Both the position numbers and the translations under genes were made by a program. A stretch of 64,000 bases of DNA from NCBI RefSeq assembly GCF_943192995.1, contig NZ_CALPCP010000002.1:186001-250000 (forward strand). The letters are read 5' to 3'. This stretch comes from Flintibacter muris (GTDB lineage: Bacteria > Bacillota > Clostridia > Oscillospirales > Oscillospiraceae). Shown here piece after piece: positions 1 to 64,000 of the stretch (its first letter is position 1; each line of letters begins with the position of its first letter). A model generated the notes under the pieces. It made no database searches and was not told the DNA's origin. It saw only the letters and a program-made list of their open reading frames with translations.

Positions 1-1
1 C

Positions 2-1180
2 ATTTTGAACTATGTCCCTCAGCCCACTGTTTTGAAGGTGGAGCCCGACAGGATCAACGCCCTGCTGGGCACCGATGTGTCGGAGAACGTGATGTACACC
101 ATCCTCCAGAAGCTGGGCTTTGAGACCACCAAGGAGCGGGGCATGGTGAAGGTCCCCTCCTGGCGGGGTGATGTGAAGGAGATGGCCGACCTGGCCGAGG
201 AGGTGGCCCGGTTCTACGGCTACAACAACATCCCCACCACTCTGATGAAGGGCCAGACCACCCTGGGCGGCTACTCTCCCGAGCAGAAGCTGGAGCAGGC
301 CCTGGGCTGCGTCTGCCGCTCCTGCGGGTATGACGAGATCATCACCTACTCCTTCATCTCCCCCACCTGGTACGACAAGATCGGCTGGGAGGCTGATGCC
401 CCCTGCCGCCGCTCCTTCAAGATTTTGAACCCCCTGGGGGAGGACACCTCCATCATGCGCACCACCACCCTGCCCTCCATGCTGGACATTCTCGCCCGTA
501 ACTACAACTACCGCAACAAGGACGTCCGCCTGTACGAGTTGGGCCGGATCTATCAGCCCGGCGGGGAGAACGGCCTTGCCAACGAGGCCAAGGTGCTCAC
601 CCTGGGGGCCTGCGGCGAGAGCTTCAGCTTTTACGACCTGAAGGGAACTGTAGAGGCCATTTTGAAGGATATCCGAGCCGAGAAGGTGACCTTCCTGCCC
701 GTGGCAGACGACCCCTCCTACCACCCCGGCCGCTGCGCCTACTTTTACAGCGGCAGCGACATGGTGGGCGTGCTGGGACAGATTCACCCCAACGTGGCCA
801 AGAGCTTCGGCGTGGACGCTGAGCTGTACTGCGCCGAGCTGTCCCTTGACGAGCTGATGAACGCCAAAGGGGCCGACCCGGAGTATGTCCCCCTACCCAA
901 ATTCCCCTCTGTCACCCGGGATATCGCTGTGGTGTGTGATGAGGCGGTTACCGTGGGCGCGCTGGAGAATGCCATCCGCAAGGGGGCCAAGGGCCTGCTC
1001 AAGGAGGTCTCCCTCTTTGACATCTACCGGGGCAAGGGCATTGACGAGGGCAAGAAATCGGTGGCCTTCAATCTGGTCCTCCGGGCGGACGACCGCTCCC
1101 TCACCAGCGAGGAGGCCGACGAGGACGTGAAGTCCATCCTGGCCGCCCTGGAGCGCGAGTGTGGGGCCAAGCTGCGGTAA
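2..1180 (+). CDS. pheT: Phenylalanine--tRNA ligase beta subunit, 3' part (5' end outside window)
   Basis: The reading frame is open from the first bases of the window, so only the C-terminal ~392 residues are seen; the family is usually about 800 residues. PheT is the larger subunit of the cytoplasmic alpha2-beta2 enzyme that charges tRNA-Phe. Visible parts are the B5 domain (VPSWRGDV at about 50), the catalytic-core-like domain with the YSFISP and NPLGEDTSIMRTTTLPSML segments, and the C-terminal anticodon-binding FDX domain (PKFPSVTRDIAVV to VLRADDRSLTSEEAD). The stop is TAA at 1178-1180. The PLP enzyme downstream has its own ribosome binding site after a palindromic repeat, so co-transcription is possible but not shown. 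Confidence 0.95.
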   Translation: MLNYVPQPTVLKVEPDRINALLGTDVSENVMYTILQKLGFETTKERGMVKVPSWRGDVKEMADLAEEVARFYGYNNIPTTLMKGQTTLGGYSPEQKLEQALGCVCRSCGYDEIITYSFISPTWYDKIGWEADAPCRRSFKILNPLGEDTSIMRTTTLPSMLDILARNYNYRNKDVRLYELGRIYQPGGENGLANEAKVLTLGACGESFSFYDLKGTVEAILKDIRAEKVTFLPVADDPSYHPGRCAYFYSGSDMVGVLGQIHPNVAKSFGVDAELYCAELSLDELMNAKGADPEYVPLPKFPSVTRDIAVVCDEAVTVGALENAIRKGAKGLLKEVSLFDIYRGKGIDEGKKSVAFNLVLRADDRSLTSEEADEDVKSILAALERECGAKLR

Positions 1181-1199
1181 ATATTTTATCTATGGACGT

Positions 1200-1276
1200 G
1201 TAGGGCGGGACGACCCGGCCCGCCGTTATAAAATGCATCCCGGGGAAAACGGCGCGACGGGGTCGTCGCGCCCTAC
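1200..1276. repeat. Palindromic GGGCGGG-type dispersed repeat, copy 1
   Basis: Inverted arms TAGGGCGGGACGACC and GGTCGTCGCGCCCTA bracket a ~45-bp centre. It lies between the pheT stop and the ribosome binding site of the next gene. It belongs to the dispersed palindrome family described in the findings. Confidence 0.75.
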
Positions 1277-1313
1277 CCCCTGTATCCAACCACCAAACAA
1301 AGGAGTATCTGTC

Positions 1314-2342
1314 ATGATCCGATTTGAATGTGACTACACCACCGGGGCCCACCCGAAGATTTTGGAGGCGCTGGTAAACAGCAATCTGGAGGCCTGCCCC
1401 GGATACGGGGTGGACGGCCACTGCGAACAGGCCCGGATGATGCTCCGGGAGCTGTGTCAGTCTCCGGAGGCGGGGGTCCACTTTCTGGTGGGCGGCACCC
1501 AGGCCAACACCACCGTCATTGCCGCCGCCCTGCGCCCCCACCAGGGGGTTCTGTGCGCCGGGACGGGGCATATCAACGTCCATGAGTCGGGGGCCATTGA
1601 GTCCACCGGCCACAAGGTGCTCTCCCTGCCCTCTGAAAACGGAAAAATTACCGCTGGGCAGATCGACGCTTACTGCCAGGCCCACTATGACGACGTGGCC
1701 TGGGAGCACATGGTCCAGCCTGGAATGGTGTACCTCTCCCTCCCCACCGAGCTGGGCACCGTATACACCCTGGCCGAGCTGGAGGAGATCAGCCGGACCG
1801 CCCGCCGGTGGAAGCTGCCCCTGTTTGTGGACGGGGCAAGGCTGGCCTGCGCTCTGGCGGCCTCAGACATCACGCTGCCCGACCTGGCCCGGCTGTGCGA
1901 CATGTTCTACCTGGGTGGCACCAAGGCGGGACTGCTCTTTGGCGAGGCGGTTGTAATTACCAACCCCGCCCTGAACCGGGATTTCCGCTATCTTATCAAG
2001 CAGCGGGGCGGCATGCTGGCCAAGGGCCGGCTGCTGGGGGTACAGTTTGAGGCCTTTTTGACCGATCACCTGTTTTTGGAAATCGGAAAAAAGGAGGTGG
2101 CCCAGGCCATGCGTCTGCGGGAGGCCTTTTTGGCCCAGGGCTTTAACCTCTTTGTGGACTCCGCCACCAACCAGCAGTTCCCGATTTTGACCAACGGGGA
2201 CGTGTCGGTGCTGAAATCAAAATACTCCTTTGAAATCTGGGGCAAGGTGGATCAGGCTCACACCGCCGTCCGCTTCTGCACCTCCTGGTCCACCACTGAC
2301 GAGGACATTGATGCCCTCATTGCCGATATCCAGAGGCTGTAA
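1314..2342 (+). CDS. Threonine aldolase-family PLP enzyme
   Basis: A 342-residue fold-type I PLP enzyme of the low-specificity L-threonine aldolase (LtaE/GlyA-like beta-eliminating lyase) family, which cleaves L-threonine or L-allo-threonine to glycine and acetaldehyde in the cytoplasm. The PLP lysine is in DMFYLGGTKAG near residue 200, preceded by LPLFVDGARLA with the PLP-binding aspartate. Length fits the family. The frame is open further upstream through the repeat, but ATG at 1314 follows AAAGGAG at about 1299 with good spacing and begins with the family-typical IRFECDYTTGAHP. Substrate preference cannot be read from sequence. Confidence 0.85.
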   Translation: MIRFECDYTTGAHPKILEALVNSNLEACPGYGVDGHCEQARMMLRELCQSPEAGVHFLVGGTQANTTVIAAALRPHQGVLCAGTGHINVHESGAIESTGHKVLSLPSENGKITAGQIDAYCQAHYDDVAWEHMVQPGMVYLSLPTELGTVYTLAELEEISRTARRWKLPLFVDGARLACALAASDITLPDLARLCDMFYLGGTKAGLLFGEAVVITNPALNRDFRYLIKQRGGMLAKGRLLGVQFEAFLTDHLFLEIGKKEVAQAMRLREAFLAQGFNLFVDSATNQQFPILTNGDVSVLKSKYSFEIWGKVDQAHTAVRFCTSWSTTDEDIDALIADIQRL

Positions 2343-2352
2343 CACAAACAAC

Positions 2353-2385
2353 AGGGCTCCCGCTGAGGGAGCCCTTCATGATTTG
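2353..2385 (+). terminator. Intrinsic terminator after the PLP enzyme
   Basis: A 9-bp stem AGGGCTCCC/GGGAGCCCT (2353-2361 with 2367-2375) has a 5-nt loop and is followed by a weak T-rich tail. It ends the PLP gene before the asnA promoter. Confidence 0.7.
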
Positions 2386-2386
2386 A

Positions 2387-2415
2387 TTGCAATTTCCGCC
2401 TCCAGCGGGTATAAT
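2387..2415 (+). promoter_or_regulatory. Probable sigma-A promoter of asnA
   Basis: TTGCAA at 2387-2392, a 17-bp spacer and a perfect TATAAT at 2410-2415. It lies about 35 bp upstream of the asnA start and just after the preceding terminator. Confidence 0.65.
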
Positions 2416-2448
2416 GGGAAAATCCAAGGCAGAAAAGGAGTTTTAGTG

Positions 2449-3462
2449 ATGAAAGATATGAAATTACCCCAGGGGTATAAGCCCCTGCTGTCCATCTATG
2501 AGACGCAAAGGGCGATCGATCTGGGCAACCGGCTGTTTGCCGACAAGCTGGCCGGAGCTCTGCGGCTGCACCGGGTTTCCGCCCCTTTGTTTGTGCCGGT
2601 GTCCTCCGGGCTGAACGACGACCTGAACGGCGTGGAGCGGGCGGTCTCCTTTGACATCAACGGCGTGGAGGGAGACGCCGCCGTGGTCCACTCCCTGGCC
2701 AAGTGGAAGCGCTTTGCCCTGAAACGCTACCAGTTCCACCCCGGTGAGGGCCTGTATACCAACATGAACGCCATCCGCCGGGATGAGGAGCTGGATTCCC
2801 TCCACTCTGCCTACGTGGACCAGTGGGACTGGGAGAAGATTATCACTCGGGAGGAGCGGAATATCGACTTTTTGAAGCAGACCGTGTGCTCCATTGTGGA
2901 GGCCCTGTTTGAGACCCAGGCCTTTTTGCGCACGGTGTTCCCCCAGCTGAATGTTCTGCCCCTGGTGTCCACCCATATCGCCTTTGTCACCACCCAGGAG
3001 TTGGAAGACATGTTCCCCGACAAGACCCCCAAGCAGCGGGAGGACGCCTTTGTGAAGGACCACCCCACCACCTTCCTCATGGGCATTGGCGGCAAGCTGA
3101 AGTCCGGCAAGCCTCACGACGGCCGGGCTCCCGACTACGACGACTGGAACCTGAACGGCGATCTGCTGGTGTGGGACAGTGTGGGCCGGCGGTCCTTTGA
3201 GGTGTCCTCCATGGGCATCCGGGTGGACGAGGAGAGTCTGGAGCGCCAGCTCAAGCTGGCCGGCTGTGAGGACCGCCGGGAACTCCCCTTCCACAAGATG
3301 CTCCTTAACGGCGAGCTCCCCCTGACCATGGGGGGCGGCATTGGCCAGAGCCGGGTGTCTATGCTGCTGCTGGGCAAGGCCCATATCGGCGAGGTCCAGT
3401 CCTCCCTGTGGGACGAGGCCAATATCCAGGCCGCCGAGGCGGCAGGGATTACGCTGCTGTAA
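2449..3462 (+). CDS. asnA: Aspartate--ammonia ligase (asparagine synthetase A)
   Basis: A 337-residue AsnA that makes asparagine from aspartate, ammonia and ATP. It is a homodimeric cytoplasmic enzyme related to class II aminoacyl-tRNA synthetases. Family signatures seen are ETQRAIDLGNRLFADKL near the N terminus, RVSAPLFV, VHSLAKWKR, the ALKRYQF segment, LVWDSVGRRSFEVSSMGIRVD and the C-terminal motif-3-like LTMGGGIGQSRV. Length matches E. coli AsnA (330). ATG at 2449 sits 8 nt after AAAAGGAG; an upstream in-frame ATG (2230) lies inside the previous gene and is rejected. It has its own promoter and is probably monocistronic. Confidence 0.95.
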   Translation: MKDMKLPQGYKPLLSIYETQRAIDLGNRLFADKLAGALRLHRVSAPLFVPVSSGLNDDLNGVERAVSFDINGVEGDAAVVHSLAKWKRFALKRYQFHPGEGLYTNMNAIRRDEELDSLHSAYVDQWDWEKIITREERNIDFLKQTVCSIVEALFETQAFLRTVFPQLNVLPLVSTHIAFVTTQELEDMFPDKTPKQREDAFVKDHPTTFLMGIGGKLKSGKPHDGRAPDYDDWNLNGDLLVWDSVGRRSFEVSSMGIRVDEESLERQLKLAGCEDRRELPFHKMLLNGELPLTMGGGIGQSRVSMLLLGKAHIGEVQSSLWDEANIQAAEAAGITLL

Positions 3463-3528
3463 ACTTCCTCAGTCAGCCGCTTTCAAAAGGGGCCTTGCCC
3501 GCTGCGGCGGGGGCGAAAGGAGATCGTT

Positions 3529-4206
3529 ATGCCTATCGTCCTTACTCAACTGAACACCAGTGAAATTTTGCGCTACATGGGCTGTCCGCCGGAGAAGGCG
3601 GACGATCTCCTCCGGGCTCGGGTGGAGGAGTGCGCCCGGGAGCTGCTGGGGGTGATTCGTCCCCGGTGGAGCTGGCGGGAGGTGGGTCTTGCCTTTGAGG
3701 AGGCGGGTGTCCGCCTGGAGGGCGGCCTGCTCCTGCCAGGGGAGGACCTGAAAGCCCATCTGGCCGGCTGCGGGCGGGCGGCGGTCTTCTGCGCCACTCT
3801 GGGGGCGGAGGTGGACGCCCTCATCCGCCGGGCGGAGCGGCTGGACATGGCTAAGGCCCTTGTTTTGGACTGCTGCGCCTCCGCCGCCGTGGAGGAGGTG
3901 TGCGACCAGATTGAGGAGGAGCTCCAGGGAAAATTCCCCGGCCGCTTTTTCCCCTTCCGCTACAGTCCCGGCTACGGCGACCTGACCCTGGAGGTGCAGG
4001 GGGAGCTTCTGGCCCTGCTGGACGCCCCCCGCCGGGTGGGACTGTGCGCTACGGCCAACCATCTGCTTACCCCCCGAAAGTCGGTGACCGCCATTCTGGG
4101 AATCGCGGCGGGGGAAATTGAATCAAAAAAGAGAAGCTGCCTGGGCTGTCCCGCCCAGGGCGGCTGTCAATACCGAAAGGCGGGCGGACACTGTGGAATT
4201 TCGTGA
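3529..4206 (+). CDS. Stand-alone methionine synthase activation-domain protein
   Basis: A 225-residue protein matching the AdoMet-binding activation domain that forms the C terminus of classical MetH. It would reductively remethylate inactive cob(II)alamin on the separate MetH. The hallmark RYSPGYGDLTLEVQ motif (about 145-158) and the LTPRKSVTAILGI segment (about 183-195) are present. A Cys-rich tail with CLGCPAQGGCQY and GGHC follows, as seen in free-standing clostridial versions and perhaps metal-binding. ATG at 3529 follows AAAGGAG. The 3' end overlaps the start of the MetH gene by 14 nt, so the two are translationally linked. Confidence 0.88.
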   Translation: MPIVLTQLNTSEILRYMGCPPEKADDLLRARVEECARELLGVIRPRWSWREVGLAFEEAGVRLEGGLLLPGEDLKAHLAGCGRAAVFCATLGAEVDALIRRAERLDMAKALVLDCCASAAVEEVCDQIEEELQGKFPGRFFPFRYSPGYGDLTLEVQGELLALLDAPRRVGLCATANHLLTPRKSVTAILGIAAGEIESKKRSCLGCPAQGGCQYRKAGGHCGIS

Positions 4207-6583
4207 ACTGTTACAAGCTCCCGGCCCCATTGTGCTGGATGGCGGCATGGGCACCATGCTCCAGGCCAAGGGGCTGAAACTGGGGGAGCATCCGGAGCTG
4301 GCCGCTCTGGAACACCCGGACTGGCTGCTGGATATTCACCGGGACTATGTGGAGGCGGGCACCCAAATTTTGTGTGCCAACACCTTCGGGGCCAACCGGG
4401 AGAAGCTGAGGCGCACAGGAAAGACGGTGGAGGAAGTCATCCCACCCTCTGTGGCCATTGCCAAACAGGCCGCGGAGGGCCGGGCGCTGGTGGCCCTGGA
4501 CCTGGGACCCACAGGCCAGCTGCTGGAGCCCACCGGAACCTTGGATTTTGAGGCGGCGGTGGACATTTTTGCCCAGCAGGTGCGCACAGCCGTCTCCGCC
4601 GGGGTGGATCTGGTGATGATTGAGACCATGACCGACCTTCAGGAGTGCCGGGCCGCCCTGCTGGCGGTCAAGGAGAACAGCAGCCTGCCGGTGATGGTCT
4701 CCCTCACCTACGAGGAGCGAGGAAGAACCTTTTTGGGCCACGCTCCTGCCTGCGCCGCCCTCACATTGGAGGGCATGGGGGCGGACGCCATCGGCGTGAA
4801 CTGCTCCCTGGGTCCCCGGGAGATGCCCGCTATTGTGGAGGAGTTGAAGCGCTGGACCACCCTGCCCATCTCGGTCAAGCCCAACGCCGGCCTGCCCGAC
4901 CCCGGGGGGGCGGGCTACGATATTACGGCGGACGAGTTTGCACAGGCCATGGCCAGCCTGACAGAGCTGGGCGTGAAGTTTTACGGCGGCTGCTGCGGCA
5001 CCACTCCGGAGTATATTGCAAAGCTGAAAGGAGCGCTGGAAGGCAGGACCATCCGGGAAATTCCCCGCCATGTCCCCGCCGCCGTGTGCAGTCCGGCGAA
5101 GGTGGTGCCCATCGACCGGGTACGGGTTATCGGCGAGCGCATCAACCCCACCGGCAAAAAGCGGATGAAGGAGGCCCTGCTCCGGGATGATACGGACTAC
5201 ATGCTGGGTCAGGCCCTGGAGCAGATTCAGGCCGGGGCGGATATTCTGGATGTGAATGTGGGCTTGCCCGACATTGACGAGACAGCTATGATGGTCAAGG
5301 TGGTCAAGGCCCTCCAGGGGGTGACCGACGCCCCCCTCCAGCTGGATTCCACCCGCCCCGAGGTGCTGGAAAAAGCCCTGCGGGTGTACTGCGGCAAGGC
5401 CGTTGTCAACTCGGTGAACGGGGATGAGGAGAACCTGGACGCCATTCTCCCCCTAGTGAAAAAGTACGGCGCGGCGGTGGTGGGCCTCACCCTGGACAGA
5501 AGAGGCATCCCCAAAACCACTTTGGACCGGCTGGATATCGCCCGAAAGATTATGAACCGGGCTATGAATTTTGGCATCCGGAAGGAAGATATCTACATCG
5601 ACTGCCTCACCCTCACCGTCTCCGCCGAGCAGGCGGCAGCCTCCCAGACCCTGGAGGCCCTCCGCCGGGTGAAAAAGGAGCTGGGCCTGAAAACGGTGCT
5701 GGGGGTGTCCAACATCTCCTTTGGACTGCCCGCCCGGCCTCTGGTCAACCAGAATTTTCTCACCATGGCCATGACCATGGGCCTGGACCTGCCCATCATC
5801 AATCCCAATCTGGATGCCATGATGGCCGCCGTCCGGTGCTACCATCTGCTGATGAATATTGACGCCGGCGCCCGGGACTATATTGCCGCCTACGCCAACG
5901 CCGAAGTGTCCACATCTATCACAGCGGGGACGGCCCAGGCATCCGCCGCCCCGGGAAGCCAGCGGACTCTGTCTCAAATTGTGGAGGCGGGCCTGAAAGG
6001 GGAGGCGGGAGAGGCGGCCCGCCGTCTGCTGGAGACCACCAGCCCTATGGAGGTGGTGGACAGCGTTCTCATCCCCGCGCTGGACAAGGTGGGCTCGGAC
6101 TTTGAGGCGGGAAAGGTCTTCCTGCCCCAGCTCATCCAGGCGGCTGGGGCGGCTCAGGCCGCCTTTGAGGTGATCCGGGAGCATCTGTCCGCCCAGCCCG
6201 GCGGGGAGAGCGGGCCCAAGGCCCCGGTGGTGCTGGCTACCGTCAAGGGGGATATCCACGACATTGGTAAGAACATTGTCAAGGTGCTGCTGGAAAACTA
6301 TGGATACCCGGTTGTCGATCTGGGCAAGGACGTGGATCCCGCTGCCGTGGTGGAGGCTGTCCGAAAGCACAGCGCCCCCCTGGTAGGGCTGTCCGCCCTG
6401 ATGACCACCACCCTGGGCAGCATGGAGGAGACTATTAAGCTCCTGCGCCAGGCTGGCCTGCCCTGCAAGGTGGTGGTGGGCGGCGCGGTGCTCACCGCCG
6501 GCTATGCCCAAAAAATCGGCGCCGACTTCTACGCCAAAGACGCCAAGGAGAGCGTGGACGTGGCCAGACAGGTCATCGGATAA
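4193..6583 (+). CDS. metH: Cobalamin-dependent methionine synthase, short form without activation domain
   Basis: About 796 residues. It transfers the methyl group of 5-methyltetrahydrofolate to homocysteine through bound cobalamin. Domains in order: homocysteine-binding barrel (1-290) with zinc ligands in IGVNCSLGP and FYGGCCGTTP; pterin-binding barrel (about 310-570) with VIGERINPTGKKRMKEAL; B12 cap domain (about 590-670); and cobalamin Rossmann domain with VKGDIHDIGKNIV, whose DxHxxG supplies the lower-ligand histidine. The ~330-residue activation domain of E. coli MetH (1227 aa) is missing and is supplied by the gene immediately upstream. The start is probably GTG at 4193, overlapping that gene; an ATG at 4118 is in frame but lies deep inside it. 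No riboswitch precedes this pair. Confidence 0.92.
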   Translation: MEFRELLQAPGPIVLDGGMGTMLQAKGLKLGEHPELAALEHPDWLLDIHRDYVEAGTQILCANTFGANREKLRRTGKTVEEVIPPSVAIAKQAAEGRALVALDLGPTGQLLEPTGTLDFEAAVDIFAQQVRTAVSAGVDLVMIETMTDLQECRAALLAVKENSSLPVMVSLTYEERGRTFLGHAPACAALTLEGMGADAIGVNCSLGPREMPAIVEELKRWTTLPISVKPNAGLPDPGGAGYDITADEFAQAMASLTELGVKFYGGCCGTTPEYIAKLKGALEGRTIREIPRHVPAAVCSPAKVVPIDRVRVIGERINPTGKKRMKEALLRDDTDYMLGQALEQIQAGADILDVNVGLPDIDETAMMVKVVKALQGVTDAPLQLDSTRPEVLEKALRVYCGKAVVNSVNGDEENLDAILPLVKKYGAAVVGLTLDRRGIPKTTLDRLDIARKIMNRAMNFGIRKEDIYIDCLTLTVSAEQAAASQTLEALRRVKKELGLKTVLGVSNISFGLPARPLVNQNFLTMAMTMGLDLPIINPNLDAMMAAVRCYHLLMNIDAGARDYIAAYANAEVSTSITAGTAQASAAPGSQRTLSQIVEAGLKGEAGEAARRLLETTSPMEVVDSVLIPALDKVGSDFEAGKVFLPQLIQAAGAAQAAFEVIREHLSAQPGGESGPKAPVVLATVKGDIHDIGKNIVKVLLENYGYPVVDLGKDVDPAAVVEAVRKHSAPLVGLSALMTTTLGSMEETIKLLRQAGLPCKVVVGGAVLTAGYAQKIGADFYAKDAKESVDVARQVIG

Positions 6584-6776
6584 ATACCGTCTACCGAACC
6601 GAGAGCAACACTACTCAGACTGCCACAGCTCCCACCGCCGCGCCCTTCACCCTGCTGGAGACAAGGTTGGTGATTGGATCAAGGTCAGTTATGTCGCAGA
6701 ATGCGTTTTTTCAAGTGTGTTGACTGTATAACTTCATTGCTGTGATAGATTTTCCCTGGAATTTAGTCAATGCAGC
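6584..6776. other. Intergenic stretch without a recognisable gene
   Basis: Between the end of MetH and the leftward terminator there is no convincing reading frame, ribosome binding site or repeat. Short AT-rich words such as TTGACTGTATAAC near 6719 occur, but no downstream gene fits them. Confidence 0.5.
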
Positions 6777-6814
6777 AAAAAACAACTGCATGACACCGTA
6801 GTATCATGCAGTTG
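6777..6814 (-). terminator. Intrinsic terminator of the pump/GLUG unit
   Basis: A perfect 11-bp stem CAACTGCATGA/TCATGCAGTTG (6783-6793 with 6804-6814) is followed on the minus strand by a run of six T (6777-6782). It lies ~70 bp past the GLUG protein stop. Confidence 0.8.
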
Positions 6815-6881
6815 CCACCTAACAAAGAAAACTTCTCTATCAGGCATGCCCCAAGAGTGAGGCTTTTTTAGCTTTGGCGGC

Positions 6882-9800
6882 TTAGTCCTTGGCGGCGGGT
6901 TCCTTCTCTTTTTGCGCTTTGGCCGGCTTCTTTTTCTTTTTTCCAACAATCACCAGAAGGGCGGCCAGTACCGCCGCTCCCACAGCTGCGGCCAGAATCG
7001 TCCAGCTTCCGCCTGGCTGGGGCTGAATGCAGAAGGTGGCTTGGGTGCCCTCCATAGCCAGCAGCAGATACCGTCCATTCTCAACCGCCTCCACCTGCTG
7101 CCACTGGCCGTTACGATACTGCCAGACGGCGGCTTTGCCTCCATTGGGGTTCAGCAGCCGCAGGGGGACGGTATCCCCGCTGTCCAGCCCGCTTCCGGTA
7201 AGGGAGATGTCCCAGACCACCGTTCCATCTCCGCTGTTCTGGGGCGGGAGCTGGGCGCTTTCCGACACATGGAGGACAGCCTCCTCAGTGAACCGCCCCT
7301 CCGCCAGGGCGAGGGACAGCTTTCCGGACAGCTCCTGGCTGGCGGTCACTGTGATCCAGGGGGCGTATACCGCCTCTACCGTCAGATCAGAGCTGAGGCC
7401 GGACCGGTCAAACTCGGGCCACATGCCGTAGCAGCCCTCCTGTTCAGGCACAGGGGGGAGCTGGATGCGGGACAGGTCCTCCCCATAGAGGAAGGGAATC
7501 TGGGCCACTGTCTCTCCCTCCGCCGTCAGGGTCAGGGTAAAGGCGGTAAACTCCAGGGGGACGCCGGGCATCCGGGACAGCTCGTCAAAGGGGATGGGCT
7601 CAGCCCGGCCCGCGTAGCTGACGCCGTCCACCCCGGCCACGCCGGTGTCTACAAAGTGGTTGTCCCGGAGGACGCCATCCGTCTCCACGCCGCCGGCGAC
7701 AGCGCCCAGGTATTCCGTTCCCTCTGTAATGGTGGCAATGGCATAGCTGCCTTGCAGGCGGCTGGCCCAGCCGGCAATTCCGCCCACATAGTTTCCACCT
7801 GAGAGGGTGTTTTTTGCATAACAGCTCCGGACAGAGGCGCCGGCAAAGCCGGCCACGCCCCCCACATAGTCTCCGCTGGTGCTGGCCACCGGGCCGTAGT
7901 TCTGGCAGTCCAGAGCGGTACCCAGGTCCATGCGGCCCACCATGCCGCCCACATAGTCCTTTTTGGCGGTTACGCTGCCATAGTTCAGACAGCTTTGCAG
8001 CACCGCCTTGGTCTCATAGGTGGCCCCAAAGGAGAAACGGTCTGCTGTGTCATCCTCCGGGTCCAGGTCAAACTCAATGGCCATAGCGCCCACAATGCCG
8101 CCTACGTTCCGGTCGCCCTCTACGGCGCCGGTGCTGCGGCAATCGGCCACCTTGCCCTCACGGGTGGCGGCAATGTCCTCCTCAGAAGTGTCCTCCACCC
8201 ATCTGCTCGGGCCCTCCTCCACGTCATCCAAAAACTCGTCCATGGAGTCCAGCAGCAGGGCAAAAACCACGTTGCACTGGCGGTTGATGGCCCGCAGGTC
8301 AGAGGTAAGGGTACTGTTGGCGGACTGGAGCACGCCGTTCAGCCCCTCCATCTCGTCAAACAGGCCGCTCATAGAGCTGTACAGGCTGTCGCTGGCCTGG
8401 CGGAACTCCTCCCCCAGGGGGGTAAACTCCGCCGGGCCATCGGCGGTGAGGTCGTCCACCGCATCGCCGATGGTGTCAAAGGCCCGGTCCAGCAGTCTGC
8501 CAATGGCGGCGGAGGAGTTGGCCGCGCCCTGGAGCTCCTCCAGCGCGTCCTCCAGCTCACCGGACAGGGGGCGGGCCGCCTCCAGCGCCCGCTCCAGACG
8601 GAGTATGGCGCTGTCCAGCTGGTCTCCGGCGCTCTGCATGGCGCTAAAGGCGCTGCGCAGATTTTTTCTCGCCTCCCCCAGCTCACTCAGGGAGGGGAGG
8701 CCGATCCCAGAGGGCAAAAAGCGGTCAAAAGCGTCCAGCGCCTGCTGGAAACGGTTTATGGCGGTCACCAGTTCCCCGTTGAACTGCCGCAGTACGCTCA
8801 GGGCGGAGCGGACCTCCTTCAAGGCCCGGTCGCTGGTATCCACCGCGTCGCCCAGGCTGTCCATTGCCTCCTCCAGCTGTCTGGACATGCGCTCCAGCTT
8901 CTGGCCCGCGTCTGACAGGTCGTCCAGGGCGGGGGAAATCTGATCCAGGGCGTTGGTGATGTCGGCGGACAGAATATTGACAGTGTTGATGTTCTCGTCG
9001 GTAAAATCGCTGACGTGGTCCAGCATCTCTTTGGCGCTGTCCCCGGCGCTGCTGGTGTAGTCCCCCATAACGCTCAGGCGGGCGGACACATCGTCGCCGG
9101 TGTGCTGAGCGTTGTCCAGCGCCCGGTTAATCAGGCTCTCCAGCGTGCCCAGTTCCTGGCGCAGTTCCTCAATCACGTCCCTGCCGGGGTCCATCACCAC
9201 ATAGGGCTCCGCCTGGCCCACAATGCCGCCCACATCCTTGCGGCCATGGATGGTCCCGTTGTTGACGCACCCGGTGAGATAGCCGCTCTGGCGGCCGGCG
9301 ATTCCGCCGGTGTTGTAGCCCACATGGGGGTAGCCCACCGCGCCGTTGTTGGTGCAGCCCTGCACCACGCCGCTGGAATACCCCACAATCCCTCCGGTGT
9401 CAAAACAGCTGCTGAGCAGATAGTAGGTCTCATCATTCGCTGTAACCCGCTCCTCCAGAGCGGTTCCGGCGTCCGCGCCCAGCAGGTCCACAGAGCTCTC
9501 GGTCTGCGTCAGGTTGACCCCGGCACTGTTGACGCATTTCAGCAGCAGGCCCAGACTGCGGCCCGCAATGCCGCCGGTGGCATTCTCACCGCTGACGGAG
9601 CCGGAGGCGGAACAGCCGATCAGCTGTCCGCTTTCGGCGTTGCGTCCCACAACGCCGCCCACCATACTCTCCCCCTGCACCACGCCCTGAAAGGCGCAGT
9701 TTTCCAGGGTGCCGGCGTTGTCACCCACAATGCCTCCCACGGTGGAGCGGGTTCCCTCAGGGGCCACCAGTCCGGTAACGGTCAGGTCCCGCACAACGCC

Positions 9801-10136
9801 GGCCGGCTGGACATAGCGGAACAGCCCCTGGGTGGAGCCGGCGGAAGTAAGGCGAAGACCGGAGATGGTGTGCCCCTGGCCCAGGAAGGTGCCGCCAAAG
9901 GTGGGGATGGGGGCAAAGTCCTGTCCCTCCAGCTCCAGGTCGGCGGTCAGCACAAAGGTCTTACCCTGGGACCAGGTGTCCAGGGAGCAGCTTTGGGCAA
10001 ATTTCTGAAAATCCTCCACTGTGGAGATGGTCACCTGCTCCCCCTCCGCGGCCCTGGCCACAGGCAGGACAAAGGAGGCCACCAGCCACCAGGCCAGCAG
10101 CAAAGCGAGCAGCCGGTTGGTAAAGCGCTTATCCAT
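6882..10136 (-). CDS. Large exported GLUG-repeat protein with helical central region and C-terminal membrane anchor
   Basis: About 1084 residues. The N terminus is a signal peptide (KRFTNRLLALLLAWWLVAS, cleavage near VARA-AEGEQ). Residues ~60-340 carry GLUG-type repeats (GGIVGDNAGTLENC, GGVVGRNAESGQLIGC, GGIAGRQSGYLTGC, GGIVGQAEP). Residues ~340-640 are rich in A, L, E, D and Q with heptad-like spacing, suggesting long helices or coiled coil. A second GLUG block follows (GGIVGAMAIE, GGMVGRMDLG, GGVAGFAG, GGIAGWASR). The C terminus has a transmembrane helix (TILAAAVGAAVLAALLVIVG) and a Lys-rich cytoplasmic tail. ATG at 10136 follows GAAAGGGGGC and overlaps the pump gene by 8 nt, indicating coupled translation. 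GLUG domains are known from surface and adhesin proteins; the job here is unknown, and a link to the pump is inferred. Confidence 0.8.
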   Translation of the reverse strand: MDKRFTNRLLALLLAWWLVASFVLPVARAAEGEQVTISTVEDFQKFAQSCSLDTWSQGKTFVLTADLELEGQDFAPIPTFGGTFLGQGHTISGLRLTSAGSTQGLFRYVQPAGVVRDLTVTGLVAPEGTRSTVGGIVGDNAGTLENCAFQGVVQGESMVGGVVGRNAESGQLIGCSASGSVSGENATGGIAGRSLGLLLKCVNSAGVNLTQTESSVDLLGADAGTALEERVTANDETYYLLSSCFDTGGIVGYSSGVVQGCTNNGAVGYPHVGYNTGGIAGRQSGYLTGCVNNGTIHGRKDVGGIVGQAEPYVVMDPGRDVIEELRQELGTLESLINRALDNAQHTGDDVSARLSVMGDYTSSAGDSAKEMLDHVSDFTDENINTVNILSADITNALDQISPALDDLSDAGQKLERMSRQLEEAMDSLGDAVDTSDRALKEVRSALSVLRQFNGELVTAINRFQQALDAFDRFLPSGIGLPSLSELGEARKNLRSAFSAMQSAGDQLDSAILRLERALEAARPLSGELEDALEELQGAANSSAAIGRLLDRAFDTIGDAVDDLTADGPAEFTPLGEEFRQASDSLYSSMSGLFDEMEGLNGVLQSANSTLTSDLRAINRQCNVVFALLLDSMDEFLDDVEEGPSRWVEDTSEEDIAATREGKVADCRSTGAVEGDRNVGGIVGAMAIEFDLDPEDDTADRFSFGATYETKAVLQSCLNYGSVTAKKDYVGGMVGRMDLGTALDCQNYGPVASTSGDYVGGVAGFAGASVRSCYAKNTLSGGNYVGGIAGWASRLQGSYAIATITEGTEYLGAVAGGVETDGVLRDNHFVDTGVAGVDGVSYAGRAEPIPFDELSRMPGVPLEFTAFTLTLTAEGETVAQIPFLYGEDLSRIQLPPVPEQEGCYGMWPEFDRSGLSSDLTVEAVYAPWITVTASQELSGKLSLALAEGRFTEEAVLHVSESAQLPPQNSGDGTVVWDISLTGSGLDSGDTVPLRLLNPNGGKAAVWQYRNGQWQQVEAVENGRYLLLAMEGTQATFCIQPQPGGSWTILAAAVGAAVLAALLVIVGKKKKKPAKAQKEKEPAAKD

Positions 10137-12609
10137 GGTGTTCTGCCCCCTTTCCTGCGGTGAGGGCCGACGGCGGGCCCTCTTCGGACTCCAGCGCCCC
10201 CGCCGCCAGCGCGGCGTTGATGGTGCCATGGAGGGTACCGCTGAAATCGGCGTCCACCACGCCGGAGATGTAGCCCCGGACGTGGCCGTTCACCCGCATG
10301 GTTCCGGTGTGGGTCTGGATGGGCAGCCGGGCCTTGAGGGTGAAGGCGGTCTTTTCAATGATAATGTCGCCCAGCAGCAGAATCTGGGGCAGGATGCCCA
10401 TAACCAGGAAGATGGAAATCAGGGTGCCTCGGCCCAGGCACACGCCAATGGAGGCGATAGAGGCGGTGGTGGACAGCACGCCAATGGCGATACCGGCGGA
10501 GGCCAGGATGGTGCCCGAGGTGACAATGGTTGGGAAGGCCTCATTCAGCGACTCGATCACCGCGTCCTTCAAGGGCATGGTCTGCTTCAGCTCCACATAG
10601 CGGTTGGCAATCACAATGGCGTAGTCGATATTGGCCCCCATCTGGATGGAGCTGACCACCAGATAGCTGAGGAAGAACAGGGGCTCACTTTGTAAGTAGG
10701 GGAAGGAGAAGTTGATCCACACACTGCCCTGAATCACCAGAATCAGCAGGATGGGCAGTCCGGAGGACTGGAAGGTAAACACCAGCACCAGCACCACAAA
10801 CACAATGGTCAGGATGCCGATCAGCAGGTTGTCGTTGCCGAAGGAGGTGGACAGGTCCAGGTCACTGGTGGAGTTGCCCACCAGAAAGGCGTCCTCCGGG
10901 TAATATTTGCCCACCACGGTGTGGAGAGTATCCAAAAAGGCAAAGGTCTCCTCGCTCTCCTCGGGCAGGTTGAGCTGGAGGACCAGGCGGCTGTAGTTCT
11001 CCCCCTTTAATTGCAGCTGGGCGTCGGTAAGCTGCCCGTGCAGGTCCTCGATGGTCTCGGTCATGTCAGCGTCCAGGGTGACGTAGCCCTCCTCCATCAT
11101 GTCGTAGACATACAGGAACATGTCAATCAGGGGCACGCCGTAGCTGTCTAGGCCGGATATCACCTGCCCATAGTTCTCCTGATCCACGGCGTAGGCGGAG
11201 TACAGCAGCCGGGTTACCTCAATGTCCAGGTCAGTCATCTCGGCAAACTGGCGGGGAGTCAGCCGGTCGGTGAGCACGTAGCCGTCCATGGCGTCCACGT
11301 TGGCCAACCCCAGTACGGTGTCCGTCTCAGTCATCCGCTCCAGCTCCCGGAGCAGCCGGCCCTCCCGCTCATAGTCCCCCTGGGGCACCAGCACGGCCAG
11401 GGTGTTCACCCGGCCAAAGGTGTCGTTTACCCTGGTCTGGGCAATCTGGGCATCGTTTTTCCGGATGGTGGTCAGGTCGGTCTGCCCATAGGCGTAGGGG
11501 CATCGGTTGGCAAAGATAAAGCCGCCGATCAGCAGTACCACAAACAAGGGGGGCATAATAAAGCGGGTCTTAACCGCCAGCTGGCCCCAGGCGGTAATCT
11601 TGGGCACAAAATTTTTGTGATGGGTCCGGTCGATAAGGCCGCTGAAGCTGAGCAGCAGTCCCGGCATCAGGGTGAACACAGCCAGCAGGCTGAGCACAAT
11701 GGCCTTCATCAGCACCAGGCCCAGATCCTTGCCAATGCCAAACTGCATAAAGCACATAGCCCCCAGGCCGGAGAGCGTGGTCATGGAACTGCCTGAAATC
11801 TCCGGGATGGCCTTGCTCAGGGCGATCACCACCGCTTCGCGGGCCTCCAGGTGCTCCCGCTCCTCGGTATACCGGTGGCACAAAATGATGGCGTAGTCAA
11901 TGGCCAGGGCCAGCTGGAGCACCACCGCCACCGAGTTGGACACAAAGGAAATTTCCCCAAAGATGAAGTTGGTGCCCTTGTTCATCAGGGCAGCCATGCC
12001 GAAGGTCATCAGCAGCACGGGAATCTCCATATAGGTGTGGGAGGTAAACAGCAGCACCAGCAGGATAATCACTATGGCAATCACCATAACCACCTGCATC
12101 TCGGCGTCCAGATTGGCGGAGGCGGAGTCGCCCACGTCCCCGGTAACGTAGACGTCATACCCCTCCAGCAGCGCCTTTACACCGTTCAGCCCCTCCAGGC
12201 TTACCTGGTCGCTTGCGGTGCCGTCATAGGTGATGGAAAACAGAGCGGAGCCGTTGGTATAGTGGTCCTCCGTACCGTCGAACTCCACCGACTTTACACC
12301 CTTTACAGCTTCCGCCTGCCCGGCCAGGTGCTCTGCCTGGCTGTAAGAGATGTTGTCCACCATAATGCGGCTGGTGCCAAAGGTGACAAACTCCTCATCC
12401 ATGATGGTCAGACCCTGGCGGGTCTCAGTGGTGTCAGGCAAATAGCTGGTCAGATCGTCGTTGACCGCCACCCAGCCGCTGGAAAAGACACAAAAAATGG
12501 CGATACCGATATACATCAGGTAAAACGCCTTTCGCTTGTCCACGATGAAGGCGGCTACCCGCTCCATTGGGCTCTGTTTTTCCGAAGCTTCCACTGTATG
12601 CTTGCTCAA
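10129..12609 (-). CDS. MMPL/RND-family membrane transporter
   Basis: About 826 residues with the duplicated RND layout: TM1 (AFYLMYIGIAIFCVFSSGWVA... near 25-45), an extracytoplasmic loop with LTSYLPDTTETRQG, a 5-6 helix block (VVMVIAIVIILLVLLF; LALAIDYAIILCHRYTEERE), a second loop, and a second helix block (NDNLLIGILTIVFVVLVLVF; IQMGANIDYAIVIANRYVE). The paired LAIDYAI/ANIDYAI motifs with acidic residues in a helix fit proton-coupled MMPL transporters that export lipids or hydrophobic compounds. The start is taken as TTG at 12609, 8 nt after AAAGGAG; the GTG at 12615 is too close to that site. It is the first gene of the pump/GLUG unit. The substrate is unknown. Confidence 0.85.
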   Translation of the reverse strand: MSKHTVEASEKQSPMERVAAFIVDKRKAFYLMYIGIAIFCVFSSGWVAVNDDLTSYLPDTTETRQGLTIMDEEFVTFGTSRIMVDNISYSQAEHLAGQAEAVKGVKSVEFDGTEDHYTNGSALFSITYDGTASDQVSLEGLNGVKALLEGYDVYVTGDVGDSASANLDAEMQVVMVIAIVIILLVLLFTSHTYMEIPVLLMTFGMAALMNKGTNFIFGEISFVSNSVAVVLQLALAIDYAIILCHRYTEEREHLEAREAVVIALSKAIPEISGSSMTTLSGLGAMCFMQFGIGKDLGLVLMKAIVLSLLAVFTLMPGLLLSFSGLIDRTHHKNFVPKITAWGQLAVKTRFIMPPLFVVLLIGGFIFANRCPYAYGQTDLTTIRKNDAQIAQTRVNDTFGRVNTLAVLVPQGDYEREGRLLRELERMTETDTVLGLANVDAMDGYVLTDRLTPRQFAEMTDLDIEVTRLLYSAYAVDQENYGQVISGLDSYGVPLIDMFLYVYDMMEEGYVTLDADMTETIEDLHGQLTDAQLQLKGENYSRLVLQLNLPEESEETFAFLDTLHTVVGKYYPEDAFLVGNSTSDLDLSTSFGNDNLLIGILTIVFVVLVLVFTFQSSGLPILLILVIQGSVWINFSFPYLQSEPLFFLSYLVVSSIQMGANIDYAIVIANRYVELKQTMPLKDAVIESLNEAFPTIVTSGTILASAGIAIGVLSTTASIASIGVCLGRGTLISIFLVMGILPQILLLGDIIIEKTAFTLKARLPIQTHTGTMRVNGHVRGYISGVVDADFSGTLHGTINAALAAGALESEEGPPSALTAGKGAEHHG

Positions 12610-12643
12610 GCTGAGCACTCCTTTCCAAAAACTATAATAAATT

Positions 12644-12672
12644 ATAATACACCTCTTTGACAAAAAAATCAA
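12644..12672 (-). promoter_or_regulatory. Promoter of the MMPL/GLUG unit
   Basis: On the minus strand TTGATT (12672-12667), a 17-bp spacer and TATTAT (12649-12644), about 35 bp upstream of the pump start. Confidence 0.65.
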
Positions 12673-12675
12673 TGG

Positions 12676-12722
12676 ACAGATTCCCTTGCCCCTTTCAACA
12701 CAGATTCCCTTGCCCCTTTCAA
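12676..12722. repeat. Two tandem 23-bp direct repeats next to the pump promoter
   Basis: Identical 23-mers (core CAGATTCCCTTGCCCC) at 12676-12698 and 12700-12722, period 24 bp, start 4 bp upstream of the -35 hexamer. Two-turn spacing on one DNA face suggests binding sites for a regulator, probably an activator. No regulator gene is adjacent. Confidence 0.7.
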
Positions 12723-12837
12723 GAAAAGTGTTGTTGCGGCATAACTTCGGCAGTTTCTATAAAACCAGATTGATATGATAATTATTTTGCGGTACAAGCT
12801 GTTCGGCAAATCGGGATAGGTAGGAGGCAATATTGAA

Positions 12838-13179
12838 GTGTTTATTAAGGTATTTTTATATGCTAATACAGAAGATGAATCTATGAAAATTATCACAGAT
12901 ATTTTATCTCCATTGAACATTGAGATAGGAAAAACTAAGATTGAGTTGGAACCGTACTGGAAAATAAACGGTATATATAGCGTTGATGTTTATGTAGATT
13001 CAGATGTTAGTATCTTACAAAAAGAAGTATTGGAGAAATTTTTAAAAACGATAGCAAATAAATGGATAAGCTATGGAGAACCGATAAACGAAATTCTTAT
13101 CTCAAGAAATGATAAAGACATCGTTATCAATAATGAAAAAATTGAAATGATAAATATTTATTTTGAGGATGAAAATTAG
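12838..13179 (+). CDS. AT-rich orphan gene of unknown function
   Basis: A 113-residue acidic protein (N-terminal FIKVFLYANTEDESMK, C-terminal INIYFEDEN) that I do not recognise. No signal peptide, membrane helix or cysteine is seen; predicted character is a small alpha/beta cytoplasmic protein. GTG at 12838 is preceded by AGGAGG at 12822-12827 (10 nt). Base composition is markedly AT-rich with AT-ending codons, unlike the GC-rich neighbours, which suggests recent acquisition. A size and composition like those of orphan immunity proteins of contact or secreted toxin systems is only a guess. A hairpin at 13220-13251 follows. Confidence 0.65.
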   Translation: MFIKVFLYANTEDESMKIITDILSPLNIEIGKTKIELEPYWKINGIYSVDVYVDSDVSILQKEVLEKFLKTIANKWISYGEPINEILISRNDKDIVINNEKIEMINIYFEDEN

Positions 13180-13219
13180 CTCCTAAATGGGGAATATTGA
13201 ATAACAAGTTTCGGTTTAT

Positions 13220-13258
13220 CGGGCAGCCATCCTCTAATTGAGGGCAGCCCGCTTTATG
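13220..13258 (+). terminator. Probable terminator after the AT-rich gene
   Basis: Stem CGGGC...GCCCG with inner CCTC/GAGG closes over TAATT (13220-13251) and is followed by CTTTATG. Confidence 0.5.
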
Positions 13259-13361
13259 TATTTTGACCCACTGTTTTGTGAAACGGCTATAGAGCAACAC
13301 CAATCTGAAAAGGGAGATTCTCTTAGTCACGGAAATCAATTCTCAGAAAACCTGCCGCATT

Positions 13362-13424
13362 TGTAGGGCGGGACGACCCTGGCCCGCCGCTGGTTGGCCG
13401 CTTTTCCCAACGGCGCGCCCTACA
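13362..13424. repeat. Palindromic GGGCGGG-type dispersed repeat, copy 2
   Basis: Arms TGTAGGGCGGGACG and CGGCGCGCCCTACA. The left arm is nearly identical to copy 1. It fills part of the 456-bp gap before the phosphate symporter. Confidence 0.75.
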
Positions 13425-13537
13425 GTGGAAAAATTGATTTCTATGTCTTTAGAAGTGTCCTATTGCGCACTTTATATCAATCATTGGAATTGCTGTGATC
13501 CGCAGATAAGTCCGGCAAAAATTGTAAGGAACACCAG

Positions 13538-13566
13538 TTGACGGATGGGTCCTGTACGGTTATAAT
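13538..13566 (+). promoter_or_regulatory. Promoter of the Na/Pi symporter gene
   Basis: TTGACG (13538-13543), a 17-bp spacer and TATAAT (13561-13566), 70 bp upstream of the start codon. No Pho-box-like direct repeats were recognised. Confidence 0.75.
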
Positions 13567-13635
13567 GATAATGGAAGAATTTAGGGATATTTGTCATTAG
13601 GGGTACATGCGGCGTGCCGCAGAAGGGATCTACAT

Positions 13636-15285
13636 ATGAATATATTGGAGTTTTTCGGCCTGTTCGGCGGCCTGGCTCTGTTCCTCCACGGAATGCAGAT
13701 GATGAGCTCCGGTCTGGAGGCCGCGGCTGGCAACCGGATGAAATCTGTTTTGGAGCGGCTCACCGCCAACCGTTTTATGGGCATTCTGGTGGGCGCCCTT
13801 ATCACCACCGCTGTCCAGTCCTCCTCCGCCACCACTGTGATGGTGGTGGGCTTTGTCAACGCCGGAATCATGAATCTGAACCAGGCGGTCTGGCTCATTA
13901 TGGGCGCCAACGTGGGCAAGACCACCACCGGCCTGCTTATCGCCCTGGATGTGGGCGCGCTGGCCCCCATTGTCGCCTTCGTGGGCGTGTTCATGATGGT
14001 CTTTTTGAAAAAGCCGAATTTGCAGCATGTGGGGCAGCTTTTGGCCGGCCTGGGCATTTTGTTTATCGGCATGGATATGATGAGCACGGCCATGGAGCCC
14101 CTGCGGGAGGTGCCTGCCTTTGTCAACATGATGGCCACCCTGTCCAACCCCATTTTGGGTATCGCCTTTGGCGCCATCTTTACCGCTCTGATCCAGTCCT
14201 CCGCCGCCTCGGTGGGCATCCTGCAAACCCTGGCTGACGCCGGAATCGTGGAGTTTTCCGGGGCAGTCTATGTGCTGTTCGGACAGAATATCGGCACCTG
14301 CATCACCGCTGTGATGGCCTCTTTCGGTACCAGCCGTGACGCAAAGCGGGCCACCTGTGTCCATCTGCTGTTCAATGTAATCGGCACTGTCATCTTTACC
14401 GTAGTGGTGATGGTCTTCCCTCTTACTTCCCTGATTGAATCCATGGTCCCTGGACCTATGGCTCAGATTGCCGTGATGCACGTCTTCTTCAACCTGGTCA
14501 CCACCATTTTGCTGATTCCCTTTGGCGATGCCCTGGCCCGGCTGGCCACCCGCCTCCTGCCCGATACCGGTGAGGACGAAAAAGCAGGGAACAGCGGCAT
14601 GCGTCTGGCTTACCTCACCCCTGTCACCGCTGGCGGCAAGGACGGCGGCCTGGGTGTGTCCGCCATTGTGGTGGACCAGCTGCGCAATGAGCTGCACCGC
14701 ATGCTGGAGATGGCCCGCCAGAATGTGGATGCCAGCTTCAAGGCTGTGGCGGACAAGGACCTCATCCCCCTGGAGCGGATTGAGCAGCGGGAGCAGTACA
14801 TAGACTTTTTGAATAAGGAGATCTCCCGCTATATCTCCCACCTGATCGCCATTGAGACCAACGAACTGGGCTCTAAAATTGTCAGCTGTCTCTTCGCCAT
14901 CTCGGGCAACATTGAGCGCATTGGCGACCACGCCGACAACCTGGCCGGCTACACCAGAATGCTGGTGGAGGAGGACATCTCCTTCTCCCAGTACGCCCAG
15001 GAGGAGATCAAGCGGATGCGGGACATCTCCCTCCGGGCAGTGTCCGCCCTGCTGTCCGGCGACGCGGGCAGTTCGGAGTGGCTCACCCACGTAGCCCAGA
15101 TGGAGCAGAAAATTGACGATATGACCGACGATTTCCGCCGTGACCAGCTGGCCCGCATGCGCAACGGAACCTGTTCCGACGAGGCCTGCATCCTCTACTC
15201 AGAGCTGCTCACCGACTTTGAGCGTATCGGCGACCACGTCCTCAATATTGCCCAGGAGATGAACAAGACCAGAACGCCCCTTTAA
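13636..15285 (+). CDS. Na/Pi-cotransporter family protein with PhoU-like tail
   Basis: 549 residues. The first ~310 form a PNaS/NptA-type membrane domain with two inverted QSS repeats, the substrate-site signature: TTAVQSSSATTVMVVGFVNAG (about 55-75) and ALIQSSAASVGILQTLADAG (about 190-209). Residues ~350-540 form a cytoplasmic helical PhoU-like domain (NIERIGDHADNLAGYT and DFERIGDHVLNIAQ, both with the metal-binding E/DxxxxGDH pattern). This architecture is known in Firmicutes as sodium-dependent phosphate import or efflux with phosphate-responsive control. ATG at 13636 follows GAAGGGA. It has its own promoter and terminator. Confidence 0.9.
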   Translation: MNILEFFGLFGGLALFLHGMQMMSSGLEAAAGNRMKSVLERLTANRFMGILVGALITTAVQSSSATTVMVVGFVNAGIMNLNQAVWLIMGANVGKTTTGLLIALDVGALAPIVAFVGVFMMVFLKKPNLQHVGQLLAGLGILFIGMDMMSTAMEPLREVPAFVNMMATLSNPILGIAFGAIFTALIQSSAASVGILQTLADAGIVEFSGAVYVLFGQNIGTCITAVMASFGTSRDAKRATCVHLLFNVIGTVIFTVVVMVFPLTSLIESMVPGPMAQIAVMHVFFNLVTTILLIPFGDALARLATRLLPDTGEDEKAGNSGMRLAYLTPVTAGGKDGGLGVSAIVVDQLRNELHRMLEMARQNVDASFKAVADKDLIPLERIEQREQYIDFLNKEISRYISHLIAIETNELGSKIVSCLFAISGNIERIGDHADNLAGYTRMLVEEDISFSQYAQEEIKRMRDISLRAVSALLSGDAGSSEWLTHVAQMEQKIDDMTDDFRRDQLARMRNGTCSDEACILYSELLTDFERIGDHVLNIAQEMNKTRTPL

Positions 15286-15290
15286 TTGAA

Positions 15291-15330
15291 ACAGCCGCCG
15301 CAGAAAATTCTGCGGCGGCTGTGTTTATTT
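15291..15330 (+). terminator. Intrinsic terminator of the Na/Pi symporter gene
   Basis: A 15-bp GC-rich stem ACAGCCGCCGCAGAA/TTCTGCGGCGGCTGT (15291-15305 with 15308-15322) is followed by GTTTATTTAT. Confidence 0.85.
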
Positions 15331-15398
15331 ATACTTCTGTCAGGTCAAAGAGGATAGATATCTTTTATAGCGAGAACTGTTAGAAAATTTCTTACTTC

Positions 15399-15487
15399 AG
15401 CAAGCTTCAAAATTGCTGACACCGGCTCTGCAGGGGCGGCCAAATGCCGCCCCCTACAAGTGGCAGCAATTCTGACGATTGCTATAT
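15399..15487. repeat. Composite dispersed repeat, full form, copy 3
   Basis: The core TGCAGGGGCGGC/GCCGCCCCCTACA (15429-15458) is framed by outer arms AGCAAGCTTCAAAATTGCTG (left) and CAGCAATTCTGACGATTGCT (right). This is the clearest example of the complete ~90-bp element. Confidence 0.75.
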
Positions 15488-15488
15488 A

Positions 15489-15729
15489 TCACATTGGGTA
15501 ATAAAAGAAAGGGGGCTTTTCGATGTTGATAGCCCCCTCTTGAACCACTGGCTGCTGTCTAGTCGTAAATAGAGTACACTTCGTTGCCGTATTCATAACA
15601 ACAGCGGCTTCGGTGGTTTCCGCTTCGATCTCGGCGGCTTCGGCGGTGTCGGCGGACATTGCCCCTGCTCCAACGGTGACAAACATAGACACACAATGTC
15701 AGTGCTGTCAACATTTTTACAATTCCCAT
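15489..15729 (-). pseudogene. Small secreted protein gene, apparently frameshifted
   Basis: From ATG at 15729 (AAGGA ~10 nt upstream) the frame reads MGIVKMLTALTLC and would begin a signal peptide. It then turns Arg-rich. A +1 frame entered at the TGTGTG run near 15696 continues it as VSMFVTVGAGAMSA with an AxA-like cleavage site and an acidic Ala/Glu stretch (ADTAEAAEIEAETTEAAVV). Near 15600 the first frame again looks natural (YEYGNEVYSIYD, stop at 15559) just before a terminator hairpin at about 15507-15541. A simple reading is a ~57-residue exported peptide carrying two compensating indels; sequencing error is an alternative. The product is not recognised. Confidence 0.4.
15504..15540 (-). 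terminator. Terminator after the small secreted-protein gene
   Basis: Stem AGGGGGCT/AGCCCCCT is followed on the minus strand by TTCTTTTATT. Confidence 0.6.
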
Positions 15730-15851
15730 GGCAAAATTTCCTTCTTGCCTTAACAATAGACTCTCGGAATCTTTAAGCCTTATTCTATGGGACTTTTATG
15801 ACAAAAGCTACCAACTATCCGGCAATTATTGGTTGTAATCAAATTATAACC

Positions 15852-16730
15852 TTAAATTCCTGTCAGGTCAAAGGGCGGCGTATACTCCTGTCTGGCGGAG
15901 GTCCGCTCCTGGGTGAAGCCGGCCAGTCCAAGATTCTCCATGTACTCCCGGGCGGAGCGCATCTCGCCGGGTCTCAGGCGGCGGTCCAGTTCCGGGCAGG
16001 CGGACAGGTTCCCCCAAGGGGTGTACTGGCTCATGAGGGAGAACAGCACCGTTCCCGGCGCAAACTCCCGGGCCGTCCAGTCCATCACCGCCTTGGCCTG
16101 GTTCAGCTGGCCGGGCAGGATGAGATGGCGTATAATTGTTCCTCTTATTAACAATCTGTTATCGTCAAACTGGCAGGGGCCAGTCTGCCGGACCATCTCC
16201 CGGATGGCCTCCTGCGCAATTTCCGGGTAATCAGGGGCGGCGGAATAGCGGCGGGCGGTCTCCCCGTTCAAGTACTTCAGGTCGGGGAGGTAGATGTCCA
16301 CCTTGCCCTCCAGCCTCCGGAGGGTATCCGTTTTGTCATATCCTCCGGTGTTGAATACAACGGGGATAGGGGGGCGCCAATCCTCCAGCAGGGCGGCAAC
16401 GGCGTGGGCATAGTGGGTAGGGTTGACGAAATTCAGATTGTGAGCCCCCTGAGCGGCCAGCTCCTCACAAATTTCCCTCAGGCGGTCCAGGGTGACCGCC
16501 CTGCCAAAGTTCTGATGACTGATCTTCTCGTTCTGGCAAAACACACAGCCCAGGGAGCAGCCGGAGAAGAAGACAGTTCCGGAGCCCCGGCTGCCAGAGA
16601 TGGGAGGCTCCTCCCAGTGGTGGAGGGCCGCACGGGCCAGGATGGGGACGGATGGCATGCGGCAATAGCCCTTCCCTTCCGTCTCGGTGCGTTGGGCCCC
16701 GCAGTTCCGGGGACAGAGGCGGCAAATCAT
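15852..16730 (-). CDS. Radical SAM protein of the pyruvate formate-lyase-activase type
   Basis: 292 residues. The radical SAM [4Fe-4S] motif is C58-SLG-C62-VF-C65, after an N-terminal Cys-rich segment (CRLCPRNCGA and GYC at 23) as in the PflA-homologue/YgiQ-unrelated subgroup sometimes annotated as AmmeMemoRadiSam-type or PflX. It should cleave S-adenosylmethionine to a 5'-deoxyadenosyl radical; the substrate is unknown and no glycyl-radical enzyme is nearby. Other conserved pieces are FNTGGYDK and DIYLPDLKY. It starts 15 bp after the mutY stop with an AAGGGGG site, so the two share an operon. Confidence 0.85.
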   Translation of the reverse strand: MICRLCPRNCGAQRTETEGKGYCRMPSVPILARAALHHWEEPPISGSRGSGTVFFSGCSLGCVFCQNEKISHQNFGRAVTLDRLREICEELAAQGAHNLNFVNPTHYAHAVAALLEDWRPPIPVVFNTGGYDKTDTLRRLEGKVDIYLPDLKYLNGETARRYSAAPDYPEIAQEAIREMVRQTGPCQFDDNRLLIRGTIIRHLILPGQLNQAKAVMDWTAREFAPGTVLFSLMSQYTPWGNLSACPELDRRLRPGEMRSAREYMENLGLAGFTQERTSARQEYTPPFDLTGI

Positions 16731-16745
16731 AATGTTCCCCCTTTT

Positions 16746-17792
16746 TTAAAAGTGCCCCAGCCGGTCACCAACCAGCCGGTCAAAGCTCCGAAAGGCGTTG
16801 GGGACGGCGTAGACATCCCGCAGAGCTCCCCTGTCGGCCCACACCCAGCCCTCCGGGAGCACCGGGCTGTCCAGCTCCCCGGACAGAGCGGTCATCTGCC
16901 ACTCAATATGGGTGAAAATATGTCTGCCCGTCCCCGCTTTCTCCAGCGCCGGGACAGACAGCCCCCACCTCTCCAGCCAGTCCGTCCTGCCGGACAGCTC
17001 ATTGGGGTACTCCCAGAGCCCTGCCAGCAGTCCCCGGCCCGGGCGGCGGCGCAGGGCGATGCTGTCCCGATAAAAAAGGAGGTAGACGGTCCGCTCCTCC
17101 ACCCGGCGGGCCTTCCTGGCCGCCTTGACAGGGAGCTCCCCGGTACGGCCCTCCTGAAAGGCCCGGCAAAACCCCGCCGCCGGACACTTTTCACACAGAG
17201 GCGCGCCGTTGGGCAGGCAAATTGTGGCCCCCAGCTCCATCATGGCCTGATTGAAGTCTCCGGGGGCGTCCAGGGATATGACACCGGCCAGAGCTCCGGT
17301 CACCCTCTTTTTCATGGCGGGGGTGGAAATATCGCCGCCGTCCCCTGTGATCCGGGCGGTTACCCGGAGGACGTTGCCGTCCACCGCCGGCACGGGCCGG
17401 CCAAAGGCAATGGAGGAGATGGCCCCGGCGGTGTAGTCCCCCACTCCGGCCAAAGCCCGGATATCCTCATAAGTATTTGGGAATATTCCGTTGTGAGCGG
17501 TCATGATTTGTTCTGCCGCTTTTTGCAAATTTCGGGCCCGGCTGTAGTAGCCCAGCCCCTGCCAGAGCTTCATCAGCTGGTCCTGAGGCAGGGCGGCCAG
17601 AGCAGCCACATCAGGGGCCGCCTCCAAAAAACGCCGGTAGTATTCCAGCACCGCCGCCACACGGGTCTGCTGGAGCATGATTTCAGATATCCAGACATGG
17701 TAGGGTGTGGGATCGCTGCGCCAGGGGAGCACCCTGGCGTTCTCCCGATACCAGACCAGCAGGGGGATGGGCAGCTGCTGCAATTCATCCAA
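16746..17792 (-). CDS. mutY: Adenine DNA glycosylase
   Basis: 348 residues. It removes adenine mispaired with 8-oxoguanine. The catalytic pair E37 (SEIMLQQT) and D138 (VPAVDGNVLRV) and the helix-hairpin-helix LAGVGDYTAGAI (114-125) are in place. The iron-sulfur loop is C-x7-C-x2-C-x5-C (CLPNGAPLCEKCPAAGFC), one residue longer in the first gap than in E. coli. The C-terminal ~120 residues form the Nudix-like 8-oxoG-recognition domain. The start is TTG at 17792, 8 nt after AAGGAGGC; no in-frame ATG fits as well. It is first in an operon with the radical SAM gene. Confidence 0.93.
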   Translation of the reverse strand: MDELQQLPIPLLVWYRENARVLPWRSDPTPYHVWISEIMLQQTRVAAVLEYYRRFLEAAPDVAALAALPQDQLMKLWQGLGYYSRARNLQKAAEQIMTAHNGIFPNTYEDIRALAGVGDYTAGAISSIAFGRPVPAVDGNVLRVTARITGDGGDISTPAMKKRVTGALAGVISLDAPGDFNQAMMELGATICLPNGAPLCEKCPAAGFCRAFQEGRTGELPVKAARKARRVEERTVYLLFYRDSIALRRRPGRGLLAGLWEYPNELSGRTDWLERWGLSVPALEKAGTGRHIFTHIEWQMTALSGELDSPVLPEGWVWADRGALRDVYAVPNAFRSFDRLVGDRLGHF

Positions 17793-17894
17793 AACAAAAC
17801 GCCTCCTTGCGGGGTTTCATGTGAAAGTGTACAAGTTTTTTTGGCGATTTTCCATGACTGGAAAATGCGTGAAAATATAACTAAAAAGCAATGT

Positions 17895-18105
17895 TATATA
17901 TAATGGATTTGGGGATGGCATTTCCTTGGGCGGAGTGGTAAAGTTTTGAACAGAGCAAGGGTTAAAAACGGAGCGGACCTCCGGCTGCCGCTCTTGCCGG
18001 CGGATTCCAAACGTTTTTAAGCTTTGACTCCATCATTCCTTTTTCATCCATCCTTCCAGATCACCAAACAGGGACACCCCGCAGGGGTGTCCCTGTTTGG
18101 TTTTC
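17895..18105 (+). ncRNA. Candidate structured RNA (6S-like hairpin) with promoter and terminator
   Basis: The 356-bp gap between the divergent mutY and C_GCAxxG_C_C units has no reading frame but shows an extended -10 (TGTTATATA and overlapping TATAAT, 17892-17904). About 200 nt follow that can fold into one long interrupted hairpin: GGATGG 17913-17918 with CCATCC 18048-18053; GGAGT 17932-17936 with ACTCC 18027-18031; AAAG 17940-17943 with CTTT 18022-18025; TTAAAAACG 17962-17970 with CGTTTTTAA 18012-18020; GAGCGG 17971-17976 with CCGCTC 17988-17993. An asymmetric bulge lies at 17944-17961. A strong terminator hairpin ends it. Size and shape recall 6S RNA, but no conserved sequence was confirmed and the -35 is poor. 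Confidence 0.35.
18064..18105. terminator. Strong terminator hairpin, probably serving both strands
   Basis: A 17-bp near-perfect stem CCAAACAGGGACACCCC/GGGGTGTCCCTGTTTGG has a GCA loop and TTTTCC on the plus side. It ends the candidate RNA and also lies downstream of the leftward C_GCAxxG_C_C gene. Confidence 0.75.
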
Positions 18106-18148
18106 CAACAGAGGGCAAGGGCGCTCCGGAGGGCCGCCCCGCGCCGGT

Positions 18149-18517
18149 TTACTCCAGCATCTGCACCACATCAAATACCAGGCCGTCGCAATGCTCCTTG
18201 CGGGGGATGCCCGCGTCGTGGGACTTTTTCAGCAAGGCGGCGCAGTTGATCTCCCCGTGGTCCTCCAGGAACTGCCGCCGGAAGCTGTCCGCCTCCTCCG
18301 GGGGGTAGTTGGTCATACCCAGCACCATCAGCCCTCCGGTGAGGGCCCCGCAGGCCGCGCCGCAGCGCATCCCGGAACCAAAATTGGCCCCCAGGCTGAA
18401 GGCCTGCTCCTCGGTGAGGCCCATGTCCTGGGCGAAGGCCACCAGAACAGACTGGCAGCAGTTGAAATGTACGTCGGTGCGGGCCCGAAGCTCCTGAGCT
18501 TTTTCCATGTGTGTCAT
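18149..18517 (-). CDS. C_GCAxxG_C_C family protein
   Basis: 122 residues with the family cysteine signature: NCCQSVLVAF (~19-20), GSGMRCGAACGALTGG (the GCAxxG-like core, ~48-63), INC (~91) and EHC (~108). The family is common in anaerobes as a predicted redox or metal-binding protein, often next to electron-transfer partners; its function is not established. ATG at 18517 has AGGAG 8 nt upstream. It lies 50 bp upstream of the leftward-reading recG stop region, and it appears to be transcribed on its own or after recG. Confidence 0.85.
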   Translation of the reverse strand: MTHMEKAQELRARTDVHFNCCQSVLVAFAQDMGLTEEQAFSLGANFGSGMRCGAACGALTGGLMVLGMTNYPPEEADSFRRQFLEDHGEINCAALLKKSHDAGIPRKEHCDGLVFDVVQMLE

Positions 18518-18569
18518 AATTTTGTTCTCCTCTGTGTTGTTGGGTTATACATTAGGCGGCTAAAGGCCG

Positions 18570-20660
18570 CTAGTTGAAAATATCGGGGGTGTCGGCAAAG
18601 AGCCGGCGCACCCGCTCCAGCACGGGCCGGTTTTCCGGCGCGGTGAGCTGGGGGTCCTGCTCCAGCAGGGAGCGGGCGGCCTCCTGGGCCTCGCTGAGCA
18701 GGCGCATGTCCCCGGACAGGTCGGCCAGCTTCATCTGGGGCAGGCCGTGCTGGCGGTTGCCGAAGAAGTCGCCGGGGCCCCTGGCTTTCAGGTCCTCCTC
18801 CGAAATCTTAAAGCCATCGGTGGTGGAGGCCAGGGTGTGCAGGCGCTCCATGGCCTCCAGGCTGCGGGTGCCGGTGATGAGGACGCAGTGGGATTGGTGC
18901 TCCCCCCGGCCCACCCGGCCCCGGAGCTGGTGGAGCTGGCTGAGGCCGAAGCGGTCGGCGTTCTCAATGATGATGAGGGAGGCGTTGGGCACGTCCACCC
19001 CCACCTCCACCACGGTGGTGGCCACCAGCACCTGGGTATCCCCTCTGGCGAAGGCGGCCATGGCCGCCTCCTTCTCCTTGGGCTTCAGCTTTCCGTGGAG
19101 GATGTCCAGCCGAAGGTTGGGGAAGACCTCCTTCCGGAGCTTCTCCCCATAGGTTTTGACGGCTTTCAGGTTCAGGGCGGGGGACTCCTCACCGGGGAGG
19201 GCGGCGTCCGGGTTCTCCTCCACGGCGGGGCAGATGATATAGGCCTGCCGCCCCTCGGCCACCTGTTTGCGGACAAAGCCGTACATCCGCTGCCGCTTGT
19301 CCTCCCGGACCACGTAGGTGGCAATGGGGGTGCGGCCCGGGGGGAGCTGGTCGATCACAGAGACGTCCAGATCCCCATAGATCATCAGGGCCAGGGTACG
19401 GGGGATGGGGGTGGCGGACATGACCAGCACATGGGGGGCGGCCCCCCCGCCGCCTTTGGCGGCCAGAGCCGCCCGCTGGGCTACGCCGAAACGGTGCTGC
19501 TCATCAGCCACGATCAGGGCCAGACGCCGGAACTCCACCCCCTCTGAGATGAGAGCGTGGGTGCCCACCGCAAAGTCGATTTCCCCACTGGCCAGGGCCT
19601 CCCGGACCTTCTTTTTTTCAGACTGCTTCATGGAGCCGGTCAGCAGGCCCACCCGCACCCCGGCGGGGGAGAGCAGGGCGGACAGGGACTTGAAATGCTG
19701 CTCAGCCAGCACCTCGGTAGGGGCCATGAGGGCGGTCTGAAAGCCCCCTTTTGCGCACAGCCAGCCGGCAAAGGCGGCCACGGCAGTCTTGCCGGAGCCC
19801 ACATCCCCCTGGACCAGCCGGTTCATGGGCCGGCCTGAGGTCATGTCAGCTGCCGCCTCGTCCATCACCCGGCTCTGAGCGTCTGTGGGGGTAAAGGGGA
19901 GAAGGGACAGGAACTCCTCCTTGGGCCGGGGCGGAATGGGAAAGCCCTCTCCGCCCTCGTCCCGCCGGCTTTTCAAAAAGCAAAGGCCTACCGCAAGGTA
20001 AAACAGCTCCTCAAAGGCCAGCCGCCGTCGGGCCAGTTCAAGGGCCTTTTCGTCCTCGGGAAAATGGATATTTATTATGGCAAACTCCACCGCCGCCAGC
20101 CCGTGTTCCTGACGGATGTGCTGGGGCAGGGTCTCGGGCAGGGCTTCGGCGCAGGGGAGGGCCTGCCGGGTGAGGGAGGCCAGCAGATGGTTGCTGACCC
20201 CCGCCGTCAGCCGGTAAATGGGCATGATACAGCCGGTAAAGCTCTGCCTGCCCGCCCGCTCAAAGATAGGGTTGACCATGGACCGGCGGCGGCCCTGTTC
20301 CTCCACAGCGCCGTAGAAGATGTACTCCTCCCCCGCGCGGATGGCTCGTTCAATGTACCCCTGGTTGAAGAAGGTAAGGTAGAGGGCCCCGGTGTGGTCC
20401 ACCACCTTCACCTGAACCAGCTCCAGCCCCTTCCGGATGCGGGACAGCCGGGGGTGCTCGGCGGCCATGGCGGTGACACACACCCGGCCCTCCAGAGGGG
20501 CGTCCCGGATGGCATACACCGTCCGCCGGTCCTCATAGTCCCGGGGGTACCAGCTCAGCAGACTGGCCGCAGTGGACAGGCCCAGCTTTTCCAGCTTTTT
20601 AGCCCGGACCTCCCCCACACCGGGGAAGCTGGTCAGCGGGGTATTGGGGGTGATATCCAT
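18570..20660 (-). CDS. recG: ATP-dependent DNA helicase RecG
   Basis: 696 residues, normal for RecG, which remodels stalled replication forks and branch-migrates Holliday junctions. The N-terminal wedge/OB domain contains FPGVGEVRAKKLEKLG. Walker A is GDVGSGKT (285-292), motif II is the RecG-type DEQH (VADEQHRFGV, ~385), and TATPIPRTLAL, HGKLKPKEKE and QLRGRVGRGEHQSHC mark the later helicase motifs. ATG at 20660 follows GGGAGG. A divergent promoter for the hydroxyacid dehydrogenase lies ~80 bp upstream. Confidence 0.95.
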   Translation of the reverse strand: MDITPNTPLTSFPGVGEVRAKKLEKLGLSTAASLLSWYPRDYEDRRTVYAIRDAPLEGRVCVTAMAAEHPRLSRIRKGLELVQVKVVDHTGALYLTFFNQGYIERAIRAGEEYIFYGAVEEQGRRRSMVNPIFERAGRQSFTGCIMPIYRLTAGVSNHLLASLTRQALPCAEALPETLPQHIRQEHGLAAVEFAIINIHFPEDEKALELARRRLAFEELFYLAVGLCFLKSRRDEGGEGFPIPPRPKEEFLSLLPFTPTDAQSRVMDEAAADMTSGRPMNRLVQGDVGSGKTAVAAFAGWLCAKGGFQTALMAPTEVLAEQHFKSLSALLSPAGVRVGLLTGSMKQSEKKKVREALASGEIDFAVGTHALISEGVEFRRLALIVADEQHRFGVAQRAALAAKGGGGAAPHVLVMSATPIPRTLALMIYGDLDVSVIDQLPPGRTPIATYVVREDKRQRMYGFVRKQVAEGRQAYIICPAVEENPDAALPGEESPALNLKAVKTYGEKLRKEVFPNLRLDILHGKLKPKEKEAAMAAFARGDTQVLVATTVVEVGVDVPNASLIIIENADRFGLSQLHQLRGRVGRGEHQSHCVLITGTRSLEAMERLHTLASTTDGFKISEEDLKARGPGDFFGNRQHGLPQMKLADLSGDMRLLSEAQEAARSLLEQDPQLTAPENRPVLERVRRLFADTPDIFN

Positions 20661-20738
20661 GGGGGAGGCCTCCCTTCCTCGTTTTTACAGGACTATTTTA
20701 TCACATGTTTTTCGGGGAGTAAAGGCGAAGAATGGGGC

Positions 20739-20767
20739 TTGTCACAGCACTCGGGATTTTATATAAT
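20739..20767 (+). promoter_or_regulatory. Promoter of the D-2-hydroxyacid dehydrogenase gene
   Basis: TTGTCA (20739-20744), a 17-bp spacer and TATAAT (20762-20767). The dispersed palindrome begins at the next base, so the transcript should start inside the repeat. Confidence 0.75.
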
Positions 20768-20836
20768 GTAGGGGCGGCCTGTGGCTGTCCGCAAAATACA
20801 GCCAAATTTAAACAGGCGGCCACAGGCCGCCCCTAG
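20768..20836. repeat. Palindromic dispersed repeat, copy 4, forming the 5' leader of a gene
   Basis: Arms GTAGGGGCGGCCTGTGGCTG and GGCGGCCACAGGCCGCCCCTA with an AT-rich centre. It fills the entire leader from the -10 box to the ribosome binding site (GGGAG at 20840). Confidence 0.8.
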
Positions 20837-20851
20837 AAAGGGAGTTGCACC

Positions 20852-21784
20852 ATGTCTGAGTATATTTTAAATCTTCTCCCCCTGAAAGAGGGGGAGAAGG
20901 AAGAATTTGAGGCCATCGCTCCCGGCGCCACCCACGTCTATGCCCGCAGCAGCACCGTCACCCCGGAACAGCTGGCCGCCGCCACCGTCATCTTCGGCTG
21001 GCCCAGGGCGGAGACCATGAAGGACGCCGTCAGCCTGAAATGGTTCCAGACCATGTGGGCAGGTACCGAGGAGTACGATGGGGCGCTGCCTGAGGGGATT
21101 TTGTTTACCTCCTCCAGCGGCTCCAACAGTCGCAGCGTGGCTGAACATATGCTCACCGGGCTGATGGCGGTCTGCCGCCGGCTGCCCGTCTACCTGGACA
21201 GCCAGCGCGCCCATGTCTGGAAGGACGAAGGGGCCATGAAGACCATTCTGGGTGGCACCGTTTTGGTTGTGGGAGCGGGAAATGTAGGCTCCACCTTTGC
21301 CGGGCTGTGCCAGGGCCTGGGCGCCCGAACCATCGGCCTGAAACGGAAGGTGGCCGGCCCGCTGGAGGGCTTTGACCAGGTCCGGGCCATGGATGAGCTG
21401 GACCAGCTGCTTCCCCAGGCCGACGTGGTGGCCCTCACTCTGCCCCACTCTCCCCAGACCGCCGGTCTGATGAACGAGAGCCGCATCGCCCTGATGAAGG
21501 ACGACGCCGTCCTTATCAGCGCCGGGCGGGGATCGGTGCTGGACCAGGACGCCCTGGTAAAGGCCATGACCGCCGGTAAACTGTGGGGGGCCGTCCTGGA
21601 CGTCACCGACCCGGAGCCCCTGCCCGCCGAAAGCCCCCTGTGGGACGTGCCCAACCTGCTGCTCACCCCCCACGTGGCCGGCGGCATGCGGCTGGAGATC
21701 ACCCGCCGGAAGTGCGTGGAGATGGCCCAGGAAAACCTGCGGCGCTATCTGGCCGGGGAGAAGCTGGACAATCTGGTGAAATAA
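20852..21784 (+). CDS. NAD-dependent D-2-hydroxyacid dehydrogenase
   Basis: 310 residues. The Rossmann motif is VLVVGAGNVGSTFA (GxGxxG, ~133-146). The catalytic set is Arg in ISAGRGSVLD (~224), Glu/Asp in VLDVTDPEPLP (~253) and His in LTPHVAGGM (~278), as in the 2-hydroxyacid dehydrogenase (SerA/LdhA/GhrA-like) superfamily. The N-terminal substrate domain is short and closest in style to glyoxylate/hydroxypyruvate reductases. It reduces a 2-oxoacid with NADH or NADPH in the cytoplasm; the substrate is not predictable. ATG at 20852 has GGGAG 8 nt upstream. It is monocistronic with its own promoter and terminator. Confidence 0.88.
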   Translation: MSEYILNLLPLKEGEKEEFEAIAPGATHVYARSSTVTPEQLAAATVIFGWPRAETMKDAVSLKWFQTMWAGTEEYDGALPEGILFTSSSGSNSRSVAEHMLTGLMAVCRRLPVYLDSQRAHVWKDEGAMKTILGGTVLVVGAGNVGSTFAGLCQGLGARTIGLKRKVAGPLEGFDQVRAMDELDQLLPQADVVALTLPHSPQTAGLMNESRIALMKDDAVLISAGRGSVLDQDALVKAMTAGKLWGAVLDVTDPEPLPAESPLWDVPNLLLTPHVAGGMRLEITRRKCVEMAQENLRRYLAGEKLDNLVK

Positions 21785-21789
21785 AGAAC

Positions 21790-21828
21790 AGGCTTGCCGC
21801 TGAAACCGGCAAGCCTTCATTTTTTCTA
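21790..21828 (+). terminator. Intrinsic terminator of the dehydrogenase gene
   Basis: Stem AGGCTTGCCG/CGGCAAGCCT (21790-21799 with 21807-21816) is followed by TCATTTTTTCT. Confidence 0.88.
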
Positions 21829-21862
21829 TTTCTCAGTGGTGAGCGCCCCTGAACAGCGGACT

Positions 21863-21890
21863 TGCAGGGGCGGCAAATCTGATAGCTGTT
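21863..21890. repeat. Half copy of the dispersed repeat
   Basis: TTGCAGGGGCGGC is joined directly to CAAATCTGATAGCTG, that is a core arm plus part of an outer arm with the other half missing. It lies just past the hflX stop. Confidence 0.5.
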
Positions 21891-21891
21891 T

Positions 21892-23181
<1,290 letters not shown>

Positions 23182-23186
23182 ATAGG

Positions 23187-23408
23187 CTAAGTTTCCTCGT
23201 TTTCTCCAGATTCTTTTGCAAATTTTGTAATATAAAGGAGGCAAAGAGTTGGATAAGTCTCATCCTCCAGCGCCCGGGTTATTGCAGCTTGGATTTCCTT
23301 CGGCGTCATTTCTGATCTTTTCCCTATCGCTTCTAGCATACTATAGTTTTCGATCGCCCAGCAAATGGAATTTTGCAGTTTAATCGGAAGCCTTTTGACC
23401 GCCTCCAT
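23187..23408 (-). CDS. Small conserved-looking protein, unknown
   Basis: 73 residues (MEAVKRLPIKLQN... to KESGENEET), acidic, no membrane helix or motif that I recognise. It sits between the flavin reductase and hflX with a 5-bp gap to hflX. An in-frame GTG at 23471, 7 nt after the flavin reductase stop, would give 94 residues. However, the added part is encoded by a GGTAGG...CCTACC palindromic stretch that looks like repeat debris, so the ATG at 23408 is preferred despite lacking a clear ribosome binding site. Confidence 0.55.
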   Translation of the reverse strand: MEAVKRLPIKLQNSICWAIENYSMLEAIGKRSEMTPKEIQAAITRALEDETYPTLCLLYITKFAKESGENEET

Positions 23409-23478
23409 AATCTGAGCAATTAAAGGGAGAGGTAGGGCCAGCTGCGGTCCTACCGGACCGCTCTGCCCCACCTGTAAA

Positions 23479-23979
23479 TCAGTCCTTTACCAGGGCCTCT
23501 ACAATCTCCCCGATATACAGGGTGTGATAATCCTCCTGGGGATACCATTTTGTTTTGATTTCCTGAGGAATATTGGCCGGGTCCATGGGCTGGGCAAACC
23601 GCTTGCGGCACACCAGCACCAGCTCGGCCTGCTCGAAGTAGGGGGCGCCGCACTCCGCCGCCTGAACTGTAAAGCCGCATTCCTTTACTTTGTCGATATC
23701 CCTGCCGCTCTTGGAGCCGCACAGCTGTAAAGCCTTTCGGCTTTCCTCCCCGAAGAAGGCCAGGGTAAAGTACTCCTCCCGGTCCACGAACTCCTTGGTG
23801 TACCGCTGGGGACGGATGTAGCAGGTGGCCGCCGGAGCCCCCCAGATCACGCCCAGCCCGCCCCAGGAGGCGGTCATGGTATTGCAGCGGTCCGCCGTCC
23901 CGGCGGTAATGAGCATCCACTGGTCGCCAATGGCAGAGAAAACATTCTTGTCAAGCTGTTTGGGGTCGATTTTACGCAT
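23479..23979 (-). CDS. Flavin reductase-like (FMN-binding split barrel) protein
   Basis: 166 residues of the flavin reductase/DIM6-NTAB family. The FMN-binding segment is GDQWMLITAGTADRCNTMTASWGGLGVIWGAP-like (~18-48), followed by YIRPQRYTKEFVDREEYFTLAFF, which is typical of the anaerobe subgroup. It probably binds FMN and passes reducing power; partner and substrate are unknown. ATG at 23979 follows AAGGAGGAAATCACC. It is first in a three-gene unit with the small protein and hflX. Confidence 0.85.
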   Translation of the reverse strand: MRKIDPKQLDKNVFSAIGDQWMLITAGTADRCNTMTASWGGLGVIWGAPAATCYIRPQRYTKEFVDREEYFTLAFFGEESRKALQLCGSKSGRDIDKVKECGFTVQAAECGAPYFEQAELVLVCRKRFAQPMDPANIPQEIKTKWYPQEDYHTLYIGEIVEALVKD

Positions 23980-24072
23980 GGTGATTTCCTCCTTATAACA
24001 TATCCCCCGCAGGGGCAGGGCTCCTTTTGAACTGTACCTTAAAGCTTATGCGATTCCGGGCCATTTTGATGC

Positions 24073-24106
24073 AAAAAGCCGCACCGAATACACGGTGCGG
24101 CTTTTG
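24073..24106 (-). terminator. Intrinsic terminator of rpmE
   Basis: A 13-bp stem AAAAGCCGCACCG/CGGTGCGGCTTTT (24074-24086 with 24093-24105). On the minus strand it ends in a T run just past the rpmE stop. Confidence 0.88.
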
Positions 24107-24116
24107 TACACAGGTC

Positions 24117-24320
24117 TTACTTGTCGAGGCCGAACTTCTTGTTGAAGCGGCTGACACGGCCACCGGTGTCCACCATCTTCTGCTTGCCGGTGTAGAAGGG
24201 ATGACATTTGGAGCAAACTTCTACGCGGATGTCCTTCTTGGTGGAGCCGGTCTCGATCACATTGCCGCAGGCGCACCGGATGGTGGTCTGTTGATAGTTG
24301 GGGTGGAGGCCTTCCTTCAT
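24117..24320 (-). CDS. rpmE: 50S ribosomal protein L31
   Basis: 67 residues, [25 protein letters not shown] at the N terminus. This is the zinc-binding (C+) L31 form: CAC at 16-18 and [13 protein letters not shown] at 36-39 supply the four ligands. L31 bridges the ribosomal subunits. RBS AGGTGAA precedes the ATG. It is monocistronic between its own promoter and terminator. Confidence 0.96.
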
Positions 24321-24372
24321 TTTATCTTCACCTCTTTCTCCTCATGAGGGTATGCTTGTAAACGCAACTGGT

Positions 24373-24401
24373 ATCATAACACAGTTCCGAAGGAAAATCA
24401 A
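24373..24401 (-). promoter_or_regulatory. Promoter of rpmE
   Basis: On the minus strand TTGATT (24401-24396), 17 bp, TATGAT (24378-24373), about 53 bp upstream of the start. No Zur-like operator was recognised. Confidence 0.65.
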
Positions 24402-24435
24402 CAGTTTTTTCAAATTTTTTCTGCCGGTATCCTCA

Positions 24436-25329
24436 TTATGCCTCAACCAGATTTTTGTCCAATACGCCGTCTACATAATCCTTCTGCTCCTGAGTAAGGG
24501 GGGCAAAGGGTTTTCTGGGCTGGCCGACGGGGTATCCCTGCCGCTCCAGCTCATATTTGATGGCGGCAATGAGCCCCACGCTGCACATGGCCTCCATGCA
24601 GTTGTTGGCCTTGTGCTGGAGGGCCAGCGCCTCCTCCCGCTCACCGCGGTCGAACAGGTCGAAAATCTTTTTGTAGTGGGGCAGCATCATGTTAAAGGTA
24701 CTGCCAATTGACCCGACGCACCCCAGGGCCTGACCGGCCACCATAGTCTCGTCGTAGCCGTTAAAGGCGATCAGGTCGGGGTTCAGGTTCAGAATTCGTT
24801 CCATCTGGTACAGGTTGTAGTTGGTCTGCTTTACCCCCAGGATGGCTCCGCTGCGCAGCAGCTCCACATAGGCCGGGTCGGCGGTGTTGAACTCCTTGTG
24901 GGTGTTGCCGGGGAAGTTGTAAATCAGCACCGGAGCCCCGGAGGCCTCCGCAATGTCGTAGTAGTACCGGCAGATCTCTTTGGGAGAGAAGCCGTAGTAA
25001 AAGGGCGCGGTGGCGGCGGTGGAGTCAAAGCCCATCCCCATGGCCGCTTTGGCGTAGCGCACCGCTTCATCAGTGGAGATGGCCCCCACATGGGCGATCA
25101 GGTTGGTCCTGCCCGCAAAAGAGGAGGCGGCCTCAAAGACCTCCACCCGCTCCCCCTCGGTAAGCAGAAAGCACTCCCCGCTGCTGCCCCCCACGAAGAA
25201 CCCGGCGGCCCCCTCCTTGAGATTGCGCTCCATGACCCGCTGGAGGGCGGCGCCGTCCACCTGGCCGGACTGGTCATAGGCTGTGATGCTGGCGGAGTAG
25301 ATACCGCCCAGTTGTTCTTTTGTTTTCAT
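24436..25329 (-). CDS. DapA/NanA-family aldolase (N-acetylneuraminate lyase-like)
   Basis: 297 residues, a class I TIM-barrel lyase of the dihydrodipicolinate synthase family. The Schiff-base lysine is in ILGVKQTNYN (~165) and the Tyr in VLIYNFPGNT (~137). The GGSSGECFLLTEGER loop (~46-60) replaces the usual GTTGE of DapA, and YNFPGNT is nearer to sialic-acid lyase and related 2-keto sugar acid aldolases than to DapA. It may cleave N-acetylneuraminate or a similar keto acid to pyruvate; no other sialic-acid gene lies nearby, so the substrate is open. It has its own promoter. Confidence 0.8.
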   Translation of the reverse strand: MKTKEQLGGIYSASITAYDQSGQVDGAALQRVMERNLKEGAAGFFVGGSSGECFLLTEGERVEVFEAASSFAGRTNLIAHVGAISTDEAVRYAKAAMGMGFDSTAATAPFYYGFSPKEICRYYYDIAEASGAPVLIYNFPGNTHKEFNTADPAYVELLRSGAILGVKQTNYNLYQMERILNLNPDLIAFNGYDETMVAGQALGCVGSIGSTFNMMLPHYKKIFDLFDRGEREEALALQHKANNCMEAMCSVGLIAAIKYELERQGYPVGQPRKPFAPLTQEQKDYVDGVLDKNLVEA

Positions 25330-25363
25330 AGCAAATCCCCTTTCCGCTCCAAATTATGGAGCC

Positions 25364-25392
25364 ATTATAGCACGCACAGGTCCGATGCACAA
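25364..25392 (-). promoter_or_regulatory. Promoter of the aldolase gene
   Basis: On the minus strand TTGTGC (25392-25387), 17 bp, TATAAT (25369-25364). Confidence 0.65.
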
Positions 25393-25412
25393 CATGGAAC
25401 TCAATTTTGACA

Positions 25413-25446
25413 CTGCAGGGCGGGCCGGGGGCCGTCCCGCCCTGCA
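25413..25446. repeat. Palindromic dispersed repeat, short form, copy 6
   Basis: CTGCAGGGCGGGCC and CCGTCCCGCCCTGCA form a tight hairpin between the divergent aldolase and leuA promoters. Confidence 0.7.
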
Positions 25447-25499
25447 AAAATGGCGGGATGTTCTGAACATTGATTTTCGTAGCTGCGCAAATTTTCTTC

Positions 25500-25528
25500 T
25501 TGACAAGCCGGTCCTTTTCCGCTAAAAT
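25500..25528 (+). promoter_or_regulatory. Promoter of the leuA T-box transcript
   Basis: Consensus TTGACA (25500-25505), a 17-bp spacer and TAAAAT (25523-25528). Confidence 0.85.
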
Positions 25529-25537
25529 ACCCAACAA

Positions 25538-25800
25538 GCAAATGCGGTGAAGGGGAAAAAGACAGGCCCTTCTCACTCAGAGAGCCGGCGGCTGGTGTGA
25601 GCCGGTGTGAGGAGCCCTGTGCATAACTGGCCCCTGAGCAGTCCGCCTGAACCCTCAGTAGGGCGGAACGTGGGGCCCCGTTACCGGCCAAGGCCTTGTT
25701 GGAGGCTGTTGAGGGCGGACAGGTGACTGTCCGCTGAACCAGGGTGGTACCGCGTGTTATTGACACGCCCCTGACTTGAAAGAGTCGGGGGCGTTTTGCT
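25538..25800 (+). promoter_or_regulatory. T-box riboswitch leader (leucine) with terminator
   Basis: The universal T-box sequence AGGGTGGTACCGCG is at 25741-25754. Upstream is a stem I with basal pairs AGGGG/CCCCT (25551-25555 with 25631-25635) and ACAGG/CCTGT (25562-25566 with 25616-25620), enclosing a specifier loop whose 3' side contains CTG followed by G at 25627-25629. Distal AGAGAGCC and GGTGTGAG elements follow the usual pattern. The terminator is CGCCCCTGACT/AGTCGGGGGCG (25766-25776 with 25783-25793) plus TTTT; pairing of the T-box with uncharged tRNA would favour the antiterminator. The specifier CTG fits tRNA-Leu and the downstream leuA. Confidence 0.93.
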
Positions 25801-25849
25801 GTCCCCTGACGTAATCCAACGCCATTTATTTGTTAAGGAGGACACCGCT

Positions 25850-27535
25850 ATGAAACCCAAATTTGAAAAGTATATTCCCTTTACTCCCCAGCCCATTCAA
25901 GGCCGCACCTGGCCTGACCGCACCATCACCAGGGCTCCCGTCTGGTGCTCTGTAGACCTGCGGGACGGCAATCAGGCCCTGGTAGACCCCATGAACCTGG
26001 CCGAGAAGCTGGAGTATTTCCATACCCTTGTGGATATCGGTGTGAAGGAGATTGAGATCGGCTTTCCCTCCGCCAGCGAGACGGAGTATGAGATTTGCCG
26101 GGAACTTATCGAGGGGGGCCACATCCCCGACGACGTGACCATCCAGGTGCTGGTCCAGGCCCGGGAACACTTGATCAAGAAGACCTTTGAGGCCATCCAG
26201 GGGGCCAAGAACGTCATTCTCCACTTCTATAACTCCACCTCCACCCTCCAGCGCAAGGTGGTCTTCCACATGGACTGCGAAGGCATCACCAAAATTGCCA
26301 CCGACGCTGCCGATCTGATCTACGAAATGAGCCAGCCCATGATTAAATCCGGTATGAATCTGCGCTTTGAATACTCTCCGGAATCATTTATGGGCACCGA
26401 GATGGACTACGCCGTGGAGATCTGCCAGGCTGTGCTGGACCACCTCCACGCCACCCCGGACAACAAGGTGATCCTCAACCTGCCCACCACCGTGGAGAAC
26501 TGTATGCCCAACCAGTTTGCCGACATGCTGGAGTACTTCATCCGCACCCTTCCCGGCCGGGACAGCGCCATCATCTCCCTCCACCCCCACAACGACCGGG
26601 GCTGCGGCGTGGCCACCACCGAGATGGGCCTGCTGGCCGGGGCCGACCGGGTGGAGGCCACCCTCTTCGGCAACGGCGAGCGCACCGGCAATGTGGACAT
26701 GGTCACCCTGGCCATGAACATGTACACCCAGGGGGTGGACCCGGAGCTGGACTTCTCCAACATCAACAAAATCAAGGAGATGTTTGAGCGGTGTACCAAG
26801 ATGCCTGTGGGCGACCGCCAGCCCTACGCCGGCAAGCTGGTCTTTACCGCCTTCTCCGGCAGTCACCAGGACGCCATCAACAAGGGCGTGCAGTATATGA
26901 AAACCTCAGGCACCCAGTTCTGGGAAATTCCCTACCTGCCCATTGACCCCGCCGACGTGGGCCGGGAGTACGAGCCCATCATCCGCATCAACTCCCAGTC
27001 GGGCAAGGGGGGCGCGGCCTATATCATGGAGCACGACTTCGGCTTCGACCTGCCCAAGTCCATGCACCCCGAGTTTGGCCATATCGTCCAGGTGGAGACC
27101 GACAAGGTGGGCAAGGAGATCGCCCCGGAGCGGATCAACCAGCTGTTCCATCAGGAGTATATCGACGTGAAGGAGCCCTACCAGATGCTGAAGCACTCCT
27201 TCCACGAGACCATCGACGGGGAGGGGCACTCCCACGTGGCCTTCCAGGGCACCCTGCGGCACACCGACACCGTGTTTGAGGTGTCCGGCGAGGGCAACGG
27301 CCCCATTGACGCCTTCTTTAACGCCATCAAGGGGGAGAAGATCGACCGCTTCTCCTTCCTGGACTACTCCTCCCACGCCATCACCGACGGTTCTGACTCC
27401 CAGGGTGTGGCCTATATCCTCCTCCAGGACAAGCGCACCGGTAAGCAGTACTGGGGCGTAGGCCTCAGCCACAACATCAACCTGGCCCCCCTCCGGGCCA
27501 TCCTGGCCGCCATCAACCGGGCTAAAAGAGGGTAA
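25850..27535 (+). CDS. leuA: 2-isopropylmalate synthase
   Basis: 561 residues. It condenses acetyl-CoA with 2-oxoisovalerate, the first step of leucine synthesis. The long LeuA form is shown by the N-terminal PFTPQPIQGRTWPDRTI before the catalytic TIM barrel. CSVDLRDGNQAL (~35-46) has the metal-binding RDGNQ, SLHPHNDRGCGVAT (~242-255) has the HxH metal ligands, and GERTGNVD follows. The C-terminal ~130 residues are the LeuA allosteric domain, where leucine feedback is expected. ATG at 25850 follows AAGGAGG. Expression is governed by the leucine T-box; no leuB, leuC or leuD follows here. Confidence 0.94.
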   Translation: MKPKFEKYIPFTPQPIQGRTWPDRTITRAPVWCSVDLRDGNQALVDPMNLAEKLEYFHTLVDIGVKEIEIGFPSASETEYEICRELIEGGHIPDDVTIQVLVQAREHLIKKTFEAIQGAKNVILHFYNSTSTLQRKVVFHMDCEGITKIATDAADLIYEMSQPMIKSGMNLRFEYSPESFMGTEMDYAVEICQAVLDHLHATPDNKVILNLPTTVENCMPNQFADMLEYFIRTLPGRDSAIISLHPHNDRGCGVATTEMGLLAGADRVEATLFGNGERTGNVDMVTLAMNMYTQGVDPELDFSNINKIKEMFERCTKMPVGDRQPYAGKLVFTAFSGSHQDAINKGVQYMKTSGTQFWEIPYLPIDPADVGREYEPIIRINSQSGKGGAAYIMEHDFGFDLPKSMHPEFGHIVQVETDKVGKEIAPERINQLFHQEYIDVKEPYQMLKHSFHETIDGEGHSHVAFQGTLRHTDTVFEVSGEGNGPIDAFFNAIKGEKIDRFSFLDYSSHAITDGSDSQGVAYILLQDKRTGKQYWGVGLSHNINLAPLRAILAAINRAKRG

Positions 27536-27800
27536 ATGGAGCACAATGTGCGGATATCGAAAAGCCTCCCTCCTTGAGGGAGCCTAAAGATTGAACAGGA
27601 GTTTGTTTGGCAAGCGGCGGCGGTACCCTTAAAAAATCAAGGGTACCGCTGCCCCGCTGCTGACGCGGGCAGAGTGGTCGATTTTCCCAATCTTTCTTTT
27701 GCTCGCCCCTTTATCTTTGTTCGAAACGTAAATACTTTGAAAATAAAGACCAGCTTTCAGCAGGAAAAGATGGAAAACAAGCCCGTTTGAGCCCAAATAG
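27536..27800. other. Intergenic region with hairpins, no gene seen
   Basis: GCCTCCCTCCTTGAGGGAGCC (27566-27586) resembles the end unit of the second repeat family. A second hairpin pairs GCGGTACCCTT with AAGGGTACCGC (27620-27630 with 27639-27649) and may end the leuA transcript although it lacks a T run. No supported reading frame occurs. Confidence 0.5.
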
Positions 27801-27803
27801 AGG

Positions 27804-27831
27804 TTGACAAAATATCATTTTTTGTTAAAAT
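27804..27831 (+). promoter_or_regulatory. Promoter of the DUF3798 ABC operon
   Basis: TTGACA (27804-27809), a 16-bp spacer and TAAAAT (27826-27831). The leader to the start codon is ~97 nt. Confidence 0.8.
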
Positions 27832-27843
27832 AGAGAGAAGTCG

Positions 27844-27886
27844 AAAAAGGCGTGCGCCTTTTTCCTCTGTACCAAGGTACAGAGAG
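27844..27886 (+). promoter_or_regulatory. Two adjacent leader hairpins, attenuator-like
   Basis: AAAAAGGCG/CGCCTTTTT (27844-27852 with 27855-27863) resembles an early intrinsic terminator. CTCTGTACC/GGTACAGAG (27866-27874 with 27877-27885) follows at once. They occupy the start of the ABC-operon transcript. No known riboswitch class was recognised. Confidence 0.5.
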
Positions 27887-27934
27887 ATTTTTCTGTGCGC
27901 CCTAAGACACAAGGTACTTTTTAGGAGGTATACA

Positions 27935-29200
27935 ATGAAAAAGAGGATCAGCATGCTGTTGGCCTGCGCCATGATGCTCGCTCTGGTGAGCTGCGGCGGC
28001 GGGAACAACAACACCCCCAGCACTCCCAGCACCAGCGGCTCCAACCCCTCCAGCGCCAGCGGTTCCACCACCGGCGGCGACACCGCCGAGGACTACCACA
28101 TTGGCATCATCACCGGCTCCGTCTCCCAGTCTGAGGACGACCGCCGGGGCGCCGAGGCCTTCCAGGCCAAGTACGGCGAGGACATGGTCAAGCTGGACAT
28201 CTACCCCGACAACTTCACCGAAGAGCTGGAGACCACCATTCAGAAGATCGTCAACATGGCTGACGACCCTCTGATGAAGGCTATCATTGTCAACCAGGCC
28301 GTTCCCGGCACCACCGAGGCCTTCCGCAAGGTGAAGGAGATGCGCCCTGACATCATCTGCATCGCAGGCGAGGGCCACGAGGACCTGCCCGAGATCGGCT
28401 CCGCCGCCGACCTGGTCTGCAACAACGACTTTGTCTCCCGCGGCTATCTGATTATCCGCACCGCCCACGAGTTGGGCGCCGACACCTTTGTCCACATCTC
28501 CTTCCCCCGGCACATGGCCTATGAGACCATGAGCCGCCGTGTGGCCGTCATGCGTGAGGCCTGCAAGGAGTTCGACATGGAGTTCTTCCTTGAGACCGCT
28601 CCCGACCCCACCTCCGACGTGGGCGTGCCCGGCGCTCAGGCCTATATTCTGGAGAATGTCCCCGCCTGGGTTGACAAGTACGGCACCAAGGCCGCTTACT
28701 TCTGCACCAACGACGCCCACACCGAGCCCCTGCTGAAGCAGCTGGTTGAGTACGGCGGCTACTTCATTGAGGCCGACCTGCCCTCCCCCCTGATGGGTTA
28801 TCCCGGCGCTCTGGGTCTGGACCTGACCGAGGAGGCCGGCGACTTTGAGAAGATCCTGGCCAAGGTGGAGTCCACCCTGGTGGAGAAGGGCTGCGCCGAC
28901 CGCTTCGGCACCTGGGCCTACTCCTATGGCTACACCCTGTCCGCCGGTCTGGCTGAGCATGCCAAGAACGTGATCGACGGCAAGAGCGAGATCACCGACA
29001 TGGACGCTGTGGCTGAGGCCCTGAACGTCTATTCCCCCAACGCCCAGTGGAACGGCGCGGGCTACACCAACGCCACCACCGGCGTCAAGTCTGACAATGT
29101 GTTCCTGATCTATCAGGACACCTATATCATGGGCAATCCCGGCCACTATATGGGCAACGCCGACGTGGAGATTCCCGAGAAGTACTTCACCGTCAGCTAA
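27935..29200 (+). CDS. DUF3798 substrate-binding lipoprotein
   Basis: 421 residues. A lipoprotein signal peptide with lipobox ALVSC (Cys at ~21) is followed by a Gly/Ser/Thr/Pro/Asn linker (~22-52). The body is a type I periplasmic-binding fold (DYHIGIITGSVSQSEDDRRGAEAF, KAIIVNQAVPGTTEAF, AAYFCTNDAHTEPL). It matches the DUF3798 family, binding proteins found with sugar/nucleoside-type ABC transporters in anaerobes; the ligand is unknown. ATG at 27935 follows AGGAGG. Codon use is strongly biased, as for highly expressed genes. A terminator separates it from the ATPase gene, which would give an excess of binding protein. Confidence 0.88.
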   Translation: MKKRISMLLACAMMLALVSCGGGNNNTPSTPSTSGSNPSSASGSTTGGDTAEDYHIGIITGSVSQSEDDRRGAEAFQAKYGEDMVKLDIYPDNFTEELETTIQKIVNMADDPLMKAIIVNQAVPGTTEAFRKVKEMRPDIICIAGEGHEDLPEIGSAADLVCNNDFVSRGYLIIRTAHELGADTFVHISFPRHMAYETMSRRVAVMREACKEFDMEFFLETAPDPTSDVGVPGAQAYILENVPAWVDKYGTKAAYFCTNDAHTEPLLKQLVEYGGYFIEADLPSPLMGYPGALGLDLTEEAGDFEKILAKVESTLVEKGCADRFGTWAYSYGYTLSAGLAEHAKNVIDGKSEITDMDAVAEALNVYSPNAQWNGAGYTNATTGVKSDNVFLIYQDTYIMGNPGHYMGNADVEIPEKYFTVS

Positions 29201-29222
29201 TCAAACAGGCAAACGACACCAG

Positions 29223-29258
29223 ACGGGGAGGAGGACAGTTCCTCCTCCCCGTTTTCAG
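29223..29258 (+). terminator. Internal terminator between binding protein and ATPase genes
   Basis: A perfect 12-bp stem ACGGGGAGGAGG/CCTCCTCCCCGT (29223-29234 with 29241-29252) is followed by TTTCAG. The short T run suggests partial termination. Confidence 0.7.
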
Positions 29259-29298
29259 TTCAGTGAAATGTGTACAAACGGATAGGTAGGGCAGATGT

Positions 29299-30900
29299 AT
29301 GACAAATAACAGCACTCCCTTGCTTCAAATGCAAAACATTAAAAAGGACTTTTTCGGCAACCAGGTCCTCACCGACATCAACTTTACCCTGGGCGCCGGA
29401 CAGGTGCTGGGCCTGTGCGGCGAAAACGGCGCGGGCAAAAGCACGCTTATGAAGATTCTCTTTGGCATGGACGTGATCCGGGAGACCGGCGGCTACGGCG
29501 GCAGCGTCCTCATTAACGGCGAGAAGGTGCAGTTCAACAGCCCCTTTGACGCTTTGAAGGCGGGTATCGGCATGGTGCATCAGGAGTTTTCCCTGATTCC
29601 CGGCTTTACCGCCACAGAAAATATCCTCCTGAATCGGGAGCCCCAAAAGAAGAGTATTGTTTCAGAGGTGTTCGGCGAACGGCTGAACACACTGGATTAT
29701 AAAGAGATGGACCGCCGCTCCGGCGCGGCCATTGAGAAGATGGGCGTCCAGATCGACGCCAAGATGACCATCAGCAATATGCCTGTGGGGCACAAGCAGT
29801 TTACCGAGATTGCCCGTGAGTTGAGCAAGGATCAGCTGAAGCTGCTGATTCTGGACGAGCCCACCGCCGTGCTGACGGAGAAGGAGGCCGAGGCCCTGCT
29901 GGACTCCATCCGGGGCATGGCCGCCCAGGGCATTTCGGTCATCTTCATTACCCACCGCCTCCACGAGATTCTGGCCGTGTGCGACAAGGTGGTGGTCATG
30001 CGGGACGGCCATGTGGTCCGTGACGTCCCCTCGCAGGAGACCAGCGTGGAGGACATCACCCGCTGGATGGTGGGCCGTGACGTGCAGCAGAGCGCCGCCC
30101 CTGTCCAGACCCAAACCCAGAGCACCCCCTCCAGCTCCAAAACCATCATGTCCATCAAAAAGCTGTGGGTGGACATGCCCGGCGAGACGGTGCGGGATGT
30201 CACCCTGGACATTAGAGAAGGGGAGATTCTGGGCATTGGCGGCCTGGCCGGCCAGGGCAAGCTGGGCATCCCCAACGGCGTTATGGGCCTGTACGAGGCC
30301 GGCGGCACCGTGGAGTTTGACGGCAAAGTAATTCCCCTGAACAATCCCCGCAAGTGCCTGGACGCCTCCCTGGCCTTTGTGTCGGAGGACCGGCGGGAGG
30401 TGGGACTGCTGCTGGACGAGAGTTTGGAGTGGAACGTGGCCTTCCCCGCCATGCAGATCCAGAACAAGTTTTTAAAAAACCTGCTGGGCGGCCTGATTAA
30501 ATGGCGGGACGAGAAGGGCATCCATAAGGTAACCCAGAAGTATATTGACGATTTGCAGATCAAATGCACCAGCTCCAGGCAGAAGGCCAAGGAGCTGTCC
30601 GGCGGCAACCAGCAGAAGGTGTGTCTGGCCAAGGCCTTTGCCCTGGAGCCCAAGTTCCTCTTTGTGTCGGAGCCCACCCGGGGCATTGACGTAGGCGCCA
30701 AGGCGCTGGTGCTGGAGTCGCTGAAGCAGTTCAACCGGGACAGCGGCGTCACTGTGGTGATGATCTCCTCCGAGCTGGAGGAGCTGCGGCAGACCTGTGA
30801 CCGCGTCGCCATCGTCTCCGGCGGCCGGGTGGCGGGCATCCTGCCCGCGTCCGCCTCCTCGGAGGAATTCGGCCTGCTGATGGTCAGTCAGGTTATATAA
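29299..30900 (+). CDS. Sugar/nucleoside-type ABC transporter ATP-binding protein (duplicated ATPase)
   Basis: 533 residues with two fused nucleotide-binding domains like RbsA/MglA. Domain 1 (1-260): Walker A GENGAGKST (41-49), Q-loop MVHQEFSL, Walker B LLILDEPTAVLT; the signature is degenerate. Domain 2 (~280-530): degenerate Walker A GLAGQGKLG, a proper signature LSGGNQQKVCLAK and switch region FVSEPTRGIDVGAK. One competent and one degenerate site is normal for this class. It energises uptake through the two permeases that follow. ATG at 29299; GTAGGGC precedes. Confidence 0.9.
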   Translation: MTNNSTPLLQMQNIKKDFFGNQVLTDINFTLGAGQVLGLCGENGAGKSTLMKILFGMDVIRETGGYGGSVLINGEKVQFNSPFDALKAGIGMVHQEFSLIPGFTATENILLNREPQKKSIVSEVFGERLNTLDYKEMDRRSGAAIEKMGVQIDAKMTISNMPVGHKQFTEIARELSKDQLKLLILDEPTAVLTEKEAEALLDSIRGMAAQGISVIFITHRLHEILAVCDKVVVMRDGHVVRDVPSQETSVEDITRWMVGRDVQQSAAPVQTQTQSTPSSSKTIMSIKKLWVDMPGETVRDVTLDIREGEILGIGGLAGQGKLGIPNGVMGLYEAGGTVEFDGKVIPLNNPRKCLDASLAFVSEDRREVGLLLDESLEWNVAFPAMQIQNKFLKNLLGGLIKWRDEKGIHKVTQKYIDDLQIKCTSSRQKAKELSGGNQQKVCLAKAFALEPKFLFVSEPTRGIDVGAKALVLESLKQFNRDSGVTVVMISSELEELRQTCDRVAIVSGGRVAGILPASASSEEFGLLMVSQVI

Positions 30901-30912
30901 AGGAGGGGCGAA

Positions 30913-32028
30913 ATGGGAACATCAAATAAGGCGGCTACACTGGAAAAAAGCCGCTTGCAGACTATGGCGGCGGAGTACGGTGTGCCCCGGATGATTATCA
31001 CCGGCTTTTTGCTGCTGCTGCTTGTCATGGCCCCCTTTGTGGGCGTCAACCTCCCCATGCAGATTACCAACATTATCAACCGCTTCAGCTGGAACGCGGT
31101 GCTGGTGCTGGCCATGGTGCCCATGATTCACTCAGGCTGCGGACTGAACTTCGGCCTGCCCCTGGGGGTAATCTCCGGACTGCTGGGGGGCACCCTGTCC
31201 ATCCAGCTGGGCTTTACCGGCAGCATGAGCTTTGTAGTGGCGGTCCTTATCGCAACCCCCTTCGCCGTGATCTTCGGCCTGGGCTATGGCTGGCTGCTGA
31301 ACAAGATCAAGGGCGGCGAGATGATGATCGCCACCTATGTGGGCCTGTCCATCATCTCCTTTATGTGCATGATGTGGCTGCTGCTGCCCTACAACAGCCC
31401 CACCATGGTGTACGGCCTGTCGGCCAACGGCCTGCGGCCCACCATCTCTCTGGACGGCTTTTATAATCAGGCGCTGGCCAAGTTCTTGGAGATTGACTTT
31501 GAAAAAATTGCCCAGGCGCGGGGCATCAGCCTGGGCTGGCTGGAGTATATCAAGATTCCCACGGGCTCGCTGCTGATGTTCGCACTGCTGGCCGTTCTGA
31601 TGTGGGCCTTCCTTCACACCAAGACGGGCACCGCCATGACGGCGGTGGGGTCCAACCCCAACTTTGCCCGGGCTGCCGGTATCAATGTGGACCGCGTGCG
31701 GACCCTGTCGGTGGTCATGTCCACCTGGCTGGGGGCTATGGGCATCCTGATCTATCAGCAGGGCTTTGGCTTTATCCAGCTCTATACCGCCCCCAACAAC
31801 CTGACCCTGCCCACTGTGTCCGCCATCCTGATCGGCGGCGCGCTGGTAAATAAGGCCACAATCGGCAACGTGATTATCGGCACTATCCTGTTTCAGGGCA
31901 TGGTAACCATGACTCCCACAGTAATGAACGCTATGGTCCATATGGATATGAGCGAGGTCATCCGGAGCATTGTCTCCAACGGTATGATCCTCTACGCCCT
32001 GACCAGAAAGCAGGAGGGAACAAAATGA
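30913..32028 (+). CDS. ABC transporter permease 1 (BPD_transp_2 type)
   Basis: 371 residues with about 8-10 hydrophobic helices, of the RbsC/YufP/LivH permease family. Conserved GTAMTAVGSNPNFARAAGINVDRVR (~235-258) is the family cytoplasmic loop. AGGAGG lies 8 nt before ATG. Its stop overlaps the next ATG by 4 nt (ATGA). It forms a heterodimeric channel with permease 2. Confidence 0.9.
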   Translation: MGTSNKAATLEKSRLQTMAAEYGVPRMIITGFLLLLLVMAPFVGVNLPMQITNIINRFSWNAVLVLAMVPMIHSGCGLNFGLPLGVISGLLGGTLSIQLGFTGSMSFVVAVLIATPFAVIFGLGYGWLLNKIKGGEMMIATYVGLSIISFMCMMWLLLPYNSPTMVYGLSANGLRPTISLDGFYNQALAKFLEIDFEKIAQARGISLGWLEYIKIPTGSLLMFALLAVLMWAFLHTKTGTAMTAVGSNPNFARAAGINVDRVRTLSVVMSTWLGAMGILIYQQGFGFIQLYTAPNNLTLPTVSAILIGGALVNKATIGNVIIGTILFQGMVTMTPTVMNAMVHMDMSEVIRSIVSNGMILYALTRKQEGTK

Positions 32029-33158
32029 GTAAGAACAAAAATGTCCCTCTGGACAAACGTGCTTTGGAGCTGGTGCGCAACAACGCCGTGCCCATCATGT
32101 TCATTATCATCTGCGCCATCTTTATCCCCATGGCCGGCTTTACCCCCGGCTACCTGATAAACGAGATCATCACCCGTATGGGGCGCAACCTGTTCCTGGT
32201 GCTCTGCCTGCTCTTCCCCATCATGGCGGGCATGGGCATGAACTTTGCCATGACCCTGGGCGCCATGGGCGCTGAGCTGGCCATCATCCTGGTAGCGGAC
32301 TGGCAGATCTGGGGCATCCCCGGCGTGGTGCTGGCCATGATTTTGTCCATCCCCTTCTCCGCGGTGCTGGGGCTGGTATGCGGCGCGATTTTAAACATGG
32401 CCAAGGGCCGGGAGATGATTACCGGCTATATCCTGAACTTCTTCATGGGCAGCGGTATCTATATGATGATCGTGCTGTATATCATGGGCCCCATCATTCC
32501 CATTGCCCACTCCAGCATTATGCTCCCCCGGGGCTACGGCATCCGGAACACGGTCAGTCTGCTGAACATGCGTCAGTGCCTGGATGATCTGCTGGCCATC
32601 CGGATCCAGGGTGTAAAAATTCCTGTGCTCACCTTTATTCTGGTGGGACTGTTCTGCCTGTTCATTGTCTGGTTCCGGCGCACCAAGCTGGGCCAGGACA
32701 TGCGGGCCGTGGGCCAGGACATGGAGGTGGCCCGGGCCGCCGGCATCAAGGTGGACCGCACCCGCCTGATCTCCATTATGATGTCCACTGTTTTCGCCGG
32801 CTTCGGCATGGTCATCTATCTGCAAAACATGGGCAACCTGCCCACCTATACCGGACACAGCCAGATCGGTATGTTCTGTATTGCGGCCCTGCTGATTGGC
32901 GGCGCCTCGGTGGAGAAGGCCTCTATTGGCAACGCCTTCCTGGGTGTGATTTTGTTCCACCTGATGTTTATCGTGGCCCCCAACGCCGGCGGCTTTATCA
33001 CCGGTGACTCCATGGTGGGCGAATACTTCCGGGTGTTTATGTCCTACGGCATCATCACCATCGCCCTTATCATGTATGAGGCCAAAAAGCGGATGAACAA
33101 GAGCAAGGCCGGCCGTGAGCTGGCCCAGGCCCAGAGAGAGGGGGAGGGCGCGCAATGA
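32025..33158 (+). CDS. ABC transporter permease 2 (BPD_transp_2 type)
   Basis: 377 residues, hydrophobic, homologous in layout to permease 1; the loop TKLGQDMRAVGQDMEVARAAG (~222-242) marks the same family. Helices are rich in Met and Gly (IMAGMGMNFAMTLGAMGAE). The overlaps with its neighbours (4 nt both sides) show translational coupling. Confidence 0.9.
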   Translation: MSKNKNVPLDKRALELVRNNAVPIMFIIICAIFIPMAGFTPGYLINEIITRMGRNLFLVLCLLFPIMAGMGMNFAMTLGAMGAELAIILVADWQIWGIPGVVLAMILSIPFSAVLGLVCGAILNMAKGREMITGYILNFFMGSGIYMMIVLYIMGPIIPIAHSSIMLPRGYGIRNTVSLLNMRQCLDDLLAIRIQGVKIPVLTFILVGLFCLFIVWFRRTKLGQDMRAVGQDMEVARAAGIKVDRTRLISIMMSTVFAGFGMVIYLQNMGNLPTYTGHSQIGMFCIAALLIGGASVEKASIGNAFLGVILFHLMFIVAPNAGGFITGDSMVGEYFRVFMSYGIITIALIMYEAKKRMNKSKAGRELAQAQREGEGAQ

Positions 33159-33649
33159 AATCCAAACGCAGAATTGTTTTTATCCTCCTCACCGTGCTGC
33201 TTCTGGTGGCAATCTCCGCCTGCATGATGGTTATTGGCCGTGGACACACCGTCTACTTTGACAACAAGACCCTGGAGGGCTACGAGGGCCAGGATTACAA
33301 GGCCTTTGAGCGTATTGTGGTCAGCGTCAAGGGCGAGGAAGTGGCCAAGCTGGGCAAGCGGGAACGGGGCATGTCCATCTGGATCGGGCAGAATTTTAAA
33401 ATGGTTCTTGAGATTACAGAAAACAAGGGCGACGAGCCGGTGGTCAAGGAGATCAGCATCAATCTGCCCTATGATATGGACGGCATTGTCATCAATCTGC
33501 CTGCCTATCTGGCCGGCCTGCCCGAGGAGGCCTGGCTGTCTGAGTTTGTCCCCGCCGTAACGGAGGAGCCTGTGGAGGAGGACCCCACCATTGGCGACGA
33601 GTTCGGCCTGGACGGCGATCTCACCGGCGACCTGGTGGGCGACATCTAA
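33155..33649 (+). CDS. Small membrane-anchored protein of the ABC operon (DUF6672-like)
   Basis: 164 residues. The N-terminal helix (IVFILLTVLLLVAISACMMV) is a signal anchor; the Cys may or may not be lipidated. A small extracytoplasmic beta-rich domain follows (YFDNKTLEGYEGQDYKAFE), then an acidic Asp/Glu/Gly-rich tail. I believe it resembles DUF6672, which accompanies DUF3798 transporters, but the name is from memory. It overlaps permease 2 by 4 nt and is the last transport gene. A role as an accessory to the importer is inferred from position only. Confidence 0.75.
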   Translation: MKSKRRIVFILLTVLLLVAISACMMVIGRGHTVYFDNKTLEGYEGQDYKAFERIVVSVKGEEVAKLGKRERGMSIWIGQNFKMVLEITENKGDEPVVKEISINLPYDMDGIVINLPAYLAGLPEEAWLSEFVPAVTEEPVEEDPTIGDEFGLDGDLTGDLVGDI

Positions 33650-33660
33650 ACCAAACCCAT

Positions 33661-33692
33661 AGGACCGCCCCGCGTTTACGGTGGGACGGTCC
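33661..33692 (+). terminator. Hairpin between the ABC operon and pepD
   Basis: GGACCGCCC/GGGACGGTCC stem with no strong T run. It may attenuate read-through into pepD. Confidence 0.5.
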
Positions 33693-33716
33693 ATGTTATG
33701 TAAGGAGGAAAAATCC

Positions 33717-35165
33717 ATGGCAGTGTTATCCGGGCTGGAGCCCAAGAAGGTATTTGAGTATTTTGAAAAGCTGTGCGCTGTCCCCCACGGCAGCCACAAC
33801 ACCAAGCAGATCAGCGACCTGTGCGTCCGTTTTGCCCAGGAGCTGGGTCTGCGCTGGCGGCAGGATGAGGTCAACAACGTGATTATCTGGAAGGATGCCT
33901 CCCCCGGCTACGAAAACGCCGCCCCCATCATCCTCCAGGGCCACATTGACATGGTGTGCGTCAAGACTGAGGACAACCCCAAGGACATGGCCAAGGAGGG
34001 CATTGACCTGGTCACCGACGGGGAGTGGGTCTGGGCGGACCGGACCTCTTTAGGTGGGGACAACGGCATTGCCGTGGCCATGATTCTGGCCATTCTGGCT
34101 GACGGCGATCTGCCCCATCCCCCTTTGGAGGCGCTGTTCACCGTGGACGAGGAGGTGGGCATGGACGGGGCCTTTGCTCTGGACTGCTCCGATTTAAAGG
34201 GGCGCAAGCTGGTCAACCTGGACTCTGAGGAGGAGGGGGTCTTTACCGTCTCCTGCGCCGGCGGCGTGCGGCTGGACTGCTTTCTGGCCGGGGAGCAGCG
34301 CCCTCTGAACGGGGAGACAGGCTATATGATTACTCTGGACGGCCTGCTGGGCGGGCACTCCGGGGCTGAGATTCACAAGGGCCGGGCCTCCGCCAACCAG
34401 GTGATGGGCCGGGTGCTGTGCAGCGCCATGGAGCGCGTCCCCGGTCTGCGGCTCAACGATGTCCGGGGGGGCAGATTTGACAATGTGATCTGCTCTAAAA
34501 ATCAGGCCAAAGTGGCTGTGCCGGCGGACCAAGCCGGGGAGCTGGAGTGCTTTGTCCAGGAATTTGACGCTGTTTTGAAAAACGAGTACGCCGGCTGTGA
34601 TGATAACATCAGCCTGACCTGCCGGCAGCTTGCCCTGGAGGGCGCTCTGACTCAGGAGGTGACGGCCAACATTCTGCGTACTCTGCTGGTCGTCCCCCAG
34701 GGGGTTCAGGCTATGAATGTGGACTTCCCCGGCCTGGTACAGACCTCCCTGAATCTGGGCATCATGGGCATGGAGGAGGACGGGCTCCATTTCAGCCTCT
34801 CCATCCGCTCCTGCATCGCCTCTCAAAAGGCTATGATGGTCCAGCGCATCCGGGCCATTCTGGCGCTGGGCGGGGGCACTGTGTCAGAGCGCAGCGACTA
34901 CCCTGGTTGGCAGTATGCCAGAGAATCCGCCCTGCGGGAGGATGTCCTGGCCGTTTACAAGGAGGTCTGCGGCAAGGACGGCACCATTGAGGCCACCCAC
35001 GGCGGCCTGGAGTGCGGATTGTTTATTGAAAAAATGCCCGGCCTGGACGTCATCTCCATGGGCCCGGAGCTCCACGACGTCCACTCTGTACAGGAGCGGC
35101 TGAATGTGGCCTCCACCCGGCGGGTCTACGAGGTGACCTGCAAGCTGCTGGAGCGCAGCAGATAA
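33717..35165 (+). CDS. pepD: Aminoacyl-histidine dipeptidase (M20/PepD family)
   Basis: 482 residues, usual length for cytosolic PepD, a dizinc peptidase that hydrolyses Xaa-His and other dipeptides. Metal and catalytic motifs: GHIDMVC (~79-85), TSLGGDNGIAVA (~117-128) and TVDEEVGMDGA (~146-156); GGHSGAEIHKGRA (~220-232) and THGGLECGLF (~433-442) supply the dimer-interface and last metal ligands. ATG at 33717 follows TAAGGAGG. It lies 68 bp past the transporter genes in the same direction, so the importer may deliver peptide-like ligands, but this is inference. Confidence 0.92.
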   Translation: MAVLSGLEPKKVFEYFEKLCAVPHGSHNTKQISDLCVRFAQELGLRWRQDEVNNVIIWKDASPGYENAAPIILQGHIDMVCVKTEDNPKDMAKEGIDLVTDGEWVWADRTSLGGDNGIAVAMILAILADGDLPHPPLEALFTVDEEVGMDGAFALDCSDLKGRKLVNLDSEEEGVFTVSCAGGVRLDCFLAGEQRPLNGETGYMITLDGLLGGHSGAEIHKGRASANQVMGRVLCSAMERVPGLRLNDVRGGRFDNVICSKNQAKVAVPADQAGELECFVQEFDAVLKNEYAGCDDNISLTCRQLALEGALTQEVTANILRTLLVVPQGVQAMNVDFPGLVQTSLNLGIMGMEEDGLHFSLSIRSCIASQKAMMVQRIRAILALGGGTVSERSDYPGWQYARESALREDVLAVYKEVCGKDGTIEATHGGLECGLFIEKMPGLDVISMGPELHDVHSVQERLNVASTRRVYEVTCKLLERSR

Positions 35166-35169
35166 CGCC

Positions 35170-35883
35170 ATGCCTGGACTGGGGACTTTCATCAACACCG
35201 CCGCTATTATCGCAGGCGGCCTGTGCGGGCTGCTGTTCGGACGTTTTCTGTCCCAGCAGAAGCAGGATACCCTGTGTAAATCCTGCGGCGTGTGTACCCT
35301 GTTTATTGGAATCAGCGGCGCCTTATGCGGGATGCTGAGCGTGGAGGGGACCGCCCTTGTCAGCGGCGGGACCATGCAGATTGTTCTGTGTATCTCCGTC
35401 GGCGCGCTGATTGGCGAGATATTGAACATTGAAGACCATATTGAAGGCTTTGGCCAGTGGCTCAAGGTAAAAACCGGAAACGGGAAGGACAATCAATTTG
35501 TAAATGCTTTTGTAACTGCCTCCCTCACGGTTTGTATCGGGGCTATGGCGGTAATCGGCGCAATTCAGGACGGAATTATGGCAGACCCCTCCATCCTGAT
35601 GACCAAAGCCACACTGGACTTTATTGTTGTTATGGTAATGACCACCTCTATGGGTAAGGGCTGCATCTTTTCAGCCATCCCCGTGGCAGCATTTCAGGGT
35701 GGAATTACCGTTCTGGCCCGTCTGATTAAACCGCTGATGACAGACGCCGCTCTGGCCAATCTGTCCCTGATCGGCTCTATCCTGATTTTCTGCGTAGGCG
35801 TCAACCTGCTCTGGGACAAGAGAATCCGGGTGGCCAATCTGCTGCCGGCCATAGTGCTGGCCGTGGTTTTTGCCTTTCTTTAA
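35170..35883 (+). CDS. DUF554 family membrane protein (YdfK-like)
   Basis: 237 residues with about 7 membrane helices. N-terminal GLGTFINTAAIIAGGLCGLLFG, central FVTASLTVCIGAMAVIGAIQDG and LDFIVVMVMTTSMGKGCIFSA are characteristic of DUF554, whose role is not established (putative transporter). It starts 4 bp after the pepD stop, so it is co-transcribed, and is followed by a strong terminator. Confidence 0.88.
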   Translation: MPGLGTFINTAAIIAGGLCGLLFGRFLSQQKQDTLCKSCGVCTLFIGISGALCGMLSVEGTALVSGGTMQIVLCISVGALIGEILNIEDHIEGFGQWLKVKTGNGKDNQFVNAFVTASLTVCIGAMAVIGAIQDGIMADPSILMTKATLDFIVVMVMTTSMGKGCIFSAIPVAAFQGGITVLARLIKPLMTDAALANLSLIGSILIFCVGVNLLWDKRIRVANLLPAIVLAVVFAFL

Positions 35884-35900
35884 CTCCCGCGCTTCTAATC

Positions 35901-35945
35901 AATCTGAGGACTCAGGCCAAACAGCCTGAGCCCTCAGATTTTTCC
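35901..35945. terminator. Bidirectional terminator between DUF554 and spoIVB genes
   Basis: Long stem AATCTGAGGACTCAGGC/GCCTGAGCCCTCAGATT followed by TTTCC, placed between convergent genes. Confidence 0.85.
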
Positions 35946-37067
35946 TTATTGAGAAAATTGTCCTTCCCCTACAGCCTGTTTCAACATATTCTCCGCCAAA
36001 ATGCCGTAGCCTCTTGTGGGATCGTTCACCAACACATGGGTGACCGCCCCTACCAGCCGTCCGTTTTGCAGAATGGGGGAGCCGCTCATTCCCTGCACAA
36101 TGCCTCCGGTAGCCTCCAGCAGTCCTGGGTCGGTAACCTGTATCATCATGCTCCGGGTGCCATCTCCCTCAGGGTAAAGGTGGGTAATCTCCACCGCGAA
36201 TTCCTCCACCTCATCTCCCCGAATGTTGGACAGGATGGTCGCCGGACCAGTGGTTACCTGGCCCCGGACGGCCACCTTCACCGGCTCCACCGCGTTTCCC
36301 ACGGTGTCCTGAGGCATCTGGCCAAAAATACCCAGATTGGTATTGGCGTACAGCGTACCCAGGTCACGGGTCAGGTCAAATTGCCCGTGGAGCTCACCGG
36401 GAGCGCCTCCAGCCCCCTTTTTGATCTCCGTGACGCTGGCAGGCATAATGCTGCCCGACTCCAGAGGCATGAGCATGGCGGTATCCACGTCGTTAATGCC
36501 GTGGCCCAGGGCACCAAACACGCCGCTGCTGGGATCGTAAAAGGTCATGGTGCCGATACCGGCCATGGAGTCCCGCAGCCACACCCCCAGTTGCCAGACG
36601 CCCTGGCTGTTTTCCACAGCCGCCGCCGTCAGCTGGAGCTGCCGCTGCCCCCGCACCGCCTGGATGGTGAGGGGCTCGTCCTCACTTTGGCTGACCAGGG
36701 CCTGGACTTCCTCAATGGTGTCCACCTCTCCGCCGTTGATATGGGTGATGACATCTCCCGCTTTCAGCCCGCAGTCCCGGCCGGGGTAGGAGGCGCCCTC
36801 CTCTGTCTCCACCGGGGACAGGCCAACCACCAGCACGCCGTCAGAAAACAGCTTGATGCCCACCGCCTTGCCCAGCGGGATCACCGTGCGGCCCACCGTC
36901 TCCGGGGCCTCAGAGGCCATGGAGGAGCTGGACGGTTCCACCGCCAACGCGGCCCCTGCCATGACCGCCTCCGCCCTGTCGCCCGTAAGCGCCAGCGACA
37001 GGCAGAACACCGCCCCTAAAAGGAGCAGGCCGAACACCCCCGGTCCGTTCTTTTTCTCTTGTTCCAT
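35946..37067 (-). CDS. spoIVB: SpoIVB peptidase
   Basis: 373 residues. SpoIVB is the forespore-secreted S55 serine peptidase that triggers sigma-K activation by cutting SpoIVFA in B. subtilis. N-terminal membrane anchor (GVFGLLLLGAVFCLSLAL), PDZ domain (~65-150, YPGRDCGLKAGDVITHING), then the S55 domain with GALGHGIND (H189) and GIVQGMSGSPILQNG (Ser of GMSGSP, ~328-330), LGTLYANTNLGIFG between. ATG at 37067 follows AGGGGG; an in-frame ATG farther upstream lies in a hairpin. Evidence for endospore formation. No recN or spo0A is adjacent, unlike in Bacillus. Confidence 0.94.
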   Translation of the reverse strand: MEQEKKNGPGVFGLLLLGAVFCLSLALTGDRAEAVMAGAALAVEPSSSSMASEAPETVGRTVIPLGKAVGIKLFSDGVLVVGLSPVETEEGASYPGRDCGLKAGDVITHINGGEVDTIEEVQALVSQSEDEPLTIQAVRGQRQLQLTAAAVENSQGVWQLGVWLRDSMAGIGTMTFYDPSSGVFGALGHGINDVDTAMLMPLESGSIMPASVTEIKKGAGGAPGELHGQFDLTRDLGTLYANTNLGIFGQMPQDTVGNAVEPVKVAVRGQVTTGPATILSNIRGDEVEEFAVEITHLYPEGDGTRSMMIQVTDPGLLEATGGIVQGMSGSPILQNGRLVGAVTHVLVNDPTRGYGILAENMLKQAVGEGQFSQ

Positions 37068-37095
37068 AATTCCACCCCCTTGCCATAAATCAAAA

Positions 37096-37130
37096 GGGCG
37101 GGCGAGCTTTTTCACTCGCCCGCCCTTTCA
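37096..37130 (-). terminator. Stem-loop immediately upstream of spoIVB
   Basis: A perfect stem AAAGGGCGGGCGAG/CTCGCCCGCCCTTT ends ~29 bp before the spoIVB start, with TTTTGATTT on the minus side. It could end upstream transcription or form the 5' end of the spoIVB message; a CATAATG word resembling a sigma-G -10 lies directly upstream at about 37128-37134. Confidence 0.6.
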
Positions 37131-37276
37131 TTATGGCCGGAGATGCCTCAATTCAACCGTGGGGAGGAATACCACCATTTCCAATGAAATAATAAACCGG
37201 TTTTTTCCGGCGATTAAATGAAATCTGTCACACAAACTATTTGTAAACGTCAAAAAACTGGCAAAGAGGCCAGTCC

Positions 37277-37450
37277 CTACTGAAATTCTTCCGCCAGCAT
37301 CTTCAGCTCCCCCAGCGTGGATACGGTAATATTGCTCTCCAGCAGCCGCAGCTGGGCCTTGGCGGGCATCCGGTCCCAGTAGGATAGCAGAGCGGCATCG
37401 TGGCCTACCACATCCTGGGGCAGGCGGTAGTATTGCTCATATTGCTCCAT
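37277..37450 (-). CDS. Small protein of unknown function
   Basis: 57 residues (MEQYEQYYRLPQDVVG... LKMLAEEFQ), acidic, Tyr-rich N terminus, no known motif. ATG at 37450 follows GGGGAGC with good spacing; a longer frame from 37492 lacks a site. It precedes spoIVB by ~210 bp, separated from it by the stem-loop. Confidence 0.6.
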   Translation of the reverse strand: MEQYEQYYRLPQDVVGHDAALLSYWDRMPAKAQLRLLESNITVSTLGELKMLAEEFQ

Positions 37451-37526
37451 AAGCGCTCCCCTTTCCGGCCACAGTTTGCCCGGAAAGGCCAAATTTCATT
37501 CCCCCTTTGCAAGCAAGAACCAGAGC

Positions 37527-37604
37527 TGTAGGGGCGGCCTTTGGCCGCCCGCCGAACCAAATGCTCTGCCCGTAACAGACAGGCAGCCATAGGCCGCCCC
37601 TGCA
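37527..37604. repeat. Palindromic dispersed repeat, copy 7
   Basis: TGTAGGGGCGGCCTTTGGCC on the left and GGCAGCCATAGGCCGCCCCT on the right with a 30-bp centre. Confidence 0.8.
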
Positions 37605-37672
37605 TAGGACAGCAAATCATAAATTAGAAACAGCGGCTGTATGATCTGTGATTTGCTTGGTGGGGCAACAAA

Positions 37673-37704
37673 AAAGGCCAGAAAGAGTTGTTCTCTCCGA
37701 CCTG
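37673..37704 (-). terminator. Terminator of the zinc-ribbon protein gene
   Basis: Imperfect stem AGGTCGGAGAGA/CTCTTTCTGGCCT followed on the minus strand by TTTTTTG. Confidence 0.7.
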
Positions 37705-37711
37705 TCTGTTA

Positions 37712-37987
37712 TCATTTCAGGAAAAACCACGCAGCCACCGCAATCACGACCAGTCCCAGGATGATCCAGGGAGCGGCGCTTTTTTTCTTCTCCTCGGGGG
37801 CGCTGCGGGTGACGTAAAAACTCATATCCTCTTTCCTGGCGTCGATCTGCTTCTTAGCTTCGGACTCCTGCTGTTTTTCCAGGTCCTGAATCAGGCGCAG
37901 GTGAGGGTCCAGCGTGGCGCCGCAATATACGCAGAAGGAGCGGGAATCCTCATTGGTGTTGCGGCATTCGGGACAGCGTTTTGACAT
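37712..37987 (-). CDS. Zinc-ribbon membrane-anchored small protein
   Basis: 91 residues. N-terminal zinc ribbon CPECRNTNEDSRSFCVYCGA (C5, C8, C19, C22), a charged helical middle (~35-60, QDLEKQQESEAKKQI) and a C-terminal transmembrane helix (APWIILGLVVIAVAAWFFL) make a tail-anchored protein facing the cytoplasm. Function unknown. ATG at 37987 follows AAAGGAG. It is monocistronic. Confidence 0.85.
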   Translation of the reverse strand: MSKRCPECRNTNEDSRSFCVYCGATLDPHLRLIQDLEKQQESEAKKQIDARKEDMSFYVTRSAPEEKKKSAAPWIILGLVVIAVAAWFFLK

Positions 37988-38063
37988 AATCTTACTCCTT
38001 TATTCTTCCAATCTCTTGTTCGGATTATAGCAGAAAACATCTGTCTCCGCAAGATGGTTTTGT

Positions 38064-39083
38064 TCAAAAAAGATTATTTTTGAAAAAATTCAGGGCATTT
38101 TTCCACAGAATACCATCTGCAAGGCGGGGGGAGAGCCCCCGGTCCAAAAAGTACTGGTACAGCCCGGCAAACCGGGCGGGATTATCCAGGCCGGGGGGGA
38201 CGTCGGTGCCGTCGGCGTCGGAGCCCAGGGCCAGGCACTCCTCTGCTCCCAGCTCCAAAAAGTGCTCTGCATGGCGCCACAGGTCGTCCAGGGCGGCGGG
38301 ACGCTCCCCGGTGCGCAAAAAGTCCTGGCAGTAGTTCAGCCCGATCAGACAGCCCCGGCGGACCATCTCGGCAATCTGCCCGTCGGTGAGGTTTCGGCGG
38401 TGTTGGCATACCGCCCGTGCGTTGGAGTGGCTGGCCGCGAAGGGCCTGGAGGCTGTGTCCAGCAAATCGTCAAACCCTGTGTCGTTTAAGTGAGACACAT
38501 CCACCAGTATGCCAACCCGCTCCAGCTCCCGAACGGCCTCCCGGCCAAATTGGGACAGCCCGTGGCCTGTCACGTTTCCAGACCCCAGCTCGTTTTCCCC
38601 ATTCCAGGTGAGGGTCATCATCCGCACGCCGTCCCGGGCAAGGGCTTCAATCCGTTCCAGCTGTCCGGCCAGGGCGGAGCCGTTCTCCACCGTGAGGATG
38701 GCCGCCGCTTTGCCTGCGGTCCAGGCGGCCTCAATGTCCGCGGCGGTGCGGCAAGGGCGGACATTGTCCGCCAGTGCCTCCATCTGCCGGTGGAAGCTGC
38801 GCTGGTGGAGGTCGTAATAGGCGGCGGCCTCCTCTCCGCGCAATTCATCCGGGATAAAGACGGCACAGCACTGGCACCAGCGCACCCCCTCTGGAATGGC
38901 GGACAGGGAGAAATGACGGCCGGGGAGGTCCAGGGTGTTGGTCCCCCGGACCCTGTCCGCCAGGGCAGTGACCGTCTCCGCCTTTTTCACAGGGTCCCGG
39001 AGGGAGGCCAGCATGTGGTAATCCTCCGGGGTCAGGGCGGTGAGAGTGTCGCAGTGCAGGTCAATGAGGGCGTAGGGCAGCAT
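38064..39083 (-). CDS. Membrane dipeptidase-like peptidase (M19)
   Basis: 339 residues of the renal-dipeptidase (M19) family, a dizinc TIM-barrel that cleaves dipeptides, often with D-residues. Metal motifs: IDLHCDTL (~7-14), TVENGSAL (~130), ILVDVSHLNDTGF (~207-219), ASHSNARAVCQHRRNLTD (~232-249) and LGSDADGTDVPPGLD (~289-303). No signal peptide, so it is cytosolic as in many clostridial versions. ATG at 39083 has AAGGAG 9 nt upstream; an upstream in-frame ATG (39194) lies in the repeat. Confidence 0.9.
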   Translation of the reverse strand: MLPYALIDLHCDTLTALTPEDYHMLASLRDPVKKAETVTALADRVRGTNTLDLPGRHFSLSAIPEGVRWCQCCAVFIPDELRGEEAAAYYDLHQRSFHRQMEALADNVRPCRTAADIEAAWTAGKAAAILTVENGSALAGQLERIEALARDGVRMMTLTWNGENELGSGNVTGHGLSQFGREAVRELERVGILVDVSHLNDTGFDDLLDTASRPFAASHSNARAVCQHRRNLTDGQIAEMVRRGCLIGLNYCQDFLRTGERPAALDDLWRHAEHFLELGAEECLALGSDADGTDVPPGLDNPARFAGLYQYFLDRGLSPRLADGILWKNALNFFKNNLF

Positions 39084-39101
39084 AAAATCAACTCCTTCTA
39101 T

Positions 39102-39238
39102 AAGCCTCCCTCTCTGAGGGAGGTGGCACCGCCGAAGGCGGTGGCGGAGGGAGTCTTCTCCAAAGCGCATCTGTTTTTCGGAGAAAACCCCCACCGTCCT
39201 GCGGGCGGAGCCCCCCTCTTTGCGAAGGGGGCCTTTGT
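39102..39238. repeat. Composite repeat of family 2, copy A
   Basis: Starts AAGCCTCCCTCTCTGAGGGA, continues GGTGGCACCGCCGAAGGCGG, GGCGGAGGGAGT, TTTTCGGAGAAAACCCCCAC and GGGCGGAGCCCCCC, and ends TTGCGAAGGGGGCC. The whole is repeated as its reverse complement at 54140-54285. Confidence 0.75.
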
Positions 39239-39243
39239 GCTTC

Positions 39244-39305
39244 TGCAGGGGCAGCCTGTGGCCGCCCCTGCAAAGCCGGTATCAGCAATTTCGAAGCTTG
39301 CTATA
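39244..39305. repeat. Dispersed palindrome with one outer arm, copy 8
   Basis: Core TGCAGGGGCAGCC/GGCCGCCCCTGCA (39244-39272), then the outer arm TCAGCAATTTCGAAGCTTGC (39282-39301). It abuts the family 2 copy. Confidence 0.7.
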
Positions 39306-39318
39306 AGCCTATGCCCGT

Positions 39319-41469
39319 TTATCCCGGTTTTTTCATGGTCAGGGAGATGCGCTTTTTCTTTTCGTCCACTTCCACAACCCACACGGTAACCACATCTCCC
39401 ACGCTGAGCAGCTCGGAGGGGTGCTTCACCCGTCGGGAGAGCTTGGAGATGTGGACCAGGCCGTCCTGGTGGACGCCGATATCCACAAAGACGCCGAAGT
39501 CGATCACGTTCCGCACCGTGCCCTGGAGCTCCATACCGGGCTTCAGGTCCTTGGCCTCCATCACGTCGGTGCGGAGTATGGGAGGCGGAAGCTCATCCCG
39601 GGGGTCCCGGCCCGGCTTGGACAGCTCCTTTACAATATCCGTCAGGGTGGGCGCACCCGCGCCGCAGGTCTCAGACAGGGTCTCGTAGCCAATGGCCTCT
39701 GCCTTGCTTTTCAGCTCCGCGATATTCCCCAACTTCACATCTTCCAGCGTAAACCCGCAGGCTGTAAGCAGCTTCTCCGCCGCGCCGTAGCTCTCCGGGT
39801 GGACGCCGGTGTTGTCCAGCACGGATTTGCTCTCCGGCACTCGGATAAACCCGGCGCACAGCTCAAAGGCCTTGGGCCCCAGCTTGGGCACCTTCAAAAG
39901 CTGTTTCCGGGCGGTAAAGGCTCCGTTCTCCTCCCGGTACTTCACCAGATTTTTGGCGGTGGCGGAGGTGAGGCCGGACACCCGCTGGAGCAGGGAGGGG
40001 GAGGCGGTGTTGGCGTCCACACCCACCGCGTTGACGCAGTCCTCCACCACGCCGTCCAGGGTCTCTCCCAGCCGGGCCTGGGGCATGTCGTGCTGGTACT
40101 GGCCCACGCCAATGGCCTTGGGATCGATCTTCACCAGCTCGGCCAGAGGGTCCTGGAGCCGCCGGGCAATGGATACGGCGGAGCGCAGGTTCACATCAAA
40201 CTGGGGGAACTCCTCGGCGGCCAGCTTGGAGGCGGAGTAGACGCTGGCCCCCGCCTCGCTGACAATCATGTAGGATACGCCGCCGCCCACCTCCTTGATG
40301 AGCTCCACCGTCATCTGCTCGGTTTCCCGGCTGGCGGTGCCGTTGCCGATAGCAATATGCTCCACCCCATGCTTTTTGATAAGAGAGGCCAGAATGTTGA
40401 TGCACTCCGCCTTTTTCCGGTCGCCGTGGGTGGGGTAGACCACCGTGGTGTCCAGCACCTTGCCGGTGGGGTCCACCACCGCCACCTTACAGCCCATGCG
40501 GTAGCCCGGGTCCAAACCCATGGTTACTTTCCCCTTGACAGGGGGCTGCATCAGCAGGGGCTTCAGGTTCAGGGCGAACATGTGGATGGCCCCCTCGTTG
40601 GCCTGGTCGGTGAGGGTATTCCGAATTTCCCGTTCCATGGAGGGCTGTATAAGCCGGTCGTAGGCGTCGTCCGCCGCCGCCCGGACAAAGTCCATGGCTG
40701 CCCGGTTGGGCACCACCATCCGCCGGACGGCGATATGGGCGGTCTCCGGGTCCAGCTCCACCGACACCTTGAGGATATCCTCCCGCTCCCCCCGGTTGAC
40801 GGCCAGCACCTGATAGCCCTGAACCCGGCCCACCGGCTGCTTGAAGTCGTAGTACAGGCGGTAGACAGTGTCCTCCGGCTCCTTGTCCGCCGCCTTGGAC
40901 ACCAGCAGGCTGCGGCGCAGATACAGCTCCCGCAGCATTTTGCGGATGTCGGCGTCGTCAGAAATCAGCTCAGCTATGATGTCGTTGGCCCCCTGGAGGG
41001 CGTCCTCAATGGTCTCTACCCCCTTCTCAGGGTTGATGTAGTCCTGGGCCGCTGTCTCCATGTCCACGGCGGGCCCCAAGGCGAAGGCCAGGGCGGCCAG
41101 GGACTCCAGCCCCTTTTCCCGGGCAATGGTGGCCCGGGTGCGCCGCTTCTGCTTGTAGGGGCGGTACAGGTCCTCCACCTCGGCCAGGGTGGCGGCGGAG
41201 TCGATGGCGGCGGCCAGCTCCTGGGTGAGCTTGCCCTGGTTCTCAATGGAGGTCTTCACCTCCCCCTTCCGGGTGTCCAGGCTGCGCAGGTATTGCAGAC
41301 GGTCGGCCAGCTGGCGGAGCAGCTGGTCATCCATAGAGCCATGGAGCTCCTTGCGGTAGCGGGCAATAAAGGGGATGGTAGCCCCCTCGTCAATAAGGGT
41401 GACCACATTGTTGACGTGTTCCTCCGTTCGGCCCAGTTCCTGAGCCAGGGTCTGAATAATCAGGTCCAT
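39319..41469 (-). CDS. tex: Tex-family RNA-binding transcription accessory protein
   Basis: 716 residues. N-terminal helical Tex domain (ATIPFIARYRKE, ~30-41; DLYRPYKQKRRTRATIAREKGLE), YqgF/RuvC-like fold (VTMGLDPGYRMGCKVAVVD, ~318-336), helix-hairpin-helix region (LLQRVSGLTSATAKNLVKYR; LKVPKLGPKAFELCAGF) and a C-terminal S1 domain (LKPGMELQGTVRNVIDFG to RVKHPSELLSVGD, ~635-700). It binds nucleic acids and affects transcription; its precise role is not known. ATG at 41469 follows AAGGAGAA. It is divergent from the cobalamin-riboswitch unit. Confidence 0.95.
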   Translation of the reverse strand: MDLIIQTLAQELGRTEEHVNNVVTLIDEGATIPFIARYRKELHGSMDDQLLRQLADRLQYLRSLDTRKGEVKTSIENQGKLTQELAAAIDSAATLAEVEDLYRPYKQKRRTRATIAREKGLESLAALAFALGPAVDMETAAQDYINPEKGVETIEDALQGANDIIAELISDDADIRKMLRELYLRRSLLVSKAADKEPEDTVYRLYYDFKQPVGRVQGYQVLAVNRGEREDILKVSVELDPETAHIAVRRMVVPNRAAMDFVRAAADDAYDRLIQPSMEREIRNTLTDQANEGAIHMFALNLKPLLMQPPVKGKVTMGLDPGYRMGCKVAVVDPTGKVLDTTVVYPTHGDRKKAECINILASLIKKHGVEHIAIGNGTASRETEQMTVELIKEVGGGVSYMIVSEAGASVYSASKLAAEEFPQFDVNLRSAVSIARRLQDPLAELVKIDPKAIGVGQYQHDMPQARLGETLDGVVEDCVNAVGVDANTASPSLLQRVSGLTSATAKNLVKYREENGAFTARKQLLKVPKLGPKAFELCAGFIRVPESKSVLDNTGVHPESYGAAEKLLTACGFTLEDVKLGNIAELKSKAEAIGYETLSETCGAGAPTLTDIVKELSKPGRDPRDELPPPILRTDVMEAKDLKPGMELQGTVRNVIDFGVFVDIGVHQDGLVHISKLSRRVKHPSELLSVGDVVTVWVVEVDEKKKRISLTMKKPG

Positions 41470-41532
41470 AGTCGTTCTCCTTGGTATAGAAAGTCAGAGA
41501 ACAGTTTACCGCAAAAACCGGAAAAAGTCCAG

Positions 41533-41561
41533 TTGGCTTTTTGTCGAAGGTGTGATATAAT
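41533..41561 (+). promoter_or_regulatory. Promoter of the cobalamin-riboswitch transcript
   Basis: TTGGCT (41533-41538), a 17-bp spacer and TATAAT (41556-41561), with expected start at ~41568 where the riboswitch P1 strand begins. Confidence 0.8.
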
Positions 41562-41568
41562 GCCTCCG

Positions 41569-41760
41569 CCCCAGGTGCCCGGGTGGACAAATCCGGGAGA
41601 ATAGGGAAGAAAGTCACGGTCCCGCCGCTGTGAGAGGGGAGCCGGGCCTCAAAGACCACTGGGAAACCGGGAAGGTGAGGTCAGGCACTGAGCCTCAAGT
41701 CAGAAGACCTGCCTGGGGAAACATGCACTCATGTTGCGAGTGACAACAAGGAGGTTTTTC
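41569..41760 (+). promoter_or_regulatory. Cobalamin (B12) riboswitch
   Basis: P1 CCCCAGGTGCC (from 41569) pairs with CCTGCCTGGGG (to 41717). Conserved core pieces in order: GAATAGGGAA (~41600), TCCCGCCGCTGT (~41620), GACCACTGGGAAACCGGGAA (~41654) and the B12 box AAGTCAGAAGACCTGCC (41697-41713). The expression platform 41718-41760 contains CACTC...GAGTG next to AAGGAGG (41749-41755), so it probably works by masking or freeing the ribosome binding site; no intrinsic terminator is seen. Adenosyl- or methylcobalamin binding should repress the downstream gene. Confidence 0.95.
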
Positions 41761-41763
41761 TCA

Positions 41764-42156
41764 ATGAAAGGAAACAAGAAGACTCTGTTCGCTGTGGCCG
41801 CTCTGGCGGTCATCGCAGTTCTGATGCTGGGGCTGTGGTATGTCAGCCTCCCCCAGACTCAGGCGGGGGACAAGACCGTTGTGGTGGAGGTAGTCCACAG
41901 CGACGAGAGCACCAAGGAGTTTACCTATCACACCAGCGCCGAATATCTGGGTGAGGTCCTGCTGGCCGAACAGCTGGTGGAGGGGGAACAGAGCACCTAC
42001 GGCCTGTTCATCACCACGGTGGACGGCGAGACCGCCCAGGACAGCCTGCGTCAGTGGTGGTGCGTCACCAAGGAGGGACAGCGGGTGGACACCGGGGCGG
42101 ATACCACCCCAATCGCCGACGGCGACCGCTTTGAGCTGACTATGTCCACCTACTAA
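41764..42156 (+). CDS. Exported DUF4430 (transcobalamin C-terminal-like) protein under B12 riboswitch control
   Basis: 130 residues. N-terminal signal anchor (LFAVAALAVIAVLMLGLWYV) followed by one DUF4430 domain (TVVVEVVHSDESTKEFTYHT, GEVLLAEQLVEGEQSTYGLFIT, SLRQWWCVTKEG). DUF4430 shares its fold with the C-terminal beta domain of vertebrate transcobalamin and intrinsic factor. There is no sortase signal or lipobox, so it is probably tethered by its N-terminal helix and faces outward. ATG at 41764 follows AAGGAGG. The riboswitch directly upstream strongly suggests a task in corrinoid capture; no ECF or BtuCD transporter genes follow. Binding is inferred, not shown. Confidence 0.85.
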   Translation: MKGNKKTLFAVAALAVIAVLMLGLWYVSLPQTQAGDKTVVVEVVHSDESTKEFTYHTSAEYLGEVLLAEQLVEGEQSTYGLFITTVDGETAQDSLRQWWCVTKEGQRVDTGADTTPIADGDRFELTMSTY

Positions 42157-42180
42157 GCCGGTACAGCGGCTATCGCAATC

Positions 42181-42207
42181 TGCAGGGGCGGCCTTTGGCC
42201 GCCCCTC
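42181..42207. repeat. Dispersed palindrome, compact form, copy 9
   Basis: TGCAGGGGCGGCC TTT GGCCGCCCCT hairpin just past the DUF4430 gene; ATCGCAAT before it may be a worn outer arm. Confidence 0.75.
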
Positions 42208-42423
42208 AAACTGTCAAAAACCCTCTGTCCCCGTAGAGCAGGGCAAGGTCCCCTTTCCTCGCAGGGGGGACGCGAATCCGTAAGCGGCAAAGCCGCTAAT
42301 GGATATCCTGGACCAGCGGGCCGCTGAGAACGGCGGCCCCTGCTTCTTTTGTGCCTCCCGTCAAAATAACCGAGAGGCAGAGGGAGGCAGAGCGGGCCGT
42401 TCAAAAAAGCTACTAATTTCCTC

Positions 42424-42455
42424 TTGACAAATAGGGAAAGAGGGTTTACTATAAT
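42424..42455 (+). promoter_or_regulatory. Promoter of the tiny-ORF unit
   Basis: Perfect TTGACA (42424-42429), 17 bp, TACTAT (42447-42452); TATAAT at 42450-42455 overlaps with a 20-bp spacer. Confidence 0.7.
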
Positions 42456-42514
42456 GATAGCAATGGGGGAGTGCATCCTTCCTATGCGGATACTGCGGAA
42501 AAGAGGTGAGCACA

Positions 42515-42595
42515 GATGCAACAGCGTTATGTCACCCAGGGAGCCTATTTCCTCTGCAAGCGATCGGAGCATACTGTGCGCGTCTCTGCGGCCTG
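42515..42595 (+). CDS. Tiny reading frame 1 (26 aa)
   Basis: MQQRYVTQGAYFLCKRSEHT followed by VRVSAA and TGA. The ATG is 7-8 nt after AGAGGTGAG, a plausible ribosome binding site. A competing frame from GTG at 42506 reads on to 42754 but starts too close to the site. It lies between a good promoter and tiny frame 2. Function unknown; it may be a leader peptide. Confidence 0.35.
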
Positions 42596-42705
42596 ATGGG
42601 CCGTACCTTCAACGTCTACACAGCTTTTTCTCCCATCGTTTGCAGCGCAGACGGTGGTGTTTTTATACCCATTTTCAGGTTAGCACAGAAAGGAGGCGGC
42701 ACGTA

Positions 42706-42834
42706 TGACAATGCCCAAGCGGGAAGTGAACAGCGTTTGGTCCAAGGTCCGTGAGGATCGGGACATTGATGATCTGATTTTCAATTATGATGCTTATCAT
42801 ACCAATGAGGAAGACACTTGCAGCGACCGTTGAC
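42706..42834 (+). CDS. Tiny reading frame 2 (42 aa), acidic peptide
   Basis: Begins MTMPKREVNSVWSKVREDRD, then IDDLIFNYDAYHTNEEDTCS and DR before TGA. ATG at 42706 is 8 nt after a strong AAGGAGG. Charged, no hydrophobic segment, single Cys near the end. A strong intrinsic terminator follows 40 bp later, so the promoter, the two tiny frames and the terminator make a compact transcription unit. I do not recognise the peptide. Confidence 0.5.
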
Positions 42835-42873
42835 AGGTGTTGGAAGTCAGCGGAAGGCTGATGGGAAGGAATG

Positions 42874-42913
42874 AAACACCGCAGGACCTTTCCGGTCTCT
42901 GCGGTGTTTTTGT
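42874..42913 (+). terminator. Intrinsic terminator of the tiny-ORF unit
   Basis: An 11-bp stem AAACACCGCAG/CTGCGGTGTTT (42874-42884 with 42899-42909) followed by TTTTTGTG. Confidence 0.85.
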
Positions 42914-43010
42914 GAGGAGTGATTGTTATGCGGGAAATGCGTAAAAAGCGGGCGGCAGCCACGGAATATTTGGGGGAAAGGATGTGATTTTGAAGATTTA
43001 GGAGGATATT

Positions 43011-43664
43011 ATGTACAACATTCCAGACCCCGGCCAGGTGTTCCCCAATGAGTTTGGAACCACCTGCTTTATCAAAAATGTGATTTCCGCCCCCAACATC
43101 TCAGTGGGCGACTACACCTACTATGACGGCGATACAGACCCCGCCGGATTTGAACGGAACAACGTGCTGTTCAACTATCCGGAGTTTGGGGACCGGCTTA
43201 CTATCGGCAAATTCTGTGCCATCGCCAGCGGGACCAAATTCATTATGGGCCCGGCCAACCACCGCATCAGCAGCGCCACCACCTATCCCTTCGCCGTCTT
43301 CGGCGGGGAATGGGCCAAACGGGTCCCGCCCCATATGGACCAGCTGCCCCGGAAGGGGGACACGGTGATCGGAAACGACGTGTGGATTGGCCGTGAGTGC
43401 GTGATTATGCCCGGGGTAAAGATTGGGGACGGCGCCATTGTGGCCGCCTATTCCGTGGTGGTAAAGGACATCCCGCCCTACTGGGTGGCGGGAGGCAACC
43501 CGGCAAAGCCTCTGAAGCCCCGGTTCGATGAGGAGCTGACCGCTCTGCTGCTGGATTTCCGCTGGTGGGATCTGCCGCCGGAGCAGCTGGCAGACTGGCT
43601 TCCCCTGCTCTGTGACCCCGACCTGGAGAAGCTGCGCCGGGCACTGAGAGCAGCCAAACATTAA
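43011..43664 (+). CDS. Vat/CatB-family O-acetyltransferase
   Basis: 217 residues, a left-handed beta-helix xenobiotic acetyltransferase. Family marks: YYDGDTDPAGFERNNVLFNY, LTIGKFCAIASGTKFIMG, the catalytic-His segment GPANHRISSATTYPF (His at ~83), and hexapeptide turns GNDVWIGRECVIMPGVKIGDGAIVAA, then VAGGNPAKPLKPRF. Vat enzymes acetylate streptogramin A and CatB enzymes chloramphenicol; many chromosomal members have unknown substrates, so a resistance role is not established. AGGAGG lies 8 nt before ATG at 43011. Confidence 0.9.
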   Translation: MYNIPDPGQVFPNEFGTTCFIKNVISAPNISVGDYTYYDGDTDPAGFERNNVLFNYPEFGDRLTIGKFCAIASGTKFIMGPANHRISSATTYPFAVFGGEWAKRVPPHMDQLPRKGDTVIGNDVWIGRECVIMPGVKIGDGAIVAAYSVVVKDIPPYWVAGGNPAKPLKPRFDEELTALLLDFRWWDLPPEQLADWLPLLCDPDLEKLRRALRAAKH

Positions 43665-43673
43665 AAAGCGCAG

Positions 43674-43706
43674 GCATCGCGGCAAAGGCCGCGATGCTTT
43701 TATAAT
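43674..43706 (+). terminator. Intrinsic terminator of the acetyltransferase gene
   Basis: Stem GCATCGCGGC/GCCGCGATGC (43674-43683 with 43688-43697) followed by TTTTATAAT. Confidence 0.85.
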
Positions 43707-43722
43707 CGGGAACAGATCATAC

Positions 43723-43852
43723 ATATAGCAATCATCAGATTTGCTGACACGCGTAGGGGCGGCCTTTGGCCGCCCGTCTGTTACAGGCAGGCCTATTTGA
43801 TTCTGCGGACGGCCACAGGCCGCCCCTACAGCAATTTTGATACTTGCTATAG
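43723..43852. repeat. Composite dispersed repeat, longest complete copy, copy 10
   Basis: Outer left arm ATAGCAATCATCAGATTTGC (43725-43744), core GTAGGGGCGGCCTTTGGCCG ... GGCCACAGGCCGCCCCTAC (43753-43828), outer right arm CAGCAATTTTGATACTTGCT (43829-43848). It ends 26 bp before the next start codon. Confidence 0.8.
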
Positions 43853-43877
43853 ACCGTTGACAGGAGAAAAGATAGAA

Positions 43878-44396
43878 ATGTGGAACACACTGAAACACGT
43901 CAAGAAGTTTACCACCAAATCGGAGCTGGATCAGGTCATCGGCATGCCCATGTTTCAACTGGAAGACCGCCCTGCCTATTATCACGGCAAGGGATTTGTG
44001 GTGTACTATTCCCCCAGGTGCTTTCGCGTGGAAGGGATACAGCGGGTGGAGTACGGCGAGCCAGGGGAATATGCGGTTGGGATGTACCACTTTTCCAATA
44101 CGGAAGCCTTGAAAGCGGGGCTGGGGTTGGACACATTCCCTGTAGATGACGCGGCCCCGCTGGCATATCATACGATAGATGATGTAATCGCCTACGGCGC
44201 GACCTTTGATGAAATCCACCGTTGGGTCTGTAAAAATATGCCTGAATATTATCAGGAGGGAGAGACACAGGGATTGGTTGACGGCAAACTGACATTTCTC
44301 AACCGGTTCATTTTCTGCGGACCATATGAGCTGTACTTTTATGGAAAATCCAGAAGAACAAAGCTGAGCGGTTTTCAGTTTGTCTTTCAGGAGTGA
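43878..44396 (+). CDS. Hypothetical protein, unknown family
   Basis: 172 residues, no recognised domain. N-terminal MWNTLKHVKKFTTKSELDQV; aromatic-rich (YYHGKGFVVYYSPRCF; CGPYELYFYGKSRR), no signal peptide. Probably cytoplasmic. ATG at 43878 follows GGAGAAAAG; a longer frame begins inside the repeat and is rejected. Base composition is slightly lower in GC than its neighbours. Confidence 0.7.
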   Translation: MWNTLKHVKKFTTKSELDQVIGMPMFQLEDRPAYYHGKGFVVYYSPRCFRVEGIQRVEYGEPGEYAVGMYHFSNTEALKAGLGLDTFPVDDAAPLAYHTIDDVIAYGATFDEIHRWVCKNMPEYYQEGETQGLVDGKLTFLNRFIFCGPYELYFYGKSRRTKLSGFQFVFQE

Positions 44397-44469
44397 ACGC
44401 ACCTTGGTCCCCACGCTTTTTTGCACAAGAAACCGCAGAAAAAAGGTCAGAATATTCCGCAGGAGGGAC

Positions 44470-44498
44470 TTGCTTTCTGGGAAGGTTTATACTAAAAT
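44470..44498 (+). promoter_or_regulatory. Promoter of oadA
   Basis: TTGCTT (44470-44475), a 17-bp spacer and TAAAAT (44493-44498). Confidence 0.65.
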
Positions 44499-44584
44499 AT
44501 AGAACAAGCGACAAAACGTCCGCCCCAAGGGGCGAGCTTTCCCCGACCCTTTGCTTCCGGGGAGTAATTTGGAGGTCGATTATT

Positions 44585-46576
44585 ATGAGCAAGGCTAATA
44601 CCAGCAAGACCAGAAAGGTGGGCTTCACCGAAACCGTTCTGCGTGACGCCAACCAGTCCCTGATCGCCACCCGTCTGCCCTACAGCAAGTTTGAGTCCAT
44701 TCTGGAGACCATTGACAAGGCCGGGTACTACTCCGCCGAGGTGTGGGGCGGCGCCACCTTTGATGTCTGCCTGCGCTATTTGCAGGAGGACCCCTGGGAC
44801 CGCCTGCGGAAGATCCGCAAGAAGATGCCCAACACCAAGCTCCAGATGCTGCTGCGCGGCCAGAACATCCTGGGCTACAAGCACTACCCCGACGACGTGG
44901 TGCGCAAGTTTGTGGAGTACTCCATCAAGAACGGCATTGACATCATCCGCATTTTCGACGCCCTCAACGACGCCCGCAACCTGGAGGTAGCCATTGACGA
45001 GACTGTCAAGCAGGGCGGCCACGCCTCCGGCACCATCTGTTTTACCACCAGCCCCGTCCATACCCTGGAGAAGAATGTCCAGATGGTGAAGGACCTGAAG
45101 AGCATGGGCGTCAAGTCCATCTGCATCAAGGACATGGCCGGCATCATGGGCCCCAAGGAGGCCTACGACCTGGTGTCCGCCATCAAGGACGCCGTGCCTG
45201 AGCTGCCCCTGGTCATCCACACCCACTGCACCACCGGTCTGGCCTTCATGACCTGCCTGAAGAGCGTGGAGGCGGGCGCCGACGTGCTGGACACCGCCAT
45301 CTCCCCCATGTCCGGCGGCACCGCCCAGCCCGCCACCGAGACCCTGGCCTACGCCCTGCGCTCCCTGGGCTATCAGGTGGATCTGGACGACAAGGTGCTC
45401 ATCCAGATGGCCGACTACTTCAAGGGCGTCCGGGCCGACTTCATCAAGGACGGCACTCTGGACCCCATCTCCCTGACCACCGATACCCAGTGCCTGAACT
45501 ACCAGATTCCCGGCGGCATGCTGTCCAATCTGATCTCCCAGCTGAAGATGATGAACGCCATCGACAAGCTGGACCAGGCCCTGGCCGAGACCCCCAAGGT
45601 CCGCGCCGACCTGGGCTATCCTCCCCTGGTCACCCCCACCAGCCAGATGGTGGGCTCCCAGGCCGTGCAGAACGTGTTGGCCGGCGAGCGCTACAAGGTG
45701 GTGGGCAAGGAGATCAAGGCCTACTGCCGGGGCGAGTACGGCCGCACCCCCGCCCCCATCGACCCCGAAATACAGAAGAAAATTCTGGGCAATACCCCTG
45801 TGGTGGAGGGCCGCTTTGCCGACTCCCTGGAGCCCGAATTTGAAAAGACCAAGAAGGAGCTGGGCGCCACCGCCAAGAGCGACGAGGATGTGCTGAGCTA
45901 CATTGCCTTCCCCCAGGTGGCTATGGCCTTCTTCAAGGATCGGGAGGCCGGCTTCCCCAAGAAGGAGGACCCCAAGAAGGCCGCTGCTGCTCCCGCCGCG
46001 CCCAAGGCTGCCGACCTGCCCCCCATGCCCGCATGGCAGGGCCATGTGTACTACGCCAATGTGCCCGCCTCCGCCTCTAACGGCGTGACCGCCCGGCCTA
46101 TCCAGCCCTTCGCGGCCAGCTATCAACCTCCCCACCTGGTGATGGGCGCCATGGACACCTGCCCCGGCACCTACACCATCACCATCGATGGCAAGGCCTA
46201 CGCCGTTTCCGTGGCCGCCGCTGACGGACCCGCCCCCGCTGCGGCTCCTGCCGCTCCTGTAGCCGCCGCGCCGGTTGCCGCCCCTGCCCCCGCTCCCGCC
46301 GCGGCTCCTGCACCCGCTCCTGCCCCCGCCGCGGCACCCGCTCCCGCCGCGCCTGCCGCTGGTGAGACTCCCGTCCCCAGCCCCATGCCCGGCAACGTGT
46401 TCAAGGTGGAGTGCAAGCCCGGCCAGGCCGTGAAGGCCGGCGACGTGCTGGTCATCCTGGAGGCCATGAAGATGGAAATTGAGGTCACCGCCCCTGTGGA
46501 CGGCACCGTCAAGTCCGTCGCCGCCTCCGTTGGCACCGCCGTCAACACCGACGACCTTCTGGTGACCCTGGGCTAA
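44585..46576 (+). CDS. oadA: Oxaloacetate decarboxylase alpha subunit / biotin-dependent carboxyltransferase
   Basis: 663 residues. Carboxyltransferase TIM barrel (1-~300) with ETVLRDANQSLIATRLP, the metal/carbamyl-lysine motif SICIKDMAGIMGP (~179-191) and HTHCTTG (~213-219). A PYC/OadA helical domain follows, then an Ala/Pro-rich flexible linker (~550-590) and a C-terminal biotinyl domain with LEAMKME (biotinyl Lys629). It transfers carboxylate from oxaloacetate to biotin; with beta and gamma subunits elsewhere it could drive a sodium pump, or it could act as a pyruvate carboxylase B subunit. ATG at 44585 follows GGAGG. No partner subunit is adjacent. Codon bias suggests high expression. Confidence 0.9.
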   Translation: MSKANTSKTRKVGFTETVLRDANQSLIATRLPYSKFESILETIDKAGYYSAEVWGGATFDVCLRYLQEDPWDRLRKIRKKMPNTKLQMLLRGQNILGYKHYPDDVVRKFVEYSIKNGIDIIRIFDALNDARNLEVAIDETVKQGGHASGTICFTTSPVHTLEKNVQMVKDLKSMGVKSICIKDMAGIMGPKEAYDLVSAIKDAVPELPLVIHTHCTTGLAFMTCLKSVEAGADVLDTAISPMSGGTAQPATETLAYALRSLGYQVDLDDKVLIQMADYFKGVRADFIKDGTLDPISLTTDTQCLNYQIPGGMLSNLISQLKMMNAIDKLDQALAETPKVRADLGYPPLVTPTSQMVGSQAVQNVLAGERYKVVGKEIKAYCRGEYGRTPAPIDPEIQKKILGNTPVVEGRFADSLEPEFEKTKKELGATAKSDEDVLSYIAFPQVAMAFFKDREAGFPKKEDPKKAAAAPAAPKAADLPPMPAWQGHVYYANVPASASNGVTARPIQPFAASYQPPHLVMGAMDTCPGTYTITIDGKAYAVSVAAADGPAPAAAPAAPVAAAPVAAPAPAPAAAPAPAPAPAAAPAPAAPAAGETPVPSPMPGNVFKVECKPGQAVKAGDVLVILEAMKMEIEVTAPVDGTVKSVAASVGTAVNTDDLLVTLG

Positions 46577-46590
46577 AATAAAATAGCAGA

Positions 46591-46621
46591 GGGGACGCGT
46601 CTAAGGCGCGTCCCCTTTTCT
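46591..46621 (+). terminator. Intrinsic terminator of oadA
   Basis: Stem GGGGACGCG/CGCGTCCCC (46591-46599 with 46607-46615) followed by TTTTCTTG. Confidence 0.88.
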
Positions 46622-46763
46622 TGCGTTATGCCATACCAAATCCTTTTCGTTTGTCGTAAATCTGTCGTAAAACCGAAAATCGCACTTACAGGATTGCAAT
46701 AAATCAAGTCGTTAGCCTTTTTTGATAAAAACAGCGGATTTTTTGAACATTTCACACCGAAAT

Positions 46764-48269
46764 TCAATCCAACGGCTTCATCGTGGGGAAGAGAATCACT
46801 TCCCGGATGGAGTCGGAGCCGGTCAGGAGCATGACACAGCGGTCGATGCCGATACCCAAACCGCCCGTGGGAGGCAGTCCGTACTCCAGGGCGGTGAGGA
46901 AGTCCTCGTCCATCATGCCGGCCTCGTCATCCCCCCGCTCCCGTTGCTCCACCTGCTTCTGGAAGCGCTGGCGCTGGTCGATGGGGTCGTTGAGCTCGGA
47001 GAAGGCGTTGCCCATCTCGCTGTGGCAGATAAACAGCTCGAACCGCTCGGTGAGCCGGGGGTCCTTGGGGGAGCGCTTGGCCAGGGGGGAGACGTCCACC
47101 GGGTGCATGGTGATGAAGGTGGGCTGAATCAGCTTCTCCTCCACCTTCTGGTCAAAGCACTCGTACAGGGCGTTGCCCCAGGTCTTGTCCGCAGTCTCGG
47201 GCAGCTCCACGCCGATGGACTTGGCGGCGGCCACCGCCTCCTCGTCAGAGGTGATGGCCATAAAGTCGATGCCGCAGTACTGCTTTACTGCCTCGTGCAT
47301 GGACATGCGGGGCCAGCCGGGGGTCAGATCGATCTTCTCCCCCTGCCACTCCACCTGATAGGTGCCCAGAATCTTCTGGGCGGCGGAGGACAGCAGGTCC
47401 TCAAACAGGTCCATCATGTCGTTGAAGTCGGCGTAGGCCTGGTAGAGCTCAATGGTGGTGAACTCCGGGTTGTGCTTGGGGTCCATCCCCTCGTTGCGGA
47501 AGATGCGGCCGATCTCATACACCCGGTCCATGCCGCCCACGATGAGCCGCTTCAGAGGCAGCTCGGTGGCGATGCGCATGTACATATCAATGTCCAGGGT
47601 GTTGTGGTGGGTGATAAAGGGCCGGGCAGTGGCCCCGCCGGAGATGGTGTTCAGCACCGGGGTCTCCACCTCCATAAAGCCCCGGCCGTCCATAAAGTCA
47701 CGGACATGCTTGATGAACTGGGAGCGGATAATGAAGTTCCGCTTCACCTCCGGGTTGACAATCAGGTCCACATACCGCTGGCGGTAGCGCAGCTCGGTGT
47801 TGGTCAGGCCATGGAACTTTTCCGGGAGGGGCAGCAGCGACTTGGACAGCAGGGTGACGGTAACCACCCGCACGGACATCTCTCCCCGCTGGGTACGGAA
47901 AACCACACCCTTCACGCCCACAATGTCGCCAATGTCATACTTTTTAAAGCGGTTATACTCCTCCTCATCCATCTCGTCCTTCCGGGCGTAGAGCTGGATG
48001 CGGCCGCTTTTGTCCTGGAGGTCGCAGAAGGACACCTTGCCCATCCCTCGCTTGGACATAAGCCTGCCGGCGATAGACACCTCTTTGCCCTCCAGGGCAT
48101 CAAAATTGTCCTTGATATTGGCGGAGTCGTTGTCCGCCACGTACCGGGTTATCTGGAACGGGTCGTTCCCGCTCTCCTGGAGCTGCTTGAGCTTGTCCCG
48201 GCGGATCTGGAGCAGCTGGGACAGGTTCTCCTGCTCCGGGACTGCGTTCTGGTTGTTCTTCTCGGCCAT
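46764..48269 (-). CDS. lysS: Lysine--tRNA ligase (class II)
   Basis: 501 residues. N-terminal OB-fold anticodon domain ([23 protein letters not shown], ~58-80), class II motif 1 ([20 protein letters not shown]), motif 2 ([20 protein letters not shown]) and motif 3 ([20 protein letters not shown] at the C terminus). The start is ATG at 48269, 8 nt after AGGAG; the in-frame GTG at 48278 overlaps that site. It lies 25 bp downstream of greA, an arrangement common in Firmicutes. Confidence 0.95.
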
Positions 48270-48293
48270 GTTGACCACTCCTAGTCTTTTATA

Positions 48294-48767
48294 TTATCTT
48301 TCGATCTTCAGCAGCTTATATTCCACCGGGCCGGCAGGAGCGTCCACCACCACGTCGTCCCCAGCGTTTTTGCCCAGCAGGGCCTTGCCAAAGGGGGAGT
48401 CCTCCGAGATGGCCCCGTTCATGGGATCGGCCTCCTGGGAGCCCACAATTTTGTAGGTCTCCTCCTCGTTAAACTCCTTGTCCAGCACCGTGACGGTGGA
48501 GCCCAGGCGGACGTAGTCCCCCTCGGTCTCGTCCTCCTCAATGACCACGTAGTTGGCCAGAATCTCCTCCAGCTCAGCCATTCGGGCGTAGAGCTTGCCC
48601 TGCTCATTTTTGGCCTCGTCATACTCGCTGTTCTCCGATAGGTCGCCAAAGGAGCGGGCCTCTTTAATCAGCTCGGCTACCTCCTTCTCCCGGACGGTTT
48701 TGAGGTAGTTCATCTCATCCTGCAATTCCTTGAGCCGCTGGTGGCTCAGTTTGTATTCCTTCGCCAT
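48294..48767 (-). CDS. greA: Transcription elongation factor GreA
   Basis: 157 residues. N-terminal coiled-coil hairpin (HQRLKELQDEMNYLKTVREKEV) with the acidic tip GDLSENSEYDEAKNEQ, and the C-terminal FKBP-like domain (VGSQEADPMNGAISEDSPFGKALLGK). GreA rescues backtracked RNA polymerase by stimulating transcript cleavage. ATG at 48767 is preferred over a GTG 12 nt upstream. First gene of the greA-lysS operon. Confidence 0.95.
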   Translation of the reverse strand: MAKEYKLSHQRLKELQDEMNYLKTVREKEVAELIKEARSFGDLSENSEYDEAKNEQGKLYARMAELEEILANYVVIEEDETEGDYVRLGSTVTVLDKEFNEEETYKIVGSQEADPMNGAISEDSPFGKALLGKNAGDDVVVDAPAGPVEYKLLKIER

Positions 48768-48803
48768 GATAATCCGCACACCTTTCTGTTGAACTATGAT
48801 TAG

Positions 48804-48884
48804 CGTTCCCGCCCCATAAGGGCGGGAACGGAGCAGATGTCATAATTTCTGACAATCGGGCCGGCCAGCGGGCCGGCCCCTACT
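48804..48884. repeat. Hairpin and worn dispersed palindrome, copy 11
   Basis: CGTTCCCGCCC/GGGCGGGAACG (48804-48830) is followed by GGGCCGGCCAGCGGGCCGGC and CCCTAC (48858-48884). The second part looks like a diverged family 1 core. Confidence 0.5.
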
Positions 48885-48933
48885 GGGTACAATCATACAT
48901 TCTGTGCTATTATATTGGTTTCCCTCCGGTCTG

Positions 48934-49614
48934 TCAAGTGATTTTTATGTCTTTTTGGGACAGTTTTCCTCCCTCCCACAGGGCGGCCAGCAGGGGAAGA
49001 TGCCCCCGGTCCTCCTCCGCCAGAGCGGGGGCTGTGAGTCCCAGCCCGGCCAGGTTGGGTCGGGAGCCAAAGAGCTCCAGGGAGGTTTCCTCCGTCTGGG
49101 GACAGCCTGCCTGAAAGGTCAGGGCCACCTGGCCCCGCTCCTCCCGGGGAAGGATGGCCATGCCGAACTCCCGGCGCAGCCAGCCGGCCAGCTCCGGGCC
49201 GCCCTGAGGAGCGTCGATAATCAAACTGCGTACCACAGGGCACAGCTCCGCCGCTGTCCAGGCCATATCCCGGTCTGCCCGCAGGCCCCGAAGGGCCACC
49301 GTGGCCCGCTGGGGAGACTGTCCCCGGCGCTCCAGGGCCTCCAGCGCCAGGGAGACCGCCTGGCATCGGACAAAGGACTCCGGGTCCACCTGCCGCAGTC
49401 CGAGGCGCTCCAACTGGGGCCACCCCGGAAAGTCCGGTGGTGTGAGCAGCCGCAGAACGCCCCCCCGGCGCAGCTCCCGGCCCGCCCGGCGCAGCCGGCG
49501 CTCCCCCCAGAAGCCTGCCAGGTCCGCCTCCGCCCGCAGGACGGGCAGGCCATACAACCTGCCCCGGACCGCCTTCCCCCGCCCGCCAGCGGTTAAAACC
49601 AGTTGTCCAACCAA
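48934..49614 (-). CDS. Hypothetical protein, unknown family
   Basis: 226 residues, starting VGQLVLTAGGRGKAVRGRLY-like and rich in Leu, Arg and Gly. Segments such as RVRSLIIDAP-like beta strands (VVRSLIIDAPQGGPELAGWL) and FGMAILPREERGQVALTFQAG suggest an alpha/beta protein; no motif is recognised. The frame is chosen over two other long open frames here because its third positions are GC-rich and its second positions are not. TTG at 49614 is 8 nt after AGAGGGGGG; a GTG at 49635 is also in frame. Confidence 0.6.
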   Translation of the reverse strand: MVGQLVLTAGGRGKAVRGRLYGLPVLRAEADLAGFWGERRLRRAGRELRRGGVLRLLTPPDFPGWPQLERLGLRQVDPESFVRCQAVSLALEALERRGQSPQRATVALRGLRADRDMAWTAAELCPVVRSLIIDAPQGGPELAGWLRREFGMAILPREERGQVALTFQAGCPQTEETSLELFGSRPNLAGLGLTAPALAEEDRGHLPLLAALWEGGKLSQKDIKIT

Positions 49615-49668
49615 AATAATCCCCCCTCTCCACAACAGGGTATGCGGGAGAGGCGGGAAAAATCATCC

Positions 49669-49697
49669 TTGTATGGATAGCAGTATTGTGCTATAAT
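49669..49697 (+). promoter_or_regulatory. Promoter of the toxin-antitoxin pair
   Basis: TTGTAT (49669-49674), a 17-bp spacer and TATAAT (49692-49697). The -10 is inside the palindrome CTATAATATAG (49691-49701), a possible autoregulatory operator. Confidence 0.7.
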
Positions 49698-49731
49698 ATA
49701 GTCATAATAAAGCAATAAGGAGACGCCTGTT

Positions 49732-50013
49732 ATGAATATTAAACCCAGTGCTGCCATCCGCCAGAATTACAACGAAATCGCTGAGCTGTGCCGCTCCACC
49801 GGGGAACCGGTCTACCTGACCAAAAATGGCGAGGGCGACCTGGTGGTTATGGACATCGAGTCCTTTACCCGGAAGGAAAAAATGCTCAAGCTGAAAGAGG
49901 AGCTGTTGGCTGTTGAGGAGGACCGGCTTCACGGTGCTAAAGATTATACAGTTGATGAGGTCCTTGCGCAGATGAAGGACGCCATCAACGAGGTGCGTCA
50001 TGTCGGAGACTAG
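49732..50013 (+). CDS. Phd/YefM-family antitoxin
   Basis: 93 residues. N-terminal DNA-binding domain typical of Phd/YefM/RelB-like antitoxins (NIKPSAAIRQNYNEIAELCRS, TGEPVYLTKNGEGDLVVMDI, ~1-45) and a charged helical C terminus that should wrap the toxin. It neutralises the downstream toxin and represses its own promoter. AAGGAG precedes ATG at 49732. It overlaps the toxin gene by 14 nt. Confidence 0.9.
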   Translation: MNIKPSAAIRQNYNEIAELCRSTGEPVYLTKNGEGDLVVMDIESFTRKEKMLKLKEELLAVEEDRLHGAKDYTVDEVLAQMKDAINEVRHVGD

Positions 50014-50317
50014 ACAATATCGCGTTGTGGTCTCCAAACGGGCCGCACACCAGCTGGTCAAACACACCGCATTCGCCGCCCGGCTGGAGGGAGCATACGC
50101 GCTTAAATTGATGGACGAATTTCAGGCGGCGGCGGATTCGCTGGCAAGTATGCCATATCGGATGCCAGCCTTTGAGGCTGACGAACTTCCGGGCAAACGA
50201 TACCGAAAAATGGTCTTTGGCAAGTGGTATCTGCTCCTATACAAGATTCAAGATCATACAGTTTATATTGAATACATGATTGATAGCAGGCAGGACTACA
50301 AGTGGCTGCTCCCATAA
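50000..50317 (+). CDS. RelE/ParE-superfamily toxin
   Basis: 105 residues. RelE/ParE fold cues: QYRVVVSKRAAHQLVKHTAF at the N terminus, the helix with EFQAAADSLASMPYRMPAF, then RYRKMVFGKWYLLLYKI and VYIEYMIDSRQDYKWLL at the C terminus, where the YR..MVFGKWYLLLY..VYI..I.D.R pattern matches mRNA-interferase RelE-like toxins. It probably cleaves mRNA on the ribosome; a gyrase-poisoning ParE activity cannot be excluded. The ATG at 50000 lies inside the antitoxin gene. Confidence 0.88.
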   Translation: MSETRQYRVVVSKRAAHQLVKHTAFAARLEGAYALKLMDEFQAAADSLASMPYRMPAFEADELPGKRYRKMVFGKWYLLLYKIQDHTVYIEYMIDSRQDYKWLLP

Positions 50318-50354
50318 AACAGGCAAGGAAGCCTATCCCAGTCGCAGATGTAAG

Positions 50355-50383
50355 TGTAAGGGCGGCCAAAGGCCGCCCCTACG
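50355..50383. repeat. Dispersed palindrome, compact form, copy 12
   Basis: TGTAAGGGCGGCC AAA GGCCGCCCCTACG hairpin between the convergent toxin and spoIIR genes. It may act as a bidirectional terminator. Confidence 0.75.
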
Positions 50384-50426
50384 GATAGTATCAAACGCGC
50401 AATAGGATATTCTCTGGACCGGGCCG

Positions 50427-51044
50427 CTAGTCAAACAGGCCCTGCAATTCACCCAGCAGTTCCAGGGCCTTGAACTTGAGGACGTAGCCCTCACCCTCTC
50501 CGGTGACCAGAGCCCCCTGACCGGGGGTGAAGTATCCGGCCTCCAGGGCCTGGTCTATCGTTTCACTGGCTGCCCCCAGACACAGGGGCGGAAAAGCCAC
50601 ACACCACCAGTTTTGCCCCTTGCCCTCTCCGATGGTCACCCGGAGGGCGGTATAGTTCCCCGCCGGGAGGGCAAAGCCCTCATACTCCTTGGTGGGGAAC
50701 CAGCAGTCGGTGAGCTGGGCGGTGACAGGATAGTCATAGCCCTGTTCCTCCACCACCTCCCGGCCGGCGGCGGCCAGAGTGTTCAGATGACCCTCCAGCG
50801 CGGCCTGGACCTGGGGCAAAGTAGCGTTTTCCGGATAAATTTCCTCCGCCCGGGCCAGCACCCGGTCCCGGACGGCCAGCTTCAAGGCCTGGTCCTCGTC
50901 GCTGTCCGAGTTGGCAATGACATGGAAGCGAATGACACTGTCCGCCAGCTCTGTCTGCTCCTTACTCAGCCAGCTGCCCGCCACCACCGCAATCAATACG
51001 CCGAACATCAGCGCAATCTCCCAGGTTTTTAACTTTCGGTCCAT
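50427..51044 (-). CDS. spoIIR: Stage II sporulation protein R
   Basis: 205 residues. SpoIIR is the forespore-made secreted signal that activates SpoIIGA processing of pro-sigma-E. N-terminal membrane segment (IALMFGVLIAVVAGSWL), then the family signature IRFHVIANSDSDEDQALKLAVRDRVL (~38-63 in pieces) and NWWCVAFPPLCLG near the middle of the domain. ATG at 51044 follows GGGGAGG. It lies directly after the ispE terminator hairpin. Confidence 0.94.
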   Translation of the reverse strand: MDRKLKTWEIALMFGVLIAVVAGSWLSKEQTELADSVIRFHVIANSDSDEDQALKLAVRDRVLARAEEIYPENATLPQVQAALEGHLNTLAAAGREVVEEQGYDYPVTAQLTDCWFPTKEYEGFALPAGNYTALRVTIGEGKGQNWWCVAFPPLCLGAASETIDQALEAGYFTPGQGALVTGEGEGYVLKFKALELLGELQGLFD

Positions 51045-51061
51045 ATATCCTCCCCGGACGA

Positions 51062-51108
51062 AAAACCGCCCGCACTGTAAATTTCTTACAGTATGGGCGG
51101 TTTTCAAT
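51062..51108 (-). terminator. Stem-loop after ispE and immediately before spoIIR
   Basis: AAAACCGCCC/GGGCGGTTTT with inner ACTGTAA/TTACAGT. The minus-strand side ends GGTTTTTC, so it fits an ispE terminator. It ends 18 bp before the spoIIR start. Confidence 0.75.
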
Positions 51109-51112
51109 CATT

Positions 51113-51964
51113 TTAAACAGTCCGGGTCAAAAAAACATCTCCGCTGAATTCCAGCAGGCGCTCCTGTGCCTCTTGGGCCAGCGACTCGTTGCTGAAGAGA
51201 CCGAAGGCGGTGGGGCCGGTGCCGCTCATGCTGGCTCCCAGGGCTCCGCACTGGATCAGCGCATTTTTGATGTCATTTACCCGGGCATGCTGGCGCTCCG
51301 GGAGGGCGTCCTCAAAGACATTGTACATCCGCCTGGCCACTCCGGCCAGGTCTCCCGCCTCCAGGGCGGCGATGGCCCCCTGGGTGTCGGGACGGCAGCG
51401 GAGCTTTACGCTGTCGATTTTAGCAAAGAGGGCTGGGGTGGAGATGGAGAATTCCGGCTTGCACAGCACTACCCAGCATTTGGGCAGGGAGGGCAGGGGA
51501 GTGATAATTTCCCCCCGTCCTTCCGCCAGGGCGGTGCCGCCCAGAACGCAGTAGGGCACATCGGAGCCCACCAGCTCCCCCACCCTGGCAACCATCTCCG
51601 GAGAACGGCGCCTGTCCTCTATCACATTCAGCGCCTGGAGGACGGCGGCGGCGTCACTGCTCCCCCCGGCCATTCCGGCGCAGACGGGGATATGCTTGTC
51701 GATGGTGATATCCAGCCCCCGGGGCGGCTCGCCCTGGGCCGCCCACCAGCGCAGGGCGGCCTGGGCGGCCAGATTTTTCTCGTTGTTGGGCAGAAAGTGG
51801 AGGTTGGTGCTCACACGCAGCTCCCCGGTATTGTTAAACGCCAGGTCCAGAGTGTCGGCCAGCTCCACCGACTGCATAATCATCCGCATCTCGTGGTAGC
51901 CGTCGGGACGCCGGCCCAGCACATCCAGGGTCAGGTTCAGTTTTGCGCGGGCCTGTATCTTCAC
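51113..51964 (-). CDS. ispE: 4-diphosphocytidyl-2-C-methyl-D-erythritol kinase
   Basis: 283 residues, GHMP kinase of the non-mevalonate isoprenoid pathway. AKLNLTLDVLGRRPDGYHEM (~7-26) holds the substrate-binding Lys/Asn and His; PVCAGMAGGSSDAAAVL (~91-107) is the ATP-binding GHMP loop with catalytic Asp in the C-terminal part of the site; ALGASMSGTGPTAFGLF is motif 3. The start is GTG at 51964 after AAGGGGG. It lies 13 bp after the DUF1015 gene in one operon. Confidence 0.95.
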   Translation of the reverse strand: MKIQARAKLNLTLDVLGRRPDGYHEMRMIMQSVELADTLDLAFNNTGELRVSTNLHFLPNNEKNLAAQAALRWWAAQGEPPRGLDITIDKHIPVCAGMAGGSSDAAAVLQALNVIEDRRRSPEMVARVGELVGSDVPYCVLGGTALAEGRGEIITPLPSLPKCWVVLCKPEFSISTPALFAKIDSVKLRCRPDTQGAIAALEAGDLAGVARRMYNVFEDALPERQHARVNDIKNALIQCGALGASMSGTGPTAFGLFSNESLAQEAQERLLEFSGDVFLTRTV

Positions 51965-51977
51965 AGAGGCTGCCCCC

Positions 51978-53243
51978 TTATTTTCTGATTTTTCTGGCCT
52001 CCAGATAGAAACGCTTGTCGTGGGCCTCGCCTATGGAGAAGGTCTTTCGGGGCAGCAGGCCATCCTGGACAATGCTGTCAAACAGCCCTTCCCACTCCGG
52101 CGCGGTCAGCAGAAAGGCAATGGCATCCTCCCGTTCGCAGGCCAGGGCCCGGGCCTCCGTCTCGCCGTGGATGTAGTCCACCCGGGTCTTGGGGTGGGCG
52201 GCTATGTAGTCGTCCAGAAAGCTCTGGAGGGTACCCACCGGAAGGCTGGCCTGGGGCTTGGTGACAGTGACCGTCCCCTGGCTCCACCGGTTGATGACGT
52301 AGGACAGGGAGTGCCCCTCCCCATCGCCCTGCACGGCGGAGGGATAATGGTCCATCAGGGCCTCCAGCAGCTCCTCTGGCTTTACGCCGAACACCACCCG
52401 GTGAATGGCCCCGATCTCCACCGAGCCGTCGTAGAAGTTGACCAGCTCACACAGGGCGTACCGGGAGGGCAGATCGGGCCACTGGGATGGGTCGGTCAGC
52501 CCCTTGCGCCGCTCGTAGCAGGCCTTGGCGGCGGCCAGGGAGTGGTTGCCGTCCCCCACCACAAAGAGCAGGCCGTCCCGCTCCCGGTCCGCCCACTCCT
52601 TCCAGTACCGGATGGCCTGGGCGGTCTGTTCCTGCTGCTCCTGGGTGAGCAGCCAGCCTTTTATGTGGCCGCCCCCCTCCATCAGCTCAAAGTTATAGAG
52701 TAGCTCCATCTCATCCGTCTGGCTGGACAGGGGCGGGATAATGTCGTTGCAGTCGGCCAGCACCATGGCGTGGGGCAGTTCAATGGGGGCGTTTTTTCGC
52801 ACCGCCACCCGAGGCGGAATGCGGGACATCACCGTGCCCTCGGTGGCCCGGATGGCGGAATGGGACCCGGGTTCGTAATCATACTGCTCCAGGTCCACCA
52901 TGCCCACCAGTCCCCGGCGGACCCAGCCGTTGGACAGGGTGCGCTCCACATAGATCAGGGCGTCGGGGTATTCCTGGAACCGGCCCTCCCGGAGATAACG
53001 GCTCATGTTGCTGTTGATCTCCATAATGTCCGTCTCCACGCTGGGACCCTCCAGGCAGCTCTCGGGCAGAATCAGCCGCAGAGTGGAGGGAGCCCGGCCC
53101 ACCCGTTCCTCCACCCGCTGCCAATACTCGGGCCGGGAGGTGTACTGGTCGCAGGCCACCACCGACCACAGGGTCAGGTCACAGTTACGGGGCAGCAAGA
53201 TGTCGGCGGGCTGGAAGGGCAGCCCTTCAAAATAGTTTGTCAT
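51978..53243 (-). CDS. DUF1015 family protein
   Basis: 421 residues matching DUF1015 throughout: RPEYWQRVEERV, LIYVERTLSNGWVRRGLVGMVDLEQYDY, ATEGTVMSRIPPRVAVRKNA, LLFVVGDGNHSLAAAKACYE (the GDGNHSLA signature, ~230) and LCELVNFYDGSVEIGAIHRVV. It is widespread in anaerobes; the biochemical role is not established as far as I know. Its place in an operon with thrH raises a link to serine or phosphoserine metabolism, which is inference. Confidence 0.88.
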   Translation of the reverse strand: MTNYFEGLPFQPADILLPRNCDLTLWSVVACDQYTSRPEYWQRVEERVGRAPSTLRLILPESCLEGPSVETDIMEINSNMSRYLREGRFQEYPDALIYVERTLSNGWVRRGLVGMVDLEQYDYEPGSHSAIRATEGTVMSRIPPRVAVRKNAPIELPHAMVLADCNDIIPPLSSQTDEMELLYNFELMEGGGHIKGWLLTQEQQEQTAQAIRYWKEWADRERDGLLFVVGDGNHSLAAAKACYERRKGLTDPSQWPDLPSRYALCELVNFYDGSVEIGAIHRVVFGVKPEELLEALMDHYPSAVQGDGEGHSLSYVINRWSQGTVTVTKPQASLPVGTLQSFLDDYIAAHPKTRVDYIHGETEARALACEREDAIAFLLTAPEWEGLFDSIVQDGLLPRKTFSIGEAHDKRFYLEARKIRK

Positions 53244-53249
53244 AGCTTA

Positions 53250-53474
53250 TCACTCATTTTCACTTTTCTGTGTTTGACTCAGAGCCTTTTCCAACTGGTC
53301 CAGCCGGTTCATAATCTTCTGATAGGCCGAAAGAAACGCTGTGACCACGCCCGCCAACAGGAGAGCGCCTGCTACAAGAATGGCCCACTCCCCGATCAAC
53401 ATTCCAAGCCAGCCCAACAGGGCAAAAGCGGGAATGGCGAGGATGAACACGATCAGCAGCACGGTCCAGAACAT
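53250..53474 (-). CDS. Small membrane protein, unknown
   Basis: 74 residues with two hydrophobic segments (MFWTVLLIVFILAIPAFALL and IGEWAILVAGALLLAGVVTAF) and a charged C-terminal coil (MNRLDQLEKALSQTQKSENE). ATG at 53474 follows GAGGGAG and is 1 bp beyond the end of thrH, so it is coupled with it. Function unknown. Confidence 0.7.
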   Translation of the reverse strand: MFWTVLLIVFILAIPAFALLGWLGMLIGEWAILVAGALLLAGVVTAFLSAYQKIMNRLDQLEKALSQTQKSENE

Positions 53475-53475
53475 A

Positions 53476-54078
53476 TTATAACACTCCCTCAATGGCGGCA
53501 AGCAGGGCGTCGAATTCCTCAAAGGCGGGCAGCTCGGGGTGGGCGGCCTTGATGGCGTCAGTGGACTTGAACAGGAAGCCCGCCTTGCTGGCCTGGATCA
53601 TGCCCAGGTCGTTGAAGCTGTCCCCGGCGGCAATGGTATCGTAGCCCATGGATTGCAGGGCCCTCACCGTGGTCAGCTTGGACTTCTCACAGCGCATTTT
53701 GTAGCCGGTGATGGCTCCGTCCTCCCCCACCTCAAGGGTGTTGCAGAAGATGGTGGGCCAGTTCAGCTTTTCCATCAGGGGCTTGGCGAACTGCTCAAAG
53801 GTGTCGCTCAAAATGACCACCTGGGTCTCGGCGCGCAGCTTGTCCAGGAACTCCTTGGCCCCGGGCAGGGGGTCGATCTTAGCGATGACCGCCTGGATTT
53901 CCTTCAGGCCAAGGCCGTGTTCCTTCAAAATCCCCAGCCGCCAGGTCATCAGCTTGTCGTAGTCGGGCTCGTCCCGGGTGGTGCGGCGCAGCTCGGGAAT
54001 ACCGCTGGCCTCAGCAAAGGCGATCCAGATCTCAGGGACCAGTACGCCCTCCATGTCTAAGCATACAATGTTCATCAT
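53476..54078 (-). CDS. thrH: Phosphoserine phosphatase / homoserine phosphotransferase ThrH
   Basis: 200 residues, HAD superfamily. The nucleophile motif is CLDMEGVLVPE (DxE type, ~6-16), as in ThrH where the second Asp is Glu; motif II is VVILSDTF (~89-96), and motif IV is IAAGDSFNDLGM. ThrH dephosphorylates phosphoserine and in Pseudomonas moves phosphate to homoserine. ATG at 54078 follows AAGGATGGAG. First gene of a thrH / small membrane protein / DUF1015 / ispE operon. Confidence 0.9.
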   Translation of the reverse strand: MMNIVCLDMEGVLVPEIWIAFAEASGIPELRRTTRDEPDYDKLMTWRLGILKEHGLGLKEIQAVIAKIDPLPGAKEFLDKLRAETQVVILSDTFEQFAKPLMEKLNWPTIFCNTLEVGEDGAITGYKMRCEKSKLTTVRALQSMGYDTIAAGDSFNDLGMIQASKAGFLFKSTDAIKAAHPELPAFEEFDALLAAIEGVL

Positions 54079-54139
54079 GCTCCATCCTTTCTAACATTGA
54101 GCTCCCCCAGCCCCTCCCAGAGAAAGCTCCCGGCAAAGG

Positions 54140-54285
54140 GTTGCACCCAGGCCCCCTTCGCAAAGGGGGCTCCGCCCGGGGGGCGGTGGGAGTTTTCTCC
54201 GAAAGACGGTTGCTTTTCGATTTGGGAAAACCCTCCGTCATTTGCTTCGCAAGTGACACCTCCCTTTGCGAAGGGAGGCTTTTTC
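54140..54285. repeat. Composite repeat of family 2, copy B (inverted)
   Basis: Begins GGCCCCCTTCGCAAAGGGGG, continues CTCCGCCCGGGGGGCGGTGG, GAGTTTTCTCCGAAAGACGG and AACCCTCCGTCATTTGC, and ends TTGCGAAGGGAGGCTTTTT. Read on the minus strand it follows copy A at 39102-39238 unit by unit. It separates thrH from the aminotransferase gene. Confidence 0.75.
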
Positions 54286-54305
54286 GTCTGCGGGCGGGAT
54301 GCAGG

Positions 54306-55493
54306 TTACCCCTCTCTCCCCTGTTTCCGCCTCAAATTAGTGAGGAAGTTGTCCATTCGGGCAATGGACTCGGCGATATCCTTCATAGAGGCGGCGTAGC
54401 AAGCCCGGACAAAGCCCTCGCCGCCGGGACCAAAGGCGGAGCCGGGGATGACGGCCACCTTCTCCTCCAAAAGGAACTTTTCGCAGAACTCCTCTGAGGT
54501 CAGGCCGGTGGAGCGGATGTCAGGGAAGACATAGAAGGCCCCCTTGGGCTCGAAGCAGTCCAGGCCAATACGGTTGAGATTTTCCACCAGGTAGCGGCGG
54601 CGGCGGTCGTACTCCTCCCGCATGTGTTCAATGTCGCCGTCGCCGCTGCGCATGGCCTCCACGGCGGCGTACTGGCTGGTGGTGGGGGCGGACATGATGC
54701 CGAACTGGTGCAGCTTGGTCATGGCCGCAATGATGGGCTTGGGGGCGCAGACGTAGCCCATGCGCCAGCCCGTCATGGCGTGGCTCTTGGAGAAGCCGTT
54801 GACTACAATGGTCCGGTCATACATACCCGTCAGATTGGCGGGGGAGATATGTCGGCGGCCGTAGGTCAGTTCGGCGTATATCTCGTCGGAGATGACCATG
54901 ATATCGCTGCCCTCCAGCACCTGGGCAATGGCCTCCAGGTCCTTGCGGTCCATGGTGCCCCCGGTGGGGTTGCAGGGGAAGGGCAGTACCAGTACCTTGG
55001 TCTTATCCGTGATGGCCGCTTTCAGCTCCTCCGGGGTGAGGCGGAACTGATTTTCCGCTTTCAGCTCCAGGTATTTGGGCACGCCCCCCGCCATCTCGGC
55101 CAGGGGACCGTAGCACACGAAGGAGGGGGTGGGGACAATGACCTCGTCCCCCGGATTGACCAGCACCCGCAGAGCCAGGTCAATGGCCTCGCTGCCCCCC
55201 ACGGTGACCAGGATCTGGCTGGCATAGTCGTACTGGAGGTCGAACCGGCGGTTCAGATAGGCGGAAATCTCCCGCCGCAGCTGGAGCATGCCGGCGTTGG
55301 AGGTATACTTGGTGTGGCCTCGCTCCAGGGAGTAGATGCCCGCGTCCCGGATGTGCCAAGGGGTGACAAAGTCGGGCTCGCCGATGCCCAGGGAGATGGC
55401 GTCAGTCATCTCCTCCAGGATGTCAAAGAACTTGCGGATGCCGGAGGGCTTGATATTTTGTATTTTTTGATTGAGAATGCTGTCATAATTCAT
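54306..55493 (-). CDS. Class I PLP aminotransferase
   Basis: 395 residues of the aspartate-aminotransferase fold I group (PatA/AspB-like). PLP lysine in VVNGFSKSHAMTGWRMGYVC (~233); PFPCNPTGGTMD (~178) and ISDEIYAELTYG (~205) supply the Asn, Asp and Tyr of the active site; TVGGSEAIDLALR (~98) is the phosphate-binding turn; the conserved Arg is in GFVRACYAASM. The amino donor is unknown; serine, alanine or aromatic amino acids are possible. ATG at 55493 overlaps the stop of the Lrp gene (ATGA), so the regulator and enzyme are coupled. Confidence 0.9.
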   Translation of the reverse strand: MNYDSILNQKIQNIKPSGIRKFFDILEEMTDAISLGIGEPDFVTPWHIRDAGIYSLERGHTKYTSNAGMLQLRREISAYLNRRFDLQYDYASQILVTVGGSEAIDLALRVLVNPGDEVIVPTPSFVCYGPLAEMAGGVPKYLELKAENQFRLTPEELKAAITDKTKVLVLPFPCNPTGGTMDRKDLEAIAQVLEGSDIMVISDEIYAELTYGRRHISPANLTGMYDRTIVVNGFSKSHAMTGWRMGYVCAPKPIIAAMTKLHQFGIMSAPTTSQYAAVEAMRSGDGDIEHMREEYDRRRRYLVENLNRIGLDCFEPKGAFYVFPDIRSTGLTSEEFCEKFLLEEKVAVIPGSAFGPGGEGFVRACYAASMKDIAESIARMDNFLTNLRRKQGREG

Positions 55494-55969
55494 ACGAAGA
55501 TGTACTCCCTTTCCTCCGGGTCCTGGGGACGGAACACCAGATGCTTTTCCTTGTATTTTTTTAGTATAAAGTGGGTGGCCGTTCCCGTGACCCCCTGGAT
55601 GGGGGCCAGCCGCTCTCCCACGAACTGGGCCACCTCCCGCAGGGTGCGGCCCGAGATGATAACGGTCAGGTCGAAGGACCCACTCATAAGGTACATACTC
55701 TCCACCTCGTCATACTGGTAGATGCGCTCGGCAATGCGGTCAAAGCCGTCAATGGACTGGGGGGTGACATTGACCTCAATGAGGGCGGTTACCGTCTCCT
55801 TGCGCACCCGGTCCCAGTCGATAATGGCCTGATAGCCCAGGATAGTACGGTCGTCCTCATATTGCTTGACGGCGACCTTGGCCTCCGCCTCGGTCATTCC
55901 TGCGGCGGAGGCCAGCGCCGAAATGGGCATGGTGCAGTCCTGCTCCAGCAGTTCCAGCAGTTTTTCCAT
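55490..55969 (-). CDS. Lrp/AsnC-family transcriptional regulator
   Basis: 159 residues. N-terminal winged helix-turn-helix (LLELLEQDCTMPISALASAAGM, TEAEAKVAVKQYEDD) and C-terminal RAM/ligand-binding domain (VTALIEVNVTPQSIDGFDRIA, YLMSGSFDLTVIISG). Lrp proteins sense amino acids as octamers or dimers. It probably controls the aminotransferase gene that it overlaps. ATG at 55969 follows GGAGGAATATC. Confidence 0.9.
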   Translation of the reverse strand: MEKLLELLEQDCTMPISALASAAGMTEAEAKVAVKQYEDDRTILGYQAIIDWDRVRKETVTALIEVNVTPQSIDGFDRIAERIYQYDEVESMYLMSGSFDLTVIISGRTLREVAQFVGERLAPIQGVTGTATHFILKKYKEKHLVFRPQDPEEREYIFV

Positions 55970-56058
55970 GATATTCCTCCTCATCATGTGGTTAGTATTT
56001 CACTAGCTTACATTATACACGCTGTTGTGACGAAAAACAATCCCAAACACAAAATAAG

Positions 56059-56078
56059 TCCCCGGTTTTCACCGGGGA
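56059..56078. terminator. Small hairpin upstream of the Lrp gene
   Basis: TCCCCGG/CCGGGGA over TTTTCA. It marks the left border of the region of foreign character. Confidence 0.45.
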
Positions 56079-56187
56079 TTCCGTGACACTATGCAGCCAG
56101 CTTATTGTACAAGCATTAGATAGTGTCTACACAAGATAAGGGGATTGTGATAGAATGGAAGTATCTTAAAAGACAGGGGAGAGGAAG

Positions 56188-56460
56188 ATGAAACCCGTGA
56201 TTTAGCCGAAGAAGAATCGGAAAGAACAGCGCGACTACGATAAATATCTCTATAAGCTGCGTCACTTGGTAGAAAACTGCTTTCTATCCCTGAAACGCTG
56301 GAGGGGCATTGCCACTCGCTGCGCCAAAACCTCAGATGCTTTTATCGCTGCGGTACACGTTCGCTGTATCGCGCCTCTACATCAGACGATATGCGTTGAC
56401 AGCAGTACGATTTTCTGCCGGGACAATGCGCTTTGGAACACTTGGCTGATATTTTCAAAG
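56188..56460 (+). pseudogene. IS5-type transposase C-terminal relic
   Basis: MKPVI is followed by an in-frame TAG, then PKKNRKEQRDYDKYLYKLRH, LVENCFLSLKRWRGIATRCA and KTSDAFIAAVHVRCIA, which is the C-terminal DDE-domain end (Y..R..VE..F..LK..RRIATRY pattern, catalytic Glu in LVENCF) of IS5-family transposases. After RCIA a frameshift is needed to continue as LYIRRYALTA. The N-terminal two thirds are absent, so it is inactive. No terminal inverted repeats were found. Confidence 0.75.
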
Positions 56461-56726
56461 ACAAGGTTCTATAGCTCCTTGCGCTCCTTCCTTTTCCGAA
56501 TCACAAAAAAGAATGTGAAACCGATTAACGTTGCATATTTAGCACTCACTGATATGGATATAGGCTTAAAAGCTATAGGCCATCGACAAATCCCGCTGGA
56601 TTTTTAAACTGGGAACAAGGGAATTGTCGATGGTCTTGCCGTTTCAGCTGTTTGGAGAAATCGGCTATGCACCGAATGAAAAGGGAAATTTTGGTCAATA
56701 CTGATGGAGGAAACGGGGGTGAACCA
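56461..56726. other. Left junction of the recombinase island
   Basis: No supported gene. An inverted repeat CCATCGACAAATCCC/GGGAATTGTCGATGG (56580-56594 with 56619-56633, one mismatch) may be a terminator or an attachment-related site. A small frame MVLPFQLFGEIGYAPNEKGN followed by FGQY (56630-56704) lies after it and could be a gene fragment. Confidence 0.4.
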
Positions 56727-56951
56727 ATGTCAAGCACACAGAGCAGGGAGGAACTTCTGGATTCCCTGGTCGATATTCGTTCCGTGAAGATTGACCCTGC
56801 GCAGCCTGTTGAGGAGCGTATGAAATCCTATGTGGAACAGATCAAGAACCCGTATATGTTCAAGGTCGGCGGTACGGTGGTTCGTGTTTCCTATGCCAAT
56901 ACGCAGGCAACAATCAACGATAATTTTGTAAATCTGTTGTCGAGTATGTAG
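56727..56951 (+). CDS. DUF6870-like small protein of the recombinase island
   Basis: 74 residues. LLDSLVDIRSVKIDPAQPVE and YVEQIKNPYMFKVGGTVVRV match the small DUF6870 proteins (D-I-R-x-V-x-I-D... QIKNPY pattern) that sit next to serine recombinases and conjugative-element genes in Clostridia; the family name is from memory. Function unknown. ATG at 56727 follows GGGGGTG; the longer frame from 56652 has a poorer site. Confidence 0.75.
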   Translation: MSSTQSREELLDSLVDIRSVKIDPAQPVEERMKSYVEQIKNPYMFKVGGTVVRVSYANTQATINDNFVNLLSSM

Positions 56952-57115
56952 GTTAGATATGGAGTAATTGGAAAATACTGTCTGATTGGAGTTTCATATT
57001 TCACTGGACTTTTGTGTAGTGGTATGTTATCATCGAAATGGACAAAATCACGCGAAACACCACCCTTGTGTTTTCCGATTATTGGGCAGGGAATATCACA
57101 AAGGAGTGGTGACTG

Positions 57116-58804
57116 ATGTTGAAATTATCTTTAGACAGGCATTATAGAGCCGCCATCTACCTGAGATTATCCCGGGAAGATGGCGACTTTTCTTGTTCCA
57201 GCGAGAAACTTGAAAGCAACAGTATCTCAAACCAGAGATTGGTGATTATGGACTTTCTCAAAAAGTGCCCGGAAATCACATTTGTCAGGGAATATTGTGA
57301 CGACGGCTATACTGGCGCCAATTTTGACCGTCCGGATTTTCGGAAGATGATAGAAGCGGTCCAAAGAGGTGAGATAGACTGTATTGTTGTGAAAGACCTT
57401 TCCCGCTTTGGCCGAGAGTATATTGACTCCGGGGCCTATATTCAAAAACTGTTTCCCGTACTTGGAGTCCGGTTTATCGCAATCAACGACAATTACGACA
57501 ACGCCCAGCCTGGGGCGGCGGACGATGAGCTGATCCTGCCGTTCAAAAATTTGATGAACGATTCCTATTGCCGGGATATTTCCATTAAGGTGAGAAGCAA
57601 CCTGGAGGCGAAACGTCGGAACGGTCAGTTTGTGGGAAGCAAAGTTGTCTATGGATATATGAGAGCCCTGGACAACAAAAATTTGCTGGTCATTGACCCG
57701 GAAGCGGCTGCTGTGGTTCAGGATATATTTCGCTGGAAAATTGATGGGCAGTCTCCGGCACAAATCGCGGACAGGCTCAATCGCAATCACATCCCGTCGC
57801 CAATCGAGTATAAGAAGGGGAAAGGGTCAAAGCAGCGAACCAGCTTCCAGACGAAAGAGGTTGCACAGTGGAGCGCGGTGGCGATTTACCGCATTCTGAG
57901 AAATGAAATGTATATCGGTACACTTGTCCAAGGGAAAACGACTTCACCCAATCATAAGGTGAAAAAGACGGTGCGCAAGGCGCCTGAAGAGTGGTGCAGA
58001 ACAGAACACGCCCATGAGGCCATCATAGCACCAGCACAGTTTGACCTGGTTCAGAGACTTATGCAGGATGATACGCGAAGTCCCGCAGGAGCAAACGGTG
58101 TGCATCTGTTTTCCGGCAAAGTTTTTTGTGCGGACTGCGGCAGTGCAATGGTGCGGAAGGTTTCTCACACGAATGGGTACGAATACACATATTTTATTTG
58201 CGGTGGAAACAAGGCTGACAAACATCTCTGCTCCAGCCACATGATTCGGGAACGCACCGTTTATGATGCTGTGCTGGCTGTCATACAAGCTCAGATCGCT
58301 GCTGCTATGGATATGTCGGCAGCACTGCGGCAGGTGGACAGCCTTGCGTGGGAAAACCGGGAGTTAGAGCGGATCAAGTCGAAACGTGCGTTCCAAGAGG
58401 AGATTGCAGACAAAAACAGGCGTCTGAAGGCCGGAGCATATGATGACTTCAAAAATGGGTTTATCAGCAGAGAGGACTATAAAACCTTTACAGAACAGTT
58501 TGAACGTCAAATTCGGGCGGCCATGGACGCGATTGCACAGCTGGATCAGGAGCGGAACAGCATTATGGGCGGTCTGGCAAAGCAGCAGGGCTGGCTGTCT
58601 CAATTTGCGAAGTATGAGAACATTCAGGAGCTTTCCAGAAACAGTGTGGCGGCTTTAGTTGACCGTATCGAGATTCGTGAGAACAAGGATATTGATGTGT
58701 GTCTTCTGCACAGAGACCACTTCGCCTCCATTGTGGCATTTTTGAGTGAGCAGCAGTTTAGGCGAGATGCAAAGATCATTCCCCTTGGGAGGGAGGCGGT
58801 ATAG
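57116..58804 (+). CDS. Large serine recombinase 1
   Basis: 562 residues. N-terminal resolvase domain with the catalytic serine in YLRLSREDGD (~16-25), and DLSRFGREYI further on. The recombinase domain (~165-280) includes YGYMRALDN, then a zinc ribbon CADCGSAMV with ICGG and LCSSH, and a coiled-coil segment (~390-500). It performs site-specific integration or excision between att sites. ATG at 57116 follows GGAG. It ends 1 bp before recombinase 2, so the trio is translationally linked. Codon use is less GC-rich than chromosomal neighbours. Confidence 0.93.
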   Translation: MLKLSLDRHYRAAIYLRLSREDGDFSCSSEKLESNSISNQRLVIMDFLKKCPEITFVREYCDDGYTGANFDRPDFRKMIEAVQRGEIDCIVVKDLSRFGREYIDSGAYIQKLFPVLGVRFIAINDNYDNAQPGAADDELILPFKNLMNDSYCRDISIKVRSNLEAKRRNGQFVGSKVVYGYMRALDNKNLLVIDPEAAAVVQDIFRWKIDGQSPAQIADRLNRNHIPSPIEYKKGKGSKQRTSFQTKEVAQWSAVAIYRILRNEMYIGTLVQGKTTSPNHKVKKTVRKAPEEWCRTEHAHEAIIAPAQFDLVQRLMQDDTRSPAGANGVHLFSGKVFCADCGSAMVRKVSHTNGYEYTYFICGGNKADKHLCSSHMIRERTVYDAVLAVIQAQIAAAMDMSAALRQVDSLAWENRELERIKSKRAFQEEIADKNRRLKAGAYDDFKNGFISREDYKTFTEQFERQIRAAMDAIAQLDQERNSIMGGLAKQQGWLSQFAKYENIQELSRNSVAALVDRIEIRENKDIDVCLLHRDHFASIVAFLSEQQFRRDAKIIPLGREAV

Positions 58805-58805
58805 C

Positions 58806-60500
58806 ATGGCGCGTGTATCAAGAAAGCGGAAAAACATCCCAATCAATGAGACGGCCTCCCACATTTGGAGAACTGCGCTCTATGTTAGACTATCTGTAGA
58901 AGATAACGGAAAAGATGCCGATTCGATTGAGAACCAAATCGCGTTCCTGGAATCCTATGTTTCTGGGTGTCCGGATTTGAGTAAGATTGAGTTGTTCGCG
59001 GACAACGGCTTCACCGGCACAAATTTCCAGCGGCCCGAGTTCAACCGGATGATGAAGGCGGTTCAGTCTGGTGTGATCGACTGCATTGTGGTGAAAGACT
59101 TGTCCCGCCTGGGCCGGAATTATATTGAGACATCGCAGTTTATTGAGAAAATCTGTCCTTTCTATGGACTGCGCTTTATTGCGGTAAATGACAGCTTTGA
59201 TACGGCAGCGGTCACAAACGCGGCACAGCTGTCTATGGCGCTGTCCAACATCGTAAACGATTATTATGCAAAGGACATCTCCCGCAAAGTAACCTCTGCT
59301 CTGCAAACAAAAATGGAGCGGGGCGACTATATCGGAAACTATGCGCCTCATGGGTACTGCAAAGATCCGGAAAACAAGAATCATTTGGTCATTGACCCGG
59401 AGACCGCCCCGGTCATTCGCCAGATATTCCTATGGCGCTCTGAGGGCGTCAGTTACATGGGGATCAACCGGCGGCTCAATAAGGCCGGTATCCCATCTCC
59501 TGGGCAATACCGGCTGGAACACGGGATTCAAACCAACAATAACCGCAAAGGCCGCCCCGTCCTCTGGAACAAGCACATGGTCACAGAAATCTTAAATAAC
59601 ATTGTTTATATCGGCCACCTCGCCCAGAAGAAGGGAAGCCAATGTCTCTATGCAGGGATTGCGTATCATATTACCAGCGAGAGCGACTGGATCATTGCGG
59701 AGAATACCCATGAACCCATTATCAGCAGGGATCTATTTGAAACGGTACAGAAAATCAACAGGGAGACTGCGGAACGCATCAAAAAGAATTCCGGTAAATA
59801 TGCCCATCTCCCCAGGGAGAAAAATATTTTTGGGAAGAAATTCACCTGTGCTGGCTGTGGAGCTGTGCTGAAGCTCCATCGGTCCTTCAGCACAAAGCGG
59901 GACAAGGCGTATTTCACGTTCAAATGCCCGACTTATGCAGAACACGGAGCCAAGGGATGTTCGGATATCAAAATACGAAAAGCAGATTTGGATGCGGCAG
60001 TGTTTTCGTTTATCAAGGCGCAGATGGCCGTATTTATTGATATGGAACGCACCTTGCAACGTTTGCTGGCAGTTAAGGCAGGGAGCTTTGAGCAGGGCCA
60101 TGCCCGGTCAAGGCGTAAAGCACTGCAACAGAAACTGGAAAACAAAAAGTCTATCCTGAGCGGTCTGTATGTGGACTATAAGGAAGGGCTGTTATCCCGA
60201 CAGGATTACCTTTTTACCCGGGAGAGTATTGATGCAGACATCCATAAAATCGAAGGGGAACTGGCGGAACAGAAAAGCGCGAACAGCAAAACCCATGATC
60301 TGCTGCTTGGGAAGATGAAGTGGCAGGATATGATTCGGAAATTTCAAGGCGCCGCCGGTCTGTCTTCCGAGATGGTCGAGGCTTTTGTGGAGACGGTAAA
60401 ACTGCATCAAGACGGCAGCTTGGAGATCAAGCTAAATTATATGGACGAATTTGCTGCCCTTATGGATGCCTGTGAACAAATCCGAAAGGAGAGTGCGTGA
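58806..60500 (+). CDS. Large serine recombinase 2
   Basis: 564 residues. Catalytic serine in LYVRLSVEDNG (~25-35), VVKDLSRLGRNYIE, recombinase domain with YAPHGYCKDPENKN, zinc ribbon CAGCGAVLKLH with FKCP and GCSD, and a C-terminal coiled coil (RSRRKALQQKLENKKS). The Lys/Arg-rich N-terminal extension before the resolvase domain differs from the other two. ATG at 58806 has GGGAGG ~10 nt upstream. Its stop overlaps the ATG of recombinase 3 by one base. Confidence 0.93.
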   Translation: MARVSRKRKNIPINETASHIWRTALYVRLSVEDNGKDADSIENQIAFLESYVSGCPDLSKIELFADNGFTGTNFQRPEFNRMMKAVQSGVIDCIVVKDLSRLGRNYIETSQFIEKICPFYGLRFIAVNDSFDTAAVTNAAQLSMALSNIVNDYYAKDISRKVTSALQTKMERGDYIGNYAPHGYCKDPENKNHLVIDPETAPVIRQIFLWRSEGVSYMGINRRLNKAGIPSPGQYRLEHGIQTNNNRKGRPVLWNKHMVTEILNNIVYIGHLAQKKGSQCLYAGIAYHITSESDWIIAENTHEPIISRDLFETVQKINRETAERIKKNSGKYAHLPREKNIFGKKFTCAGCGAVLKLHRSFSTKRDKAYFTFKCPTYAEHGAKGCSDIKIRKADLDAAVFSFIKAQMAVFIDMERTLQRLLAVKAGSFEQGHARSRRKALQQKLENKKSILSGLYVDYKEGLLSRQDYLFTRESIDADIHKIEGELAEQKSANSKTHDLLLGKMKWQDMIRKFQGAAGLSSEMVEAFVETVKLHQDGSLEIKLNYMDEFAALMDACEQIRKESA

Positions 60501-62047
60501 TGAAGCAGCAGGTAGCAATTTATTTACGGCTCTCACAGGAGGACATGGACAAACGAACCAGTCAGATCAAAGATGAGAGCAACAGCATTTCTGCACAGCG
60601 GCTTTTGATTACCCGTCACTTGGACCAGAACCCATCGCTGTGCAATTTCCTGCGTCTGGAATTTTGTGATGACGGATATACGGGCACCAGCTTTAACCGT
60701 CCGGAATTTTCCAGGATGATTGAGCTGGTCAAGCGTGGGGAGATTAGCTGTATTGTGGTCAAGGACCTGTCCCGGTTTGGTAGAGACTATCTGGAAGTCG
60801 GAGACTACCTGGAACATATTTTTCCATTCCTCGGCGTTCGATTTGTGGCGATCAACGACCACTATGACAGCATGAAGCATTCCGGGAAGACCATCGGGAT
60901 GGATGTTGCGTTTAAGAACTTGATTTATGACTACTATTGCAAAGACCTCTCAAAAAAAGTGAAGTCGGCAATGGGGATGAAGCAGAGGGAGGCACGCTAC
61001 GTCAGCTGTGCCCCCTATGGCTATCAAATCTGCCCTACCGAAAAACACCAGCTGGTGATCGACCAGGAAGCGGCTGTCATTGTCCGCCGCATTTTTTTGG
61101 ATATGATTGCCGGGAAAACGACCAGCCAGATTGCAAAGGAACTGAACAGCGAGAGAGTCGCAACTCCAGCCGAACACAAATCCATCCGCCGCAGGGCAGA
61201 CCACAAAGCGCCCCAGTGGACGCATCACATGATTTTGAACATCATCCAAAACCTGAAATACACCGGAACGATGGTAAATCACACACGGGAAAGCCGGCAT
61301 ATCCGGGATGGGAACCAGCGGCGTGTTCCAAAGGAAGAGTGGTATTTTCGGGAAAACGCCCATGAGGCGATTGTCACGCTGGAAGAGTTCAATCTGGCAC
61401 AGGAGGCCATCAGCCGCAGAAGAAAAACGGTTCGTTCGCAGCACGATCAGTCTGACAGAATATATTTTTGCGGTCACTGTGGAAGGAAGCTGGAAAAGGC
61501 AAATGGAACATCCTTTTCCTGTCCGTCTCACCGATACCATTCTGTAAGCCCTTGTGAGGAGGTGCGGTGGCGGAAGGATGCTCTGGAAGATGCTGTTTTT
61601 GAGGCCCTGAAGGTTCAAATCGAGGTCGCTCGGATCGAAACCGCCAATGTCAAATCTGCTGCTCAAAATAAGGGAAGCAGTCTGCAATGTCAGCTTGCAG
61701 CTCTGCACACACAGTATGATGCTTGCGGAAGAGAAAAGCTATCACAATATGAAGCCTTTCGAGAGGGCAGAATTACGGATGAAGAATTTTTGTTCAGCCG
61801 TGACCAGCTGACCTTGAAGCAGAAGATCTTGAAAGAGCAGATCGCAGAATGCGAAAAGCAGCAGGAAGCGAATCAGCAGGCGATGGAAACTTTGGATGAA
61901 AAGCAGAGGTCGGTAAATCATTTGAACCGGCTGACAGAAAAACAGCTTCGAGACCATCTTTATGATGCCATTGAGCGTATCGTTGTCTATGGCCCCGGCG
62001 AGATTGAGATTGTCTGGAAATTTCAAGATACCTTGGCCAGCGCATAG
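60500..62047 (+). CDS. Large serine recombinase 3
   Basis: 515 residues. Catalytic serine in IYLRLSQEDMD (~7-17), VVKDLSRFGRDYLE, recombinase domain with CAPYGYQICPTEKH, zinc ribbon CGHCGRKLEKA with SCPSH and PCEEV, and a coiled coil (~370-470). ATG at 60500 overlaps the previous stop (TGATG) with AAGGAG 9 nt upstream; a GTG 3 nt earlier is possible. The three proteins are clearly different from one another, not recent duplicates, and all keep catalytic residues. Confidence 0.93.
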   Translation: MKQQVAIYLRLSQEDMDKRTSQIKDESNSISAQRLLITRHLDQNPSLCNFLRLEFCDDGYTGTSFNRPEFSRMIELVKRGEISCIVVKDLSRFGRDYLEVGDYLEHIFPFLGVRFVAINDHYDSMKHSGKTIGMDVAFKNLIYDYYCKDLSKKVKSAMGMKQREARYVSCAPYGYQICPTEKHQLVIDQEAAVIVRRIFLDMIAGKTTSQIAKELNSERVATPAEHKSIRRRADHKAPQWTHHMILNIIQNLKYTGTMVNHTRESRHIRDGNQRRVPKEEWYFRENAHEAIVTLEEFNLAQEAISRRRKTVRSQHDQSDRIYFCGHCGRKLEKANGTSFSCPSHRYHSVSPCEEVRWRKDALEDAVFEALKVQIEVARIETANVKSAAQNKGSSLQCQLAALHTQYDACGREKLSQYEAFREGRITDEEFLFSRDQLTLKQKILKEQIAECEKQQEANQQAMETLDEKQRSVNHLNRLTEKQLRDHLYDAIERIVVYGPGEIEIVWKFQDTLASA

Positions 62048-62300
62048 AGCAGGCGGCTGGGCAGTGCTTCAAGCCGGTTTAAGACCTGATTTATCGTTTC
62101 CCTGTTTTGTCCAATATGGTTTACGATGTTGAGTTGAGGATATGCGGCGTTTCTATACTCCAATACAGCAAGAACAGAAACGCGCTTTTTTATGCACTCA
62201 TATCATTGCGGTGCCTTCAAAGCAGATCACCGGAGCTACAAAAAAGATGGCCTAAATGATGGAAAACGGCCTGGATGATGAGGAGGAGGCTTAAAGGCTC
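62048..62300. other. Right junction of the recombinase island
   Basis: No complete gene. On the minus strand an open frame of 59 codons (62023-62202) reads like real protein (VSVLAVLEYRNAAYPQLNIV, then GQNRETINQVLNRLEALPSR) and overlaps the 3' end of recombinase 3, but it has no start codon and may be a truncated gene cut at the island edge. Short plus-strand fragments (ending DDEEEA) follow. Confidence 0.4.
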
Positions 62301-62312
62301 ACAGTAAAACGC

Positions 62313-62342
62313 AAAAATCCCGGCCATAAGGCCGGGATTTCG
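62313..62342. terminator. Bidirectional terminator at the island's right end
   Basis: Stem AAATCCCGGCC/GGCCGGGATTT (62315-62325 with 62330-62340) with an A run on the left. Confidence 0.8.
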
Positions 62343-62429
62343 AGCAATATTCAAAATTGCTGACAGCCGGGGCTGCAGAGGCAGCCAAAGGCCGCCCCAT
62401 GTATGGCAGCAAATCTGACGATTACTGTA
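62343..62429. repeat. Composite dispersed repeat, complete copy 13
   Basis: Outer left AGCAATATTCAAAATTGCTG, core TGCAGAGGCAGCC/GGCCGCCCCATGTA, outer right GGCAGCAAATCTGACGATTA. It lies right after the terminator and just past the pilT stop. Confidence 0.75.
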
Positions 62430-62444
62430 AATTGCCCAAATAGC

Positions 62445-63503
62445 CTATCCCAAACGGCGGCGAAGCTGTTCCGGATTGTCGGAGTACTCCAGAGCCGTCT
62501 CCGCTGTGATCTCTCCCGCCTTGCACAGGGCCATGATGGACTGGTCCATGGCGATCATGCCCTCCGCCCCTCCGGAGGCGATAACGTTGTCGATCTGGTG
62601 GCTCTTGTTGTCCCGGATCAGGCTGCGGATGGCGCTGTTGACATGCATGATCTCGTAGGCGGGCACCATGCCGCCGTTTTTGTCGGGCAGCAGCTGCTGA
62701 GACACCACCGTGCGCAGCACCATGGACAGCTGGGCCCGGATCTGCTCCTGCTGGCCGCTGGGGAAGGAGTCCACAATGCGGTCCACCGTATTCACGGCCC
62801 CCTTGGTGTGGAGGGTGGCAATCAGGAGGTGGCCTGTCTCCGCCGCCGTCATGGCGGTGTGGATGGTCTCCCGGTCCCGCATTTCGCCAAGGAGGATTAC
62901 GTCCGGGGCCTGGCGCAGGCAGGCCCGCAGGGCGGCCAGATAGTCCTCGGTGTCAATGGCGATCTCCCGCTGGCTGACGATACTCTTGGCGTTGCGGTGG
63001 AGGTACTCAATGGGGTCCTCCAGGGTGATGATATGCCCGCTGCGGGTCTGGTTGATGCGGTTGATCACGCAGGCCTGGGTGGTGGATTTTCCGCTGCCCG
63101 CCGTGCCGGTGACCAGCACCATGCCGTGGGTCAGACTGGCCAGCTCCATTACCTGGGGCGGGATGTGCATGGTCTGCCAATCCGGGATGCCGAAGGCCAC
63201 CACCCGGACTACCGCGGCCATGGAGCCGCGCTGGCGGTAGGTATTCACCCGGAACCGGGCCAGGCCGCCCACGGAGAAGGAGAAGTCGTCATCTCCATCC
63301 CGCATATAGTTGTCCATAGGCCTGCCGGCCTGAGTGTAGAGCTGGGTAATCAACTCCTCCGCCGTCTCGGGGAAGATGCGCTCCTCCCCGATGGGGATCA
63401 TCTTCTTGTCCAGCTTCTCACACACCGGACCGCCTGCCACAATAAACAGGTCGGAGGCCTTGTCATCCACCGCCCGTTTTAAATAATCCAACAGCTGTGC
63501 CAT
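62445..63503 (-). CDS. pilT: PilT-type pilus retraction ATPase
   Basis: 352 residues of the secretion-ATPase (GspE/PilT) family. N-terminal PAS-like domain (KASDLFIVAGGPVCEKL), Walker A GTAGSGKST (133-141), Asp box and ITLEDPIEYLH, the PilT-like ALRACLRQAPDVILLGEMRD Walker B region (~200-219) and the His box TGHLLIATLHT. A short length without the extra N-terminal domain of PilB favours the PilT class. It powers pilus retraction at the inner membrane. ATG at 63503 follows AAAAGGAG. It follows a pseudopilin-like gene. Confidence 0.9.
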   Translation of the reverse strand: MAQLLDYLKRAVDDKASDLFIVAGGPVCEKLDKKMIPIGEERIFPETAEELITQLYTQAGRPMDNYMRDGDDDFSFSVGGLARFRVNTYRQRGSMAAVVRVVAFGIPDWQTMHIPPQVMELASLTHGMVLVTGTAGSGKSTTQACVINRINQTRSGHIITLEDPIEYLHRNAKSIVSQREIAIDTEDYLAALRACLRQAPDVILLGEMRDRETIHTAMTAAETGHLLIATLHTKGAVNTVDRIVDSFPSGQQEQIRAQLSMVLRTVVSQQLLPDKNGGMVPAYEIMHVNSAIRSLIRDNKSHQIDNVIASGGAEGMIAMDQSIMALCKAGEITAETALEYSDNPEQLRRRLG

Positions 63504-63527
63504 AGCGCAACTCCTTTTCTTATGTGT

Positions 63528-63971
63528 TCAGAACAGTTCCCCGTCCCAGATATCCAGGCTGTCGTCGTACTCCCACGCGCCCACGGCCGCAGCCTGCCAG
63601 CGCAGAATGCTGTAACTGCCGTCCGCCGGGTTCACCAGCACCTCCACCTGGAGCTCCTGGGTGTCAGAGATGGGGATCTCATAGGTGTAGCGGATCATCA
63701 GGGGACTATGCCAGGAGTCCTCCTGATGGCTCTCCGCCTCCACCGGCACCTCGCCGTTTCTCAGCCGGGCCAGAATTTCCTGGGCCTTGCAGTCAGCCTC
63801 GTAGTAGCCGCTCACCGCCTCAGCCGCCGCGTCTCCCAGGCGCACGTCCGCCCGGACGGTGGACAAACTCAGCAGGGCAAACACCGTCAGGGCCAGCACG
63901 GCGAAGACCACCAGCAGGGAGGACCCGCCCAGCGCCGGGGGGGAAAAGCTCTCTTTTTTCCGCTCAGCCAT
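63528..63971 (-). CDS. Pilus-associated membrane protein, PilX/minor-pilin-like
   Basis: 147 residues. The single N-terminal hydrophobic helix (SSLLVVFAVLALTVFALLSL, ~17-37), then STVRADVRLGDAAAEAVSGY and an extracytoplasmic domain ending WDGELF. This resembles the class III-signal-less type IV pilus accessory proteins whose helix packs in the fibre; no exact prepilin-peptidase site is seen. ATG at 63971 overlaps the stop of an upstream gene. Position next to pilT supports a role in a type IV pilus. Confidence 0.7.
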   Translation of the reverse strand: MAERKKESFSPPALGGSSLLVVFAVLALTVFALLSLSTVRADVRLGDAAAEAVSGYYEADCKAQEILARLRNGEVPVEAESHQEDSWHSPLMIRYTYEIPISDTQELQVEVLVNPADGSYSILRWQAAAVGAWEYDDSLDIWDGELF

Positions 63972-64000
63972 GGGCGCTCACCTCCTGCCAGGCCACCTCA
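63964..64000 (-). CDS. 3' end of another pilus-cluster gene (start outside window)
   Basis: The last residues read EVAWQEVSAHG then TGA at 63966-63964, overlapping the next start by 8 nt. Too short to identify; a pilin-like gene is likely from context only. Confidence 0.5.
   Translation of the reverse strand, partial: EVAWQEVSAHG

Follow-up and report, generated by a model that had tools for sequence, protein, structure and literature searches.

We analysed a 64,000-nucleotide stretch of the Flintibacter muris genome (the window), which contains a cobalamin riboswitch followed by the gene for a small membrane-anchored DUF4430 protein. From sequence comparisons, we consider it probable that at the cell surface the tethered protein captures corrinoids such as B12 for the importer ECF-CbrT, that its formation is repressed by B12, and that in this genome it acts in trans with respect to cbrT. 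It is well supported that an ordinary kind of element, a riboswitch with an uptake gene, has an unusual partner here.

The features of the locus are listed in Table 1. The promoter match is a sequence likeness to the consensus, which by itself does not imply function; in the scanned region of 1,051 bases, 2 sites with at least 10 of the 12 consensus positions were present, as against a mean of 0.1 in shuffled sequences. The -10 box overlaps the first six model positions of the riboswitch match. This match is full-length (model positions 1-189), far exceeds the gathering score of 31.5 bits and is the only cobalamin riboswitch above this score in the window. Thus, the promoter, the complete riboswitch and the anchored DUF4430 protein described in an earlier note on this DNA were confirmed. 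The same note had stated that no transporter gene follows. This is correct for the window: a tblastn search with 17 CbrT relatives gave a best E-value of 0.60, so there is no cbrT in the window, and the next sizeable plus-strand ORF with a known domain (at 43011) encodes a hexapeptide-repeat protein and not a transporter. A terminator directly after the DUF4430 gene was considered and rejected: the only inverted repeat at this position is not followed by a run of T.

Table 1. Features of the F. muris window (positions are counted from the first base of the window)
Feature	Position	Strand	Basis
MetH-type methionine synthase with B12-binding domain	4118..6583	+	Pfam S-methyl_trans, Pterin_bind, B12-binding, B12-binding_2
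Sigma-70-type promoter match, TTGGCT-17 nt-TATAAT	41533..41561	+	consensus scan, 10/12 matches
Cobalamin riboswitch aptamer, RF00174	41556..41730	+	cmscan, 101.6 bits, E 2.8e-24
L5 loop, UCCCG	41620..41624	+	published L5 consensus; placed by eye
P13 stem-loop, expression platform	41732..41748	+	stem named by eye; paired changes among 7 sequences
Shine-Dalgarno sequence, AGGAGG	41749..41754	+	sequence; ATG 9 nt downstream
Proposed CbrT partner, a membrane-anchored protein of 130 aa with DUF4430 (transcobalamin-like SLBB)	41764..42156	+	PF14478, 30 bits
Predicted transmembrane anchor at the N terminus (approximately residues 7-29), lipobox cysteine absent	41782..41850	+	translation read by eye
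Beta-grasp domain, about residues 34-130	41863..42153	+	phmmer/hmmsearch alignment to 3u7z_A
Perfect 10-bp inverted repeat, in the place of cbrT in relatives	42184..42206	+	repeat search

The PF14478 match of the window ORF lies above the curated cut-off (23.8 bits); in the Pfam search, DUF6215 also appeared, below the threshold. By eye, a hydrophobic stretch without cysteine follows MKGNKK, and it reads as a predicted signal anchor. The window protein matched PDB 3u7z, the protein RUMGNA_00854 of R. gnavus, across the whole extracellular domain (E 9.9e-34). With a profile of 19 sequences, the E-values were 4.1e-45 for 3u7z and 0.0061 for transcobalamin-1 (TCN1), so that the direct sequence link between the subfamily of the window protein and transcobalamin is weak. 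Because of the homology to 3u7z, which CATH 2.170.130.30 groups with transcobalamins and intrinsic factor (PMC13385337), a beta-grasp fold with the transcobalamin hairpin is indicated for the window protein. According to the same paper, this hairpin takes part in cobalamin binding in transcobalamins and intrinsic factor (PMC13385337). W98, W99, G105, D119-D121, F123, E124 and other residues are invariant in 18 relatives and are kept in the window protein.

The neighbourhood of the gene was compared among DUF4430 loci of the same subfamily. Nineteen loci were named from one scan; the best 29 besides the window were taken from a family-level search, which gave subfamily matches in 91 of 250 genomes; and a phylum search with a CbrT alignment gave 30 loci, 14 of them with a DUF4430 match. 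With the window excluded and one identical pair reduced, 61 distinct loci with DUF4430 were obtained. A same-strand CbrT homologue adjoins the DUF4430 gene at 56 of these. The gaps between the DUF4430 and CbrT profile matches are from -25 to +65 nt, and 10 nt or less at 50 of the 56 loci. When the 14 loci found through CbrT, which favour CbrT, are set aside, 42 of 47 loci are coupled. Only five of the 61 loci (L022, L023, L098, L105 and L108) have no CbrT neighbour. Therefore, the statement that no transporter follows the gene is misleading beyond the window, and the description of the gene as lone applies to this genome but not to the subfamily, which mostly travels with CbrT.

Pfam gave no match for three of these neighbour proteins. 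Against chain A of PDB 6fnp, in contrast, the E-value was 1.8e-12 with a single neighbour protein and 2.2e-22 with a profile. Judged by this similarity, the neighbour gene product in the relatives is clearly a CbrT homologue. 6FNP is the structure of ECF-CbrT; the complex imports cobalamin and cobinamide, and CbrT binds both with nanomolar constants (PMC5997447). A cobalamin-type riboswitch at the gathering score lies upstream, always on the same strand, at 26 of the 61 loci; the distances are 28-246 nt, with one of 621 nt, and the riboswitch of L019 is RF01482. At the other 35 loci, 4 of which have less than 400 nt of upstream sequence, there is no riboswitch at this score. All 26 riboswitch-bearing loci have CbrT, and with only 5 loci lacking CbrT the association within the 61 is not significant (Fisher p 0.066). 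In the closest relative (L006, 84%), the DUF4430-CbrT pair is kept without a riboswitch at the gathering score, and unrelated sequence (L006 5700-6000) occupies its place.

In a phylum sample of 398 genomes, members of the DUF4430 subfamily were detected in 16, and matches to the CbrT profile in 55, at 1e-10. Both genes are present in 11 genomes and, by their coordinates, adjacent in 10; the exception is the genome of the window. Of the 16 subfamily-bearing genomes, 5 gave no match to CbrT at 1e-10; conversely, a subfamily match is absent from 44 of the 55 genomes with a CbrT match. The weaker CbrT matches examined have no DUF4430 gene alongside and are often longer; these may be other S components. 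The four other genomes of the same genus listed in the family sample gave no subfamily match.

The earlier note had proposed a survey for riboswitches upstream of DUF4430 genes. In a sample of 197 Oscillospirales genomes, PF14478 was found in 140 and RF00174 in 126 at E-values up to 0.001 (136 and 116, respectively, above the curated cut-offs). We compared 151 DUF4430 places, namely the 150 matches listed and the window's own, with the 150 riboswitches listed. Among the matches listed, 38 of the 151 places have a same-strand riboswitch no more than 5 kb upstream. In comparison, an upstream riboswitch on the opposite strand was seen at 0 of 151 places, and a downstream one on the same strand at 2 of 151. 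Thus, the linkage is repeated in the order. In addition, ORFs were clustered from 20 stretches of the order that had been chosen for a riboswitch near a DUF4430 gene. In these chosen stretches, an EcfT-type family was present in 11, a DUF4430 family in 12, a toroid-type/SLH family in 11 and an ECF S component in 3; an ATPase family, which includes other ABC ATPases, was present in 16 of the 20. Pfam confirmed one member each of the EcfT, DUF4430 and S-component groups. A description of the conserved operon protein as toroid plus DUF4430 proved too wide, because DUF4430 was found in only 2 of the 11 proteins scanned (L066 and L071), where toroid and DUF4430 are in one protein. Among the same 11, toroid-type Pfam matches were above the cut-off in 3 (L060, L066 and L071) and only below it in 6, and SLH was present in 8. 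In the riboswitch-led operons of L057-L074, the counterparts of the two transcobalamin halves, toroid-type SLH proteins and DUF4430 proteins, are for the most part encoded by separate neighbouring genes beside ECF genes.

The window riboswitch has the parts from which a known mode of control can be read. The L5 consensus of cobalamin riboswitches is UCCCG, and kissing between L5 and L13 stabilises P13, which leads to repression; a corrinoid switch that activates is also known (PMC10653944). The window sequence has this L5, and its P13/L13 hairpin could form the kissing contact: the P13 loop carries CGAG, which can pair with L5 (CGAG/CCCG, one mismatch, by eye), and the last base of P13 immediately precedes the Shine-Dalgarno sequence. 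Three of 7 sequences have CG in place of UA at two pairs of P13, with both sides changed, and a third pair is changed in 1 of the 7. In the P13 alignment, 97.1% of the cells are paired, and none of 500 shuffles matched the pairing fraction or the covariation score, whereas 205 of 500 matched the count of doubly changed pairs; the stem had been named by eye from the same seven related sequences, which represent few independent events. By analogy with the known mode, we expect B12 to repress translation of the DUF4430 gene.

In the cmscan alignment of the window aptamer, one consensus hairpin is deleted. We read it as the P4 arm of the P3-P6 four-way junction, which the window aptamer thus lacks. 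The span from AGGGAA to CTGT is 29 nt in all seven members of the clade (the window, L007, L008, L009, L010, L011 and L024), as against 38-41 nt in most of the other cobalamin riboswitches compared (28 of 38); the remaining 10 of the 38 were not cleanly measurable by the pattern. L5 and P13 are retained in the clade that lacks this hairpin. An aptamer without P5/L5 was also considered and was rejected, because L5 is intact and it is the other hairpin that is missing. Given the missing hairpin, corrinoid binding by the window aptamer is assumed.

The putative remainder of the importer is encoded elsewhere in the genome (4.52 Mb, 126 contigs). The cbrT homologue does not lie beside the window DUF4430 gene but on another contig (C6:22797-23291). 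Its product matched 6fnp with an E-value of 5.1e-9 and is 39-54% identical to the CbrT partners in the operons of the relatives (tblastn). No riboswitch was found beside it, even at E-values up to 10. This cbrT is divergent from an adjoining gene for a Peripla_BP_2 substrate-binding protein (both in L110 8795-10535). When the S component of a large ECF operon (P0002) was used as the query, it gave one weak match in the genome (18% identity), and comparison with the operon partners showed that this match is the CbrT homologue. Contig C1 carries an ECF module, with the genes for two ATPases of the ABC type and an EcfT of the CbiQ type side by side. Thus, the genome possesses both a CbrT homologue and an ATPase-ATPase-EcfT module. 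CbiC, an enzyme of corrin-ring synthesis, was not found in the genome, which is estimated to be 97% complete; therefore, judged from this one marker, the organism probably does not make the corrin ring. The MetH-type protein in the window is the only PF02310 match above the cut-off in the genome. Captured B12 plausibly feeds this enzyme, its likely consumer.

On this basis, we propose the following mechanism. The extracellular, membrane-anchored beta-grasp domain would bind B12, or another corrinoid, at the cell surface and pass it to CbrT, the S component of the ECF-CbrT importer. In this genome, where the linked cbrT seems to be gone from the operon, the protein would presumably work with the CbrT from contig C6, which is a guess. 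When B12 is sufficient, the corrinoid-bound aptamer would allow L5 to kiss L13 and stabilise P13, and the stabilised P13, abutting the Shine-Dalgarno sequence, would block translation of the DUF4430 protein. We infer the corrinoid binding, the contact with CbrT and the sign of the regulation. The earlier note had called the protein a surface-tethered corrinoid scavenger and compared it with the outer-membrane corrinoid capture proteins of Bacteroides. Scavenging agrees with the linkage, the homology to 3u7z, the CbrT partner and, weakly, the homology to transcobalamin; in our proposal, however, the protein would be part of an ECF importer and not a stand-alone capture system, and the likeness to the Bacteroides proteins would be functional only.

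The mechanism may be extended by a more tentative idea, which we regard as possible but rather doubtful. The tethered beta-grasp domain might cap the B12 site, with CbrT in the place of the half that the toroid forms in animals, and the two together would make a bacterial two-part B12 receptor. Human transcobalamin-1, transcobalamin-2 and intrinsic factor have a C-terminal domain of the same superfamily, and the hairpin region aligns (TCN1 378-429). In contrast, the window protein is a single domain of 130 aa without the alpha/alpha toroid, which in the animal proteins supplies part of the B12 site. To our knowledge, ECF importers work without extracellular binding proteins. If the cap-and-receptor idea is correct, ECF importers would have such a protein, and DUF4430 would be, as far as we know, the first extracellular protein dedicated to substrate binding as the partner of a group II ECF S component.

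Alternatively, the protein might be a stand-alone corrinoid sponge of the cell surface without a specific partner, from which any B12 importer takes over. The window, with no transporter gene downstream, would fit such a sponge, as would the five subfamily loci without CbrT. A further example is in the same genome, which has two RF00174 and two PF14478 matches. Each of the two riboswitches precedes one DUF4430 gene, so there are two pairs, one in the window and one on contig C59 (L005 2318-7044). In the latter, the riboswitch is followed by the gene for a surface protein of 1,479 aa that carries three SLH domains and one DUF4430 domain, and then by an integrase gene and no transporter. This pair lies between two very similar genes for 388-aa integrases, and the DUF4430-SLH gene is possibly a mobile B12-capture gene. 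Moreover, FecCD-type permeases are present, so that BtuCDF may be considered as an importer: three FecCD genes are above the cut-off, one beside a gene read as a sulfite/nitrite reductase and two in tandem. However, the coupling with CbrT at 56 of 61 loci, and the CbrT homologue and ECF module of this very genome, argue against a protein without a specific partner, and we consider the sponge unlikely.

Another explanation is that the window copy is a decaying remnant, an orphan riboswitch gene that lost its cbrT and is now without importance. Among the 62 loci including the window, this is the only one with a detected riboswitch but no adjoining CbrT. The phylogeny bears on the same point. The window protein clades with those of L006-L012 and L024 (SH-aLRT 95), and the genes for Tex and a dipeptidase are neighbours common to the window, L006, L007, L008 and L010. 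The CbrTs of L006-L012 and L024 form a clade (99/96), and the CbrT of this genome is outside it. To force it into the clade costs 36.6 log units with a borderline AU p of 0.048, in a test made on a quick tree with a clade picked after the first tree had been seen. This pattern hints, and only hints, at loss of the linked cbrT in this genome, with a different cbrT present elsewhere. In a decaying gene, however, one would not look for an intact ORF with the invariant residues, promoter, Shine-Dalgarno sequence, L5 and P13 all kept; a mere remnant is therefore quite improbable.

A domain that has calcium or another metal as its ligand, or senses something other than a corrinoid, and that owes its riboswitch to co-regulation with ECF uptake, is very improbable: 3u7z is titled a putative metal-binding protein and its crystal contains calcium sites, but the calcium is described as nonspecifically bound (PMC3975891), CbrT is a cobalamin S component, and the transcobalamin kinship and the B12 riboswitch agree with it. 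As 3u7z belongs to the CbrT-linked family, it may itself be a corrinoid binder.

Capture of corrinoids for ECF-CbrT by the DUF4430 protein, the reading that we prefer, has partial precedents. That bacterial transcobalamin-like proteins encoded beside CbiO/CbiQ genes scavenge B12 was predicted in 2007 by Burroughs and colleagues (PMC1796856), so that the scavenging role is an already published prediction. The proteins described there resemble the present one in being beta-grasp proteins, secreted or at the surface, from low-GC Gram-positives, and generally in operons with CbiO/CbiQ. In contrast to the present case, the word riboswitch is absent from the main text of that paper, and its available text describes neither CbrT nor a DUF4430-CbrT pair (PMC1796856). 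The riboswitch and the coupling with CbrT are independent support for the scavenging role. In ECF-CbrT of Lactobacillus delbrueckii, CbrT is a homologue of the neighbour in the relatives, and a separate ATPase-ATPase-EcfT module is found here too; unlike here, no transcobalamin-like partner is named in the available text (PMC5997447). Because ECF-CbrT transports as a purified complex and such a protein is not mentioned there, the partner would not be essential in L. delbrueckii. The gene cluster of L. delbrueckii is nrdJ-cbrS-cbrT-pduO (PMC5997447), and the cbrS product could be the same kind of partner and hence a precedent. For 3u7z, a close homologue of the window extracellular domain deposited as putative metal-binding, no bound corrinoid is recorded in the part of the record available to us. 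In the literature searched, which was that outside subscription, a riboswitch-controlled DUF4430-CbrT pair, or its split, was not found in print, and none of the titles of papers naming DUF4430 concerns bacterial B12 uptake.

These results offer a testable function and a partner for a widespread domain of unknown function and for a structure labelled as metal-binding. Moreover, through gene coupling and a B12 riboswitch, an importer type with proven B12 transport is linked to bacterial proteins related to the B12 carriers of animals. Bacteria unable to make B12 compete for it, and for this reason the mode of capture bears on the sharing of B12 among microbes and their hosts.

Two further observations were made in the window. 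A T-box leader (RF00230, 109.2 bits) is present at 25538-25775. Beside metH, a minus-strand ORF of 1,115 aa (6882-10229) has a signal-like start and, by eye, GLUG-looking repeats.
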